From: Xiphophorus maculatus
Taxonomy: Eukaryota; Chordata; Actinopteri; Cyprinodontiformes; Poeciliidae
DNA: 64,000 bases
Reading direction: 5' to 3'
NCBI RefSeq assembly: GCF_002775205.1
Contig: NC_036461.1
Span: forward strand, 9,709,015 to 9,773,014
Positions 1-64,000 of the stretch are shown in pieces. Position 1 is the first letter of the stretch; every line of letters starts with the position of its first letter. The notes beneath the pieces are model-generated. The model saw only the letters and a program-made list of their open reading frames with translations. It did not search any database and was not told the DNA's origin. Made by a program: the position numbers and the translations under genes.

Positions 1-175
1 AAACACAAATTGTTCTGGTATTTAAGTAAAAAAGTTATTATGAACAGAGCTCTTGGTATTTATTCAAAATATGTTTTACTTAAATGTGTGTGGGGGGGGG
101 GAACTAACAACGTTTTATAATGTATCTTAAGGGAAGCATTAAAAATAAAAATATTGATGCCTTCTAGTCTTTCAT

Positions 176-296
176 CCATTCATTGTTCATACCAACTCGT
201 CCATGCAGGGTAAAAGGGGATATGGTGCCCATTTCCAGCAGTCACTGGATGAGAGACTGTGCACACTGGACAGGTCACCAGGGTATCACATGTCTT
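176..296. repeat. Degenerate common teleost interspersed repeat
   Basis: The stretch follows the pattern of a very common fish dispersed repeat: a 'cattcattgttcat' start, then 'ggtgcccatttccagcagtcactgg', a 'gagagactgtgcacactgg' segment and 'acaggtcaccagggtatcac'. It is diverged and incomplete, and I cannot name its family. The rest of 1-1150 is AT-rich sequence in which I see no gene. Confidence 0.4.
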
Positions 297-1139
297 CTGG
301 TCTTGTGTTTTCCAAAAATTATTCAATAAACCACTCAGCTATGCCTTTTAAGTATTTCTGATTTTATAGTACAAATGATCGAATGAAACATGTAAAAAAG
401 AAGCTTAATAGTGTTTTGATTTATTATCTACTTAGAAGTTGAGAATCATCAGACAAAAAGTGTTATTACCCAGTCATAAAGCAGACATATTTCTTATGTG
501 CAAAACAGTGGGTCACTACAGTTAAGCAAAAATAAAAACTTTTTACTGCCGTGATAACTTTTTGTTTTACAAATGGCACCCACCCATACCATGCCGCTCT
601 GAGTGGAGAACCACCTGCCCTATTTTCAATACCACCACTTTGCACTCAACTTTAAAAAGCTTTATCAAAACCAATTTAAAACCCAGAGTTTGCTTCACCT
701 CATGTTGACTGCCGTTTCACCCTGCCTGAACTGCAGTCATCTAGGCCGGCTTTGTTAAATTTGTTATTAAACAGATCATTTAGTGACTTCAAATCACCCT
801 GGTGTTCAGGCAGATGGACACGGCTGGGGACAGCTCAGGGTTAAACAGACGTGGAAAGGAAAGGAAATCACTTGGTGTCTCTGGGGTAAGTCACTCGAAA
901 ATAAGTCAGGTGGTGACACATTCATTTGTTTATGTTATACGCTGTGTTTAATTGAGTAGCATGCAAAATACCACCTGTGTGTGACAAACAGCGTCCTTGA
1001 CATTCGCAAGGGATTCGGCAATTTTGACAACAGCAGTGACATAGACGAGTCTCACCACCATTAGTTAAAAAAGACACCACTGGCACTGATTGCGCACTGA
1101 AAACATAAAGATATGTGTTTTCTTTATAAACACATACAG

Positions 1140-1540
1140 CCGACAGATGTTAGTGCGCTCGCACATGACCAGCACCACGTTCCCGACTCACCTTTTCTCC
1201 TTTTTGGATGCCACACAACGCGGTTTTCCTCCTTTTGTCTGTATTCGTAAGGTGCTGCTGTTTTAGTCCCTCACAAAAACTAAGCGGTGGACGCCTCCTC
1301 ACCTCTACAAGAAACGTGTTCGCTTCGGGCTCAGTCCAAAAAATGTCTCTCAGTGTTCTTCCGAAAGGCAACTTGGAAGTTTGATAGAAAGTTACGGCTT
1401 TGCCTCGTTGCGGTATGCAGCTGCTGAAGGGATGAGATCATTCAGGCTCTGCCTCCCCTCACCTCCCTCTCTACCCCGGGAGTCTCGCGAGAAGGCATGG
1501 TGGGGGAACAATGCAAAGCGTTGCCGTGGCAACAGAGCTC
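1140..1540. promoter_or_regulatory. CpG-containing promoter-like block with BANP-type and RFX X-box motifs
   Basis: The block is richer in G+C and CpG than its surroundings. It contains the perfect palindrome TCTCGCGAGA at 1483-1492, the motif bound by BANP and earlier ascribed to Kaiso, and GTTGCCGTGGCAAC at 1520-1533, one mismatch from the palindromic RFX X-box. Both are typical of TATA-less promoters, and the X-box is typical of ciliary and testis genes. Reading frames on either side of it (for example minus-strand codons around 1300-1400) lack a convincing start, so the gene it drives is unknown and may lie outside the window on the left. Confidence 0.5.
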
Positions 1541-2257
1541 ACCTGTAGAGAGTAGACAAACAAAAAAAGAAACGTGAAAGTCAGAAGAGAGAGTTCTCAC
1601 TCTGTTTTGGAAAAACACAGTGATTGGAAAACACACGACACAAAAATGCAGGATTAGATAATCAGCAGGGCATTCAGACTTCACGAGGCTAAAGAGAAGA
1701 GTCTTCAATAAACCTAGTTATTGTAGGGGATTCAGATTGTTAGCTCCCATATAAAGTCTATTTTAAAATAGTTCGCCATTCTCTTTAAGATATTGTCAAA
1801 ATAAGAGTTTTCCTGTCAAATTATCACCTGCAATGATACCGGGACTTCTGATATATTGTCCTTTGGACAGATGAGCCTAAAATTTAATTATTTAGACACC
1901 AGAGCAGAGGACATGCTGGCCTAAATAAACAAACAAACAAACAAAAATAGAAAGAAAAACAAAACATGTGTCATGGTTAGATAAAACTATTCTTCAGCAG
2001 GACTGGACCATCTCACCATCATAGAATCCACCAACAACTGTGTATTAATTAGAGGTTGGTTGAGGAAAATATGGGACCACCTGTAGGAGAGAAAAAAAAT
2101 CACGCTAAAAAAAATCACATGATAGGGATCCCTTGATACATTTTTGTATTTATTTTTTGTTTAATGGGTAAAACCAACTTATTTTTTGTTGTTTACATGC
2201 AATTAATTAAATTTTCTAAAATATAAACATGGGGACATTTCTTAATTAAGGACTTAA
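1541..2257. other. AT-rich stretch without a recognised gene
   Basis: This stretch holds short A/T homopolymer runs and a (CAAA)n-like run near 1927-1945. I see no exon, RNA gene or identifiable repeat in it. Confidence 0.4.
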
Positions 2258-3172
2258 TTGTCTTCCATTGAGGTGTTTTATTATGTCATTCATGTTTATT
2301 AATTAAGGACTGAATAAGGACTGAAGACTTTTGTCTTCTCTGCCTTACCATGGAGGAAATTCTAACTGCTCCGCCCATTAAAATTATTAAAACAATGAAT
2401 TGGTGTTTGAATTTGACTGTTGTCAAATGGTCACATAGAAATGTAAAGTTGTGTGTCATCAGCATGTTCAGAGATGTAGTAATATCCATTAATGTATTAA
2501 TTACATGTCAGTATGCATCATGGCAAAACATTACTGTAATGTGATTTGTGAAAGTGCAAAAACAGTGACAGAGCTTGTAACAGTTGGAGCCAACACAAGC
2601 AGGAATAAAAGCTGTGGAGCCTTACGAACCTGAGTGTTTGACACCAGTGCATCCAATGCAAAACCCATCAGGACGCTGCTTGGCCTGTGCTGAGGGTAGC
2701 TCTGACATCATGAACTGATGTGAATGTGAGCGGATGTCCAGAAAATCCAGCGTTAATCTGCGGACCCTCCAAACAAAGCCCTCCTTACATGGAAAACCAA
2801 AGCTGGATGAGAGCTTATCACACCAGAGCAATGCCAATGCTTAAATGACTGATTCAGGGCTCTTCTTTAGGAAGCAATGTGGCAGTAATGCATTCCTGCA
2901 GCTGCCCGGTTTACTTGTATCAGCAAATTTTACTTGGAAATGTAGCTTAAGTAATTGGCTGCCCACAGGCTACCACATAATGCTGATGCATATCCTGTTG
3001 GTTATTTTAAAAGGTCCTGAAGACAATTCCAGATTCCTTCTGCCACATTTCAAGAATCATTATTTTTGGAATTTTCAACCACTTTACGGTTAGCTTTGCT
3101 TTGAGGAGCAGATGTTATTTGGAATTTGTATTAAACATGAATGAAATAATAAAACACCTCAATGGAAGACAA
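2258..3172. mobile_element. Non-autonomous DNA element with 41-bp terminal inverted repeats
   Basis: Positions 2258-2298 and 3132-3172 are inverted copies of each other over 41 bp with one mismatch (40/41), both opening with TTGTCTTCCATTGAGG on the outer side. The match ends abruptly at both outer and inner edges, as expected of terminal inverted repeats. The 833-bp interior has no transposase-like frame. A minus-strand frame at about 2640-2790, followed on that strand by a GT-like donor, looks slightly exon-like but matches nothing I know. I see no clear target-site duplication, so the superfamily is unassigned. The element ends just beyond the gpx2 poly(A) signal. Confidence 0.6.
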
Positions 3173-3188
3173 ATATGAGTTTCAAGAT

Positions 3189-3194
3189 TTTATT
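3189..3194 (-). terminator. gpx2: Putative gpx2 polyadenylation signal AATAAA
   Basis: AATAAA on the minus strand lies about 350 bases after the gpx2 stop codon and beyond the SECIS, which a selenoprotein mRNA must retain. Another AATAAA falls inside the SECIS apical loop at 3460-3465, where cleavage could remove or damage the element, so the distal signal is the likelier one. Confidence 0.45.
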
Positions 3195-3435
3195 TATGTG
3201 CATTCTTGATTGTGCTTGGAATGCCAATTCATAAAAGCATGACTGGAGTTTCTATCTGCATGATTTGTTGGGTAGCACCATCTGCTGGTAGCTTTTATGA
3301 AAGACAAGAAACAAAACTTACAGAATAAGTTTTCATATTCTTTAAAACACTGTCATTTGAAAGAAAAAAAATCACTGAAAAATGAAAATAACATCCACTA
3401 ATTTTAAGCACTTATTTGACTTCAGGTGATATTCT

Positions 3436-3500
3436 GCCAACGTTTTAGAATATCACCCTCATTTATTAAGGCTTAAAAGTGTGAAGGTCATCATGTCAGC
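3436..3500 (-). promoter_or_regulatory. gpx2: SECIS element in the gpx2 3' UTR
   Basis: On the minus strand the order is helix I arm GCTGAC (3495-3500), the SECIS quartet strand ATGA (3488-3491), helix II arm CCTTCA, an apical segment with unpaired AA 13 bases after ATGA, the returning arm TGAGGG, the 3' core TGAT (3452-3455), and the returning helix I arm GTTGGC (3436-3441). CCTTCA/TGAGGG and GCTGAC/GTTGGC pair throughout when G-U pairs are allowed. It lies 46 bases after the gpx2 stop codon, the right place to direct selenocysteine insertion at the UGA in exon 1. Confidence 0.82.
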
Positions 3501-3545
3501 TTTGACAGTAATGAATGAAATGCCATTAGGAAGTGGATACTATTC

Positions 3546-4287
3546 TTAGGTCTTTGTTAATCTTAGCAGCCTTTGGATGTCAGGCTCTACGTCAATAGTT
3601 GGAAAATTCCTGCTGTATCTCTTAAAGGGCTCTCCCTCTGGCCCGATAAGGAATTTCTCAAAGTTCCAGGAGACGTCCGCCCTGCTAACTGGACTCCAAA
3701 CAAGAAATCTGGGATCCTGCATGAGGGAACTTGGGTCATCTTCGGGATAAGGGAGTTTGAATTTGAGATAGGCAAAGACTGGATGTGTGTTTGCTCCGTT
3801 GACATCGCACTTCTCAAACAAGGTGAAGTTGGGCTTGAAGCCACTGCCTGGTCGCACGTGCTGCAGTGAATGCAGAATCTCACCATTGGTACAGTTTTCC
3901 TGCAGAGAACAGGCAATATTGATATTTGGAAATGTTATAAATTAAAAGGGAAAATAAAGGTACATATCAATGATATGCTGGGAATTCTTTTCTACTAGCT
4001 GTAGGAAGATGTCTAAATTTTCCTTCCAGGAAATGAATAAAAAGGTTCACTTCTGAATTACTTACCTGGTATCCAAACTGGTTACAAGGGAAGCCCAGGA
4101 CCACCAGCCGATGGGGGTACTTGCTCTGCAGCTGATTCAGCTCGCTGAAGTCCCGGGCGGTGGTGCCTCAGAGGGAGGCCACATTCTCTATCAGGACCAC
4201 TCGTCCCCTGAAGACATTGAAGTCTACCGAGTCCCCTTCTAGCGAGGTGGCCCTCAGGTCATAGAAGGTCTTAGCAATGAAGGTCAT
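3546..4287 (-). CDS. gpx2: Glutathione peroxidase 2 (selenoprotein), two exons
   Basis: Reduces hydrogen peroxide and organic hydroperoxides with glutathione; in mammals GPX2 is the epithelial, gastrointestinal cytosolic form. Exon 1 is 4066-4287 and ends at a GTAAG donor; exon 2 is 3546-3899 after a CTGCAG acceptor. The joined frame gives 191 residues, matching the roughly 190 of GPX2. It starts [11 protein letters not shown], carries the active-site segment NVASL-U-GTT with selenocysteine 40 encoded by UGA at 4168-4170, then GFPCNQFG with a conserved Gln, and [14 protein letters not shown] with the conserved Trp. The N-terminus and the ending [14 protein letters not shown]-type tail fit GPX2 better than GPX1. 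A SECIS follows at 3436-3500. Naive ORF calling breaks this gene at the UGA, so only exon 2 is seen as an open frame. Neighbouring rab15 and max match the human 14q23 order. Confidence 0.93.
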
Positions 4288-4360
4288 CTTGGCTTCTTTG
4301 ATGTATCACTGGAGGGAGACTGGGACTCGGCATCCGACTGTATCCAAACCTCTGACCACC

Positions 4361-4367
4361 TGACTCA
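4361..4367. promoter_or_regulatory. AP-1/NF-E2-like site upstream of gpx2
   Basis: TGACTCA lies 74 bases upstream of the gpx2 start codon. Mammalian GPX2 is an NRF2 target through an antioxidant response element containing this core. Here the flanking GC of a full ARE is absent, so the site may be AP-1 only. Confidence 0.3.
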
Positions 4368-4437
4368 CTCAGAGGAGCAAGTTGCCTTTCACAGGTGTCA
4401 GGTAGCCCTGCAGGAAACTGATCTCCGGGTGAGATAC

Positions 4438-5869
4438 ACTGCATACATGTTTTAGACAGAGGAAGGAAACTGACTGTAAAAGCTAAATGAGTACATCACA
4501 TAAAACGCCTTTCCAACCACAAGTTTAATGTATTCTATTGAGATTTAATCCAATTGATGAAAGACAAGTAGTGCATATTTGAGAAGTGGAAATAAAAGAA
4601 CACATTGTACTCAAAAAAAAAAACTTTACAATTAAAAATACCTGAAAAGGTTGATGTGCATTTGGATTCAGCCAATGTGAATCAACACTATGCAGAACCA
4701 ATTTACTTGCAGTGAAGGCTGTAGTCATTTGGGTTATCTCTCTATCAGCTTTGTATATTTACCAACTTTTTTCTTGTAGTTCATAATTTATGACTACTTT
4801 CTAAAATCCTATTAGAATACACAGAAGTTTCAAGTTATACAACACAGCAGCAGTGAAGAAAGTGTTTAAAACATTCAAAGAATATGATTGACAAGGTAAG
4901 GTACTGATCTTAATTAGTATGAGTTTTGGGAGGCCAGTATTAACCAGTGTTGTTTGGCTTTTAGTCATGTCTTTGTACATGTATCAGCTTTCTTAGTCAT
5001 CAAAAATTAAACATTCACCTGTGTCTGTCGGTATCTAATGACATATACATGAAGCTACCGCCTGAACTCCGTGCACACCTAACATTCAGTTCTAATAGAA
5101 AAAAAAATAAATAAAAAAAAATCAGCAAAGTTCAGACTGCACTTTGTTTTATTTAAACATGAACATTGCCATGGATATTTATTTTAACTTAACATTTACA
5201 GATAACATATATTATTTAAAGTTTTGCCACAAACAACATTTTTTTCTTAAAATAACACATCTGAGTCTCCTTCAGAGACATTAAACACCTTGTGTTTAGC
5301 AGCACCTCATTTTAGTTTCGCTCTTCTAAAAGTATTCAGAATAAGTACTTATAGTAACATTTTTATAAATATCTGTCTGCATGGCACAGTAGTGGTTCCT
5401 TTAAGAAGAAAGCCCATAGAGCAAATGAAACAGCCTCACTTGGTTTTAGTTTCCAGATCTTAATAATTCAAATCTCTGACCTCTTTGCTTCTGTCTATGT
5501 CACAACAGTGCAAAACTATGGATGTAAACTTAGCTCTGAGTTTTCCTCAACTAATAAAAAAAGGACAAAGAAGTCCAAAAGTCACTCAATTCAGTAAATT
5601 AATGTTGCAGAGATCAGCATTTGAAGAAAGAGAAGATAATGAGTGGATCAATTTAAACTGGCAGCAAGATTCCCTAATCATTCTGCCAAACCAGCCCTCT
5701 GTTGGCAGTTGCTGTTTACTGCACCTGTAGACATTTAATTTGATAAGGTGAAAGTAATCCAACACCTTCCTGTGTAACAAGTCTGTGTGTTTTAAAGAGT
5801 TGGGAAACAGTTAAATAAAATCCAATATGCTAGAGCTGCAAGCTGAGGTTTAGTGACAGGCTTCATTTT
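4438..5869. other. gpx2-rab15 intergenic DNA and rab15 3' UTR
   Basis: No additional gene is recognised. On the minus strand AATAAA at 5148-5153 could end the rab15 transcript, giving a 3' UTR of about 720 bases. The rest is AT-rich with short homopolymers, including an A-run at 4613-4623. Confidence 0.4.
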
Positions 5870-8800
5870 TTAACAGGCACAAGTCCTCTGAGCATCATTA
5901 TCCTGGCTGCCCTTCTCTTCTCGCAGAGCGACCCGATCCAAATAGTTGTCCAGAGACCCCAACAGGTCGTCCACGTACCTCATTTGAGCTTGAAGCACCA
6001 GTTCTGTCACACGGATGAATGACTGCAAGAAGAAAAGGTGAAAAAGTATAAAATTCCTTGAAAAAGTATTCTTCCATATTGAACTTTTTTCACATTTTGT
6101 CACATCAAAACTAAAGAACTTTAATGTGTTGAGTGGGAGTTTAGACTAGCACAAAGTATTGTATAAATTTAGAGGAAGATATAAAGCAAATGTGATTTGG
6201 TTTACACTTTATGAATGAAAATCTGAAAAATGCAATTTGTGTTGAATTTGCAGTACACTCCTTTACTCTGGTACCGATAAATAAAGTCCAGTGCCACACA
6301 CTGTCTTTATAAGTCAGGGAACCTTGTCTTAATGGATGAGGAAATTAAGTAATGTTAAAAAAAAAAAAAAACAATACAAGAAGTCCCAGTTTACATTAAC
6401 GACAAACAATGCCGGGAACACATCAAGCATGTGTTTCCGGCATTGGAACACATGTGAAACAGAAATGAAACTTTTTAACCTACATACTATCTTTTCTGTG
6501 ACTAAAAACTAATCCCACAAATTATGCTAAACATAACATGACATGGTTAAAAATGTCAGTAGTGGAATCATGTTGTGGGCCTGTTTTTCCTTCAGCATGG
6601 GTCTGGATGGGAGGAAGGATGAAGTTCCATCCTCCCATCAAATCATTTGTCATTGGTATGGTTTAATGCCAATCAACATGAAAGATTTCAGATCTTTCTT
6701 TGGAAGGTCTTTAGAAAACCATTGATTTCCTTGAAAACCACAGTTATTAACTACCTTGTGTTGATCTGGCAGGTAAAAATCCTAATAAATTTCAGGTTGT
6801 GATAGGACAAAATGTGAAAAAGGTCAAGAGTCATAAATTGTATGCATTGTATGTATATATCCGATGTAACAGATTTATTTTGGATCAGTGGTACCTCACT
6901 GATGTTGCTGCTGGTGGAAGCACTGGTCTCAAAGAACTCCATCCCGTAGGTTTCTGCTAGCTGTGCGAGTCAAGAGGATCAGGATGGAAATACACAAGAA
7001 TAGAAGTTGACTGTAATTTATATTTTTCACTAACTGGTTTGATCAAAAACATGTTAAGTTGCATCATAAAGGAAAAACACTATTGACAAATATTCTTTCA
7101 CCTTCACATATTCAAATCAACCTTTTTAAAACTAGAAAAACACAGATAGTAAAATTCAACCTTTTTTCCTTGGTCCTTTGTTACTTGTCTGCCAAACTCC
7201 TCGTCAGCTTTGTTTCCCACCAAGACGGTTTGAACATCATCTGGGGCGAACTATACGAAAAACAAAAATATGATGCAGAACAGAGCAGCAAGGGCGACAG
7301 AGTTAAGTGAGAGCACTTACTTCATCTACATCACTGGCCCACTTAGCTATGTGCTGAAAAGAGGGCAGGTTTGTGATGTCATACACAAATACGATACCCT
7401 GTAAAAAGACAGAAAAGAACGAATGGAGGAATGTTTGATAAATATGAGTTATGTTCTGCTTCTTCGTACCTGGGCACGCCTGTAGTACTGCTTGGTGATA
7501 GTCTGATAGCGTTCCTGTCCTGCTGTGTCCCTGCATAAAACAAAACGCACATAAGCAACAGGATATTCCACAATACAGCTGTCAGCATCTGTATGTTCAG
7601 ATACATTATGCACTAAAAATCCACAACGTACCAGATCTGTATTCGGACCTTGAGTCCATCGATCTCTATTGTTTTCATTTTAAAATCAACTCCTAAAAAT
7701 GAAAACAGGAAGAAAGTATTTTGTCACTGATAATGGAAAAACAAATGTAAAAAAATAAAATAATATACTGATGCATGCTCCATGTGAGATATTGCTGCAA
7801 AGTTAATGGTTTGATGTAGTCAACCTATAATCTGATGTTGCCATATGCTCATTCAGGGATTGCTGCAGTCAGTGGATCAATGTAATCAGCTGGGCTACCT
7901 TAAATATTTTACCAATTGACATTATGAGCAGAATTTTGCAATATTGTTTTACAACTAGGACTGAAATAGAATGCATTTTAAAATTTTAAACATTCTTCTA
8001 AAAGCTCAGGTCTTTATTAAGAAATATTGACATATGAATTTTTATTTTCTATCTTTAGGGAACAAAGTGTTTTAATTACATTTAAGTACAAAAATTAACC
8101 TTGTTTTATGAAACAATTAAACAAAAGATGAATAAAAATATGTGTTTTCTTAAAAAAATTAGGACATCCTTTCCACTAATAGCTAGTCTCACCCTTTCAG
8201 CTGAAATAATTTCAGTGTTCAGTATTTAAAGTGGGATTTATGTGTCTTAAAAAGTACCTTGGGATGGTAATTGTTGTGAACTGTCACAATATAACTAAAG
8301 TCAATTGACATGCATTTCTATAAAAACTTTTAAACTTTGTTGGCAGCTTGAAAATTCAGTTTAAATTAGTCTGTTTTGGTTAGTCTTATATGCAGGGTAT
8401 TATCCTGAGAAGTTGTGACTGCTCTGAACCTGGATACTTTTTGAATGTGTAACAAACAAACCTTTTTGCAAAATTTTTGGAAATATGTGCTACAAACAGA
8501 TTTTGAATGAAGAGATCAGGAGTAATTTTTTAGAGAATAACTCTTTTGCTAAGCCTTCGGGGTTTCTAAGCTTTTAAAGTTTATGCACAAATGAGTTAGA
8601 AAAGATCATGTAAAGACTCACCTCTGACAATCAGGAGAACAAAAAGCCCTTTGTGAGACTTTACATAAGCTAATATGTGAAGTCACAAAAAACTGTTGCT
8701 CCACGACACGTATGTGTTAACAAAGAAGATAAATTGACTTAAAAGGTGACACCGTCTCTGCTAGGTGACAATATGAAGAGAGGAGTTGAGAAATCCACAA

Positions 8801-10595
8801 CCTGCAGTATAACTGGTTTGTATTAAAACAAAGGCAGTACCCAGTCCTCCATTAACTTTGTTCTTACACTTCGGCCACAGCTGAAAGTTTGGTCCAAAAG
8901 AGGGAATCCCTTTTTTGACAACCTTCATGTCCACTTCAGATACGCTGAAATACAGACAGGATATCCTTCTGCCCACAGTTATCAGCATCTACAACACTTT
9001 GTAGTGTGAACTTTACATAATATGAATTACAACAGCATTTCATGTAGCTTTTATGATTAAGTGGGGTTTTTTTTAAGTTCGAATTGTGCCATGCTTCAGT
9101 TTTACAGTTTTCTGTAGGCAGGGCAAAGTTTTTTATAATCTTCTAAAGTGATTTCAAAATAAGTATTCTGGCTTTCTGACAGTTCAGCTGCTGGTTTCTC
9201 TGCAGTACATCTGAAATATTAAATAAATATTAAAGTGGAACACGGTATCCCACCAGCTGCAACCATAACAAACACCTTTTAACTGTTTTTTAAGGGAAAA
9301 GGGTGGATCCTTTCATAGTTACTTGTGACATGATATTTCACTTTAATATCTGCTAATTTTTGGTAACAACTGCCATGCGGAGTGAGCATGCTGCCCAAAT
9401 CCAGTAGGTGAATGTTACAAATGGTCATCAGGAGCTACGGTGACTTACAAAAGTTTTCACAATACTTAGTTTTTCCCATTTTGTCAGATTTCTACCACAC
9501 AGTTTAATTTAATATTTCATATATGTGAAGAGCTGTAGTGAAGAGCCTTGTCTTAAAGGTCTTGACTGTTTGTTCACTAATGTTCTTTAATTAATAAACA
9601 TCTGAGGCTTACACAGAACAGCTGCATTTACACTGAGATAAAACTGGAAGTGGACTCTTGGTAATGACGTTACTTTGCACCGAATTTTATGTTGGGGAAG
9701 CAGCAGGGTGGTATACAATTTTCCGATTTCTACTGGGGGGGAAATGAACCATTTCCTTAATGAACAACTTTGTGTTGGATTGTCACATAAAACCCCAGAA
9801 ACAGATTAAAGTTAATGAAACTATCATTACAAATTCTAAGACGTTAAAGGGGTATGAAGACTTTTGCAATGCATTGTAGAGATCTAAAACTCAGACTTCA
9901 TGTGAAATGCTCAAATATCTGAGTTTAATCCAGTGTGAAGTTCAGCCCACCATCCTAGTCTCATGACATGTATAACTCAGCCTAATGACCCACATTACAA
10001 ACGATCGTTCATTTCTAGTCACATCACATGGAAGCCTATCCAGCCAGCCACATGTTTAATGCAAGTGAGTAATGAATGAAAAGATACAAATAAAAGCAGA
10101 GTAGAGACATTAAGTCTTAATGGCATTATCCACTTCTTGTTCTGAGAAACCATCAACTGAAAAATGAGAACATTTCTTGTAGACTTTCTTTCTCTAAAAG
10201 TCTTTTCTTGTTCTTTTTTTAATCAGTTTAAGTGTTATGTTAGAGCGGTTTTAGAAAATTAAATTATTCCCAGCAGAACCTGAAGCAGTCTGTAATCTTA
10301 CGTCAACAAATAAACTCAACATAGACGTGGAAAAGATGAGGGTAAATAATTATAATGACTCGAAATTAGTTGTTTATCGGGTATGCAGTGGCGTTTATTC
10401 GGTTAATCTTGTGACTGAAAACTCGTTAAGTTTGTCAATGAGAACTTGTCTGATGGCTTTTCTCTACTTACCGATGGTGGAAATATGCGAAGGATCAAAT
10501 TCACCTTCCGTGAACCTGCGCAGCATGCATGTCTTCCCAACACCGGAGTCTCCGAGAAGGAGCAATCTGAACAAAACGTCGTATTGTTTCGCCAT
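5870..10595 (-). CDS. rab15: Rab15 small GTPase, seven exons
   Basis: RAB15 is a membrane-traffic GTPase of early and recycling endosomes, with mainly neural expression in mammals. Exons: 10472-10595, 7632-7692, 7470-7530, 7321-7398, 7161-7250, 6895-6960 and 5870-6022. They sum to 633 bases, giving 210 residues (human protein about 212). The P-loop GDSGVGKT follows [14 protein letters not shown]; the effector region is [16 protein letters not shown]; switch II is [21 protein letters not shown]; the guanine-specificity motifs NKAD and ETSAS follow. The C-terminus is CAC, a CXC double-geranylgeranylation signal. VRIQIW, TELVLQA and the exon order fit RAB15 rather than RAB8/10/13. All donors are GT and acceptors AG. 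Introns 1 and 6 hold Tc1-like fossils. An inverted CCAAT lies just upstream near 10690. Confidence 0.92.
6060..6720 (+). mobile_element. Tc1-like transposon fossil in rab15 intron 6
   Basis: Positions 6085-6180 have the 'cacattttgtcaca...actttaatgtg...cacaaagt' pattern of the common fish Tc1-like terminal region. Positions 6545-6600 match the transposase segment that reads 'atcatgttgtggg...tttttccttcagc'. The copy is strongly diverged and internally deleted, with no usable frame. Confidence 0.5.
7733..10471. other. rab15 intron 1 with repeats
   Basis: This 2.8 kb intron holds a Tc1-like fossil (9440-9880) and AT-rich sequence. I found no further exon. Minus-strand frames near 8761-8988 are short and unlike any known protein. 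Confidence 0.45.
9440..9880 (-). mobile_element. Tc1-like transposon fossil in rab15 intron 1
   Basis: The segment 'tgttcactaatgttct...acatctgaggcttacacagaacagctgcatttacactgagataaaa' is the reverse of the 5' non-coding part of the abundant teleost Tc1-like family. It is followed by an end resembling 'gggtatgaagacttttgcaatgca'. The transposase part is missing. Confidence 0.6.
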
Positions 10596-10730
10596 GACTT
10601 AAAACTAGAGCATGACCCAGCTGGACTTATTTCATCTACAAACTTCAGGATCTGATGCTGCCTTCACTGCGTGTCGGACACGTCGCGTCCAATGAACAAT
10701 AGTCGTTAGGTCAGCCAAGAGGCGATCTCG
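10596..10730 (-). promoter_or_regulatory. Likely rab15 5' UTR and promoter
   Basis: A CpG-containing stretch immediately upstream of the rab15 start codon, with CCAAT near 10690 on the plus strand. No TATA box is evident. Assigned by position and base composition only. Confidence 0.35.
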
Positions 10731-10849
10731 TTTTCTTACTTTTGCTTTAAGTTATCTTAAAATTATGATTAAAAATATTTGAAGATATTTATAATCTTTA
10801 AAATTTTGGACTCAGTATGTGTTAAACAAGTATTGATTGATTTTTATTT

Positions 10850-10910
10850 GAATTATAATCACTTTGTATTGCCTTGTTGCTGAAAATATGCTATATAAAT
10901 AAAATTACCG
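10850..10910 (+). repeat. 3' tail of an L2/CR1-type LINE
   Basis: 'actttgtattgccttgttgctgaaa..tgctatataaataaa' is the characteristic 3' end of fish LINE elements of this type, similar to the tails at 24540-24600 and 35840-35890 but more diverged. No coding part remains. Confidence 0.5.
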
Positions 10911-12919
10911 TTACCTTTTATAAGTAAACCCTTTGTTACCTGTGCAAGATAACAAATAAGTTAGTGTCTTATTTAACGACACACAGTGTCAGTGGATATT
11001 AGTACATCCTAAAACCATGAATTTTTTTACTACGGTTTAAAAAGGGATCAATGGATTTTCTGATATTTAAAGATGTTAATGGACTACTAATTTGTTAAAT
11101 TCTCTTTAAAATGATTGGCATTTATGCATATGTGCATTAATTTATGAATATACCTCCAAATGTATTTATTTCAGCATATTGAATTACCGTAAATGATTTA
11201 TTTCATTGGAACATTCCACATTTCGGTGTCCATTTATATTCTTCTATTTAAGTTCAATTTTAATGTTCTACCTACAGCATAAAATGCAGCACAAACCCTG
11301 CAACTTCAAGCCAGTCATCTCCTGCGACCTGTTCACAAAAGACAAGTATAAAGCTACAAGCTATGGATCAAACTTGCTTTAACTACAGTTAGTCACCAAT
11401 ATCACTACAGTTTCTGGTTAGTTTTTTTTAATTGTAATTTTTTTGTTCTTTTTTGTGTGTTCTTGTTGTAGACCTTCAGCAATCACATTAAGCCACCTTG
11501 GCATAAAAACTGCATGGTTTGGTCAGCACATTCCAAGATTTAACCATGTCTCCTGCAGAAATGCTTGATTAACATCCACTTCTTCTGAAAAAAAAAAATA
11601 AAAATCAAGGAGGCAGACTTATGGTGAGCCTAATCTTACAAAATTTGCACATGTTCATTGAGCACAAGAAACAATGGGAAAATAATCTCTTTTTTTTCAG
11701 AAATAAAGCAGTCAGAAATAAATGTATTTTTTATGTAAGTCCTGAAGACTATTATCTTCACTTTTTTTTCAGCATCCACACCTCACCACTGGAGAACATT
11801 TTTAAGATTTACCCTATGTATTGCATTTAATAAATTCAACTAGTGAAAGAAGTTAATAATCACACACAGAGTCACAAGTACATCCAAAAAGGATAAAATA
11901 GTTTTATTTATAGTCTCATAATAAAGGTATGCCTTAACTTGCAAGACAACCATTGGCAGTATGTACAACATACCTGTAATTTCCATGGAATGGAACAAAT
12001 ATTGATTACATACACACATTATTTTCTGATTTTTAAAGATCAACATTCCCAGCACAGGCAAATATGTCAAGGGAAGGCTTTTCTGTGCAGAACTGACACC
12101 ATTAAGGAATATAGTGTTACAAACAACACACTGAAATGGACTTCCATTAACAAAAATAAAGGTTACTGCCCTTCAACTGTGTTGTGTAACACTCACTATT
12201 AATTGAGGGATATTTTTAAAACCACATATATATATCTATATATTTACTGAGATAAAAAATGAGGAAAATAAATACTCAGATGCTCTAAAACTGGAAGTTG
12301 ATCTACTCTGAAGCCAATCATTACAGAGACCAGAGATATTAATATACAATATAAGGGTATGAAATACATTTTAGTGCATTAAAAGAGGGATTCACTAAAA
12401 CAACATTTTCAAAGACATTATTTCAGCCACTTAACCTGAATAAAGAGGGTTGCTTCTTAAAAGATGGACACCTTTTCTGACGACAAATTCACATTCTTTC
12501 CTGGAAAAATACGAATATTAAAAACTATCTCTGATCATGATTTCAACAAAGCTGGTATAGTTGTACAGCTTCAGTGGACTACAAAGTTTGTCCCAAACAA
12601 CCAAAAGAAAAGCTTGTTTTCGCAGCTTTACTAAAGCTTCATGCTGTGCCATTTCTACGTGTGATCATGAGGTCTTACAAACAACATGTCCTTCAAAACT
12701 GCTGAGCTGCCACACTTTGGGTGTATTAAAAGTCATTTCGGGGACACAAAAACAGAGAGGGGAAGCTTGCCGGAAGGACACAGCAAGGTAGAAGCGTTTT
12801 GGACACACAGTAACAGCACCTCTAAGACAGTTTCCACCTCATCTTCTTGACTGGTGTAAGAAGGAAGGCAGGTAAGAAGAGCTGGTGGATACAAAAAGTC
12901 CGTTTAGACCACCAGGAGT
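10911..12919. other. max 3' UTR and downstream intergenic DNA
   Basis: No separate gene is seen. On the minus strand AATAAA at 11903-11908 could end the max mRNA, giving a 3' UTR of about 1 kb, which would be long but in keeping with vertebrate MAX. The remainder to 10911 is AT-rich and featureless. Confidence 0.4.
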
Positions 12920-15900
12920 CTAATTTGTTTCCACACGCAGCTTCTTCCTGTTGGGCGGCTCGTCCGGCTCCGATTCAGAGGTGGAGTCGGACCCGCCGTC
13001 GAAGGCCGACACCGCGCTGCCTTTGCGGTTTGTGTACAAGCTGCTGTCAGAGGAGTAGTTGGTTTGGAGCTGAGAGTTCCCTTTGGCTTTCTCCAGGGCA
13101 CGGACTAAACCGAGTGACACAAGACGGTAAATGTAAAGAAGTGAGCAAAAGCAATCATCAGCTGTAAGATTCGTCTACATACCCTGTTGCTCCAGCAGTG
13201 CGTTCTGCTTCTTTAAATCATCAATGTCCTGCTGGTGGGTGTGATTTTTCCTCCTCATCAACTGGATGTATTCGGTGGCTTTGTCCAAAATCTGGGCCCG
13301 AGAAGCCTGTCAAAGCAAAATAGTTTAATGTACTTAATTGGGATGGGATTAAAAGATAAAAAAATTGTTTTTAAAATGTTTTTGACAAAACTCTTCAAAG
13401 TGTGGCATGCATCAATCAATTCTCTTTAGAAATATGCTTTGTTGCAATTACAGTTGCACCGGGAGCTGAGTATGCCACACCTTTCAGATATTCAATAGTA
13501 AAAATGTTAAAAAAGAAAAAAAAAAAAACATGTATCAGTATCCTACGTCGTAACCATGCAGTACTTCAAGTTGTTTTATCAAATGAAATCTCAATAAAAT
13601 TTGTCAAGGTTTGGCTAGTATCGTGGCAAAATGTGAAAACGTTCAACAGGTGTATGAACTTTGGCAAGAAACAGCACAGGTTTTACTTTTTTTATTTGAC
13701 ACAAATCTAATCTGCTGTACATAAACAGACAGATGAGCAAACACTGCATAGATTGTCCATTCATAGGAATCATGTTACCAATCAAATAGATGGCAGCAGC
13801 CTCTAAACTTCTGCTTCTCCATGGCATTACCACAGAGGAACAGTTGAATCACTAAGTGCCACTGATTAAACAGATAAGAGCATTAATGTTCCACATCTCA
13901 TGATTCAAAATCAGTGCACGACATAAAAGTGGAGCAAACCAAACATGGGGCGCTATATCGGATTCTAACAGTGGAAAATTTGTCTGAAACGTGGCCTGTC
14001 CTGATAAACGATAAATCAATTAATCGTACGATAAATTAAAACTATCAACGTCATTTTAATTATCGGCATTATCGTCTCTTCCGACCTTTTTCTCTTTCTG
14101 TTGATGACACCGAATGAAAAAAGGCTCAACTGCGTGCTCTCCACTGACCCTCCCTTCCTCATTCCTTAGTGTAAAGCCCAGCGCACAAGACACGATCTTA
14201 GAGCTGTCGGCTGATTGTCGGCCCATTTTCAAAACCTGACAGATCACACATTAGCCGACAGAAATCCTAGGTATAACGGTTCGATCGGTTCGATCCTGCC
14301 GTGTGGTGTCCAACAATGGGCACAAAATAATGGCTACAAGTCCAGTTAACTAATTTTAAAACCAGACATTAATCAATGCTTTACTACAATCTACCTGCAA
14401 TGCATGTGGCTAGTGTCAGCGTAAAGTCCTGACTGAATGAAAATCATTATAACCTATTTACATCACGTAAGGAAGAACAGTTACCGGGTTTATCAACTGC
14501 AGTAGCAATTTCGCTCCAACTCCTCCTCTTGTCATTTCTATATTCTTTGCATGTTGAATAAACATTAATGTTGTTTCCACATATCATCTCCAATGTCCGC
14601 TGGACTTCGGGTTGCGTCGTGTCAGCTGTTTGGGATTCCCCTGTGTAATTTCCCCTCAGAAAGCGAGGAGGGAATCCACGCTTTCTGATTGGCTGCCTGT
14701 CACATTCAACAGGCTGCGTTAAAGCTCCCAGTCGGGGAAAACCCGGATTTGGATCGGAGCGGCAACGACGATCTACCGTAACACACCACACAATCTTAGA
14801 AAGACCAATGATCTAAGATTGTTGTAGGGGGAAAAATAGGAGCAAAAAATTATGTAGTGTGAACTATTGCATCAGGTAGTCGATGTGCCCATCTTCTCTA
14901 TTTAAATCTAATTATTACTGAAGGGCAACATAATATACAGACTTCATAATCTGCACTCTTTTGGTTGAATGTAGTATTTATTTCCACTTTGGCTTTATGT
15001 TGTTTAGTTTTTATTCAAGTACATTTTTTATTAATGAGAATCCATTTTATTTCTGTTTTTGGTTGTTTTGTTTATTTTGTTTATCAGTTCCAGTGTTAAA
15101 TATTCTTTTGAAAATAAAGTGTATCTATCTTTGGCAGGAAATCGCATGCATTATTACGTCATTTCCATTAAATCAGTGTAAAAAGGTCTTCAAACAATAT
15201 TATCGTTTATCGCAATAATTTTTGAGACAATTAATCGTTGAGCAAAATTTGCTATCGTGACAGGCCTAGTGACCAGTAATATTTAGTCCATCTCACCTTC
15301 TCTCCTTGTAATGAAGGCACAGAGTCTCTTAAGCTGTGGAAGCTGTCTTTGATGTGGTCCCTCCGTTTGCGCTCGAGCGCGTTGTGATGGGCTCGTTTGT
15401 CTGCCTGCAGAGAGACACACACACACTTTATACAGGCGTTTCTTCAAAACAACATGGCGTACATTTAAAAATTATTTAAACACTTCATGAAATGAATTAA
15501 AGGGCTTGTTAACTAATTTGAACATGGTTTCCAGGATGGCCTGTTTTCAACTTCAAAGGTTCACTGTGTGTACAAATTCCTGTGCAAGAGGAAGCAGCAG
15601 AGACATTTTTAGGAATGCGATCCTTGTTTGCTCTTTGCCTGTTTTAAAGGTTGGGCCGCTTCAAGATAAACAGGTCCCTACCCAGCAAACTACATATTTA
15701 CTATGAATCACAAGAAGTGAAGAGACTGTCAAGCATCTTAACTGTAATTGTTCCGCAGTGGCTAGAGCCAAAACTCAGATCAAACTTCCTGTTTTCCCCA
15801 AAGTATATTTATGACGTGACAGAGGTCCATTTCTCTTTGTCAGTCTTCATAAATGGAAGGGCAAGACACCAGGCCATGTAGTTAAGGTAGATGTGTTGAT

Positions 15901-17858
15901 CTTCATAAATCAAGGTGAACAATAGAATTAATTTTAGTCATCAATATTTTTTTATGTTATTGTACTGGAACCCATTGATTCAATATTCTGTTGAATATCA
16001 TATTTTAAGCACCACACACTCACACTCTACATATCTGCACTTGGCCACTTGGATGGTTTATAACCACTGTTGATGCAAAGGAAATGTATATTTTTAGTGG
16101 CTGAGATGGTAAAGCTCCCAGAAAATTGTGGTGAAAATGAAAAGAAACCATAAAGACAGAAAATGTGGGTTTAATAACTGACATAATAACTGCAATTTTC
16201 AGCATTAATAACCCAACTGCACATTTTCCTGATATGCAGATGCAAGTCAAGAAATGTCAACAAAACCTCTACTCATTTAAACTTGCCCATATCTACAAGC
16301 AATGAGCAGCAATTATTAAAAGTTAAAGCAACTGAAACTGTGACAACAAATGCAGGATCAGGTCTCAACTCTATTTGTCAACACTGAATTAACTTTCTGG
16401 CTACAGACACTGCTGGTGGATCTGAAAGGTTTCACAGGAAGAATGTGTGTGTACGCCGCCCCACAGCAACTCCACGTGTGATGAACGAATGTTGCTACAG
16501 TAGCTCTATGATTGTAGCAGCTACATGAATAATGTCTCATGTGTGCTCATTTTCATGTAGATTGGCATGTCATAAGGAGAGTTGTTTGGATCCATGCATA
16601 TGCGTAGTTTCATACATCTGGATTTATTTGTGAGTACAGTTTTCTGGATTTCAATTCACTAAGTGTTTCAAAAAAATGTGAGAGCGTCTGTACAAACGTC
16701 TAAATAAAATGCAAGCACCCAGTGGCTGTAAGATGATCTGATGCTGGACATCCCAGGTTAATGAAACCGGGAGGGGGGGGGGGGGGAATAATCCACAGTA
16801 AAATAATAAGTCATAACACAGAAGATATGTCAGAAAGTGACTACCATCAAAGCTCCACTGTCAGCCAACGTCACACTAAACCAAATCAGTTGATACCATA
16901 TGTATTTATTTTGTTTTTCTAACTAAAAACAAACAATACAGAGGGATTATACTTAGAAATAAAACAACTACTTTAAGAGGGCCAAGTCGGTAGGGAGCTC
17001 ACGGAATACGTGCGACAGCAGAGACACCAGCAGAACACTAAAGTACTTCATGTCTTTTCAATGCTGATATGCAATATTTACCATGCGGGCTAAAGGACGA
17101 AACACGCCCTTTTTAATCAGATCCCAGATTAGTAGATAAAACAGTATAGCAGTATATTTTGACCATCTCAATGCGATCGACGTAGCTACAATAGTAATAC
17201 GGTGGGCCCAACCTGCAATGCACGGATTGCAGCAAACAAAATATGTTGGGGTTTTTTTTTAGTATGTTTCTGACATACACACCGGAAAACATCAATAAGA
17301 GGAAAGTGTATACATTTCGTTTAAATAAAGTACAACATGTTCAGAGAATTTCCCCTCCCATGAGTTGACCTTCTTGCAGCAGCAGCTTAACTGTTGTTCG
17401 TGACTGTCGCATCACGTTTTTAATGTGGAGCACTGTAGTTATATAAGGAGTTTATTATACATTTGACTACATCTGGTTGATGTACGGGCGTAGAGAAACT
17501 GTGGCGATACTTCTGTACGCAAGCTAATGATCAAGTACCTCACAGGAACATTATATAAGCAACAATATAATGCTTTAATGTAATAAAATGTACAGTTCCC
17601 TCAGTCCAGTTTGTGTGTTTTGCTTTTATTTAGAAGAAAATACTTCAACATGTGAGACAAACAGGAATTTTGTCGACTTGTTTTAAAAAATATGTTCAGT
17701 GTTAGCTTAAAAATATTGAGCTAGCTCACATAGCTTCGGTGTTCAGCAGCTTATATTTACGCTGCAGTCCGTTTAAACAAGGCTGGCTAGCTAATACTGC
17801 TGGAAGAAACCGAATCACGTACATCGCTGTCGACTTCGATGTCATCGTTTTCGCTCAT
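12920..17858 (-). CDS. max: MAX bHLH-leucine zipper transcription factor, four exons
   Basis: MAX is the obligate heterodimer partner of MYC, MXD and MNT proteins and binds CACGTG E-boxes in the nucleus. Exons: 17823-17858 ([12 protein letters not shown]), 15297-15404, 13183-13306 and 12920-13104, summing to 453 bases, 150 residues, close to the short human isoform. Exon 2 holds the basic region with the His/Glu/Arg E-box contacts in [12 protein letters not shown] and helix 1; exon 3 holds the loop, helix 2 and the start of the zipper ([15 protein letters not shown] through NALLEQQ); exon 4 completes the zipper and carries an acidic, Ser-rich tail ([15 protein letters not shown]) and the basic NRKKLRVE, nuclear-localisation-like. 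I did not find the small 9-residue alternative exon that makes the longer mammalian isoform. The intron between exons 2 and 3 carries a composite DNA transposon and a Tc1 fossil. Confidence 0.95.
13470..13700 (+). mobile_element. 3' end of a Tc1-like fossil in a max intron
   Basis: 'tatgccacacctttcagat', an A-rich stretch, 'catgtatca', 'gttttatcaaatgaaatctcaataaaat' and 'gtggcaaaatgtgaaaacgttcaa' follow, in order, the 3' untranslated end of the common teleost Tc1-like family. No coding part remains. Confidence 0.6.
13993..15266. mobile_element. Composite DNA transposon with GGCCTGTC ends in a max intron
   Basis: The left end GGCCTGTCCTGATAAACG and the right end GCTATCGTGACAGGCC are inverted; beyond them both ends share ATCGTTTATCG/CGATAAACGATAA and AATTAATCGT motifs typical of a frequent fish DNA-element family. 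The inner 14.1-14.9 kb is unlike the ends, richer in G+C, and carries a minus-strand frame with a MADF/Myb-like segment plus a hairpin at about 14791-14820 (CAATCTTAGA/TCTAAGATTG). This suggests one element inserted in another, or a captured gene piece. No matching target duplication is visible, so the superfamily (hAT-like or other) is unproven. Confidence 0.6.
14447..14791 (-). pseudogene. MADF/Myb-like DNA-binding domain fragment inside a transposon
   Basis: A 114-codon open frame. Residues about 72-94 read [19 protein letters not shown] then SEIATAV, resembling the 'KEYRD..KR..AW.EIA' core of MADF or Myb/SANT-like domains found in PIF/Harbinger accessory proteins and in host regulators. 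The frame is too short for a full MADF protein, the N-terminal half has no recognisable domain, and it lies entirely between transposon ends. I read it as a decayed transposon-borne gene; the domain call rests on pattern similarity alone. Confidence 0.4.
15405..17822. other. max intron 1
   Basis: This 2.4 kb intron contains a run of 14 G at 16773-16786 and otherwise AT-rich DNA. I looked for the 27-base alternative MAX exon (EEQPRFQSA-like) and did not find it. Open frames here are short and unlike known proteins. Confidence 0.45.
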
Positions 17859-18070
17859 TCTTCAGTAAAAAAAATGTTCTAGAAAAGAAAGCAGGCAGCT
17901 GTCAAAACAAAGTGCAGCGACAACTGGAGGCGAACACACAAAACGTTACGCGGAGCTGCTGCTGCTAAGGCAGACGCATGACGAGAGACACATGGACGGG
18001 AAAAACAAGCACGGCGCAGGCGCGGGTTGAGCAACGCCCTATGGGAAATGGTGTTCGGGGTCGACATCAA
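17859..18070 (-). promoter_or_regulatory. max: max promoter with NRF1-like site
   Basis: CpG-rich sequence directly upstream of the max start codon, with GGCGCAGGCGCG at 18013-18024, close to the NRF1 palindrome, and a CRE-like TGACGA near 17979. The composition falls back to AT-rich at about 18070. There is no TATA box, as expected for a housekeeping promoter. Confidence 0.5.
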
Positions 18071-20100
18071 TTTACGTTAGGTGTGGGTACAATTTTTACA
18101 TTAAGACTACAATTCCCTAAAAGCTAAGGGCTAGAACGTACCCACACTAAAAAAAATCAACTTTACAAGTTAGAAATCCAGTTATCTCAGGACTCAGTAT
18201 GCTTAGTGTAATTGCTGTAATATAGTGTTATATATTGCGAGATAGAAAATAAAAGAGCAGTATGTAGATTTAGATGTTTGTCAAACATTCAAACCTATTC
18301 CTACATTAAAACCCACTATTGCATCCAGGATTAATCCATATGACTGTTTTGTGATGTTTGAGTAGCCATTTTTTTTATTGTTTGCGTCAACAGGCCCCCC
18401 TACGCTTGGTCCAACATATAATTATGAAACCAGATGGCAGCCTTGCTCACTTCATCATCCCTCCCCCACCTGTCATTCATGGTTCTCCATTTGCATTCAT
18501 AAGACCATTGAATATTATGTTGAGCAAACCATCACTTAAACCTTAAGATATATTTTTTAATTAAAAGAAATATTTGTATACAGGTAAAAAAAAAACCAAA
18601 AAACATGATTACATATGAGTTATTGCATGAAACATTATTTGTTCGTATAATGAATATGATAAAAGGATCTAGTGTTTTTTTAAAGTTTGTTGTGTTACAA
18701 TCAAATATTACTTTTTTGTCTCAGTGAAACTCTCATTCATACTTGTGAAGTGTAGTAAAAAAAAATTATACACGGTTATAAAATCGATTTCTAAATAAAA
18801 ATTCAACCCCTTGCAAGTTTTTCCAGGTACATTTCTACCAGATATGCAAGTATAGGAATGTACATTTTTTGCTCATTCTTTTCATTCTTCTGAAGTACAA
18901 GCAAAAAGCTTGTGCTTCTTTACAAAATAGCTGGAGCTCAGTGAGACTGGAATCAGTGCATGCCTGTTTTACTGGATCATTGTAACACATGGAAGGCTTT
19001 GACTTTAACCATAGCATTGCAACTCTGAGTGTATATTTAATTTCATTACCTTGTAGGAGGACAAAACTTTTTCCCAGTCACAAGTCTTTTGCAACCTGTA
19101 ACAGGTTTACCATACATCCTATTAAAGGAAGCCCTTTCTGTTAAAAGAAGTAAACCTGATCTTCATAGCTCTATAAATCTTCCCTTCAACTCTGATCAGT
19201 TTCCCAATTCTTTCCCAGTAAGAATATCACCACCACAAGATACTGCCGTAATCTTGTTTCACAGGGTTATGAGTAGTTATTTTCCCCCAACACATGTAAT
19301 GTTGCCTGTTGTCCAAGCAACAGATTATTTTACTTGAGTTGTGCATCTCATGAATACTTGGATGGATGAAAAGATTGTTGAAATTATGGATCTTTTTTAT
19401 TTCTGCTTCATAATTATGCTGAAACAGTTGGCCAATCACAAAAAATCCTAATAAAATACACATAAGTTAGTAATGTGATAAAACAAGAACAACTTCTTTC
19501 TGTATGAATGCCTGTGCAAGACACAGTATGTGGCACTAACTGCCTTATACAAATTATACAAGTTGAACTGTTCTTGATCAGTAATAATCAGTAATACTTT
19601 AATAAGTAGTTGGCTGTGGCCATTGATAATTGAGAACTTACTATTGTTAACAGGTAAAATAAAGATATATATATTTTTATAATAACTTTTCTTAATATTT
19701 TAAAGTTATCTTACTGTTACTAGTAACTCTCAGTGTAAAATTGTCGATTTTGAGAAGATTTATTTTGGGAACACTGACAAGCCTGGCAGGCAACCAATCC
19801 ACTGTCTGTGAATATAAAAACATGTATGTTTCTTCTGCAAAATTAAGTCCAGTGCAATTTAAAAGGAACAGAAACGTTTACATTCTGTCCTCATATTTCA
19901 AGATTACTAAGCTCTATTTTTTCTGTAGTGACCCCAAAAGACAGAAAAGAGAAGAGGGGGCTTTTGGGGAGTTGGCACAATTGGCAGAATTCTTTTAGTA
20001 AATAGCAATTAAAAAGGGGAGAAAGTGGATTCATATGAGCATGGCATTTTGAAAGCATCTGAAAATCCCTTTGTTAGTCTCTTGTTTTGCTGCCTGCAGC
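18071..20100. other. max-slc10a1 intergenic DNA
   Basis: It holds a Tc1-like fossil (18690-19490) and AT-rich sequence. I see no gene; frames at 18358, 19089 and 19741 are short, and the second falls within the fossil. Confidence 0.45.
18690..19490 (-). mobile_element. Tc1-like transposon fossil, most of the element
   Basis: Read on the plus strand this is the reverse of the common fish Tc1-like transposase: 'ttcttctgaagt', 'caaaatagctggagctcagtgagactgg', 'caagtcttttgcaacctgtaacagg', 'ctctataaatcttcccttcaactctgatcag', then 'caccacaagata' and 'gtttcacagggttatg'. It closes with 'tcataattatg...aaaaatcctaataaaatacac'. Its open frames are short and scattered. Confidence 0.7.
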
Positions 20101-20248
20101 ATCTACAGCAACCATTTTGTTAGAAGAGCATGTGACAAAGGGGCTCAAACACAAAGTTGAGGGTTCAGACACAAGAATTTGAGTCAGCTTGAAGACGAGT
20201 GTGCCTGTTTCTACAGTTTAACACTGCAGCCAGTTGCCTGAAATTGAG
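20100..20248 (+). other. Possible 5' UTR exon of slc10a1
   Basis: A strong donor, GAG|GTAAGT, lies at 20249 with no open frame before it. The first coding exon of slc10a1 is preceded by an acceptor-like TGTGACAG at about 21418-21425. A non-coding first exon here, spliced to 21426, would join the two. The left end of this exon is a guess. Confidence 0.35.
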
Positions 20249-21425
20249 GTAAGTGATATTTTTCCACTCATAACAACATTAGTTTTAACATTACTTATTT
20301 AGTTAAATTCTCTCTTTTGAGTGTTGAAGTTCCCAAAGAAATCTAGTTGCTAAGGCATTTCCTGTAGCCAACTAACTGTGTTTTTAAGAGTTGTTTTTAT
20401 AATACAGTGTTTTTTGTTAATTTGGCTCTGAATCTCTAAAGCTTTCATGAAAGCCATAGGTAGAACTAAAGACAAAGTTAAACAATGAAATCACTAAAAA
20501 CAGAAGTTGGTGTGAATAATAATAATGAACAGACCAAAATCTTATATACGACTGTGTTAGAACTAGTCCAAAAACAAACATTGAGCTCACAAGTATGCAA
20601 TTTTCCACATTGACGCAAAACTAGCTAAATAATAGATTTTTCTAAATGATATAAATCTTGTTTATAAGGCTTCTGGGCTGAGAGCTATTGCTTGTTTTGC
20701 TCCAGTGGAAAATGTGATTTGAATAATAAGTGCCCCAGGCCAACATTTGTTTGTCTTTGTCCAAGGGGGGTCTGACTTTCCAGTTTAACTGTCTTCACTA
20801 AGAACAAATCTTAGGCCACTTGACACATCAAAAAAATTTTTGAGAAGATTTTTCTCTGTGTGTGCTACTGAGTGAAGTTTCTAAAGAAATAGAACAGATT
20901 GGGAAGAAATCCCTTGTGATGACACAATAAATAACACGGCAGACATGGTAGGAATAAAGTTGGGAAGAAATTTAACGAAAACGTCCTTGCAGTCCTTTTC
21001 CGATTATTATTGGTAAAAATTATGTGTCCTTTTTGTTTGATTTAACTTAAATTTAAAATACAATAGGTTTGTGAATCTAACATGAAAACAGGAAGTAGAG
21101 TTCAGGGGGTAAGACTACTCACACAAACAATTTTTTCTTCCAAATTATTTACACAATTTGCTATTTACAATTTAACTATTCATAGGTAGTTACACCTTGA
21201 GTTATGTTAAGCATCACTTAAAAACTACTGTGAGAGATTTATGCTAATTTGTTTTAGCCTTTCAAAAATGACGCAAACGCTGCCCTAATGTTGACAGTAG
21301 CTGTCTGCAGGAGGTTCAAATTCAATGGATAGATGCAACTTTCATCTTAAACTGTGTTTTCTGTCCTAGAAATAAATAATTTAGTCACAAAAAGTACTCT
21401 TGTTTTTATTTAATTTGTGTGACAG
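20249..21425. other. slc10a1 5' intron/upstream DNA
   Basis: AT-rich sequence between the proposed 5' UTR exon and the first coding exon. I see no other exon or clear repeat. Confidence 0.35.
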
Positions 21426-21468
21426 GTGCAAGCCACAACTCAATAAAACTAGTGTTGGAAGAACTGCC

Positions 21469-23800
21469 ATGATGAATCAGACCACCGGTTACGTGGAAAT
21501 TGCTGCCATTTACAATGATAGTATCATCCTTGGGAATGGCAGCATGGGCATCCTGATCATTCCCAAACCCATGAACACAGCCATTAATATTTTGACCTTG
21601 ATCATCCTCTTCATCACCATGATTTCCCTCGGCTGCACGATGGAGATCTCCAAAATTAAGGCCCATCTTCTCAAGCCAAAAGGGGTAGCCATTGCTTTGC
21701 TGGCCCAGTTCTGCGTAATGCCCCTGACTGCTTTCTCTTTGACCAAAATCCTCCGGATGGATCCAATTAAGGCTGTAACTGTACTCATCTGTGGCTGCTG
21801 TCCAGGAGGAAGCTTATCAAACATTTTTTCTCTCTTAGTAAAAGGTGACATGAATCTCAGGTAAACCTAGACAAATATGCAATTTTTTTACACAATTGTA
21901 AGAAAAACTGCTCCTATTTCACCTATTTGAAATTCTTGCAGTATCGTCATGACAACTTGCTCCAGCATCGCTGCCTTGGTTCTCATGCCTCTGCTGCTGT
22001 ACATCTTCAGCCAGGGCTTCACTGGTCTGAAAGATGCTGTTCCTTATGTCGGCATCATCACTGCTCTTGTTTTTACCCTGTTGCCTTGTGCTATCGGCAT
22101 TTTCATCAACCACTACAAACCAAATTACTCTGCAACTGTAACAAATGTAAGTAATCAAACAAAGATTTCTTTTGTATGAATCTTATTTGCAGCTTAAGCA
22201 TGATTTCTGCCAGTTGCCTGAAATGACAATTAAGCATTTTGGGGCCAAGAGAACAAAATCCATGAGATTTGACTTTTCATCGAAGAACAGTGTTTAATCA
22301 CAATGACCTTTTATCCATCACTGATGATATCCAGGAATTTTCAAAACATCTGTGTTTTATGATATGACGTTTTATGAATATAAATTAGGCTAATCTGCTT
22401 ACTTACAAATTAAAAAGTATTCTAATAACAAACCCTGAGCCGGAAATTTGGTATGTGTACTGTTGCCCATTTGTGGAAGAGCTACAGAGAAAGCAGAGAG
22501 GGGGAACTCATTCTTGCACACAATGATGAACTGAGGTTGATGCTCAGGATGCCAAGACAGAACAGTGCAAGCCAAATGTTTGTTAGTGTTGGAGTCCCCA
22601 CCTGTCACGCTACATTGCTCAATCTGACGTGCAGTTGTATACGTAAGCTAAAGGGCTCTATAAATAGTATAATTGTATTTATAATTTGTTAAGGCACATG
22701 CTATGAACAAATTACTCAGGAAACAGTTGAACTAACTGAATAAAGCTGCTATTACAAAGATTTGTTTAAAACTAAAATTCAACTCTTGGAGGAGGCAGCA
22801 GGTCAAAAACCTGGTACTGACTGCAAAAGATCTGCAGCAAGACTTGGTGTCAGCAACCACTGAAATTTTAGTTTCCACAGGAAGACTTACTAAGTGTTAG
22901 TATATTATAATTGCCATTTCAATTCTTTAGTGAAATGACTGACCCATGTGACATTGCTTATTTGACAGGTTGGTCTCAGCATCCTGATAATATCCAGCAT
23001 CATAGTTTCTGTCCTTTCTGGTCTCGCTGTGAAGGATGTAATATGGATGATCCTCATGCCAGACGTCCTTGCTGTGACTGCACTGATGCCTCTGATTGGT
23101 TTTATAATGGGATATATCATGTCGGTCATTTGCAGACTCAGCCCACAGTAGGTTAAAACATGTTACTCATCAGTTAATTCAGTAAACAAGCAGGTTATGG
23201 CTTAGTTTCATGCAAAAATAAATAAATCTTCAGCTCATATAGCTCTACAGTATCAAACACTATTTGTTCTTTAGGTAGAAGAGGAGACAAACATGCTTTA
23301 GCAACTTAAATATGAAACCAATTCCTTATTACTAAATTCCACCTCATCACTTTCTACAATAACAGTGCATTGAAGCACTGAGCTTCTAAAAATTACTTCA
23401 CCCCCTTTTCTTAGATGCAGCAGAACCATCTCCATGGAGACAGGGTGTCAAAACATCCAGCTGTGCACCACCATTCTTAAGGTGGCCTTTTCTCCACAGT
23501 CCATTGGACCCTTGTTTTTATTCCCCTTGTTGTACATCACGTTCCAGTGTGCAGAGGCCCTCCTTCTGGCATTGTGCTTCAAATGTTACCAAAGAGTCAC
23601 GGCACCACATGGAGGTAAGTTTTGGAACAACATGTCTTATGTGAGCAAGGCTGAAAGAACAGGGTCAAATGACCAATATGGCAATCGCCTGCAATTTATA
23701 ATAACTTGAAGCAAATCAAAACACATGTTTTTTTTTTTCTTATTCAGATCCAAACAAATGGGAGAATGTTGATGCCATAAAAGAAGAGGTGAAACAATGA
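21469..23800 (+). CDS. slc10a1: Sodium/bile acid cotransporter NTCP, five coding exons
   Basis: SLC10A1 imports conjugated bile acids with sodium across the basolateral hepatocyte membrane. Coding exons: 21469-21860, 21942-22146, 22969-23147, 23415-23614 and 23748-23800; the sum is 1029 bases, 342 residues (human about 349). ATGATG at 21469 opens MMNQTTGY, with N-glycosylation sites (NQT, NDS, NGS) in the extracellular N-terminus, as in the family. Multiple hydrophobic helices follow. Family landmarks are GCTMEI, the sodium-site loop [23 protein letters not shown], and [16 protein letters not shown]. The closest family match I can recall is SLC10A1 rather than SLC10A2, in keeping with its place near susd6 as on human 14q24. 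Intron 2 carries a Tc1 fragment. Confidence 0.9.
22740..22910 (+). mobile_element. Tc1/mariner fossil fragment in slc10a1 intron 2
   Basis: 'actgcaaaagatctgcagcaagacttggtg', 'cagcaaccactgaaattttagtttccacag' and 'gaagacttactaagtg' match the helix-turn-helix region of a second teleost Tc1-like subfamily, different from the one that dominates this window. Only about 170 bases remain. Confidence 0.5.
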
Positions 23801-26800
23801 TCTACAAAGAGACCAATGCACTCTTGGAGAAACTACTTAAAAAGGTGTGCCATTATTCAAACCTGTGACATTGACTGAAAGTCTGCCAAAGCCTTGGCAG
23901 TCAAAAATATCTGCTGTCACAGCCAGCAGTTCCTGTAGTTCCACAAATGTTGACTTTTTTTTAGCTTTATAAGCAACAATTGTGTTTGAGAAACACTCTC
24001 AGATTATGTTAATTTCAATAAGCTTTATTATCCTGAAAAGGGATTATTCCATTTCATTGTATTATTGCAAAACATCTTTCTAACTGTGAGAGAGGAATGC
24101 TGGGCTAATCATAAAACTAACTTTAACACTGACTGATAATGTGTCTGAAATCTTTCTGTGTGCAAAAACCGTTTGTTTGCTTTCAAATGCCTCTGCTCTC
24201 CGAGATTTATATTAGCACCACAATACATTAAAGATCTGCTTTTATTGTATCAACCTTCCAGACCTCTCAGGTCTTCCGGTTCTGGCCTGCTCTGCATCCC
24301 CAGAACCAGAACCAAACGAGGAGAAGCAGCTTTCAGCATCTATGCACCACAAATTTGGAACAAACTTCCAGAAAACTGTAAAACAGCTGAAACACTGACT
24401 TCTTTTAAATCTCAACTAAAAACCCACCTGTTTAGAATTGTATTTGAAATGTAATCAATTACAAATTCATTGATGGAACTTGACTTAATGCTTTGTTTTG
24501 ATTATTCATTCTATATTGCATTGTGTTTCTGTGTTTGTAATGATGTAAAGCACTTTGAAATGTCTTGCTGCTGAAATGTGCTATACAAATACAATTTGAT
24601 TGATTGATTGATTAAAAATCTTTACAGAATTTGGTAATCTTCTGTATATTTATTAGTGTGGGAGAAGACCAAGATGCTCAAAGATCTTTACATGCCTTAC
24701 ATCCAGAATGCCAGTGAAAACTGCAGTTAAAAAAATGGTAAAATACTATGATGATGGTTGACTGTAGAACATTAATTAAATCTTTGGTAAGTTTCCCTTT
24801 AAGAATCGTAAAACAATGTTTTGAAAACAAGAACTTGGTGCACAGGTTTGATTTTGACCTAGAATTTTCCATAATCCAAAGAAGATCAAATTGAACTCAC
24901 AAAGTCAAATATGTGCATAGTAATTGTGGATTAGCAAATTGCATCTCAACAACATGCTTTTTGTAGCTTTCAGCAAGCCTTTGGCATAATTCAGCATGAC
25001 CTCAGACTTGTTTTCATTAAAATTCAGAAACTTCTGTGCCTTCAAATTATTATGTGAACTGAGTCAGCAATACACATTTGGTGGCAAATAAACCTCTGCG
25101 TAAAAAGGAAATGTTCTGCTTCCACAAAACAACAGGTACAAAGAAAAAAAGAAGAGGTCCATGAATGGAGTCTTACAGCATCCCTCATGGAAGGTTAAAA
25201 ACAGAGGAGTTACATTTTTTTTATGATAATACAAAACTTTACATCTGAAATTTAGGAAAACATTGGAGACCTAGACTCTCATAGTTCCTGTCTAGAGATG
25301 ATGACCTCATGATTTGCCATACCAAAAGCTGCTATTCAATACAGCAGCACAAGAGTCTGTTGCCAAAAGGAATTCACTAAAATCTACCAAAAGATCAGGC
25401 ATATTTATACATGATAATGACATTTGATTTTGGTAGATAATTTATTTTGAGTAACAATTCTTTGCAATAAATCCTATACTGCCAGAGAGCCTATTTATTG
25501 ACCTAGTAAGAAAAATGTATTTGAAGTTTGAGCAGCAGAACTGAGTACGTGGGTGGAGACAATGAAAAAATGCCAAATCCTCTCTGCCAATCTCAAACGC
25601 CATATTTTGCAAGTAACTCGTTTTGTCAATAGATTGGATGATCGAAGTTTGAAGAAACAAGACAGAATTCAACAATTTATTCATTTAGTAAAAAGGGGGC
25701 TCAGCAGTGCATGGGGGATCTTATACAACCACAACAACCAGGCACCTCCTCCTGGTGCTGATCACCAGCTGGGTCACGCAGCTGGCGATGGAATCTCATT
25801 CTTTGACCACAATTTGTTGAAAGTGGGTCAATGAGATCAGATTGGTATGAATAGCATGCAAAAAATATGCAGTAAGATTGAGGTCAGGATGTTCCACTTC
25901 AATTTCCAGTTTCTAACAATCAACCAAACACTATTTTCTTGCTTTTAACTATATTACTTTCTTGTGTCAAAATTCAGTAAGATTGTTTCTGGTAAAAACA
26001 TTCTGCCTGAAAAAACCCCAACAAAAACAAACAAACAAAAAAACATATCTATAAAGGCCTAAAATGAATATTACATTCATGCCATGAAATTTATGGAAAC
26101 ATTTCACCATAAGACAAGTGATGTGAAAACAGCACCAAAAATGATAAAAGCAGATTGAACACATCAAATAATATTTAATCAAATGTACATGATATATACA
26201 GAATAATCAGACCTTAATTATTATTTTTTTTACATATATCAGAACGCAGCTGTAACAAAAACATACACCTTTTAATCTAAAAGTAAACTCAGTGGAAAGG
26301 TCAAATAAAGCAAACACTGAAATTACACTGATCTGTACATATGTTCTTTTTGCTATCTTGCTTTTTCTGACGGACGTATCTGCCCAAACACTTTACGTCA
26401 CATCTGACGTTACGGCATCCAAAGGAAAATGAACTACAAACTACCTTTGAGAGACTACACGAGCTGCAGAGGCATCACAACAGCTGATCAACAGCTTTCT
26501 CGGCACAAATAAATAAACACGTTTTAGGCTTGAAGCAGGAGTTTCCCAGCAGCCTCAATAACTTAACAAAATACAATATCTTCAGGTGAGGTGTTTCACA
26601 ATGCCACAGATAATCAATCACTAAGCAGTGAGGGCATTTTACTGACATTCACTTTTAAAACTCCTTATTTCACATAATATAGATACCTGTGCATAGAAGT
26701 GGAAAGCTAAGGCCTTATAAGGGAAAGAATATGAGCATGACGAGGGAAAACCAGAAGGAGAAATAGGATGGATTTAGTATTACCCTACATATTGACATGT

Positions 26801-27261
26801 AACTGTTGACTAAAACTTCCAAATGTTAGAAGAAAACACTATAAGCTTTTACTACTTCAATAGTAATGTGGGTTCATGCATCTTAGCAAATGTGTTTCTT
26901 AAGTGACGTGTGATTTATGTAAATAGTAAACAAGTCAGATTTTTGTTTTTACAAAATGAGTTTACAGATTTGCTCAATAAACTGCAAAGCGTCATTTTTA
27001 AGACACGTTCATTCATTCCAACCTGCCTCCTCCTTTCATTTTTTTCTGCATTTTCAGAAAGTAGACAAACGTACACACTGTTGGAATGCCTAATTTAAGC
27101 ATATGTACATGTAATTTCCTCATCTGTATTCCTTTGGGATGGTCAGATGAACCATGTTCAGAGTGAATGAGTGCTTCACTCATTAACCAGCGTCATCTCT
27201 GCTGATAAAAGTCTGTTAACCAGTAAAGGTCAGCACTGGTGACTTGTCTCTTCTGTATGCT
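23801..27261. other. slc10a1-susd6 intergenic DNA and 3' UTRs
   Basis: The slc10a1 3' UTR begins at 23801; susd6 transcripts end somewhere to the left of 27262, perhaps near 26170, where AT-rich sequence with poly(A)-signal-like motifs begins. Between them are the LINE copy and AT-rich DNA. A G+C-richer patch at 25730-25790 ('ctcctcctggtgctgatcaccagctgggtcacgcagctgg') resembles dispersed fish repeats I cannot name. No gene is seen. Confidence 0.45.
24213..24616 (+). mobile_element. 5'-truncated L2/CR1-type LINE, 3' end with (TTGA)n tail
   Basis: The open frame at 24213-24453 encodes the C-terminal end of the LINE polyprotein: APQYIKDLLLLYQPSRPLR, CIPRTRTKRGEAAFS, APQIWNKLPENC, FKSQLKTHLFRI. 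It is followed by the family's 3' UTR ('aaagcactttgaaatg', 'gctatacaaata') and ends in 'tgattgattgattgatt'. The 5' break at 24213 is the usual result of incomplete reverse transcription. It is almost identical to the copy at 35838-36320. Confidence 0.8.
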
Positions 27262-30200
27262 TCAGGCCTCCTTCAGTAATGGCATATCTATGGAAAAAAA
27301 AAAAAAGTTAACTGTGTCTGGGAGTATATGAATAAATTAGAATATCACTGGGAAGCTAAAATAAATAATTCAATTCAAAAGGTGAAACTCATATTACATA
27401 CAGTTAAAACATGATGTTAGCATATACTGAGTAAAAAGGCACATCAACTTTAAAATGATTGGCGTCTGAAAATAAAACAAACCAAACCTTGCTGTTTTAG
27501 GTCAGTTAGGATTACCAAACTTATTTCCTAGTTGATGTTTCTACATGTTGCCTCAATATTTTTATACACTATGGCGAAAGACTTCCATTTTGAATCAATC
27601 AAGTTTCCACAAGGTATGTTTAAAAAATGTCCCTGAATGCATTTAGAAATTTTAAATTGGATTTTTAACAATGACTTCTTTTCTGAGTGGCCTTTTAGCC
27701 CAGGTTGAAATAAGACATGTTTCACTATGTATACTGACATTCTAACCTGCTTCAACACACATATTTATATGGTATTTTACTGATGTTCTGGGGTGGATAC
27801 TCATATTTCCTGTATTGTACCATGAATTGGCTTTCCACTTGTTTATTTTTCTTTGAACAGATGAATATGGCACCCTGACATGTCTGGAAATTGTACTCAA
27901 TGATGACCCAAACTTTTTGGAAGTTGTTGAGTCTCTCCCTGACATCATCATCAGTTTTCCCAAATTGTTTAAAGGCATATAAATCTTAATGAACTTAAGC
28001 TTTGACTGTGAAAAAGTTATCTCTCATGTGTTAGACAGGCATTTATCAAATAGAAATAATTTAAGTAATCATAACAGATTTTAAAACACTACAGTTTCAT
28101 CTAATCTAACATCAGACATGGAGAAAAATGTTTGTGTAATAATTTTTTACCATCAGAGTAATCCATCTCAGAGTCTAGCGACAGGCTGTGTTGGTCACTG
28201 CCTGCAGATGCCCTTCTACGTGCAGCGGCGGTGCATCCAGTTGCACCTGCATGCTCCAGAATCCAACCGGAAGACAACGGTGAGGAAGAGGAGGACTGCA
28301 ACACAGGGTGAACGACAGGCATCTCGGACTGCTGCTGTTTGAGAGAAGATGGCCTCGACGGGCCGGCCTCTAGTGCTGAGGCATGCTGACCCTCAGACAA
28401 CACTATCTGGACTCTGGACTCTGGGCTGAGTGTGGAAGCTCCACTGCTGCTTACAGCCTCCTCGTAGGAAGGAAGAGTCACCTGGACCCCTTCCACCATG
28501 ATGGAGACAGGCTGCCCCGATACCCCATGGTCACGTCTACGGAAATAATTTACAATTTGTTCATATGTTTTTACAAAGAGCAGATTCAAGATAATATTCG
28601 GAAGGACAACTCACCGATGAAAGGACTTGAGTTTAGGCTGCAAAAGTACAAACAGCACCACCAGCAGCAGGATTAAAGCCACTGAACTTGCTGTGGAAGC
28701 AACTATGGACAACGCTGGCATTCCCAAAGGCAAAGTTGGAATGTGGTCTTTGGGGCAAAGAATCAATCAACATAGTTATCGTGCTGCAAACATTAGCATA
28801 TTAAAGGTTTATATGTGTCACATTCTTTACCTTGCTCCATGACACAGCTTATCTTCATTTGGTTGTCCCACTGGCCGTACTGGCAGGTAAGATATTTATA
28901 GTCTCCTTTCAGAACATAACCTTCTTCGCAGAAGTATTCAATCACACTGCCGTGAGAAAGTCTTCGGCACGGGGATGGGTGGCATGTGTAGCCTCCGTTC
29001 TCTGGCTGATATGGAGAATCACACACTATGTGGGAAAATATAAAAGAAGCATATGTCTATTATATAACACACCAGGTAAAAAGCAGTCAAACAGCATTAT
29101 CAAAAAATAGGAAGGAATAGCAATGAAGTTGATACTCTGGGCAAAATATGGAGTTCAAAGACGAGTAATGATGCATCTTTACCGTCACTTTGTATACAGC
29201 GAGGAGGTTCTGAGGACCAGTGTCCAGGTGTGGTACAGGTGAGGATGCTGGCTCCATCCAACAGGTAACCGGATTCACAGCTATACTGCAGCACTGACCC
29301 CACCGGGAACAAGCTACTGTTCATGTCAGTTAGGTTAGTTAAAGCATGTTCAACCATCGAGGGTCTTACACAGCCTTAAAAAAACGACACAATAATAAAT
29401 AAAAAGGTATCAGTGACAAATGTACTTCTTTTGCAGAGTTCTTTTTTAGTTATGTAACTCTTCAAATATTTTTATAGTAGTTCATCCACCTTGTTTAATA
29501 ACACAAGTGACTGGCGATATGTTGTCCCATTTTTCGTAGCGACAGGTTCTGAATTTGTAGTCTCCTTTGAGAATGTAACCTTCATCACAGAAATACTCCA
29601 CGACAGTGCCATGAGAAAATCGTCTGCATGGGGATGGGTGGCAGGTGTAGCCTCCGTTTTCTGGCTGATATGGAGGCTGGCAAACTGCCAATGAAAGAAA
29701 AAGTGACATTTTCAAAACCTACAGTAAACACTTCTAGTACACTCAGAAAGGCATCCCATGTGTACCGTCATTGCGTATGCAGCGAGGAAGATTAGAGGAC
29801 CAGTCTCCGATCGAAGTGCAGGTGAGGATGCTGCGACCAACCAGCAGGTAACCTGGATCACAGCTGTACTGCAGCACTGTGCCCACTGGAAACAAGCTCC
29901 TGTTGGTGTCCGTCAGATTAGTTGAACCGTGTTGCACCACAGAGGGTCTAATGCAACCTTAAATAAATGTGACATGGGAAAAAATCTGATTGTTAATTGG
30001 TCTTTTGTTCATTGTTTTGAGAGTAAAAGATTATAAAAGTACCAAAAAATAATCTACTATTGACTGAAAAACTGGCAGATATAATGGTTCTGACCACTAA
30101 CCAGTAAACTGGAACTCAAAAACAATCTTTGCCCAATCAGTGAACACACATTGCTACCATGTTAGATTGACATCTTGTTTCAGTGAGGAAGCTGTCATTG

Positions 30201-33035
30201 CCCAAAAGATGATTCAATTAGCTATTGTTCAGTTTTTTTCTGAGACATTTCAAGAAACCCGTCTTGATTATTCAGGCTGCGAGAGAGTGAGAGAGAGCTA
30301 CACTTCCAGCAGATAATGTGCAAGCTAAACGGAATACAAAAAAGATGCTCTGTCTTTCACAAAGGTTAAGGAGATTTTAGCCGAGCACCAATAATTTCTT
30401 TGACAGAAATATCTTCTGTCTTCCATCCCTACTGCTTAGTCCAGACATATGGAGAATACAGCAGATTGTGGTCACATGCAGAACGCAATCAGTATTTGAA
30501 ATGTTGGTCTCTTGGGAACCTTCCTGATCAGCTTCTTCTTCTATCTTTTCTGTTATTTTGGAGAATTGGCCAGTGTTGAAATGTCAATATTTATACTATA
30601 CCATCTGAAAAAAAGTGAAATGTTTTCAACATTTCATTTTTGAGCAGTCACTCTGAGCAGTTTGTTTTATGATGAATTTTAAAAGTTTCAATTCAATTCA
30701 GTTTGTATATAAAGTGCAAATTTATACAACATGTTGTCTCAAAGCACTTAAAAAGTAATATCTCATGTGAAATTTTTATGCGTTTTTAAGTTATTATGGT
30801 CTCATCATTTTATGGGAAAAGCTCAGCATTTTAACATTAATTGAAAGCTTCTGTAAATAAATAAAACTCATTAATTTATGAAGGATGGAAAAAGTATCTG
30901 AATGCTGTTTATATCTTTCTTTGTTATAGTTCTCTAGGAGAATTCAGAATCACCCAAATCTAGATCAAAGTTTTACTAAAACCAGGGATTGCCAGTCTGC
31001 TATTAAATTTTGAACAAATTTTAAACATTTATTATTTTGGTGACAGGTGTGTATTTAGGACAAACAGATTAAAAACTGTAATATATTGACCAACCTTTGC
31101 TTACACAACTGATCTGCATTGGTCCGTCCCACTGTCCATCCTGACACGTCAGGTAGGGATAATCTCCACTGAGAGCAAAGCCCTCATTACAGATGAACTC
31201 TATTATAGTGCCATGTGAAAACAATCGACATGGGGATGGATGGCAGGTGTAGCCCCCATTCTCAGGTTTGGAGAGGGGTAGGCATGCTGATGAGGGAAAA
31301 GCACAACATACAAATCAGCAGCGCAGCTTTAAAAGTTGCTTATATGTTGGCAAATTGGTCAAAAAATCTGCAGTTTTAGAAACTCGAGAGCAGGATAATT
31401 AAAACTCGATAATGTAGAAAATGAAGTTATGAGAATCAGATGGCAGTCTGGTTGATAGAGAAAAGTAGCTTCGAGTGCCTTACCACCACTTCGTATACAC
31501 TGAGGAGGTTCTGAGGACCACCGGCCTGATGTGGTGCAGGTAAGGATGCTGGGTCCATCTGGCAAGTAACCGGGGTCACAGTTGTACTGCAGCACTGTGC
31601 CCACTGGGAACAAGCCTCTGTTGGTCTCTGTGAGGTTTACCCAGCTGTTCTGGACCATGTAAGGCCTCACACATCCTGAGAAAGAAAGGAGTGGAGAGAA
31701 AGGGACTTCTGAGAAAATGCGTAATTAAAACAACAAATATGTTCCAAGCTTTGAGAGTCTGGAATACAAAACACTAACACGGAAAAATAGAACAAACTTG
31801 ATTCAAGCTAGTTAAAACTCCATCTAAACGTTTTGTTGTCACACTAGAACCTTCAATATACTCTTTACAACTTTCTAACTGAGCTGTCTGCTGTGTTCCT
31901 TCGCCTTCATGATGCTGTTTGTTTACTAATGTTCTCTAACAAATCTCAGAGGACTTCATAGAATAGCTGAATTTATACTCACATTAAATTAGACACAGGT
32001 GAACTCTTTTTACTTATCAAGTGAATACTGGATTGGTTGTATTAAAAAGTATTTAGATGTGTTCTTTAGATGTATTTGGTCAAAAACACAAATTACTAGT
32101 AAAACAAAATAATAAAAATGCTAAATGGCCCAAGGTACACATTTTTATTAGTTACTGGATGTGAAACAAACAACCCAGTAGTGTGCACTACTATAGGAGA
32201 AATAGAAAAAATAAAAAGACGATCATTTTGACTTTAAACCTTCGGCGGTCACAAATTATTAGATTAGATTTATTGTCATAAAACGAGATTAATAGTACAG
32301 CTCTGTTAAGGATTTTACAATCAAACTGTCAAGACACATAAGCCTAGACAGACAATTATAAGTAATAAGTAACAACAATACATAAGCATTTGAACAGTAG
32401 AGTTAAATTACTAGCACAAGAGCACCACTGAACAAAACAGCAGATTAGGAGACAAATATTTTTTTATTGATGTGATAATGGAGTTGTCTCTTGTCTGTTG
32501 TTGCTATTATTATTGTGCAATGTCATTATCAATAATTTCATGATTAAAACATAACATTTATTTTTACTGACAAAATGTTTCAATGTTGAAATAAGATAAA
32601 TATTTACAAAATTAACATTTTATCATGTAGTTTCTATTCAACATAAACAATGCATGTATTTTACCATATTTAAATTCAATCATAATTAACTAATTATAGT
32701 TAAATAGAATTCATGCAATAATATACTTAATATTGTTATCAATACATACTGATGGTATGGATCTGAAAAAAAAAACAACAGCAGAAAAAAAAAAAAAACT
32801 ACAGAGTACTAAACACTAGACAAACATTAAGCCAAACAAATTAGGGATTACATATTACATGCACAAACAAATAAAACTTCGATTTACTCTAATGTGCAAA
32901 CATGAGCTCTGTCTTACCTGAACCTTGCCCAGTGGACGCTAGAGTCAGTACCAGCAGCAACACAAAGGACCGCTCGGTGGCTGAGGTGTGGGCCCAAAAG
33001 GCATTTGAAATTGACTCCAAAATTCCATTGCACAT
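27262..33035 (-). CDS. susd6: Sushi domain-containing protein 6 with six CCP modules, ten coding exons
   Basis: Exons: 32918-33035 (signal peptide, hydrophobic FVLLLVLTLAS), CCP1 31484-31675, CCP2 31095-31286, CCP3 29766-29957, CCP4 29490-29684, CCP5 29183-29374, CCP6 28831-29025, 28615-28747 (transmembrane, SIVASTASSVALILLLVVL, about residues 439-461), 28151-28536 (cytoplasmic) and 27262-27287 (ending DMPLLKEA). The sum is 1821 bases, 606 residues. Every CCP exon is 192 or 195 bases, phase 1-1, with four cysteines. CCP1/3/5 (type A, 'NLT..N..LFPVGTVLQY') alternate with CCP2/4/6 (type B, 'PENGGYTCHPSPCR...SHG'). Human SUSD6, as I recall, has one Sushi, of type B. The tail keeps VSIMVEGVQVTLPSYEEAV, SRVQIVLSEG and an LPSY motif like the WW-ligase-binding motifs in the human tail; human SUSD6 works with TMEM127 and WWP2 to reduce surface MHC-I and is p53-responsive. 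Whether the fish protein does so is inference. Confidence 0.9.
27740..27985 (-). mobile_element. Tc1-like transposase fossil in the last susd6 intron
   Basis: The frame contains SLSTISRHVRVPYSSVQ followed by RKINKWKA, the second helix-turn-helix of Tc1-type transposases ('ISK.L.VP.STVQ.IIKKWK'). Only the N-terminal DNA-binding part is present; the DDE catalytic part is missing. The stretch 27330-27410 next to it ('tatgaataaattagaatatcac') resembles another frequent fish element end. Confidence 0.7.
29958..31094. other. susd6 intron between CCP2 and CCP3
   Basis: At 1.1 kb this is by far the longest intron between CCP exons; the others are 80-200 bases. At 30688-30765 it holds a degenerate fish repeat end ('caattcaattcagtttgtatataaagtgcaaat...caaagcactt'), probably a LINE tail. 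No extra CCP exon was found in it. Confidence 0.5.
31870..32070 (-). mobile_element. Tc1-like fragment in susd6 intron 1
   Basis: Read on the plus strand, 'ctgtgttccttcgccttcatgatgctg', 'tttactaatgttctctaac', 'agaatagctgaatttatact' and 'gtgaactctttttactt' are the reverse of the transposase start and 5' leader of the common fish Tc1-like family. Only this end is present. Confidence 0.6.
32265..32460. repeat. Dispersed repeat beginning AGATTAGATTTATTGTCAT
   Basis: The opening motif is frequent in fish genomes as the tail of a LINE-like or SINE-like repeat whose consensus contains 'ttattgtcat'. It is followed by A-rich, diverged sequence. Family not determined. Confidence 0.35.
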
Positions 33036-33938
33036 CTTCCCCTTCGGAATCAACTCAACCTAACACCAAGGCGAGAACAATACAGTTATACATGTATCAT
33101 AACAGATACACAACAATAAAACAGACCATCTTCCACCGCCATCATATGCAGACACCTGCTTGGTGCAGGTACATTGCAGAGCTTGGAAAGCTGCCAGTAA
33201 AATGGGTGTGATTGTAGCGGTGATATAACTGAGCGCAATTACAGAGAGAAATATTTCATCCAGTACCGTTAAACAGACAAGACTAACTTCCCTAATTTTC
33301 GGTCATGTTCAGAAAAGGGGCTTTGAAGACCAAATGCTTATCATTTAACATATTTGTGACTCAAAGGCTCCACCTATTTCAGCACCTTAAAAACAAAACA
33401 TAGAATGATATTGTTAGCATATTGAGTTTTTCTAACATAAGTCGGACTCTAGAAACGGAATATTCCGCATGGCTTTGATAGATATGGTAAGCTAAGTGAA
33501 TCAATATTATCGTTCTTTGCTTGTTTCCTCTAAGCGCAGATTCAGCTGGATCATTTACTTACCACAAAAAACACGGCCTCCGAACCTCCTCCGTCACAAC
33601 CTCACGATTTAGACATTTAATAGCAATGTCTCAGCGAAGCTGAGGGAATTGTGTCTTTTTTTTGGTAGAAACCCGTAGGCTATGTATGAATCCGTTTGTT
33701 TGTAATATGAGCAGCGCAGCGGTACTGAGCTAGCCGCTGGCTACCTTCCGAGCTGAAGCCGCTGCGCTAGCTACTGCTGGCTGCTTAGCTTCACCGTCAG
33801 CTGTGTCTGAGAAACAACATCCGGGGAGTGTTTGCGTCCGTAGTTACCGACCGTTTACAAGGGGGAGAAACTGTTGACAAGGGCTTGTTGCAGTTAGACT
33901 GCTCCATATTTATAGTTAGCGAATCAGTAAATAATGCA
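33036..33938. promoter_or_regulatory. Shared head-to-head promoter region of susd6 and fsip1
   Basis: The start codons of susd6 (minus, 33035) and fsip1 (plus, 33939) are only 903 bases apart and point away from each other. The middle, about 33560-33850, is more CpG-rich ('cggcctccg', 'gcagcgcagcggta', 'gccgctgcgctagc', 'gtgtttgcgtccgtag') than its flanks, as expected of a bidirectional promoter. There is no TATA box. The stretch also holds both 5' UTRs; their exact starts cannot be read from the sequence. Confidence 0.6.
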
Positions 33939-35773
33939 ATGGAAATCATTAAAGGTAGTTTAGATAATATTTCCCGACCTGCATCGACCGAGCAAACTGG
34001 TAACAGATTTTGTCCTGCTGCGCCTTTTGAGCTGCTTGTTTTGAGCAACGATTCTGCTGATTTCCAGGTAGATAAACAACTCTTTCACGTTGGCTTTAAA
34101 TATAATAAAGGTATATTTTATAGCTTAAGAGAACTCTTTTCTATAAAAGCAGAATGGCAGTGGAGAAATGGAACACCATCATAGAGGCACAGGACCTGGT
34201 AAAGGTAAATGTTCATTCAAGTAGTGGTTTCAAAGTTAGATCTGTGAATAAATGAAATGAAAAGATGATTTCTAGTAGCGTAATTTTAACATAATTATTA
34301 ATAGATGGCAACATTTACATTCAATTATTTATGCAGACACGCCCGCAAATATAGTTGTTCCTTTCAGTAATGCAATTCTGAAAGGAACACACATTATATA
34401 TAATAAAAAAATTTGAAAATAAATTCATCCATCAGAATTAGATCATCTCGGAGTGAAACTTTTATTTATTCATTCATTCAGAAAATAAATCTGAAATTAA
34501 GAAACAAATAACAATTAGATGTTTCTGTTAGTTTGAAATTAAAACTGACAGAAACATATGAATGCACAGCTTGCAAATTGAACTCAGCACTTAATTACAA
34601 TTAAGCTGTTGCTCCATTATGCATACCAAAGAAGAAATTCTTCTTTCACATCAGTTTTTTTGCTGAGGTTACAGGAGATGAAAATGAGGATTCAAAGCTG
34701 CAGAGAGCCTTTGAGGAAATGAAACGACTTGATGAAATTCTGTCAGCAGAAATTTTCAAGGAAAAAGAAATTCGGTGTCAAAGAAAAGAACTCCAAGCAA
34801 AAATGTGGCAAGAGCTCCAGGTAGACATGACATCAGTGCTTGGGTAGCCAGGTGAAAATAGTCTTTTTAATGAAATGAGTAACCTTTATGCTGCATAATG
34901 TATGATTATATGCTCTGTTCTTTTTTTTTCTTACAGAGAAAACCTGACAAATACTCTGACTGTGCTCACGAAGCATTCAACACAAAGCTGTTTTTGGCTT
35001 TGGAAGCCCACACTTGTGTGTAAATCCAACACCGATTAAGAACATTACTAAAAAGCGTGGTGTACCTGGCTTAAGTGTTGATATGCCTTAAACATTTTCA
35101 TATTCTGTCCCAGTAGAACCACACACTTCAGTGAGTTTCATTGGGAATTTATGTCAAAGTAGTGGATTTTGTTTGAAGTATGTAGAAAAATTATGTACGT
35201 TCTTTGCTTACTTTTCTTTACATGATATTTTAACATCATTAAGATTAAATGAAGAGAATTGATGAGCATCAGTTTAGAAGTATTTTCACAGATTCTCACT
35301 TGGACCTATGTTTGAACTTTGACTGAACCATTCTAGTACATTAATATGTGTTTATGTGAACTGTTCCATTGTAGCTCTGTCTGTATGTTTAGGAATGTTT
35401 TCCTGTTGAAATGTGAACATTTGGCCCAATCTTGGATCTTTTGCATCGTTTAACAAATTTCATACAGCAGGTCTAAATCTGTAGCTTCTAATGAACTCTA
35501 ACCAGCTCTACTCTCCCTGCACAAGATCAGCATTTCCAAATCATGACAACCACTATGTTCAGTGTTAGCCATTTATGGTCTGATCTGAACAGATCAGCTT
35601 ATTCAACACATTTACCACATACCTTGTGACAATCTGTAAACAAGACATCTTTTCTATGGAAATGAAATGAAATTTTTATTTATTTTGAGCGTATGAAATG
35701 CAAGATTTTGCTTAGGGGTATCATGGTGAAGATGATGGATTAAAAATACATGCTAAAAACTTTTGAATTTTAT

Positions 35774-35839
<66 letters not shown>

Positions 35840-38800
35840 TTTTATTTGTATAGCACATTTCAGCAGCAAGACATTTCAAAGTGCTTTACATCATTACAAA
35901 CACAGAATCACAATGCAATATAGAATCAATCATTAAGTCAAGTTACATCAATAAATTTGTAATTGATTACATTTCAAATACAATTCTAAACAGGTGGGTT
36001 TTCAGTTGAGATTTAAAGGAAGTCAGTGTTTCAGCTGTTTTACAATTTTCTGGAAGTTTGTTCCAAATTTGTGGTGCATAGATGCTGAAAGCTGCTTCTC
36101 CTCGTTTGGTTCTGGTTCTGGGGATGCAGAGCAGACCAGAACCGGAAGACCTGAGAGGTCTGGAAGGTTGATACAATAAAAGCAGATCTTTAATGTATTG
36201 TGGTGCTAAGCCGTTCAGTGATTTATAAACTAACAACAGTATTTTAAAGTCTATTCTTTGAGCTATAGGGAGCCAGTGGAGGGACTTTAAAACTGGTGTT
36301 ATGTGCTCTATCTTATATGTAAAAAGAAAAAGTCAGTTTTCCCTCCATGTTTCAGTTATGCAGTAATTTGTGTTGGTTTATAGCATAAAGTCCCAATAAA
36401 ATACTCTAAAGTTTGTGGTTGTGTTATGACAATATGTGAAAAAGTTCAGGGAGTATGATTGCTTATGAGAGGCAATGAAAGCCTGTCTGCCATTCACACT
36501 AATATGGTTTTATTATCACAAAGGTACAAAAGAAGAGGACCATTATGCACCTCTGTTTGAGACCCAGGTTCTGGACTGTGAGCATGATGGGGACGACCAA
36601 GGCCTGCAGCAAGGTGAGCTTGTGCTACTTTAGAACATTATTTTCAGTTGTGTTAACAAATTTGTGCACTGGATGGCGCTAAAAGCTCACGAAGCCTGTA
36701 ATAGTAGGTTTTCTCCATTAATGTGACATTTTCTTTTTCCAAAGATCTTTGCAAAACTTTAGTCACTCTTCAACAATTTCCTAATAAAAATCTTAGGAAT
36801 TTTTATGGTATTAAAATCCCAGAGAATGAGAAAAAAAACAACTTTTTAAACAGAAGCTATAGAGGAGTGAGGAATTCTGTGTTTTCCCCAGGAACACACA
36901 TCTGAAATGTTAGCATATGTTTCATTAGTGAATATTTCATCATGTTTAAAAAGATGCATTCTTAAACGTTTCTTCACTGAAATAAGACGTGTCTTACTCG
37001 ACAGCTGAAAAGCCGCCTTACAGCTTGACTTCATCATTTGAAGGAAGCAGTGCAAATAATGAGGGCCTCCGGTTTGTGGAGAGCAACAGCAAAACTTCCA
37101 AAACAAAAAACAAACAGAAGGACTTTGTCCAGAGGAACATCGAGGTATGATTAAGCTCATGTTGTGTAAAAAAAATTGCACTATTTTCTCATGTCTTTGA
37201 GTTAAGTTTTTCAGCTGTTGATTTTTCCAGTTGGAAAAATGTGTTTCCCTTTAGATGTACAGACTCACGTCTATATATCAGCACTGACTGCATAAAAATG
37301 TTATGCAAATGTTGATTTTCCATCTTTTTCCCCATTATGTTGTATAATGCAATAGCTGGCAAGCAGTGATGTGGGTCGAGTGCGCTTGACCCGTGCAGAG
37401 AAAGAGCGTCTGGCTGAACTCCTTCAAGAAATAAACGAAGAGGAAGAGGACAGCGCCAGCGGCACAGACAGTGAGGTAGGCTAACATTTGGCCATAACAG
37501 ACAACATATGCTATAGGCCAGTGGTTCTCAAATGGGGGTACGTGTACCCCTGGGGGTACGTGGAGGTACTGCAGGGGGTACGTGAAGCTTTTCAAAATAT
37601 CTTTAAAAAATCAGTAGGCTCCTCATAATAAGTCTTGGGAAAAATTATTTTGTAAAAAGTTTGATAAAATATAAATGTGTGTTCATGCATTGAATTTTAT
37701 ATTCAATATTTAGTTTCAATATTCTTGAAAATAAAACGGTTTGACTGGTTTTATACCTTCCTGGTGGTCACCGTCTTCTGTTTTTCTTTTTTGTTTAACC
37801 ATGCAATGTTTGCAATATGGATGTATTTGTCAGGTTCACTGATATAAGTTGTTTGGCTTTAATAAATCAGACAGTGATTTTACAGCACTGTATCTCTTTT
37901 TAATTCCAAAAATGTTTTGCCCGTGTCAGGGGGTACTTGACTAAAAATATATTTTTAAGGGGGTACATCACTGAAAAATGTTTGAGAACCACTGCTATAG
38001 GCTGAGTCTTTCTACCATCTGTGTAGAATCCTTAAGGGGAAGCACCATGTCCTACTGTATTATTAATAACTAATACTTACTGCAATAAAAAAATTTTTTT
38101 TCTGCATTTACATTATGTGTATTTTGTTAATCACAATATTTTAAATATCATATTATGATTAAAAACAATGCTCCTAACTACAGGGCCTTGAAGGTTTTCC
38201 CAACCCTTGGACACTTCACTTTTTTTTTTTAAATCTTGTTGCAAGCAGAAACTTTCAGATATTTTATTTGGGTTTTATACAAAACACCAGCACAAAAAAA
38301 AGGTGTACAACTGTAAAATGAAAGTAAATGTTTTTTTCCCCTCTCAAATAAAATCTAAATATATGTGGTGATGGCAGCATGATGTGGTGGGGATGGTTTT
38401 CTTCAGCACGGATGGATAATATATTTAAGAGTTGAGGGGCAAATTGAGGTTAATGCAGGAAAGTCCAGGAAAAAAAACTTTGAATCTTCAAATAACTTGA
38501 GACTGAGACTAATGTTACATGAAGGCTACAATAGGAATTTGGTGTAAGTTTGAAAGAACTATTTCTTTTTTTTGGTTTTAAAATAAAAAAACAAACATAA
38601 AACCTTACCAGAAATAGGATGGATATCTTTTCTTCCATCGGATGTTGGTATTTGTGGACAATGATGTAAAACAAAAATAATATAGTTTCCAACCTAATGA
38701 CAAGAAAAATGTATCTAAAACATATTACCTGTACTTTGGGCCATTCTGTTATGAAAATTGAATGCAATTATTCCTTTAAAAAACTAAAAAATATATCTAT

Positions 38801-41800
38801 GTACTTTGTTCTTTATCATTTTAGCCAAAGTCAATTAAAGCCATTGTGAAAGATTTAAAGACCCACTTGCAGCTCCAGAGCTGCAGGTTGCAGACCTCTG
38901 CTCTAAGCTGAAGCTTCTGACTCAAAGTATTTCAAATTATGAACCAGATGTCAAATGCCACATGTGGTTTGCTTGGAATGCTGGATGTTGTGAATTAATT
39001 TTATAATCCTGGATTCACAGCTATTCCCCCCTCCTGTTATTCAGCAAAAACTGAGAAGAATGGATCTTTCAGACAGACATACAGCTGTTCTCGCATTACG
39101 GTTGTGGGGACAGAGTACAGAAGCTAGGAGAAGGAGACCTTTTGCTTCTCCTTTGAGGATTAAGCTGAGACATTGCTACTTGGGGCAGTCCAATGATTCA
39201 TTCAGAGTCCTAACTTCACATGTTTTGACTTTCACATTAATTTGCCTTAATTACTTCTTGGGCTGCTATAAAATCAGTTCAAATTCTGATGGGCTGAAGC
39301 CTGCTCAAAAGTCAGGCAAAAAACACACTTGTCTCTTAACATGCGGTTCTGTTTAAATCAACCCAGGCAGCTCTGCATCAATAGAACAGCTTGCCAGGAT
39401 TTTTAGGGTATTTGAATGTCTTACTGTTTTTTTTTTATGATGTTTGCCTTGACTTTAGAACAATACTGCAGTGATTATGGTGGCAGATACCAAACAGACT
39501 GGAGTGCAGATGCTCTGGACTTTTTTTATTAGCTAGAGGAAGCCTTCCTGTTTCCTGTTATTGTAAGGCATGCTTGTATGAATGGCTATGACAGAGTGAG
39601 GATATTGTTTATGTCACCAGGACTTTGGTGGTGGACATCACCCAGCTCTTGGCAGAATCCCTTGGTGCACATTTATCAAAACGTGCTGCTCAGTGTTTGC
39701 CTCAGACACTTGCATTCTCACACGGGTCACCTCCGCGCTGCAGTGTAGACGTGTTACAGTCGCGTCATTAGGAGCCGGTACTTACTGAAGACTTTTAGGC
39801 ATTCGGGGCTTACATACGCAAGCACAAACATTCCTCGCCTAATTCCTCAGATGTTGTGGGAAAAAGATAAAAAGGTGCTTAAATACATACAGATTTATCT
39901 AAATAATGCATCAGCTATGCAGTATAAACAATATTTATAACTTTCCAGTGAAAACCCTTATTATCTTAGCTCAGTCTCAAATTCCAACTACTATTTATGT
40001 TTTTTAAGAAAATATGATGGAAAGATTAGTTTAGAGGCTAATTGTGATGCTACATGCAATCACACAGCTTAAGCTGATCCTTACAGAGGTTTATATGTAT
40101 CAGGGTAAGTCAAAAATATTACTTTTTACAGCTACAAAGCTGTCAAACCTCTGAAGATAGCAAAAATAAGTGGAGCACACATGTTATTTCCACTTTAATT
40201 TGATACCCCTGAAAACATGAAGTGTTTATCATTTAACACTCGATGAAGATAGAGTCCACCTGTGTGTAGTTTAATCTTTGAATAAATGCAGCTGTTCAAT
40301 AAAGGCTTTGGAGGTTTGTTACAAAAAAAATGTCATGGAGATCAAGCAAAACTGCACATAGGTCAGAGATAAAGCTTCAGATAGCTTCCATAAGATAAAA
40401 TAGTAAGAAACAACTGCAAAGCTACCAAGATGTCCATCTACCTAAGCCAACAGGCCAGATATGGAGAGCTTTAATCAGAGAAGCATCCAAGAGGCCTGTA
40501 CTAGGTCTGGGGAAGCTCCACAGCTTAGGTGGGATAAACTGTTGAATCTCAGTTGTGTACTCCACAAATCTGCCCCTTATAGAAAAGTGGAAAGAAGAAA
40601 GCAGTTATTACAAGAGAGCCAGAAGAAGTCCTGTTTTTAGTTTGCCATCATCCATGTAGCTTGTAAGTCAGAAAATAAAGTAAAAGGTCCCTCAGTTCTT
40701 AAATTCAAAGTATTCCAGATATGAGGGTATCTGGATTACTTTAAATATGGGTACCCAGTTTTACCCATATATAAAACTGGGTATATTGAATAATTTTTGA
40801 AAGTTAAAAACAATCAAAGGCAAAATGAGGATGAGTAGGAGCATGATGAGGTTTTCCTTCAATTGCTTACTGTTAGACTCTTGGGTTGTTTTGATGATTC
40901 CATTCTAGTTTATCCTGTTTCTTGGTCTCTTTCTTTGATTAGATTAGTCTTGTTTCTATTTTACTTTAGTTAAGACCTTCTTAATTTTTCTAGTTATGTT
41001 CATTTCTTGTTTCTTTGAATTCTTTAGATTAATTTCCTAGTCCCTGGGTACTCTCCCTTGCCCCCTGTGCCATTTTCTCTCTCTCTCTGTTCAGCCTGCC
41101 TTCGGCTCTCTCCCCTCACACCTGCAACCCGTTAGCTCGTCAGCCCAGGTCTGCTGTTCCAGCAGTCACCCTCATGGCATTTAAACCCTTCTCTTGCTCA
41201 CACTCCCTGCTGGTCCCTCCTGTTATTGTCCCTGTTGTTATTATTTTCATGGATTAATGGCATTTCTTCTGCTCTGGCTCCCTGTGGTTATTTTTGTAAG
41301 TTTTATGTAATTTATTTCAAACAAGCTGTTTTAATGAAACAGCTACAAGCCTCTCTAAAATGCCTCTCTGCATTTGAGTTTACTGTCAAACACGCTGTGA
41401 TACAACATATTTGTGAGCAGGATTCACCTCATTTTGTGTTTAGTATGCATATGGTTTCTATGTTTGTTGAAAAACTGAAATTCCATCATTGCAGAACACA
41501 CATGTGAACAAAAAGGCCTCAGATATATTCTGGCTTCAGGTAAACCTCTGCCATAGTTCAAAAACTTGCCTTTGTCATAAAAACCAGTGGGGCTCTACCA
41601 TTTTGTATTTGGGATGCACTTCAACTTCCTAATGAGCTTCTATGTTTGCTGCTTCCTTCTGCCAGTTTTCCTCCCAGCACTCAGAGGTTACAGCTGTGCT
41701 CTGTTTAGAGTAATAAACTGCTTTGGCATGTTAATATTCTTAATAGGTCCTATCTCACCACTACAATGTGCTGAGTTCAACATCCATGCGCTGGTTCCCA

Positions 41801-44800
41801 CAGAATCCAATAGGAGTGTCACTGAGTCATGCAGCGAGTGCCATTTGTCTCTTATTAACACAGAACTCATTCAGAAGTGGAGAGCAGAAGTCAGACTGCA
41901 CCTCTTCCCTGATTCTGACATCATTGTAATAATATTGCTAGATAATGTTTATCAGTGCACTGTTTAGGTTGCTACAGAGCAAAGCAGCCTTATACCCCAT
42001 GGACCATGACTTACTATGCTGACGACTGTTTTCCAGGAGGCTGTGTGGGCTACGTCAGTCTCTGCAGGCCAGGGTTACACCCCAGAGCCTTCTGATCTGG
42101 AGCATCTGATGGAGATTGATGCTAAAATTCGCCTCCTCCTTCCTGCTGAAGAACTCCACTCCCTGCAGAGCTCGAACACAGACCTAAGCCTGTTCCAGGT
42201 AAATTATCCCAAATATTCAGAGCTTTGCAAAAGTATTCACATCCCTTTAACCTTTGTCATGTTAGAACTGAAAACTATAATGTGTTTATTTGGTGGACTT
42301 TATGTATTTGTATTCAACGTCATGAATCAGAGTAAAACCAAGCTGGAGTTCCTTTGGGGCATTTCTCCAGCTTTGAAGATGTAAGGATTTAATATTTAGT
42401 CTTTGTAAAATGGCTCAAGCTCAGTCAGATTGAATAGAAAGCAAGTCCTCATCAATGTTCAATCCTCCCAACTGTTTCTCAGTTGGATTGCTCCATCATC
42501 TCTGAGCAAATCCCCTGTCCTCGCTGAAGAAAGACATTGTCATGGCATGATGCTTCCATTGTAGCACAGAGGATGTAGAATGTAGAACAAATACATTGTA
42601 TAGCTGGTTTGCATGTCATAAAACCAGAAGCACCTATAGTATTGCACAACCTGTATTTGTGATGTTTCTTTAGTGGAGAAATTCATTTGTATAGGCTTGC
42701 GTTGCAAAAAGCAGGTAGTGTCAAAACAGTTTTCAATTTCCAGTTTGTTGAACTTTCAAAAACAATAAACTCACCTAAGATGTGACGTAATTCTCAGATC
42801 CAAGCTTTGTCTTCTGAGAAAAGATAACAAATATACTATCCATTACATACTGGTTGTATTAACCTGGGATTTCACTGGGTTTGTTCCTCAGTGCTTTCTT
42901 TAAGCTTTTATAGTCTAACGTTAAGAAATGTTTTATTTTGTTTGTTTGTTTTCTATTTGTAAATTTACTAATTAAAAATAGATTGTTCTGACATTTAAAT
43001 GTTGGTCAATAAAATTAAAAGCTCAAAATCAGTATCTTCATAAGCAGTTCTCAGTCATATGCTCTGACTTAGAAAAGCTCAACAAACTTCAGTAATATGT
43101 CCAATTTTATAGTTGGGATATAAAACACTAGACTCAGTGTACAACAAGTCTATTTAGCTGTGAAGTCAAATGAAATGCATAAACTGCAAAGCAAAAAACA
43201 ATATGTTTAGCTGCACATCTATTCAAAACGTACTCTATCAATTTGGAATCACAACTGACCTAAAATGCATGCCTTTGGATTCTTGGAGAGAACTTGAGTG
43301 GCAAGAAGAAAAGAAACCAAACAAAGCTGGCACGTAGCAAGAGTTTCAAACTGGAGGCCTTCTGGTTGTGGAGTGGCAGTAATAACCACTATGGCAACAT
43401 GGTGCCCCTCAAAAGGTCCCTGAGTGACATATTTTCAATTAAAGGGATCAAAGAAAGTGATGGGGTTGTGTTGTTCATACTGGATATTTGGGTTTGTCAC
43501 AAAGGACACCCAAATATATGCTATAAAGAAATATTGTCTTTTTCCATTTATGTTCCCTTAAATAACAAACATATATGTGAATCAGGGAAAACAAACCAAA
43601 TCTAAGAATTTGTATTCAGTTTTGTTTGAATTGTACCTTGAGTCATAGTTATGCTCTGTAATCTCTTTTGCATCTAAGAGTAACTTTAAAATGTATATTC
43701 ATAGAGCTGAAGTTTCCAGGCTGTTGTTCTGTGTTTGAGTTTATTGTTGGTAATAAACTCTGTCTCAGGACATTTTCCCACAATATTCAAAGTTTGATTC
43801 TATGCACTTGATTTGCAAAACCTGTCACCACAAATTGCTCATTTTGGAGCTGTTTCACAAAACCACCATCTGGAGGAAAAAAATTGACTGTTCTGATTAT
43901 TTTACTGTCAGGATGTGAATTTGGGTACCGTATTTTCTTTTGAGCTTCTTTTCAGTTAAAGTGCCACAAACTCCTAAATAAACAAGTGATTAACGTTTTT
44001 ATCTATGTAAAAATTGTAAATATGATTGTAAAATGAGAAATAATAAATCCTAATTGAGGGCTGGTAGTTGGCAGCACTGCCAGCAAGAAGGTCCTGGGTT
44101 TGAATCCTGGCGTGAGGTCTTCCTGCATGGAGTTTGCATGTTCTCCCTGTGCATCCATTAGTTCTCTGGTGCTCTGGCTTACTCCCACAGTCCAAAAACG
44201 TTAACTGATCTCTCTAAATTGACCTTAGGTATGTGTGTGTTTGTTTCTGTGGTGGACTAGCAACCTGTCCAGGATGTGCCCCACCTCTCAGTCAATGACT
44301 GCGTCGCTCATTGAGCCACAAAACAATAGACAGCTCAATGACTGTCTATTGAGCTGATTGCTATTGGGCACATTACTGTTTGTATTGTCAAACAGTAACC
44401 TATTTGACAATACAAATAAATTTAGCAATAAATTCATGATGTGAGTCATTGAACTTTTTTTTTCTCCATTTCCACTTTTTAATCGTCTTCACAAGCCAAA
44501 TAAGTTCTTGGAAAATCTAAAGTCTCATCCATTTATCATCTGCTCTTCATTAAAGCTAAAAAGACTAGTGCAGAGTACTTTTTCTGAGGCATTACTGGAA
44601 GTTATTAACACCCAAGCTTTTCAAATAAGAATAAAATGTAGTATTTGAATTTGATTTGGTGAACGCCACACCTGTTGGGGCAACAAAAAAGAAAAGTCAA
44701 TCACCCTGTAAATTTTTTGCAGAGTCAATGATTTGTTTCAGGTCAGTACTCATAAATCTTTAAAGAGCACATAAAAAGAAATATGCTTTTGTTTTGCAGT

Positions 44801-47800
44801 ACCTTTCTTCTCAGTTAGAATTTTTAAATGGTGTCTCTTAGACAGCAGTTTAAAAAACTTAATGTTTTCTTGCTCTTTGCACGCTGTGATAAACATAAAG
44901 GAATGTAATATTTCTATGCTTTTTCGTTTCTCACTGATATTAAATTTCTATTTTCCAAATTCATGTGTGTTTCAAACTGATTGAAACAGTTTGAAACATA
45001 CATGTCCTTTTTTATATTTTGTAAGACTGGATAAAGTAAAAAAAAAAAAGGGCTGGCACCAGCATGCATGTTGCCACAAAGCAGAGTCATCCCCCCATCA
45101 GATTATAATTACAGAGGTAGTGGAGGTAAATGAGTAACAGATCCAGAAAAAGAGCTTTTCTGTTTTTTATTTTCTGTATATTAGCATGACACATATAGCC
45201 TACAGCCAGTCACACACAGTACCATGGAAAACTACTTATACCTGTTGAACCGTTTCATATTTGTCACAATACTAACACAAACTTCAGTGTACAAGGATCT
45301 GCCTTTGAAACTAACCTACTTAGTAAATAATCCATGTGTGTTTAATTTAATTTCTGAACAAATCCAGCCATTGTGAGAAGGCATAAGTGTTTGTTAAAGA
45401 ACATTGATGAACAAAGAGCATCATAGAGACCAGGGAATGTGGTAGACAGATCAAGAATAAAACTGTGAAGAAGGGTTTGGTTGTAAAACATTTTCTAAAG
45501 CTTTGAGCATTTTGAGAATTGCTTATTTTGTAATCTAAAACTGGAAAAATGGCACAACATGATCTAAACTGACAGGTCATTTTAGAAGAGGGGACTGTCT
45601 CTAACATAGTTCTTCTTCTTGAGCATAAAGGAAAAAAAAAAACTGTAGGCCAAAAACACAAGACAAATGCTAAACACAATGGAGAAATTGTATGCCTTTC
45701 TTTTTGAAAGGAAAACAAGTGAGACTTTTTAAGTACCTTTAATTGGGAATTTAGACCCACGTTGGAAAAAGTTCAGAGGCCACTTCCTTATAATAAAGCT
45801 TACTGATATGTTCTCATATGACCCAGCTGAAGTCCACACTTACATCTAATTAAGAATAAGTGACCATACAGGCTGCTATTCATTGCTGCTCTCCATCCAT
45901 TCGGACAGTGTGAACTCTTTTGCAAAATAAGCATAGGCAAAGTTTTCAGTCTGTGTGCAAAGTTGTTAGAGTAATTGCTGCTATAGGTTTAGTTCTAAAA
46001 AATATTGACACAAATGCCCATTAATGTTAAGTCATCTCTTCTTTCCACTACAGTAATGTGCTACTTGGTATTGTTCAATCACATTAAATCCCAAGAAAAT
46101 TCCTTGAAATTTGTGGTTTTAACATGACAAAATGTGAAAAAGGTTTAATTGTATAAATACTTTTTCCAACCAATGTATTGGTAGCAAACTAATATAAACA
46201 GTCACCTTTGTAATAAGTTATTACAAAGGTGAATTAAGCAAATTAGAAAGTGTACCAAAAACCTATTTGGTTTTCTTTGACACTGTTTCCTTTATGCTTT
46301 TGTCAGCACTTTTTTGCATTCTTTTATTCTCTCCATTCACTGACTGCAAATGAATCAAGCCCTTCTGTCATTAAAAACATCTGTGTGCATAAAGCCTTAA
46401 TGTACAGTACTCCCCACTGTACCACTGTGTGGTAATGCCAGCACCACCCATGATCCGCAGGATTGTGTCACGAGTTTTCTGAAGTTGATGACATGGGTGT
46501 TTAAATTTGTGTGCCCAAACTTGTGTGTTTCTCAGATTACAAATACATATGTTGTTTTATGGCTGCTTTTTTTAAGACAAGGAGCAGCAATAATAATAAA
46601 AAAACAAAACACGTTGTTATGGTTTTAGATCACTGTCACTATTTTGATTGCAGCTCACCAGATCAGCACGGTTTGACCATATTTGTATTTGCATGGTTAC
46701 TGCAGCTGTGTTTTGCCATACACTTACTGAGTATATACTTTGCTGTAAGGCTGTGAGGTCAGTTAGTCATACTGTGTGGTTGTTGATGTGCACTCCTGAT
46801 TTTTAACAACGGCAACTGTTAAGTGAAAGAGCAGAATTTCGGGCAGAAAACTCCCTTTTGGCCAACACAGCGTGGTCAGTGGATTATTTAAGAACTCAAA
46901 TCTTATTAGGTCCAGTCATGTAATTAAACACAAAGGGAAACTTTAGAAAAACAAAAAGGACACTTGTGAAAAACGAATGAGATCTGACCCTATTAAAAAA
47001 AGCTACTTCGCACAAAACATTAAGAATGGCTTTAGCATCGAGGTGTATTTTCTGATCAGTTATTTTAACCATTAAATCCCTGAAGTTTGCCTTCCTGCAA
47101 TCCATTTGCCCCCTTCCAAAGTATTTGATACTTTGCACATTTCGTGCTTATTGATGAGGTCAGTTTAGATCAACAAGTTCAAGTAAGTTTCATATTTTTG
47201 AAAAGAGAGGAGAAAAACCTTAATTAAAAGAGATTTAACAAAAAATGCTTTGATATCACCACCAGCAAAGTTGCAAAACGCTGAATTCTTGAATTACTTA
47301 CCTGATCAATGGTGGCACCCACATACATGCGTTCATGCAGGGTGATGGTCTATGATCTCATCAGTCTTCCATGCCAGGATAATCCCTGTTACAGTACAGA
47401 GAGGTTGATGGTGTTGACATGACCTTTAAATTCTCCAGATCTCAACTCCAGTAAGTATCTGTGAGGTGTGTTGGGAATACTGACAGGATTTATGCCAAGT
47501 GTTGCCTTAGAACCTGCAGCTGATTTTATTATAATTTTTCTATGGTGCCTGATACTAGAGAACACAACTGAGACTAGAACTCAAACCTGTTATGATGTTA
47601 CAAGTCTTATTTTTCCCACTCTCTAAATGTCATTGGGAGACTAAGTGTGAAGGATGTGAGCTCAGCCACCCACCTCTTTATAGCAATAGTTATTAATGAT
47701 TAGAACATTCAAAGTAAAGTGGTTAGTTTACAAAGCACTAGAATGACTTTCTGTAAGGTTTACTCACACATGATTAATTGGAACCGCAAGAACATGTTAG

Positions 47801-50800
47801 ACCCATATAAATCCAGAGAAGAGGCCAACTAAGGTTAGCATAAAACCTCAGAAAACAGAAATCCCTGTGCATAGATCTTCATCTAAGCATGACCCTCAGT
47901 TACTGAAGGATTTTTGTAGAAACATGTGCAGCCAGAGAGTCCTATAGAAATAAGCAAAAGCTATATTTGTGTGAAATGTTGTTGGAACATTATAGCAGCT
48001 TTCTAAAATCCAGTAAAAGTGGTGGAGCACTAATGCCTGTCAAATGACTCCAGAGGGCAAAAACATACTCAATATCCTTAATGTCATCATTATAATTATA
48101 ATAATGGTTAAGTTAGCATGACAATATAGTACTGATGAAATAGGGGAATTTTAAGTTTGTATTGGAGTTTTTACCTTATCAACAGACTTTTTATTTGCAT
48201 TGATAAATATAATGTTTCTTTTTACTACAAAAATGCAGGTACATTTTCAAAAGATGCACAAAATCAAAAATAATCTAGCTGAATTTTAGCCTTTTTTTCT
48301 ATTGTTTATCATTCCATTAGATCACTTTGTAGATAAAAGAATGTGTTTACTTTACTATTTGCAATTTTTATGCAAGTAGTTATGATATGTGCCCTGCTCC
48401 ACTTCAGTCACTTAATTGATTTTCTTATTTGTAAACTAAGGGAATTTATTTCTATAGTTATAAAAATTAAGGAAGTTTAATTTAAAATGTCCTATAAAAT
48501 TAGATAGATTTTTATGCCTGCAGCAGCTTTGGGTCCCAAGTAAATGAAGGCATAAATTAAATTTTATAAGGTGTAAACAAATGCCAAAAAATATGATTTA
48601 CTTATCACCAATTGCTTCTGACCTTTATCTGAAATCAAATGAGAACTCCTGCCGTGTCTTACCACATCATATTATATTGTTAGTATCATATCCCTGATGT
48701 ATTGCTTTCATTAATGTTCATATGGTATCTTTATTATAACCATATCATGTATCTTTTGTATCCGTATGTCATCGTACCATATCATACTGTATCTTGTCTT
48801 ACAGTCATTGTCTCCCTATCGCATCACTTTTGTGTTGTCATAATGTATTGGTATCGTATTACAATCAAACTGTATATTTAATGTATGATTATGTTATCAT
48901 TATCAATCCAAATTGTGTTATATGCGATCATAATCTGCTTAACTTAATTGCACATAATTGTTACATTTCTGAGATAGAAATTTATAACCCTTAGCTGCTA
49001 TAACCTCAAATGTCTGGATATTGTCACAGTCCTAAGGTGTCAGGGTTGTCATATGGCATGCTTACTGCTTTTCATACAGCTTAAAAATAATGACCACCAC
49101 ACCCTTTCCCACCCTGTAATGCTAGTGTGATTCACTTTATTGTTTTCTTACAAACGCCTCTCCCACTGGTTGTATCCTCAGCCACAGTTGTGTTAAGCGG
49201 TTCAGAGAGGTTTTGCTTTGTCATGTATGCTTTTTGAGTGTTCCACTCATTGTGGAAGTCCACTGTGGATAATTTGGTCACATAGCCAGCTGTTGTCAAT
49301 TAACACCCATACTTATTTTAATGCTTTATTAAACCTGGGATATGTAACTTTTATTTTAAAAAAACAAAACAAAAAAACTTACATATTTGTTAAAACTGTC
49401 TTGGCTATAATATGAGACACGTAATGAAAAGATCTAACTCCTCCACCTCATCCCAGTGCTACTATTGCTATTTGTCTAAAATAACCAGTCAGAGCCAGGA
49501 GGAGTGTTTGAGTACTGTCAATCATTCTCAGGTACATGCTGCTCAACGTGCTAATGGCAGTTAATCAACTTACTGTTCCAGGAAAACTGTTTATCCACCG
49601 TCATTGGTGGCCTTCATAACTACACTGAAGCTTTAGTGTAGCAAAGAGAAAGTGGGAGATGTGAGCAGCACATACATAAGCTTGATTGACAGTGCTAAGA
49701 CCATCCTCCTGGCTTTGGTTGATTGTTTGTTACTGAGTGGTGTATTTCTGTGGTTAGTGCTTGGAGATATACTGTCAGAACATAGTAACAGTTTTAACAA
49801 ACATGTAAAAATATTTTTCCTAAAAGTTACAAACTTACATTTTAAGCCAAATACAAGTGCTGGAACATATTTCAGCACTTGGAAATAAATTGGATTTTTA
49901 AAAGTTTGGTTCCAAATTTTGAAAATATTTCCTATGGCGTGTTTTATTTTCCACCACTGGAAAAAAGTAGTTTCCTTGTAGAAGACTATATGCTGTACAG
50001 CTGTGAGCCAGACATTATCGAACATAGCATCTGTTTTTTGGGGGACAAAGAGTGCTAAAGGATGCTTGAGGTTTTTTTTGTTGTTTTTTTTGTTTCTTCC
50101 ATATGCTTTTGATAAATATTGAATTTGTCCTACTTTCAACCCTTTTTATACTTCACATTTATTTTGTCTGTGTCACTGTTTGGCAAAAACTAAAGTTATC
50201 CTATGTTAACAAAGCATGCTGGGTGGAGCTCATCATTTGAGCATCTCCTAACAACAAGAACAACACACTGGATGTATTTACAGTACGGTAGTTTGAAAGT
50301 ATTTCCAAACACAAGTTTAGAGGTTGAAAATGTAAAAATGGGGACTTGAAATACTTTTCTTCTATCTTAATATCATTCTGACATGCTAAAATCCACATGT
50401 GGCGTGGCTATTTCTACCTATCACATTCAATGTGGTTTTAGATTGTAAAATGCACCAGGAGGTTTTGATCTGAATACTTCAGACCACCCTCAGTTCTGAA
50501 AAAGAAAGCTTGTGTACACAGTCCAGATGACCCACAAGTGAATCTTCTAATACTTCAGGAATGTTCACCAATCATCAAGTCAACAAGAATCCAAGATGTT
50601 GACAAAAACCCCTGATCTCTGGAGGGGGAAAAGATGGCCTGGAGACAAACAAATTTTCAGTTTTCAGGCCCCACTATTTACTCTTATCGAGGGCTATTAC
50701 ACTTAGTTGTTTTTGGAACGTTTGAATGGAGAAATAAAGAGTTAGACTTGTTAACTGCTAATTACCAAAGTATTAGCAGCTGATCCACTGTATAAAATAC

Positions 50801-53800
50801 AATACATGCAGTTTTGTTGCCACGCCTCCATCTCTAAGCTTGTCAGATGGATATGAGTCACAGCTGGGCAAAATGTCACCTAGGGAGACACGGTAAGAAA
50901 TATGAAACTGAGAAAAAGTCAAGAGGCTCTTAAGCTTCTAAACAGCTCCTGTGCTCTCGCAGGGAGAGCTCGTGGCAAGGCATGTGGACAGGCCTTGGCA
51001 GGTAGCCTGGGTCCACGTGGCACATCCAGAGCAACCACTAAAGTTCACATTTCAAGAGATTGAGAGAAAACAGAAACACAGATAAAGCAGGAGAGAAGGG
51101 TGCTGTCCTGAATAACATGGAGCAAATTAGTATGGCTGTGTTATTTCTTTATGCCTTCTCTTCCTTGTTGTAGGCGCTGAAAATAGATCAACTCTTGCAA
51201 TGCTTTGGTTGCTTTACACAAGTTTCAATAACCTTGTGACCGTTCGTCACTTTGGAACCACACATTTCCATGTATTATGATGAGATTTTATGGGACAGAC
51301 TAACTGAAAGTTGTTCATAGTTATGAAGTGAGGAAAACTAATCTAAAAGAAGTGTGGTTTCCATTTGATTTCAACCCCCTAAGTCAATGTTAATCCCATA
51401 CCTACAGTTACATCTGCAAGTCTTTGAGTATGCCTCTGCCAGTTTTGCATACATAAACTGAAGTTTATTTGTATTTTTTTTGTTTACAAACAACTCAGCC
51501 TTAGAGAAATTGAATAGAATGTCTGTAATCAGCAGTTTTCCAGTGAAGTCGCAAACTATGCTGGATTTAGGCCCTTTTTTTTTTCTCATCCACTCTAGCA
51601 CATACTCTGACTTATGTGTATAGGGTTGCTATCCAGGGGAAAGGTGGACCTCTTGTTCAGTCTGAAGTTGCTTTTTCCTTTCCCAATGTTTCCCTTCCCA
51701 TCTTTCCATCCAACTCTGACCAACTATTTGTTATTATATGGTTTTTTTTATTGTTACTAAAGAACATTGCCCCCACAACCTGATTGTGCCACTGCCATGG
51801 TTCACAGTGAGATTAGGGTGTTTTCTTATAACAAATGTGTTTCAATGGAGAAAACGTATGGAGAATGTTTTTGGAGATTTCAGCCAAAAAGTTCAGTTTT
51901 ACTCTCATTTCAGGAGAGCATCATCCTTCCCACGTGTGCTGTGTTCCCCACATCACTTGTGGCAAGCTGCAAATGTGGCTTCTCATCACCTCTTTTAAAA
52001 ACTTTTGCTTTACAGTCTACAACATTCATATTTGTAGATAACACAAATAATAGATTATTTTTCTTCAGAGTAGAAGAAAAAAATCTTTCTTCTTCCCCAA
52101 GAGACAGTTTGGATAACTATGCCTTAGTTAGTGTGCAATTGTGCGCCATACTGTTTCCACTTATGGATGATACTTCTTGAGATGTCCAAAGCTTTGTGTA
52201 TTGTTTTATAATCTAACCCTTCTTTGAAGTTCTCCACAAATTTATCTACTATGTTTCTTTGTCGTTATGATCATGTTTATTCAATAATGTTCTCAAACAA
52301 ACATTAAACTGGGGAACTCTTTTTACTTCCCGATACAATCTGATGCGATAATTTTTTTGTGGAGAAAACGTAGAATAAGGATGGTGAATACTGGCACACT
52401 TTTAATATTTCTCTGTTTATAAATAAAAATGCTCTTTTTTTTTTTGCTCATCAGTTTGCTGTTGTTCTATCACATGAAGTCTCAATGAACTACATGGAAG
52501 TTGTAGTTGACAAAAGCTGCACATGAATACTTTGCAAGAGACTCCATTGACCTGCAATGAATCAGCTAAGAAACGGAAAATCAGAGCAAAACAAAAACAC
52601 ACGTTCCTCACTGCTTGCTTTTTCATGACTGGGGAACTTAATGCGATCAACAGATATTGTTCATAAAACAAAGGCCCCCAAAGACAGGGTCAGCGAGCCA
52701 ATTTGTGGTTACTGCACAGTAACAAAAAAATGTTGAAAACATTGGCTGGATTCCACCTCACTAAAATGTTTTCCAAGCAAATATCCAGACAGAATTTTTT
52801 TCCTGTCATTATTTTTTTCTTACATGAAATACTCAGAAGAAACTCATTATGTTTGTTTCGATGAGTAGCTTACCCAGCCATAAAATATGAAGAACTCAAC
52901 ACCTACACCTAATTTGATTCATTTAACACAGGCAGTAGCATTTATAACTTGATTGTGAACTTTAGTTCGATTAGTTTCATTGGAGCAAGCTGCTCCTATT
53001 TAACTTGTATTGAATGTGTTAACAAGCACATAAAGTTGCTCTGGCTGTCCCTCTGACCAACTAAAATACAACATGAGTCAGTGATTGCTCTTGCAGAATA
53101 AAAAAAACACATATTGTTGTAGAATGCACTCATACAAGATGACATAAACAAATTTTTTATGGTTTTGCTTGTGTATCTGACACGAATCAGCATTAGAGTA
53201 CCCAGCTGTTATTTTTGGCCAGACAGACCACAGATGCAGTCCACATTGAAGGGAGAAAGAAACACCAGACAATCAATCTCAGTGGCTCTCACCACTAAAA
53301 AAGAATTAGAAAATTATATTATTATACGCTACCACCACCTGATCTTTAGAGTTCCAAGATTTATTTTCAAAGTGATTCAAATTGATGTGTTTGGAGTTTT
53401 GTCACTTTGGACATCAGTGGCTGATGTATCAAATGTTGCAGCTGTTTCACCCTGAAGCCCACTGATGAAATCGATGTGGAATGCTTTGTCTCTATTTGAG
53501 GTCAACACATGAAACACAGGATACACAGGGATTTGTGAACACTTGTGTGTATGCCTCATGTGTTATAGGACTGCAAAATATTAGGAAATGTTTTAATGAT
53601 AATAATGGGAAATATTACTTACTTTACTTTACTTAAGTGATATATGGTCTCATTCAGTAAATATTGAAAAGTGGATTTATTTAGATTCACTAAATGAAAT
53701 GCATTATGTTACTCACAAGCTGATGTTTTCAAGCCTTTATTTTCTTTGATGGGGATATCCTGCATACATCCAAAAAATACATTCAGTTTAAGATTAGAAT

Positions 53801-56800
53801 ATTTTAAAACAGACTTGAATATTACATCATCTCAATAGAATAAACAACACAGAAATGTGGGCTTAACAGAAAATACCTACTTAAAAGTTATTTTCAAAAG
53901 ATACTTCAGGTCTGACAAATGAAGAAAAGTGTGGCCATAATATTTGTGAAATTTATGAAATTCCTCAAAGCGCACTAATAATCATGTACAGAGGTTTGTA
54001 AACATAATAGAGTGTTGTGATCCTGGTACATCAGACAAAACAGTATCACTACAGTCCAAAATATGCAGATAAGATCACCCATTTACATGTTTCCTAGATA
54101 AAGAATGTTGATTTAAAAAAACCAAAAAACAAAACATACCTAACATTTGTATGTTTCATTGAGGTGGAGTTTTAGGTTATTTATTCATTTAATATCACAA
54201 GAGAAGAAATGATTTACACAATATTTAGCTACTGTCTAATTTCTATTTAAATAGTCCTTAAGGCAGATTAAAGCACTAGACATAAAAAATAAGGTCTCAT
54301 TCTGCATAGTCCTGCTGAAAAGCAGATTCAAATTTGATTTACTTTTCTGGAATTGTTACAAGGAGTTCCAAAAGGCATGAGTATTATCTTCCTGAGTTCA
54401 AAGCTTGGCCTTCACTGTTCCATATCAAAAGCTTCTTTATATGGAGACGTTTTTTTGCCATAATCCAAGAATACACATTTTTATTTTGAAAGCAGGACTT
54501 CATATTTTTCTTCTCAAAACTTGTAATGATTGTACCAACCAAAGACAACTTAGTCATGATGTTGATCCTCCATGTCTTCTTATTTTCATCCACAGTGCAA
54601 AATGTACTCGTACCAATTACTCTTCTTCCCATTTTGTTGTGACAGAGTTCAATAGATTTTATGATTTACCAACGCAAACTATAGCATGATTCTGAATGGA
54701 AAGGAAAACGCTAAATTATTCTCAAAAATAATAATCTGAAAAGTGTACATTTATATTCAGCCCCCTCACCCTACCATCACCACCTTCTCTGACAGCATAA
54801 AATCCAGTCAACCAATAGGGTTAATGAGCCATCTAATTAGTCAGTAGGGTCCACCTGTTTGTAATTTATTCTCAGTATAAATCCAGCTGTTCAATGCTCA
54901 GAGGTTTGTCAGAGAACAGTAGTAAATAAACAGTCATGTCAAGGATAAAATTGTGGAGAAGTTTGAAGTAGGCTTTTGAACATCTCCAGAGAAATGTTCA
55001 GTCTATCATCCAAAAATGAAGAGTATGGCACAACTGTAAACCTAGCAACACATGGCTGTACACTTAAGCTGACAGCCAGGGCAAAGAGTGCATTAATCAA
55101 AGAGTCAAGGTGGCCATGCAAGATAGATGGAGCTAAATATTTGGCACTTCTGGATGAAAACCTGACCTTGTACTGGCTGCAGTACAAGGTCAGAGCGATC
55201 GGTACAGTCTGTCCAATCTTTTAACAAATGCTCTATTTTTTTCCAGCTTTTTATTTGTAAGAAATGTAAACCATATATAATTTTGACAGAGCTTCACAAG
55301 CATAAAATACTTTGAAGTTTGTTGCTGTGGCATTAATCCCACAATACAGTAGTTATGAATATATGTGCAAGGCAATGTCATACTAATATTACTTCATTAC
55401 TGCAACATTGAGTAGCATTTGCATGCAGTCTGTAACTGCATGGTTGATGAGTATAGATGGGATCTCAGAGTGACAGTCATACCAGAGTTCTGTCAACTTT
55501 TTGACCTGCGCATGAAGACCTGTTGACTTAGCTGGTGAATAAATTGTGAACAATATATTATCAAATGCTTAAGTAGGTGAAACTGGAGGTGCACTGTATA
55601 TTCCTATGTCAGATAAGCAATACTGTAATGGGGGTATGGATGAGCAATAAAACACATTTTGTATCGCTTCTTAAACGTTTGTGAACATCAGTTATACATA
55701 TAGTCAATACATTTGATTCGTGTATCTCTCTGCTGTGCTAAATTTACCGAGTCTTGCCTCATTTTAAGTTTTTACGTATTCTCGGAAAACGGGCACAAAC
55801 ACTACTATAATATAACAGAGCAATTGTTGGAGTCTGTTCAGGTGTAGAAACAAAATTCTTTGTTTTGACAAGCAGTGAATCATTACTACAATTTCATGCA
55901 GAGAAAAGCAAAGGCTTACGTCCCCAACACTGCTTTTTAAAATATGGTCAAACCACTCTTGTTTTTCAAACTTAAAAATTAAAGTCATAATGAATAAAAA
56001 GTTGTTCACTACATTAAATTTTTTTTTACCACTTTTAAAACATAAAGGGTATTCCAAATGTGACTGTGAGTCAGACTGAAGATGATGTAGACATATTGTC
56101 AGCATCTAACCTTTAATGTGATTACCAGCTAGTGGTGTTTTGTGCTTTACATCAGTTCTGATCAACTTTCCTGTCCTGTTGAATAAAAGCAGACCCACAG
56201 CACACCGTTGTCAGTAAGTGTTTGCTGTGGGGTTGGGATGTTTTAGGTAATTTCCAGTGATTGTTTTTGTAATGTAGTGTTTTGAGTGTAAAGCAAAAGG
56301 TCCAATTTTTATCTAACCAAATAACTTTCTTCCATGTTTGCTGTGTGCCCTTCATGACCAAATTCCATATTTGACCTCTCATGGCTGTTTTTACAGCATT
56401 GGCTTTCTTCTTTCTTAAAAGCCAGATTTATGGAAGACACATCTAATATTTGTCCTCTTGACAGATTCTCCCACTAAAGCTGTGGATCCCTTCAGCTCCT
56501 CTTGAATTACCACAAGTCACTCATCTGCTTCTTTGATTAACACATATGTACATCCCTCCCCAATAATGGATAAACAATGTTCAGTGAGACTAAGTTGTAT
56601 GAATAACTTGTATTTGTAAATAAGTAAAGTTGTTTCATATTTAGAGAACTGTGCTGCATCATTTTCTGTTTTTTATTCTGTCTTAGCAAGATTCTTTGTA
56701 CATCAATATTTCTTTACATCTAATTTGGGCATACTGGTATTAGGATTAAACCTAAAGCACCATAATTCACAGAGAGATGCAATTATGGCTCGAGTACTTT

Positions 56801-59800
56801 TGTAGCATAAATTCAACCTCTTGGTTTGCTTTTTTAATATTTATGGTGATTATTTGCTTATCTAAATTTTTCAAATTTCTGCCTCGGCTGCTTTCATATT
56901 CCTTTAAGATTTAAGACAGGAATCATAAGGCCGATTATCCAGGATTTTGAAGTACTATTTTTGGGCTTTATTATGTGCTAACTTTCCCAAAAATATATGT
57001 CAGAGTCATAAACACCAACTGCAGGCTTTATTATCATTAAATATTGCAGACTCTCTTTATGTTTCCAGCTTATATTTTGTGAGAGGTAGGGCAGCTGTTA
57101 TTTCCAAATTAAATAAACTTTCTCTTGCAGAGATTTAAGCTTTTTTAGCAACATGCATTTAGTGGTGGGAGGATAGTGGTAAAGCTAGACTTTAATTTTT
57201 ATTTTTCCTCATTGGAAACCCTGTATTTCTCACTCTGGTGCATAACATGAGTCTGATCCTGTTGTGGTCCTGGCTTGTGCCATATAGGATGAGTGAGACT
57301 TTCCCAAAAGGCTCCAGGAACGACCACTTAAAGAGACTCCAAGGATAGAAGCTGTCATTATTTCCAGGATGGAAGACAGAGGCCACCTCTAGATGAGGCC
57401 ACACACAGTTTTTTTTTTTTTTTAAGGGAAATTTTTGTTTTTGTTAAGATTTGGATATTCTTTTATCATGTTGGTGCCTTTCCGTTGTCCAAAACTGATT
57501 TACGTAAGTGCATGAGGTGACTGAGTTGGATTGTCAATTTTGCTTTATAACATGGGCAACAGCATTCAGTCTGCTCTAAATACTTTGCTAAACTCCCCTT
57601 CCACTGTGAGTTTTACTAGGACTACATCCCATCATAAATATGTCATAGCGTATTTAGACTTTCTGCAGTTAAATTTGTAAAGTCCGCAGGATGCCGTCAT
57701 CTTCAGTAACCTACCATTATGTCATAGGCAAGCTCTTATTGAGATGTCAACATTCAATGAATTATCCATCAATTTCATCATTATTAGATCATGCATACGT
57801 CTGCCTGCCATCTAGACAAACTGAGGCAGATAGAGATTTTTAACCACACGGCGCTGATCTGACACTCCAGAACCATCCTGTGGTTTGCAGAATCCTCAAA
57901 CTCAACAATTTATTTACTTTCTTCACCTCTCTTTAGCTATTATAATTTTTAGGTCAAAATATGACCCAAAATTATAGTCTATAACACTCTACAACCCACA
58001 TTTGCTTCCAATGTGTTGTTTAGTAGTGATCAGAGCTTCTGGACTATTTAAGAAACACAGAATGTCAAAGACAAACTAGAACCACATTACATCATCTGTT
58101 GATTTTTTTGTGAGGCCTTAAACATTGGTTGTCTCCTCCTGGGAATTTCTAAAGCCAAACGTGAACATGTTTGGAAGAGAGAGTCCTAAGTTATCATATT
58201 TGCTTGGTTAGCTTGGCAAGTTTGCTGTCTCTGTCCTCTTTTAGATCATACTTATGTATTTTTGTATAAGTATAAAATGCTACTGGGAATCAAAAAGCCA
58301 TTTAATACATCTAAGCAGCTCTAACATGAGCATGTGCATAAAGCGTGTGTCTGAATTTGCCAATCAAACAGAAACAAATGTCTGGCTGTTCAAATTAATT
58401 GAGTTCTTTATTTAGAAGTACATTTGTTGTCCGTTATACACAATTTATTAGTTTTTGGCCTTCACTCAGATTTTCTTTTTCTTTTCATAAAAAATAAATT
58501 TGGCCCAAAATTACACTATTAAACTTGATAAGTTTAATTTAAAACAAGTGATTTAAGGGGAATCAGTTAATCAATTAAAGGATCTATTGACTTAAAAAAT
58601 AGAAAAACATGCAACATTTTTAAAATTATTAACAATTCCATGAGTTATCAATAAAGCTATCAATACAAATCTTTATTGAGCATATGATAGATAAGGGAAC
58701 ATTCATTTATTTTTGGAATATGTTTAGTCAATATTTTATTTTTGTTTGAAGGACAGAATGTATTTGAAATAAATCATGTCAGCGTTGTTCTTTTAATATG
58801 AAGCTTCATATAGGCTCTACTCAGGTCAGAAGATACGTCAACAAAACATGTCAATATCAAAACAGCCAGTTTAGTTTGAAACCAGTGCTTTGTGGGCACC
58901 ATTTGTTTTCTACTCCAATATATTTCAAAGCTGTTTATGAGATAAATTGAATCAGCAAAAGTCTCTTTAAATTGTATTATTCACAATTAGCATTAAGTTA
59001 AAAAAAATGTCTTAGTCTCACAGTCAGATTTTCTTTCATTATGGATATCTTCTATTGTACGAATAAGTTGCATTTATAATGTACAGTAGAGCCTGTTATG
59101 TTAAACCGTAGAAATTTGAGGAAACCAAATACATTTTTAGATATAGGCTATTTACTCAAAAGAATTTAAACACCTAAAACAATTTGAGATATGTAAAAGC
59201 AACTTAAAAAAACTATAAACACTAACACGAAAATGTTAAAAATACTTACTTTTATTGACTAATCCAAATAAGCCAATAAAGCTACTCATTTTTTTATTTC
59301 TTAAAAAATGTGGTTACATTATTTATTCTTGAGATGTTCGTTGGAATTTCAAAGTGTGCAATCTGTGTTCGGTTACAGATCAAAGTTTCTTTCATTATTC
59401 TCATCTATAGCCATTATTGTGTTATTTTGTACAAACTTAAAATATCCAATTTGAGTGTTGGCAATCTTTTTGTCTTTCCCCTTTTATCGAACTTTCATGC
59501 TTACAGTTACCAGACCTCTAACTTTCACTCGAATGTTGGCTCAACTGTAATTTAAATGGACTCGGTTGACTCACATTAAGTCCCATACAATGGCAAGTGG
59601 GTCACATTTTTCCAAAATTGGGTAATTAGAAATTTCAGAATAGATGGTTATTTGGCAAACATTCATTCATTTCTCTGGAATCATTTAGTTTTTCTTCACA
59701 GCTTCTACTAGCATTTGCTGACTTTATTGGCAGGGATTCAGTGTTTTGTTCCCCTGTAAGCCTGCCGAGTCTGTTTGACCGAGTTTGATCTGATGACTAA

Positions 59801-62800
59801 AGTTCGTGGCAAAGAAAAATATCCATGGTGTGGTAGTCATAAAGTCACATTTTTCAGTTAAAATCTGTCAGTTGATTGTGCTCCATGTGGGATTCTTTTA
59901 TTTTGTTCTGACCTATTTTCAAAAGCTTGCTTTGGATGCTGCTTGCGGTTAACTGCTGACCTTATTCTCATAAATCTGTGATTTATCTTGAATCCTAAGT
60001 GGGTTTTAACTGAACTTTCTTAGTTTAGGAATGTGGGGTTCTGCTCTAAGGCCTCTCTTGAAAGCTGTTAAACTTTGGTTTAAATCAATCCCAACATCTT
60101 TAGGAATCATGGAGAAATGGAAAAATTTCACATGAACTCAATGTGGTGAACTATTATACGGCTTTATGCCCATTTAAGTGCTCAAAGTGCCCACTGTTAG
60201 TTGAGTGCACTCAAAGTGCACCCATGTGAGATGAGGTGTTTCTTCCTTGTGAGAACTAATTGTGTCTGTTGTGTATCAAGGGCCTTGGCTCCAAGATTGG
60301 TTGGAAGCAGGATTGGGACCAGCAGCCAGGAGAGAAGGTCCTGCAGGATATAAAGGAGAGGAGAGAACTGGAGACACGGCTTCAAGAGATCCAGCAGCAG
60401 CTGGAGATCCTGGGTGTTGGCCAGGAGATGACGGTGAGCTCAAAGTAGCCTCAATCACTTACACACAAACACATTGTGTATATTCTATCACTTCTATCTG
60501 AAGAATGTTTTTGTTGTTGATTTTACCACTCAGTGCTTGTAGTTACACCTGTGACAAATTAGTACAAGCACATACACATTGCTCATTTCTTGTTGTTCTG
60601 GTTTGAGGGGACGATGGAATCACACTTGTATTCATTCCCAACTCCATAGACTTAGGTTTCTCATAGCCACAAAAACAGACGTGCATGTTCTCTTCTGAAT
60701 GCCTCATTTCCCCACTGTTTCATTGTTTCTTTAGAATTCTTTGTTGAGGTTCAGTGTCTTCCCTACAGTGTTCCCCCTAGAAACATTTAAACTCTGACTG
60801 GTTTTTAGAGCTGCCTGTAGAGTTACAACCAGAGGTCTTTTCTCCAAACTCTGTAGCTAAAGTCACAAAACAAGAATGTTCCAAGAACAAAGGTGGATAC
60901 TAAAACTGATTTCTGCTTGCACTGGCATTTAGAACATTGAGTCTGGTGTGTAGAGAAGAAGAAAACACTGGGCATAAATTTAGTAGTTTGATTGTGTCAT
61001 TGGGGTTCATCTCTTTGTGCAATGCCTTGCAAAAGTATCCACACCCCTTGAACTTTTTCAGACTACATTGCGAAAATAAAACTTTAATTAATTGGCATTT
61101 TATGTTACAAATAAAAAATCACACATAGTTGTGAAATTAAAGAAAAATTATACAATGGACCTGGCTTATTTGTAGTTCATTGTTCACTGAATTATCTGTT
61201 CATGGATTTTTCTGTGTACATAACTCTAAAATAGTTGCAGAAAAACTACTGATTTGCACTTTTTTTGTATTCAAAAGAAGTGTCTTGCCCAAGGTCATAA
61301 CAACAGAGGCAGATGGACCGGGGATCAAACCGACAACCCACACTCAAATTTTTACCGCTGTCGCTACTATTATCTCATTAGTACTTTAAAGACCTCAGAG
61401 ATTTGTTTGACCATATTAGTGGATAAAGAGCCTAATTAAAACCAAAGAATACATCAAACAGGTTAGCAATAAGGTTGTGGTGATATCAAAAGCAGGGCAA
61501 AATATCCTAGAGCATTTTTCAGTGAATCCTCCATAAATAATGAGTAATGAGCATAGCATAGTTGCAAATCTACAGAGAAATGGCATAAACAGAGCCAGAA
61601 AGTTCAGCATTACCAAATCAAAGTGTCTAGTCAACCATGAGATAAATTTGTATTGAAGAGAGGGTACTGCAGTTTGGAGCAAAACAGTGATGTGCATAAA
61701 GATTATTAGAACAGAGATGGCAGACACTGAGAAGAAGGTGCTTTGTCAGATGAAATCAAAATTTAACTTTCTATCTTCACCTTGAATGCAGCATCCCACG
61801 ACAAAACATGTTGATGGCAAAGTTATGCTGTTGGCAGAGCTGCTGAAAAGATTTATGGAGCTAAATACAGGGGAATCCTGAAAAAAAAATGATTAGAGGC
61901 TGTCAAGTTGTGGGTAGGGTCATCTTTAATCAGGACCCTAAAAATACAGGCAGACGTTTTGGAAGCTCAAAATGGAGAAATTTGTCATGAAGAATGGCTT
62001 AATCAGAGTTCAGCACTTATAGGGGATCTGAAATATCTATATTCACAGACAGGCATTTTATCTGACTAAGTTTGAGATATGTTGAAAAGAATGGGCTAAA
62101 TATTTAGTGTCTAGATATCCAAAGCTGGTAGAGACATATCTTAAAACGTGATGAGTGTTGACTTGGGGTGACTGAATGCACATGCAAGTTTGAAGCTTTT
62201 CAAATTTGTAAACCATGTATCATTTCCCTTCTACATCAAAATAATGCAACACTTGGTGTCAGGTTTTCACATGAAATCATGCTGCTAGTTGTTCAAGTTT
62301 GTAACTGTAATGCGATCAAATTGAAGGTGCCTGAATACTTATTAAAAACACTGTTTGCTGAATAACACTTGCTTAATTCACAGATGAACCACATGATGAT
62401 GCATGTATGTCTAATTTAAGCATTAAAGAGGCACACTGTTAGTTTGGTGCTGACATACGTAAGTGGCTGCCACACCCTTACATCAAAAGACATTATACCG
62501 TGCAGCCAGAAATTATTTCTGGCTTAAATAAGGAGCAACAAATGGAATTTCTAGCTAACATGCCGACACTTCATTTGAGTAAACGGTTCTCTCATGGTTG
62601 TCACGATACATCAGAACCACCAGTCTGCTAGCTGCTAGTCCTGCAGCACACTCTTTACATTCAGCTGTGAGACACTCACCAATTGCCTGAACCCAGTGAG
62701 TGACTTGGGGCTGAACTGTTCACTGACAGCGTGTATTCTTAGTGCCAGCGGGCTAGTTTTGAGGCTGTGAAAAGATTTATTAGTTCAGAATTTGTCTGGG

Positions 62801-64000
62801 AGGGCATTCTTAAACCAGCTTCACACAGCTGCAGTGTACTCATAAAGTTGATTTGTATAGCATCCATAACTCTACCGCTGCCTTACTGTATTTTACTACT
62901 GAATACTGACTCTACCTGTTATATAAGATTTTTGTATGGTTTTAATGATTTACCGTAATAATTTTTTGAGCCTGTACAAAAAAAGACTTCTTTTTACACA
63001 ACTTCACAGCACTACGATTTGCAGTTTTAAGAAGTACTTTGATATGAAATATTTTCCCTAAAGCAACATTTCTGTTCTATTAAATGTAAGATACACTTAA
63101 TATTTAATAATTTGGACTATTTATACTTTTGGAATTTTCTTTGGCTTTTATAGTAGCAGTTGATATTGTTTGCATGTATAATACATATATTTCCTAAAGG
63201 GTGCCAACATTTACATAGAGAATATGGTTTCATTTCGGAAAGCTTGACTCTGCAAACTTTGAATTTTCTTCACACAGGAACAACTTCTGCACCCAGTCAT
63301 AGTCTAGCTGAGCACCTATGACTGGATTGAGCATAATCCAATTCAATTGGCTGTTGAATTGTCCAAATGATTCTTTTTGCAGTGAACTTCAACTTGGAGC
63401 CAAGAGAACAATCTGTCTCATCACCTTTTGATTTTCATTGTTCTCTTGTTTTTGTTGCACGATTTCCGGGGGAAAAAAAAGAAGTAAAATTGTAAATTGA
63501 TGTGCCAAAATATTTTTAGAAGTAAAAGGTAAAGATTATTCAACATAATCACTTTTAACTGATGAAAATGCATTGAAAGCTCTTATGGTTCTGTTCTTCC
63601 TGCAAACTCATGTGGCTCTTGTATCTACAACAGGAAGGAAACTCCATCTTTTACCATAAACTAAAGAAGTTCTGGCAGGGCAGCCTTATTTTAGTTAGAC
63701 CAGCATCTTTATCAGTAACTCTACTAAAAGTGTTATTTACACCAATATCACTCAGAATCTAGCAACCAATTCTTTCAAGGTGCAGCTGGATACCCAGGCA
63801 CATTCCAAAAATATTTAATGTACTCAAAAACATCTTATTGACCTATCTGTTAAAAATAAGGGGAAAAAAGAAAGAAATGAAACTTGATCGTACTGTGTGG
63901 GCTCAGTTTTCCAAAAGAAGATTAATTTAACAAAGGCATGACTGTTCTGACTTCTAGCTGTTTGCCTGGAAGAGGACCACCAGCTCTGCACAGCTCACAG
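33939..64000 (+). CDS. fsip1: Fibrous sheath-interacting protein 1, nine exons, 3' part beyond the window
   Basis: FSIP1 is a coiled-coil protein that binds the sperm-tail fibrous sheath protein AKAP4 and is also found at cilia. Exons: 33939-34067, 34153-34204, 34675-34820, 34937-35015, 36524-36613, 37005-37144, 37356-37475, 42037-42198 and 60281-60433; these sum to 1071 bases, 357 codons in one frame. The start MEIIKGSLDNISRPAS matches human MDIIKGNLDGISKPAS. Further landmarks are the helical KLQRAFEEMKRLDEIL with KMWQEL, KDFVQRNIELA, RLTRAEKERLAELL, and PGEKVLQDIKERRELETRL. The donor of exon 4 (GTGTGT at 35016) is weak and chosen because it keeps the frame. An 18 kb intron separates the last two exons. 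A tenth exon may begin at 63958. In-frame ATG at 33828 is upstream, but family similarity starts at 33939. Confidence 0.87.
35775..35838. repeat. (TCAA)n microsatellite at a LINE 3' end
   Basis: About 16 uninterrupted copies of TCAA. On the minus strand this is (TTGA)n directly following the 3' UTR of the LINE copy at 35838-36320, so it is the element's own tail, expanded relative to the roughly four copies at 24602-24616. Confidence 0.9.
35838..36320 (-). mobile_element. 5'-truncated L2/CR1-type LINE in an fsip1 intron
   Basis: On the minus strand the frame reads HITPVLKSLHWLPIAQRI, DFKILLLVYKSLNGLAPQY, IKDLLLLYQPSRPLRSS, RTKRGEAAFSIYAPQIW, ending in FKSQLKTHLFRIVFEM, the C-terminal end of the reverse-transcriptase protein of this LINE group. 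The 3' UTR and (TTGA)n tail follow. It is about 60 codons longer at the 5' side than the 24 kb copy and otherwise nearly identical, so both are young insertions. Confidence 0.83.
36330..36460 (+). mobile_element. 3' end of a Tc1-like fossil
   Basis: 'tgtgttggtttatagcataaagtcccaataaaat', 'gtttgtggttgtgttatgac' and 'gtgaaaaagttcagggagtatga' follow the 3' terminal region of the common fish Tc1-like family. It is inserted next to the LINE copy in the same fsip1 intron. Confidence 0.6.
37511..38002. mobile_element. hAT-type MITE with perfect 8-bp target duplication
   Basis: The element occupies 37519-37994 (476 bp). Its ends are CAGTGGTTCTCAAA and the inverted TTTGAGAACCACTG, the standard Charlie-like hAT terminus, and it is flanked by the perfect duplication CTATAGGC at 37511-37518 and 37995-38002. 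The subterminal part repeats 'gggggtac' motifs at both ends, as in transposase-binding arrays of hAT elements. It has no coding capacity. It lies in fsip1 intron 7. Confidence 0.92.
38240..38560 (+). mobile_element. Tc1-like fossil in fsip1 intron 7
   Basis: 'atggcagcatgatgtggtggggatggttttcttcagca' and 'gttgaggggcaaattgaggttaatg' correspond to the central transposase region. The preceding 'gggttttatacaaaacaccagcaca' resembles a terminal region, so the middle has been lost. Confidence 0.5.
38850..38905. mobile_element. hAT-like element end fragment
   Basis: 'cttgcagctccagagctgcaggttgcagacctctg' is the common end of a second non-autonomous hAT family in fish (ending in GCAGACC.CTG). I could not find the matching other end or a target duplication. 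Confidence 0.45.
40210..40670 (+). mobile_element. Tc1-like fossil, 5' leader and first half of transposase
   Basis: 'gagtccacctgtgtgtagtttaatc', 'taaatgcagctgttcaataaaggc', 'ggaggtttgtta', 'gggccag' and 'ttaatcagagaagcatccaagaggcctg' run in the order of the common fish Tc1-like element, followed by 'ctccacaaatctgccccttatagaaaagtgg'. Much diverged; no long frame. Confidence 0.7.
40850..41260. repeat. T/C-rich dispersed fish repeat
   Basis: A stretch with many 'cttgttt' and 'ttagtt' motifs, then 'ccctgggtactctccc', 'cacacctgcaacccgttag', 'tcgtcagcccagg' and 'catttaaaccc', is the pattern of a frequent dispersed repeat in fish. I cannot name its family or its ends. Confidence 0.4.
42220..42560 (-). 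mobile_element. Tc1-like fossil at the start of the large fsip1 intron
   Basis: 'gagctttgcaaaagtattcacatccc' is a Tc1-family end. 'ggctcaagctcagtcagattgaa', 'tctcagttggattgctcc' and 'cctgtcctcgctgaagaaag' are reversed transposase segments. The order suggests an internally deleted copy. Confidence 0.55.
44040..44290. repeat. Common fish dispersed repeat
   Basis: 'agcaagaaggtcctgggtttgaatcctgg', 'ttcctgcatggagtttgcatgttctccctgtgc', 'actcccacagtccaaaaac', then 'ggtggactagcaacctgtccagg' are, in order, the segments of a repeat found throughout teleost genomes. Its family name is uncertain to me. Minus-strand frames here are part of the repeat. Confidence 0.7.
45220..46185 (+). mobile_element. Tc1-like fossil, both ends recognisable
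   Basis: The left end at 45227-45290 ('gaaccgtttcatatttgtcacaa') and right end at 46050-46180 ('cacattaaatcccaagaaaat', 'catgacaaaatgtgaaaaagg', 'atactttttccaacca') frame a copy with 'gaacaaagagcatcatagagaccagggaa', 'ctttgagca' and 'atggcacaacatgatctaaactgacagg' in between. The transposase is heavily decayed. Confidence 0.65.
47300..47530 (+). mobile_element. Possible fossil of another Tc1-like subfamily
   Basis: 'cagggtgatggtc' and 'gacctttaaattctccagatctcaactccag.aagtatctgtgag' resemble the transposase segment around the last catalytic residues of a different teleost Tc1-like subfamily ('ccagatctcaatccaat.gag'). Confidence 0.4.
49344..49830. mobile_element. Fold-back (long inverted repeat) element
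   Basis: The two halves are imperfect inverted copies. GTAACTTTTA at 49344 matches the reverse of TAAAAGTTAC at 49821-49830; 'catatttgttaaaactgt' matches the reverse of 'acagttttaacaaacatg'; 'cagagccaggagga' near 49490 matches the reverse of 'tcctcctggct' near 49710; 'actgtcaatca' matches the reverse of 'tgattgacagt'. The arms are roughly 200-220 bases with a short centre. It has no coding capacity. No target duplication is visible. Confidence 0.65.
51200..52540 (-). mobile_element. Near full-length Tc1-like fossil
   Basis: Reversed segments occur in order: 'tgatttcaaccccctaagtcaatg', 'acatctgcaagtctttgag', 'ctggatttaggccc', 'gccaaaaagttcagttttactctcatt', 'gtgtgctgtgttccccacatcacttgtgg', 'gatacttcttgagatgtccaaagctttg', 'taatctaacccttctttgaagttctccacaa', and an end 'cacatgaatactttgcaag'. 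At about 1.3 kb it is close to the family's full length, but the frame is decayed. Confidence 0.75.
54740..55345 (+). mobile_element. Tc1-like fossil with internal deletion
   Basis: 'tatattcagccccctcac', 'gtccacctgtttgtaatttattctcagtataaatccagctg', 'gtcaaggataaaattgtggagaag', 'gaacatctccagagaaatgttcagtctatcatcc', 'gagtatggcacaactgtaaacctagcaacacatggc' and an end 'taaaccatatataattttgacag' run in the order of the element. The leader and the helix-turn-helix half are well kept; the catalytic half is missing. Confidence 0.75.
55990..56540 (-). mobile_element. Tc1-like fossil
   Basis: 'ggtccaatttttatctaaccaaataactttcttccatgtttgctgtgtgcccttcatg', 'tttcttaaaagccagatttatgg', 'cctcttgacagattctcccactaaagctgtgg' and 'ttcagctcctcttg' are the reverse of the central transposase of the family. 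Both ends are poorly preserved. Confidence 0.65.
60434..63957. other. fsip1 intron 9
   Basis: It contains the Tc1 fossil at 61010-62350 with a dispersed repeat inside it (61270-61385) and otherwise AT-rich DNA. No coding exon was recognised, though a small one may be missed, since the phase of the proposed next exon does not fit directly. Confidence 0.45.
61010..62350 (+). mobile_element. Near full-length Tc1-like fossil with a nested repeat
   Basis: The left end 'tgccttgcaaaagtatccacaccccttgaactttttcag' is well kept. Then follow 'gagaagaaggtgctttgtcagatgaaatcaaaattt', 'ggagctaaatacaggggaatcctg', 'gatatccaaagctggtagagacatat', 'gactgaatgcacatgcaag' and 'gtaaaccatgtatcatttcccttctacatc'. At 61270-61385 it holds 'tcttgcccaaggtcataacaacagaggcagatgg' and 'ccggggatcaaaccgac', a different common fish repeat. 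Confidence 0.75.
63958..64000 (+). CDS. fsip1: Possible fsip1 exon 10 (partial, cut by the window)
   Basis: After an acceptor CTTCTAG the third frame reads VCLEEDHQLCTAH, resembling the human FSIP1 segment SCLSEEQLKCLL that follows the last recognised exon. Exon 9 ends in phase 0, which does not lead into this frame; a missed small exon, a different acceptor, or chance similarity would each explain this. Only 43 bases are visible. Confidence 0.3.
   Translation, partial: MFAWKRTTSSAQLT

Follow-up and report, generated by a model that had tools for sequence, protein, structure and literature searches.

The susd6 gene examined here raises the question of how a single gene came to encode six CCP (Sushi) modules of two alternating types, how long ago this occurred, and what the additional modules might do. 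In human cells, SUSD6 and TMEM127 form a complex with MHC-I that recruits WWP2 (PMC12720080, PMC11790895, PMC12922272, PMC12268796), and the tyrosine of the LPxY motif in human SUSD6 is required for WWP2 binding (PMC12720080). The window, i.e. the whole 64,000-nucleotide stretch of Xiphophorus maculatus DNA that was analysed, corresponds to C19:9709015-9773014 in a genome of 704 Mb and 101 contigs. Within the window, susd6 lies on the minus strand and comprises ten coding exons that run from 33035 to 27262 and are separated by GT-AG introns throughout. From 5' to 3' the exons measure 118, 192, 192, 192, 195, 192, 195, 133, 386 and 26 nucleotides, and the joined model bears out the intact frame of 606 codons (plus stop) claimed in the sequence-only reading. 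All six CCP exons are of phase 1-1 and are arranged in the order A1-B1-A2-B2-A3-B3, with the coordinates, lengths and phases that had been described. The features of the gene are as follows.

32918..33035, minus strand: coding exon 1 (118 nt), with the start codon (MC...) and a signal-peptide-like hydrophobic stretch; exon 1 of the C15 gene (see below) has the same length and MC start
31484..31675, minus strand: CCP exon A1, 192 nt, phase 1-1; Pfam Sushi 49.4 bits
31095..31286, minus strand: CCP exon B1, 192 nt, phase 1-1, six cysteines; Pfam Sushi 36.7 bits
29766..29957, minus strand: CCP exon A2, 192 nt, phase 1-1; Pfam Sushi 47.0 bits
29490..29684, minus strand: CCP exon B2, 195 nt, phase 1-1, six cysteines; Pfam Sushi 25.1 bits
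29183..29374, minus strand: CCP exon A3, 192 nt, phase 1-1; Pfam Sushi 48.7 bits, AlphaFold2 model
28831..29025, minus strand: CCP exon B3, 195 nt, phase 1-1, membrane-proximal; Pfam Sushi 30.9 bits, 67% identical to the C15 B module
28615..28747, minus strand: linker and transmembrane exon, 133 nt; exon-level matches in the fish's own genome on C19 (100%) and C15 (80%)
28151..28536, minus strand: cytoplasmic exon, 386 nt, from the gene model
28464..28475, minus strand: LPSY at residues 491-494, equivalent to the human WWP2-binding LPxY (human motif from PMC12720080)
27262..27287, minus strand: last coding exon, 26 nt, encoding ...PLLKEA and the stop; the C15 gene ends alike

The six exons encode CCP modules that fall into two types. 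Each exceeds 20.7 bits, the threshold set by Pfam for Sushi (47.0-49.4 bits for type A, 25.1-36.7 bits for type B), and Pfam marks six Sushi stretches in the joined protein. HMMs of the A and B modules gave 122.3-146.9 bits to modules of their own type and less than 20 bits to the other, a gap whose size is partly built in, as the models were constructed from these same modules. Run against the ORFs of the whole 64 kb window and of a 100 kb stretch of C15, these HMMs detected three A and three B modules in the former and a single A and a single B in the latter; apart from cross-matches between A and B, no other ORF contained a further module at E 0.05. With the C15 modules included, all four A modules contain four cysteines and a sequon at one common alignment column, and all four B modules contain six cysteines; PENGGYTCHPSPC, a loop of type B, is shared without change by the three window B modules. 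A whole-genome Sushi search, in which 150 of 323 candidate places were scored, included A1, A2, A3 and the C15 A module among the scored places, and B exons were absent from these 150. Structure prediction of the ectodomain, run for modules A3 and B3, gave a good model of the former and a poor one of the latter. The AlphaFold2 model of A3 (mean pLDDT 84.9) matches CCPs of factor H, CR2, C2 and FHR-2 in the PDB, with 16 matches at E <= 0.001, which confirms the fold only. The predicted structure of B3 is poor (mean pLDDT 60.9) and had no PDB match at E 0.001 or better, so nothing was rested on it.

The identification of the gene as susd6, which had been proposed from the sequence alone, is supported by several features: a CCP of type B immediately ahead of the transmembrane exon, a conserved transmembrane/juxtamembrane exon, an LPxY motif, an MC start, a PLLKEA end and SLC10A1/MAX-type neighbours. 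Human SUSD6 (KIAA0247, DRAGO) likewise has the MC start, a membrane-adjacent six-cysteine B CCP, a near-identical transmembrane exon, LPSY and a ...PLLKEA terminus. The presumptive human sequence used for comparison has one CCP of type B and LPSY at position 174, and its B module is 65% identical to B3, as compared to 52 and 51% for B1 and B2. By eye, it agrees with the primers printed in PMC11790895 and PMC12720080. The human LPSY motif occupies residues 174-177 (PMC12720080), and the motif starts at residue 237 in the C15 gene and at residue 491 in the window gene; the offsets of 63 (C15 minus human) and 254 residues (window minus C15) equal one and four CCP lengths, respectively. A human LPSY at 174 leaves space for about one CCP, in contrast to the six modules of two types in the window protein. 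The earlier statement that the human protein has one Sushi of type B is thus supported in its number by the position of the motif, and its type is that of the presumptive human sequence. Among the titles and abstract openings listed in literature searches, none gives the CCP number of fish susd6, and scans for chance host DNA from other vertebrates produced 472 pattern stretches in genome_contigs and 69 in viral_contigs, none of which was confirmed.

The tail of the window protein detects a second susd6 gene on C15 (E 2.3e-13 and 8.5e-8), the other four matches of this query outside the window having E values of 0.18 to 6.1. Its layout is as follows.

C15:6027398-6051501: whole gene, in the order exon 1, A, B, transmembrane exon, tail, last exon
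C15:6027398-6027515: exon 1, 118 nt, MC start
C15:6046659-6046853: the one A module
C15:6047677-6047871: the one B module

The C15 gene has an open frame of 382 codons and resembles the window gene in exon order, in its matching exon phases, in its A and B types, and in its transmembrane exon, LPSY and PLLKEA. It differs in having one A-B pair where the window gene has three, a longer tail, and a first intron of ~19 kb. Over the transmembrane segment and tail, 106 of 174 aligned residues are identical between the two proteins, with LPSY and PLLKEA kept in both, and the transmembrane exon is 80% identical over residues 2-46. In its tail (VYGSSG, ETVLVHQA), the C15 protein appears to resemble the human one more than the window protein does. 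The sequence-only reading had set three A-B pairs against one Sushi; the expansion itself stands, but the contrast within this genome is between six CCPs and two, the C15 gene carrying a single A-B pair. Type A is also encoded on C15, which rules it out as a novelty of the window gene; mammals may have lost it, or fishes may have acquired it ahead of the split of the two genes.

The two genes lie in paralogous surroundings. When the 1193 window ORFs were compared with 100 kb of C15, matches were obtained for susd6, a bile-acid-symporter gene (SBF), a bHLH gene (HLH) and repeat-like fragments. The max-like, slc10a1-like and susd6 genes share their order and relative orientation between window positions 11840-33035 and C15:6027398-6089447 (HLH and SBF by Pfam). 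The names slc10a1 and max for the SBF and HLH genes are presumptive; human SUSD6 has SLC10A1 and MAX as neighbours at 14q23-24. Pfam also recognises exons of GPx (3546-3941, minus strand) and FSIP1 (34605-34847, plus strand), neither of which matched anything in these 100 kb. Most likely, the window and C15 genes survive as a pair from the teleost genome duplication. Segmental duplication at a later time is a less favoured origin, divergence at synonymous sites being saturated. Two further stretches of the window (24149-24451, plus strand, and 35967-36332, minus strand) are alike and also similar to several places on C15; the second of the two had no Pfam match at E 0.01, and both probably represent the end of a reverse transcriptase of the LINE type.

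Comparisons among the window copies support tandem duplication of an A-B exon pair and indicate that the duplications are not young. At the residue level, the A modules are 67% (A1-A2), 67% (A1-A3) and 70% (A2-A3) identical, and the B modules 57% (B1-B2), 65% (B1-B3) and 70% (B2-B3). The concatenated pairs are 62% (1-2), 66% (1-3) and 70% (2-3) identical in residues and 67, 70 and 75% in bases, respectively, so that the description of pairs 2 and 3 as far more alike than either is to pair 1 was overstated. When columns were bootstrapped 2000 times, no two pairs were closer than 2 and 3 in 1508 replicates, so that theirs was probably the latest split, by a small margin. The NG86 dS between pairs 2 and 3 is 1.03 (95% interval 0.61-1.90; 2 of 300 resamples saturated), and values of 1.95 and 1.88 were obtained for pair 1 against pairs 2 and 3 (53 and 52 of 300 resamples saturated, respectively). 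At neutral rates, a dS near 1 corresponds to many tens of millions of years. A blastn search among the introns revealed no convincing similarity between copies, the best match across different introns being 28 bases at E 0.011; the A-B introns are of unequal length (197, 81 and 157), and the direct-repeat families hardly extend beyond the exons. Given a dS of about 1 (0.61-1.90) and introns without convincing similarity, the tandem duplications look old, and the earlier description of one of them as fairly recent does not hold. Tandem arrays are known to attract assembly errors, but the idea that this one is an assembly artefact or a very recent tandem duplication is hardly credible: the copies differ in 25-33% of their bases, dS lies between about 1 and 2, and the introns have diverged as described, which rules it out. 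Of the two susd6 genes, the one in the window has undergone a real expansion, which is probably old.

A module tree was built with FastTree, and an unrooted quartet of concatenated pairs (1, 2, 3 and C15) was subjected to 2000 bootstraps. The quartet grouped pairs 2 and 3 against pair 1 and C15 in 1763 of 2000 replicates, the two alternatives receiving 108 and 129. The branch to the C15 pair is the longest (0.61, as compared to 0.15-0.28), and midpoint rooting on it puts a single A-B pair first and the expansion on the window side. Being unrooted, the quartet fits equally a reading of pair 1 as orthologous to the C15 pair, in which case three pairs would have existed before the genes split and the C15 gene would later have lost two. 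The B modules are compatible with such a history: the C15 B is 67% identical to B3 (57% to B1 and 59% to B2), as near to B3 as B1 is (65%), and on B alone the window copies do not stand apart from C15. However, the window A modules are 67-70% identical to one another and only 43-49% to the C15 A, and the C15 branch is the longest, a pattern that gene conversion among the window copies could mimic. We consider expansion before the split very unlikely. The polarity that is likely, judged from two genes of one fish, the presumptive human sequence and midpoint rooting, is a single A-B pair first and a later expansion in the window gene. The ancestral susd6 would then have encoded a signal peptide, one A, one B, a transmembrane helix and a tail, a layout that C15 would retain. 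In the window copy, the two-exon A-B unit would have been duplicated twice in tandem, with pair 1 splitting off first, followed by the separation of pairs 2 and 3. We hold this reading of the history and architecture with considerable confidence.

Whether the usual protein has all six modules depends on splicing. With phase 1-1 throughout, any of the six CCP exons could be left out in frame. Off-consensus donors follow B1, A2 and B2; on a table of donor scores, the A2 donor (ACG|GTACAC, window 29757-29768) is the lowest of nine at -2.2, making A2 a candidate skipped exon. Most transcripts could accordingly lack one or two pairs, so that proteins with two or four CCPs would be the usual form and six a minor one. 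Against this, omega between pairs 2 and 3 is 0.08-0.34, with dN far below dS, which indicates purifying selection on the exons of these pairs, which are presumably translated. Moreover, other obligatory exons have modest donors as well: that of the cytoplasmic exon, which must be used, scores 0.8 on the same table. Predominant skipping is therefore a rather unlikely account, although in-frame skippable exons with weak donors make isoforms likely enough to matter.

The membrane and cytoplasmic portions of the protein suggest what it does. Both fish copies appear to conserve the motif through which human SUSD6 binds WWP2, and the retention of the transmembrane exon, LPSY and PLLKEA indicates that the adaptor end is probably working. 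On these sequence grounds we lean towards the view that the window protein keeps a SUSD6-type adaptor role, in which LPSY would recruit a WWP2-like ligase and cargo at the membrane, MHC-I for example, would be sent to lysosomes. The membrane-proximal B3 may retain the old contact with cargo near the membrane, and pairs 1 and 2 may form a long arm, glycosylated at the sequon common to the A modules, that would provide reach, avidity or extra contacts. A CCP measures ~3.5-4 nm, and such an arm could extend well past MHC-I. This division of labour between B3 and the distal arm is proposed tentatively. B3 has accumulated 4 changes of its own against 10 in B1, and 3 against 8 in B2, small numbers that we reckon not significant, and the slowest-looking A module is A1 (3 versus 7) and not A3, so a slower membrane-proximal module is not a rule for type A. 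Taken as a whole, the combination of history, architecture, kept adaptor and arm is probably the right explanation.

Two other roles for the distal pairs were considered. The extra pairs could merely lengthen a stalk, such that length would count, sequence would not, and no new partner would be involved; the more diverged appearance of B1 and B2 relative to B3, together with the N-glycosylation sequon shared by the A modules, agrees with this. A stalk, however, would not require the identity of the loop PENGGYTCHPSPC in all three window B modules or a dN far below dS, both of which are more than length demands, and we regard it as unlikely. The different or additional extracellular partner suggested by the sequence-only reading is a possible consequence of the enlarged ectodomain. 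In one such account, the window copy may have turned from a two-CCP MHC-I adaptor into a long-armed receptor after the split, its distal A-B pairs binding a further ligand and the C15 gene keeping the old task; the ligand might be a divergent class I protein of fish, a fragment of complement or a molecule exposed by an adjacent cell. If so, a ligand beyond MHC-I in cis would be sent for WWP2-dependent degradation, a prospect that we rate as quite doubtful. SUSD6 has been newly recognised as an MHC-I brake in mammals, and the fish copies with two and six CCPs amount to a natural experiment. As the copies have the LPSY tail in common, they would show which module picks the cargo and whether added modules change it.

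The growth of CCP arrays by duplication of exon pairs is a common mechanism and ordinary in itself. Like complement receptor 1 (CR1) and other tandem CCP arrays, the window gene has a repeated block of CCP exons, but the CR1 repeat unit comprises seven CCPs, whereas that of the window gene comprises two and occurs three times. It further differs from the CR1-like RCA group in having the SUSD6 transmembrane segment and adaptor tail, and is not known to bind complement. SUSD6 did not appear by name among the PDB matches listed (the best 60 of 86, the best 60 of 107, and 59 of 59), and the best PDB sequence matches among those listed are to CR1, factor H and CR2.
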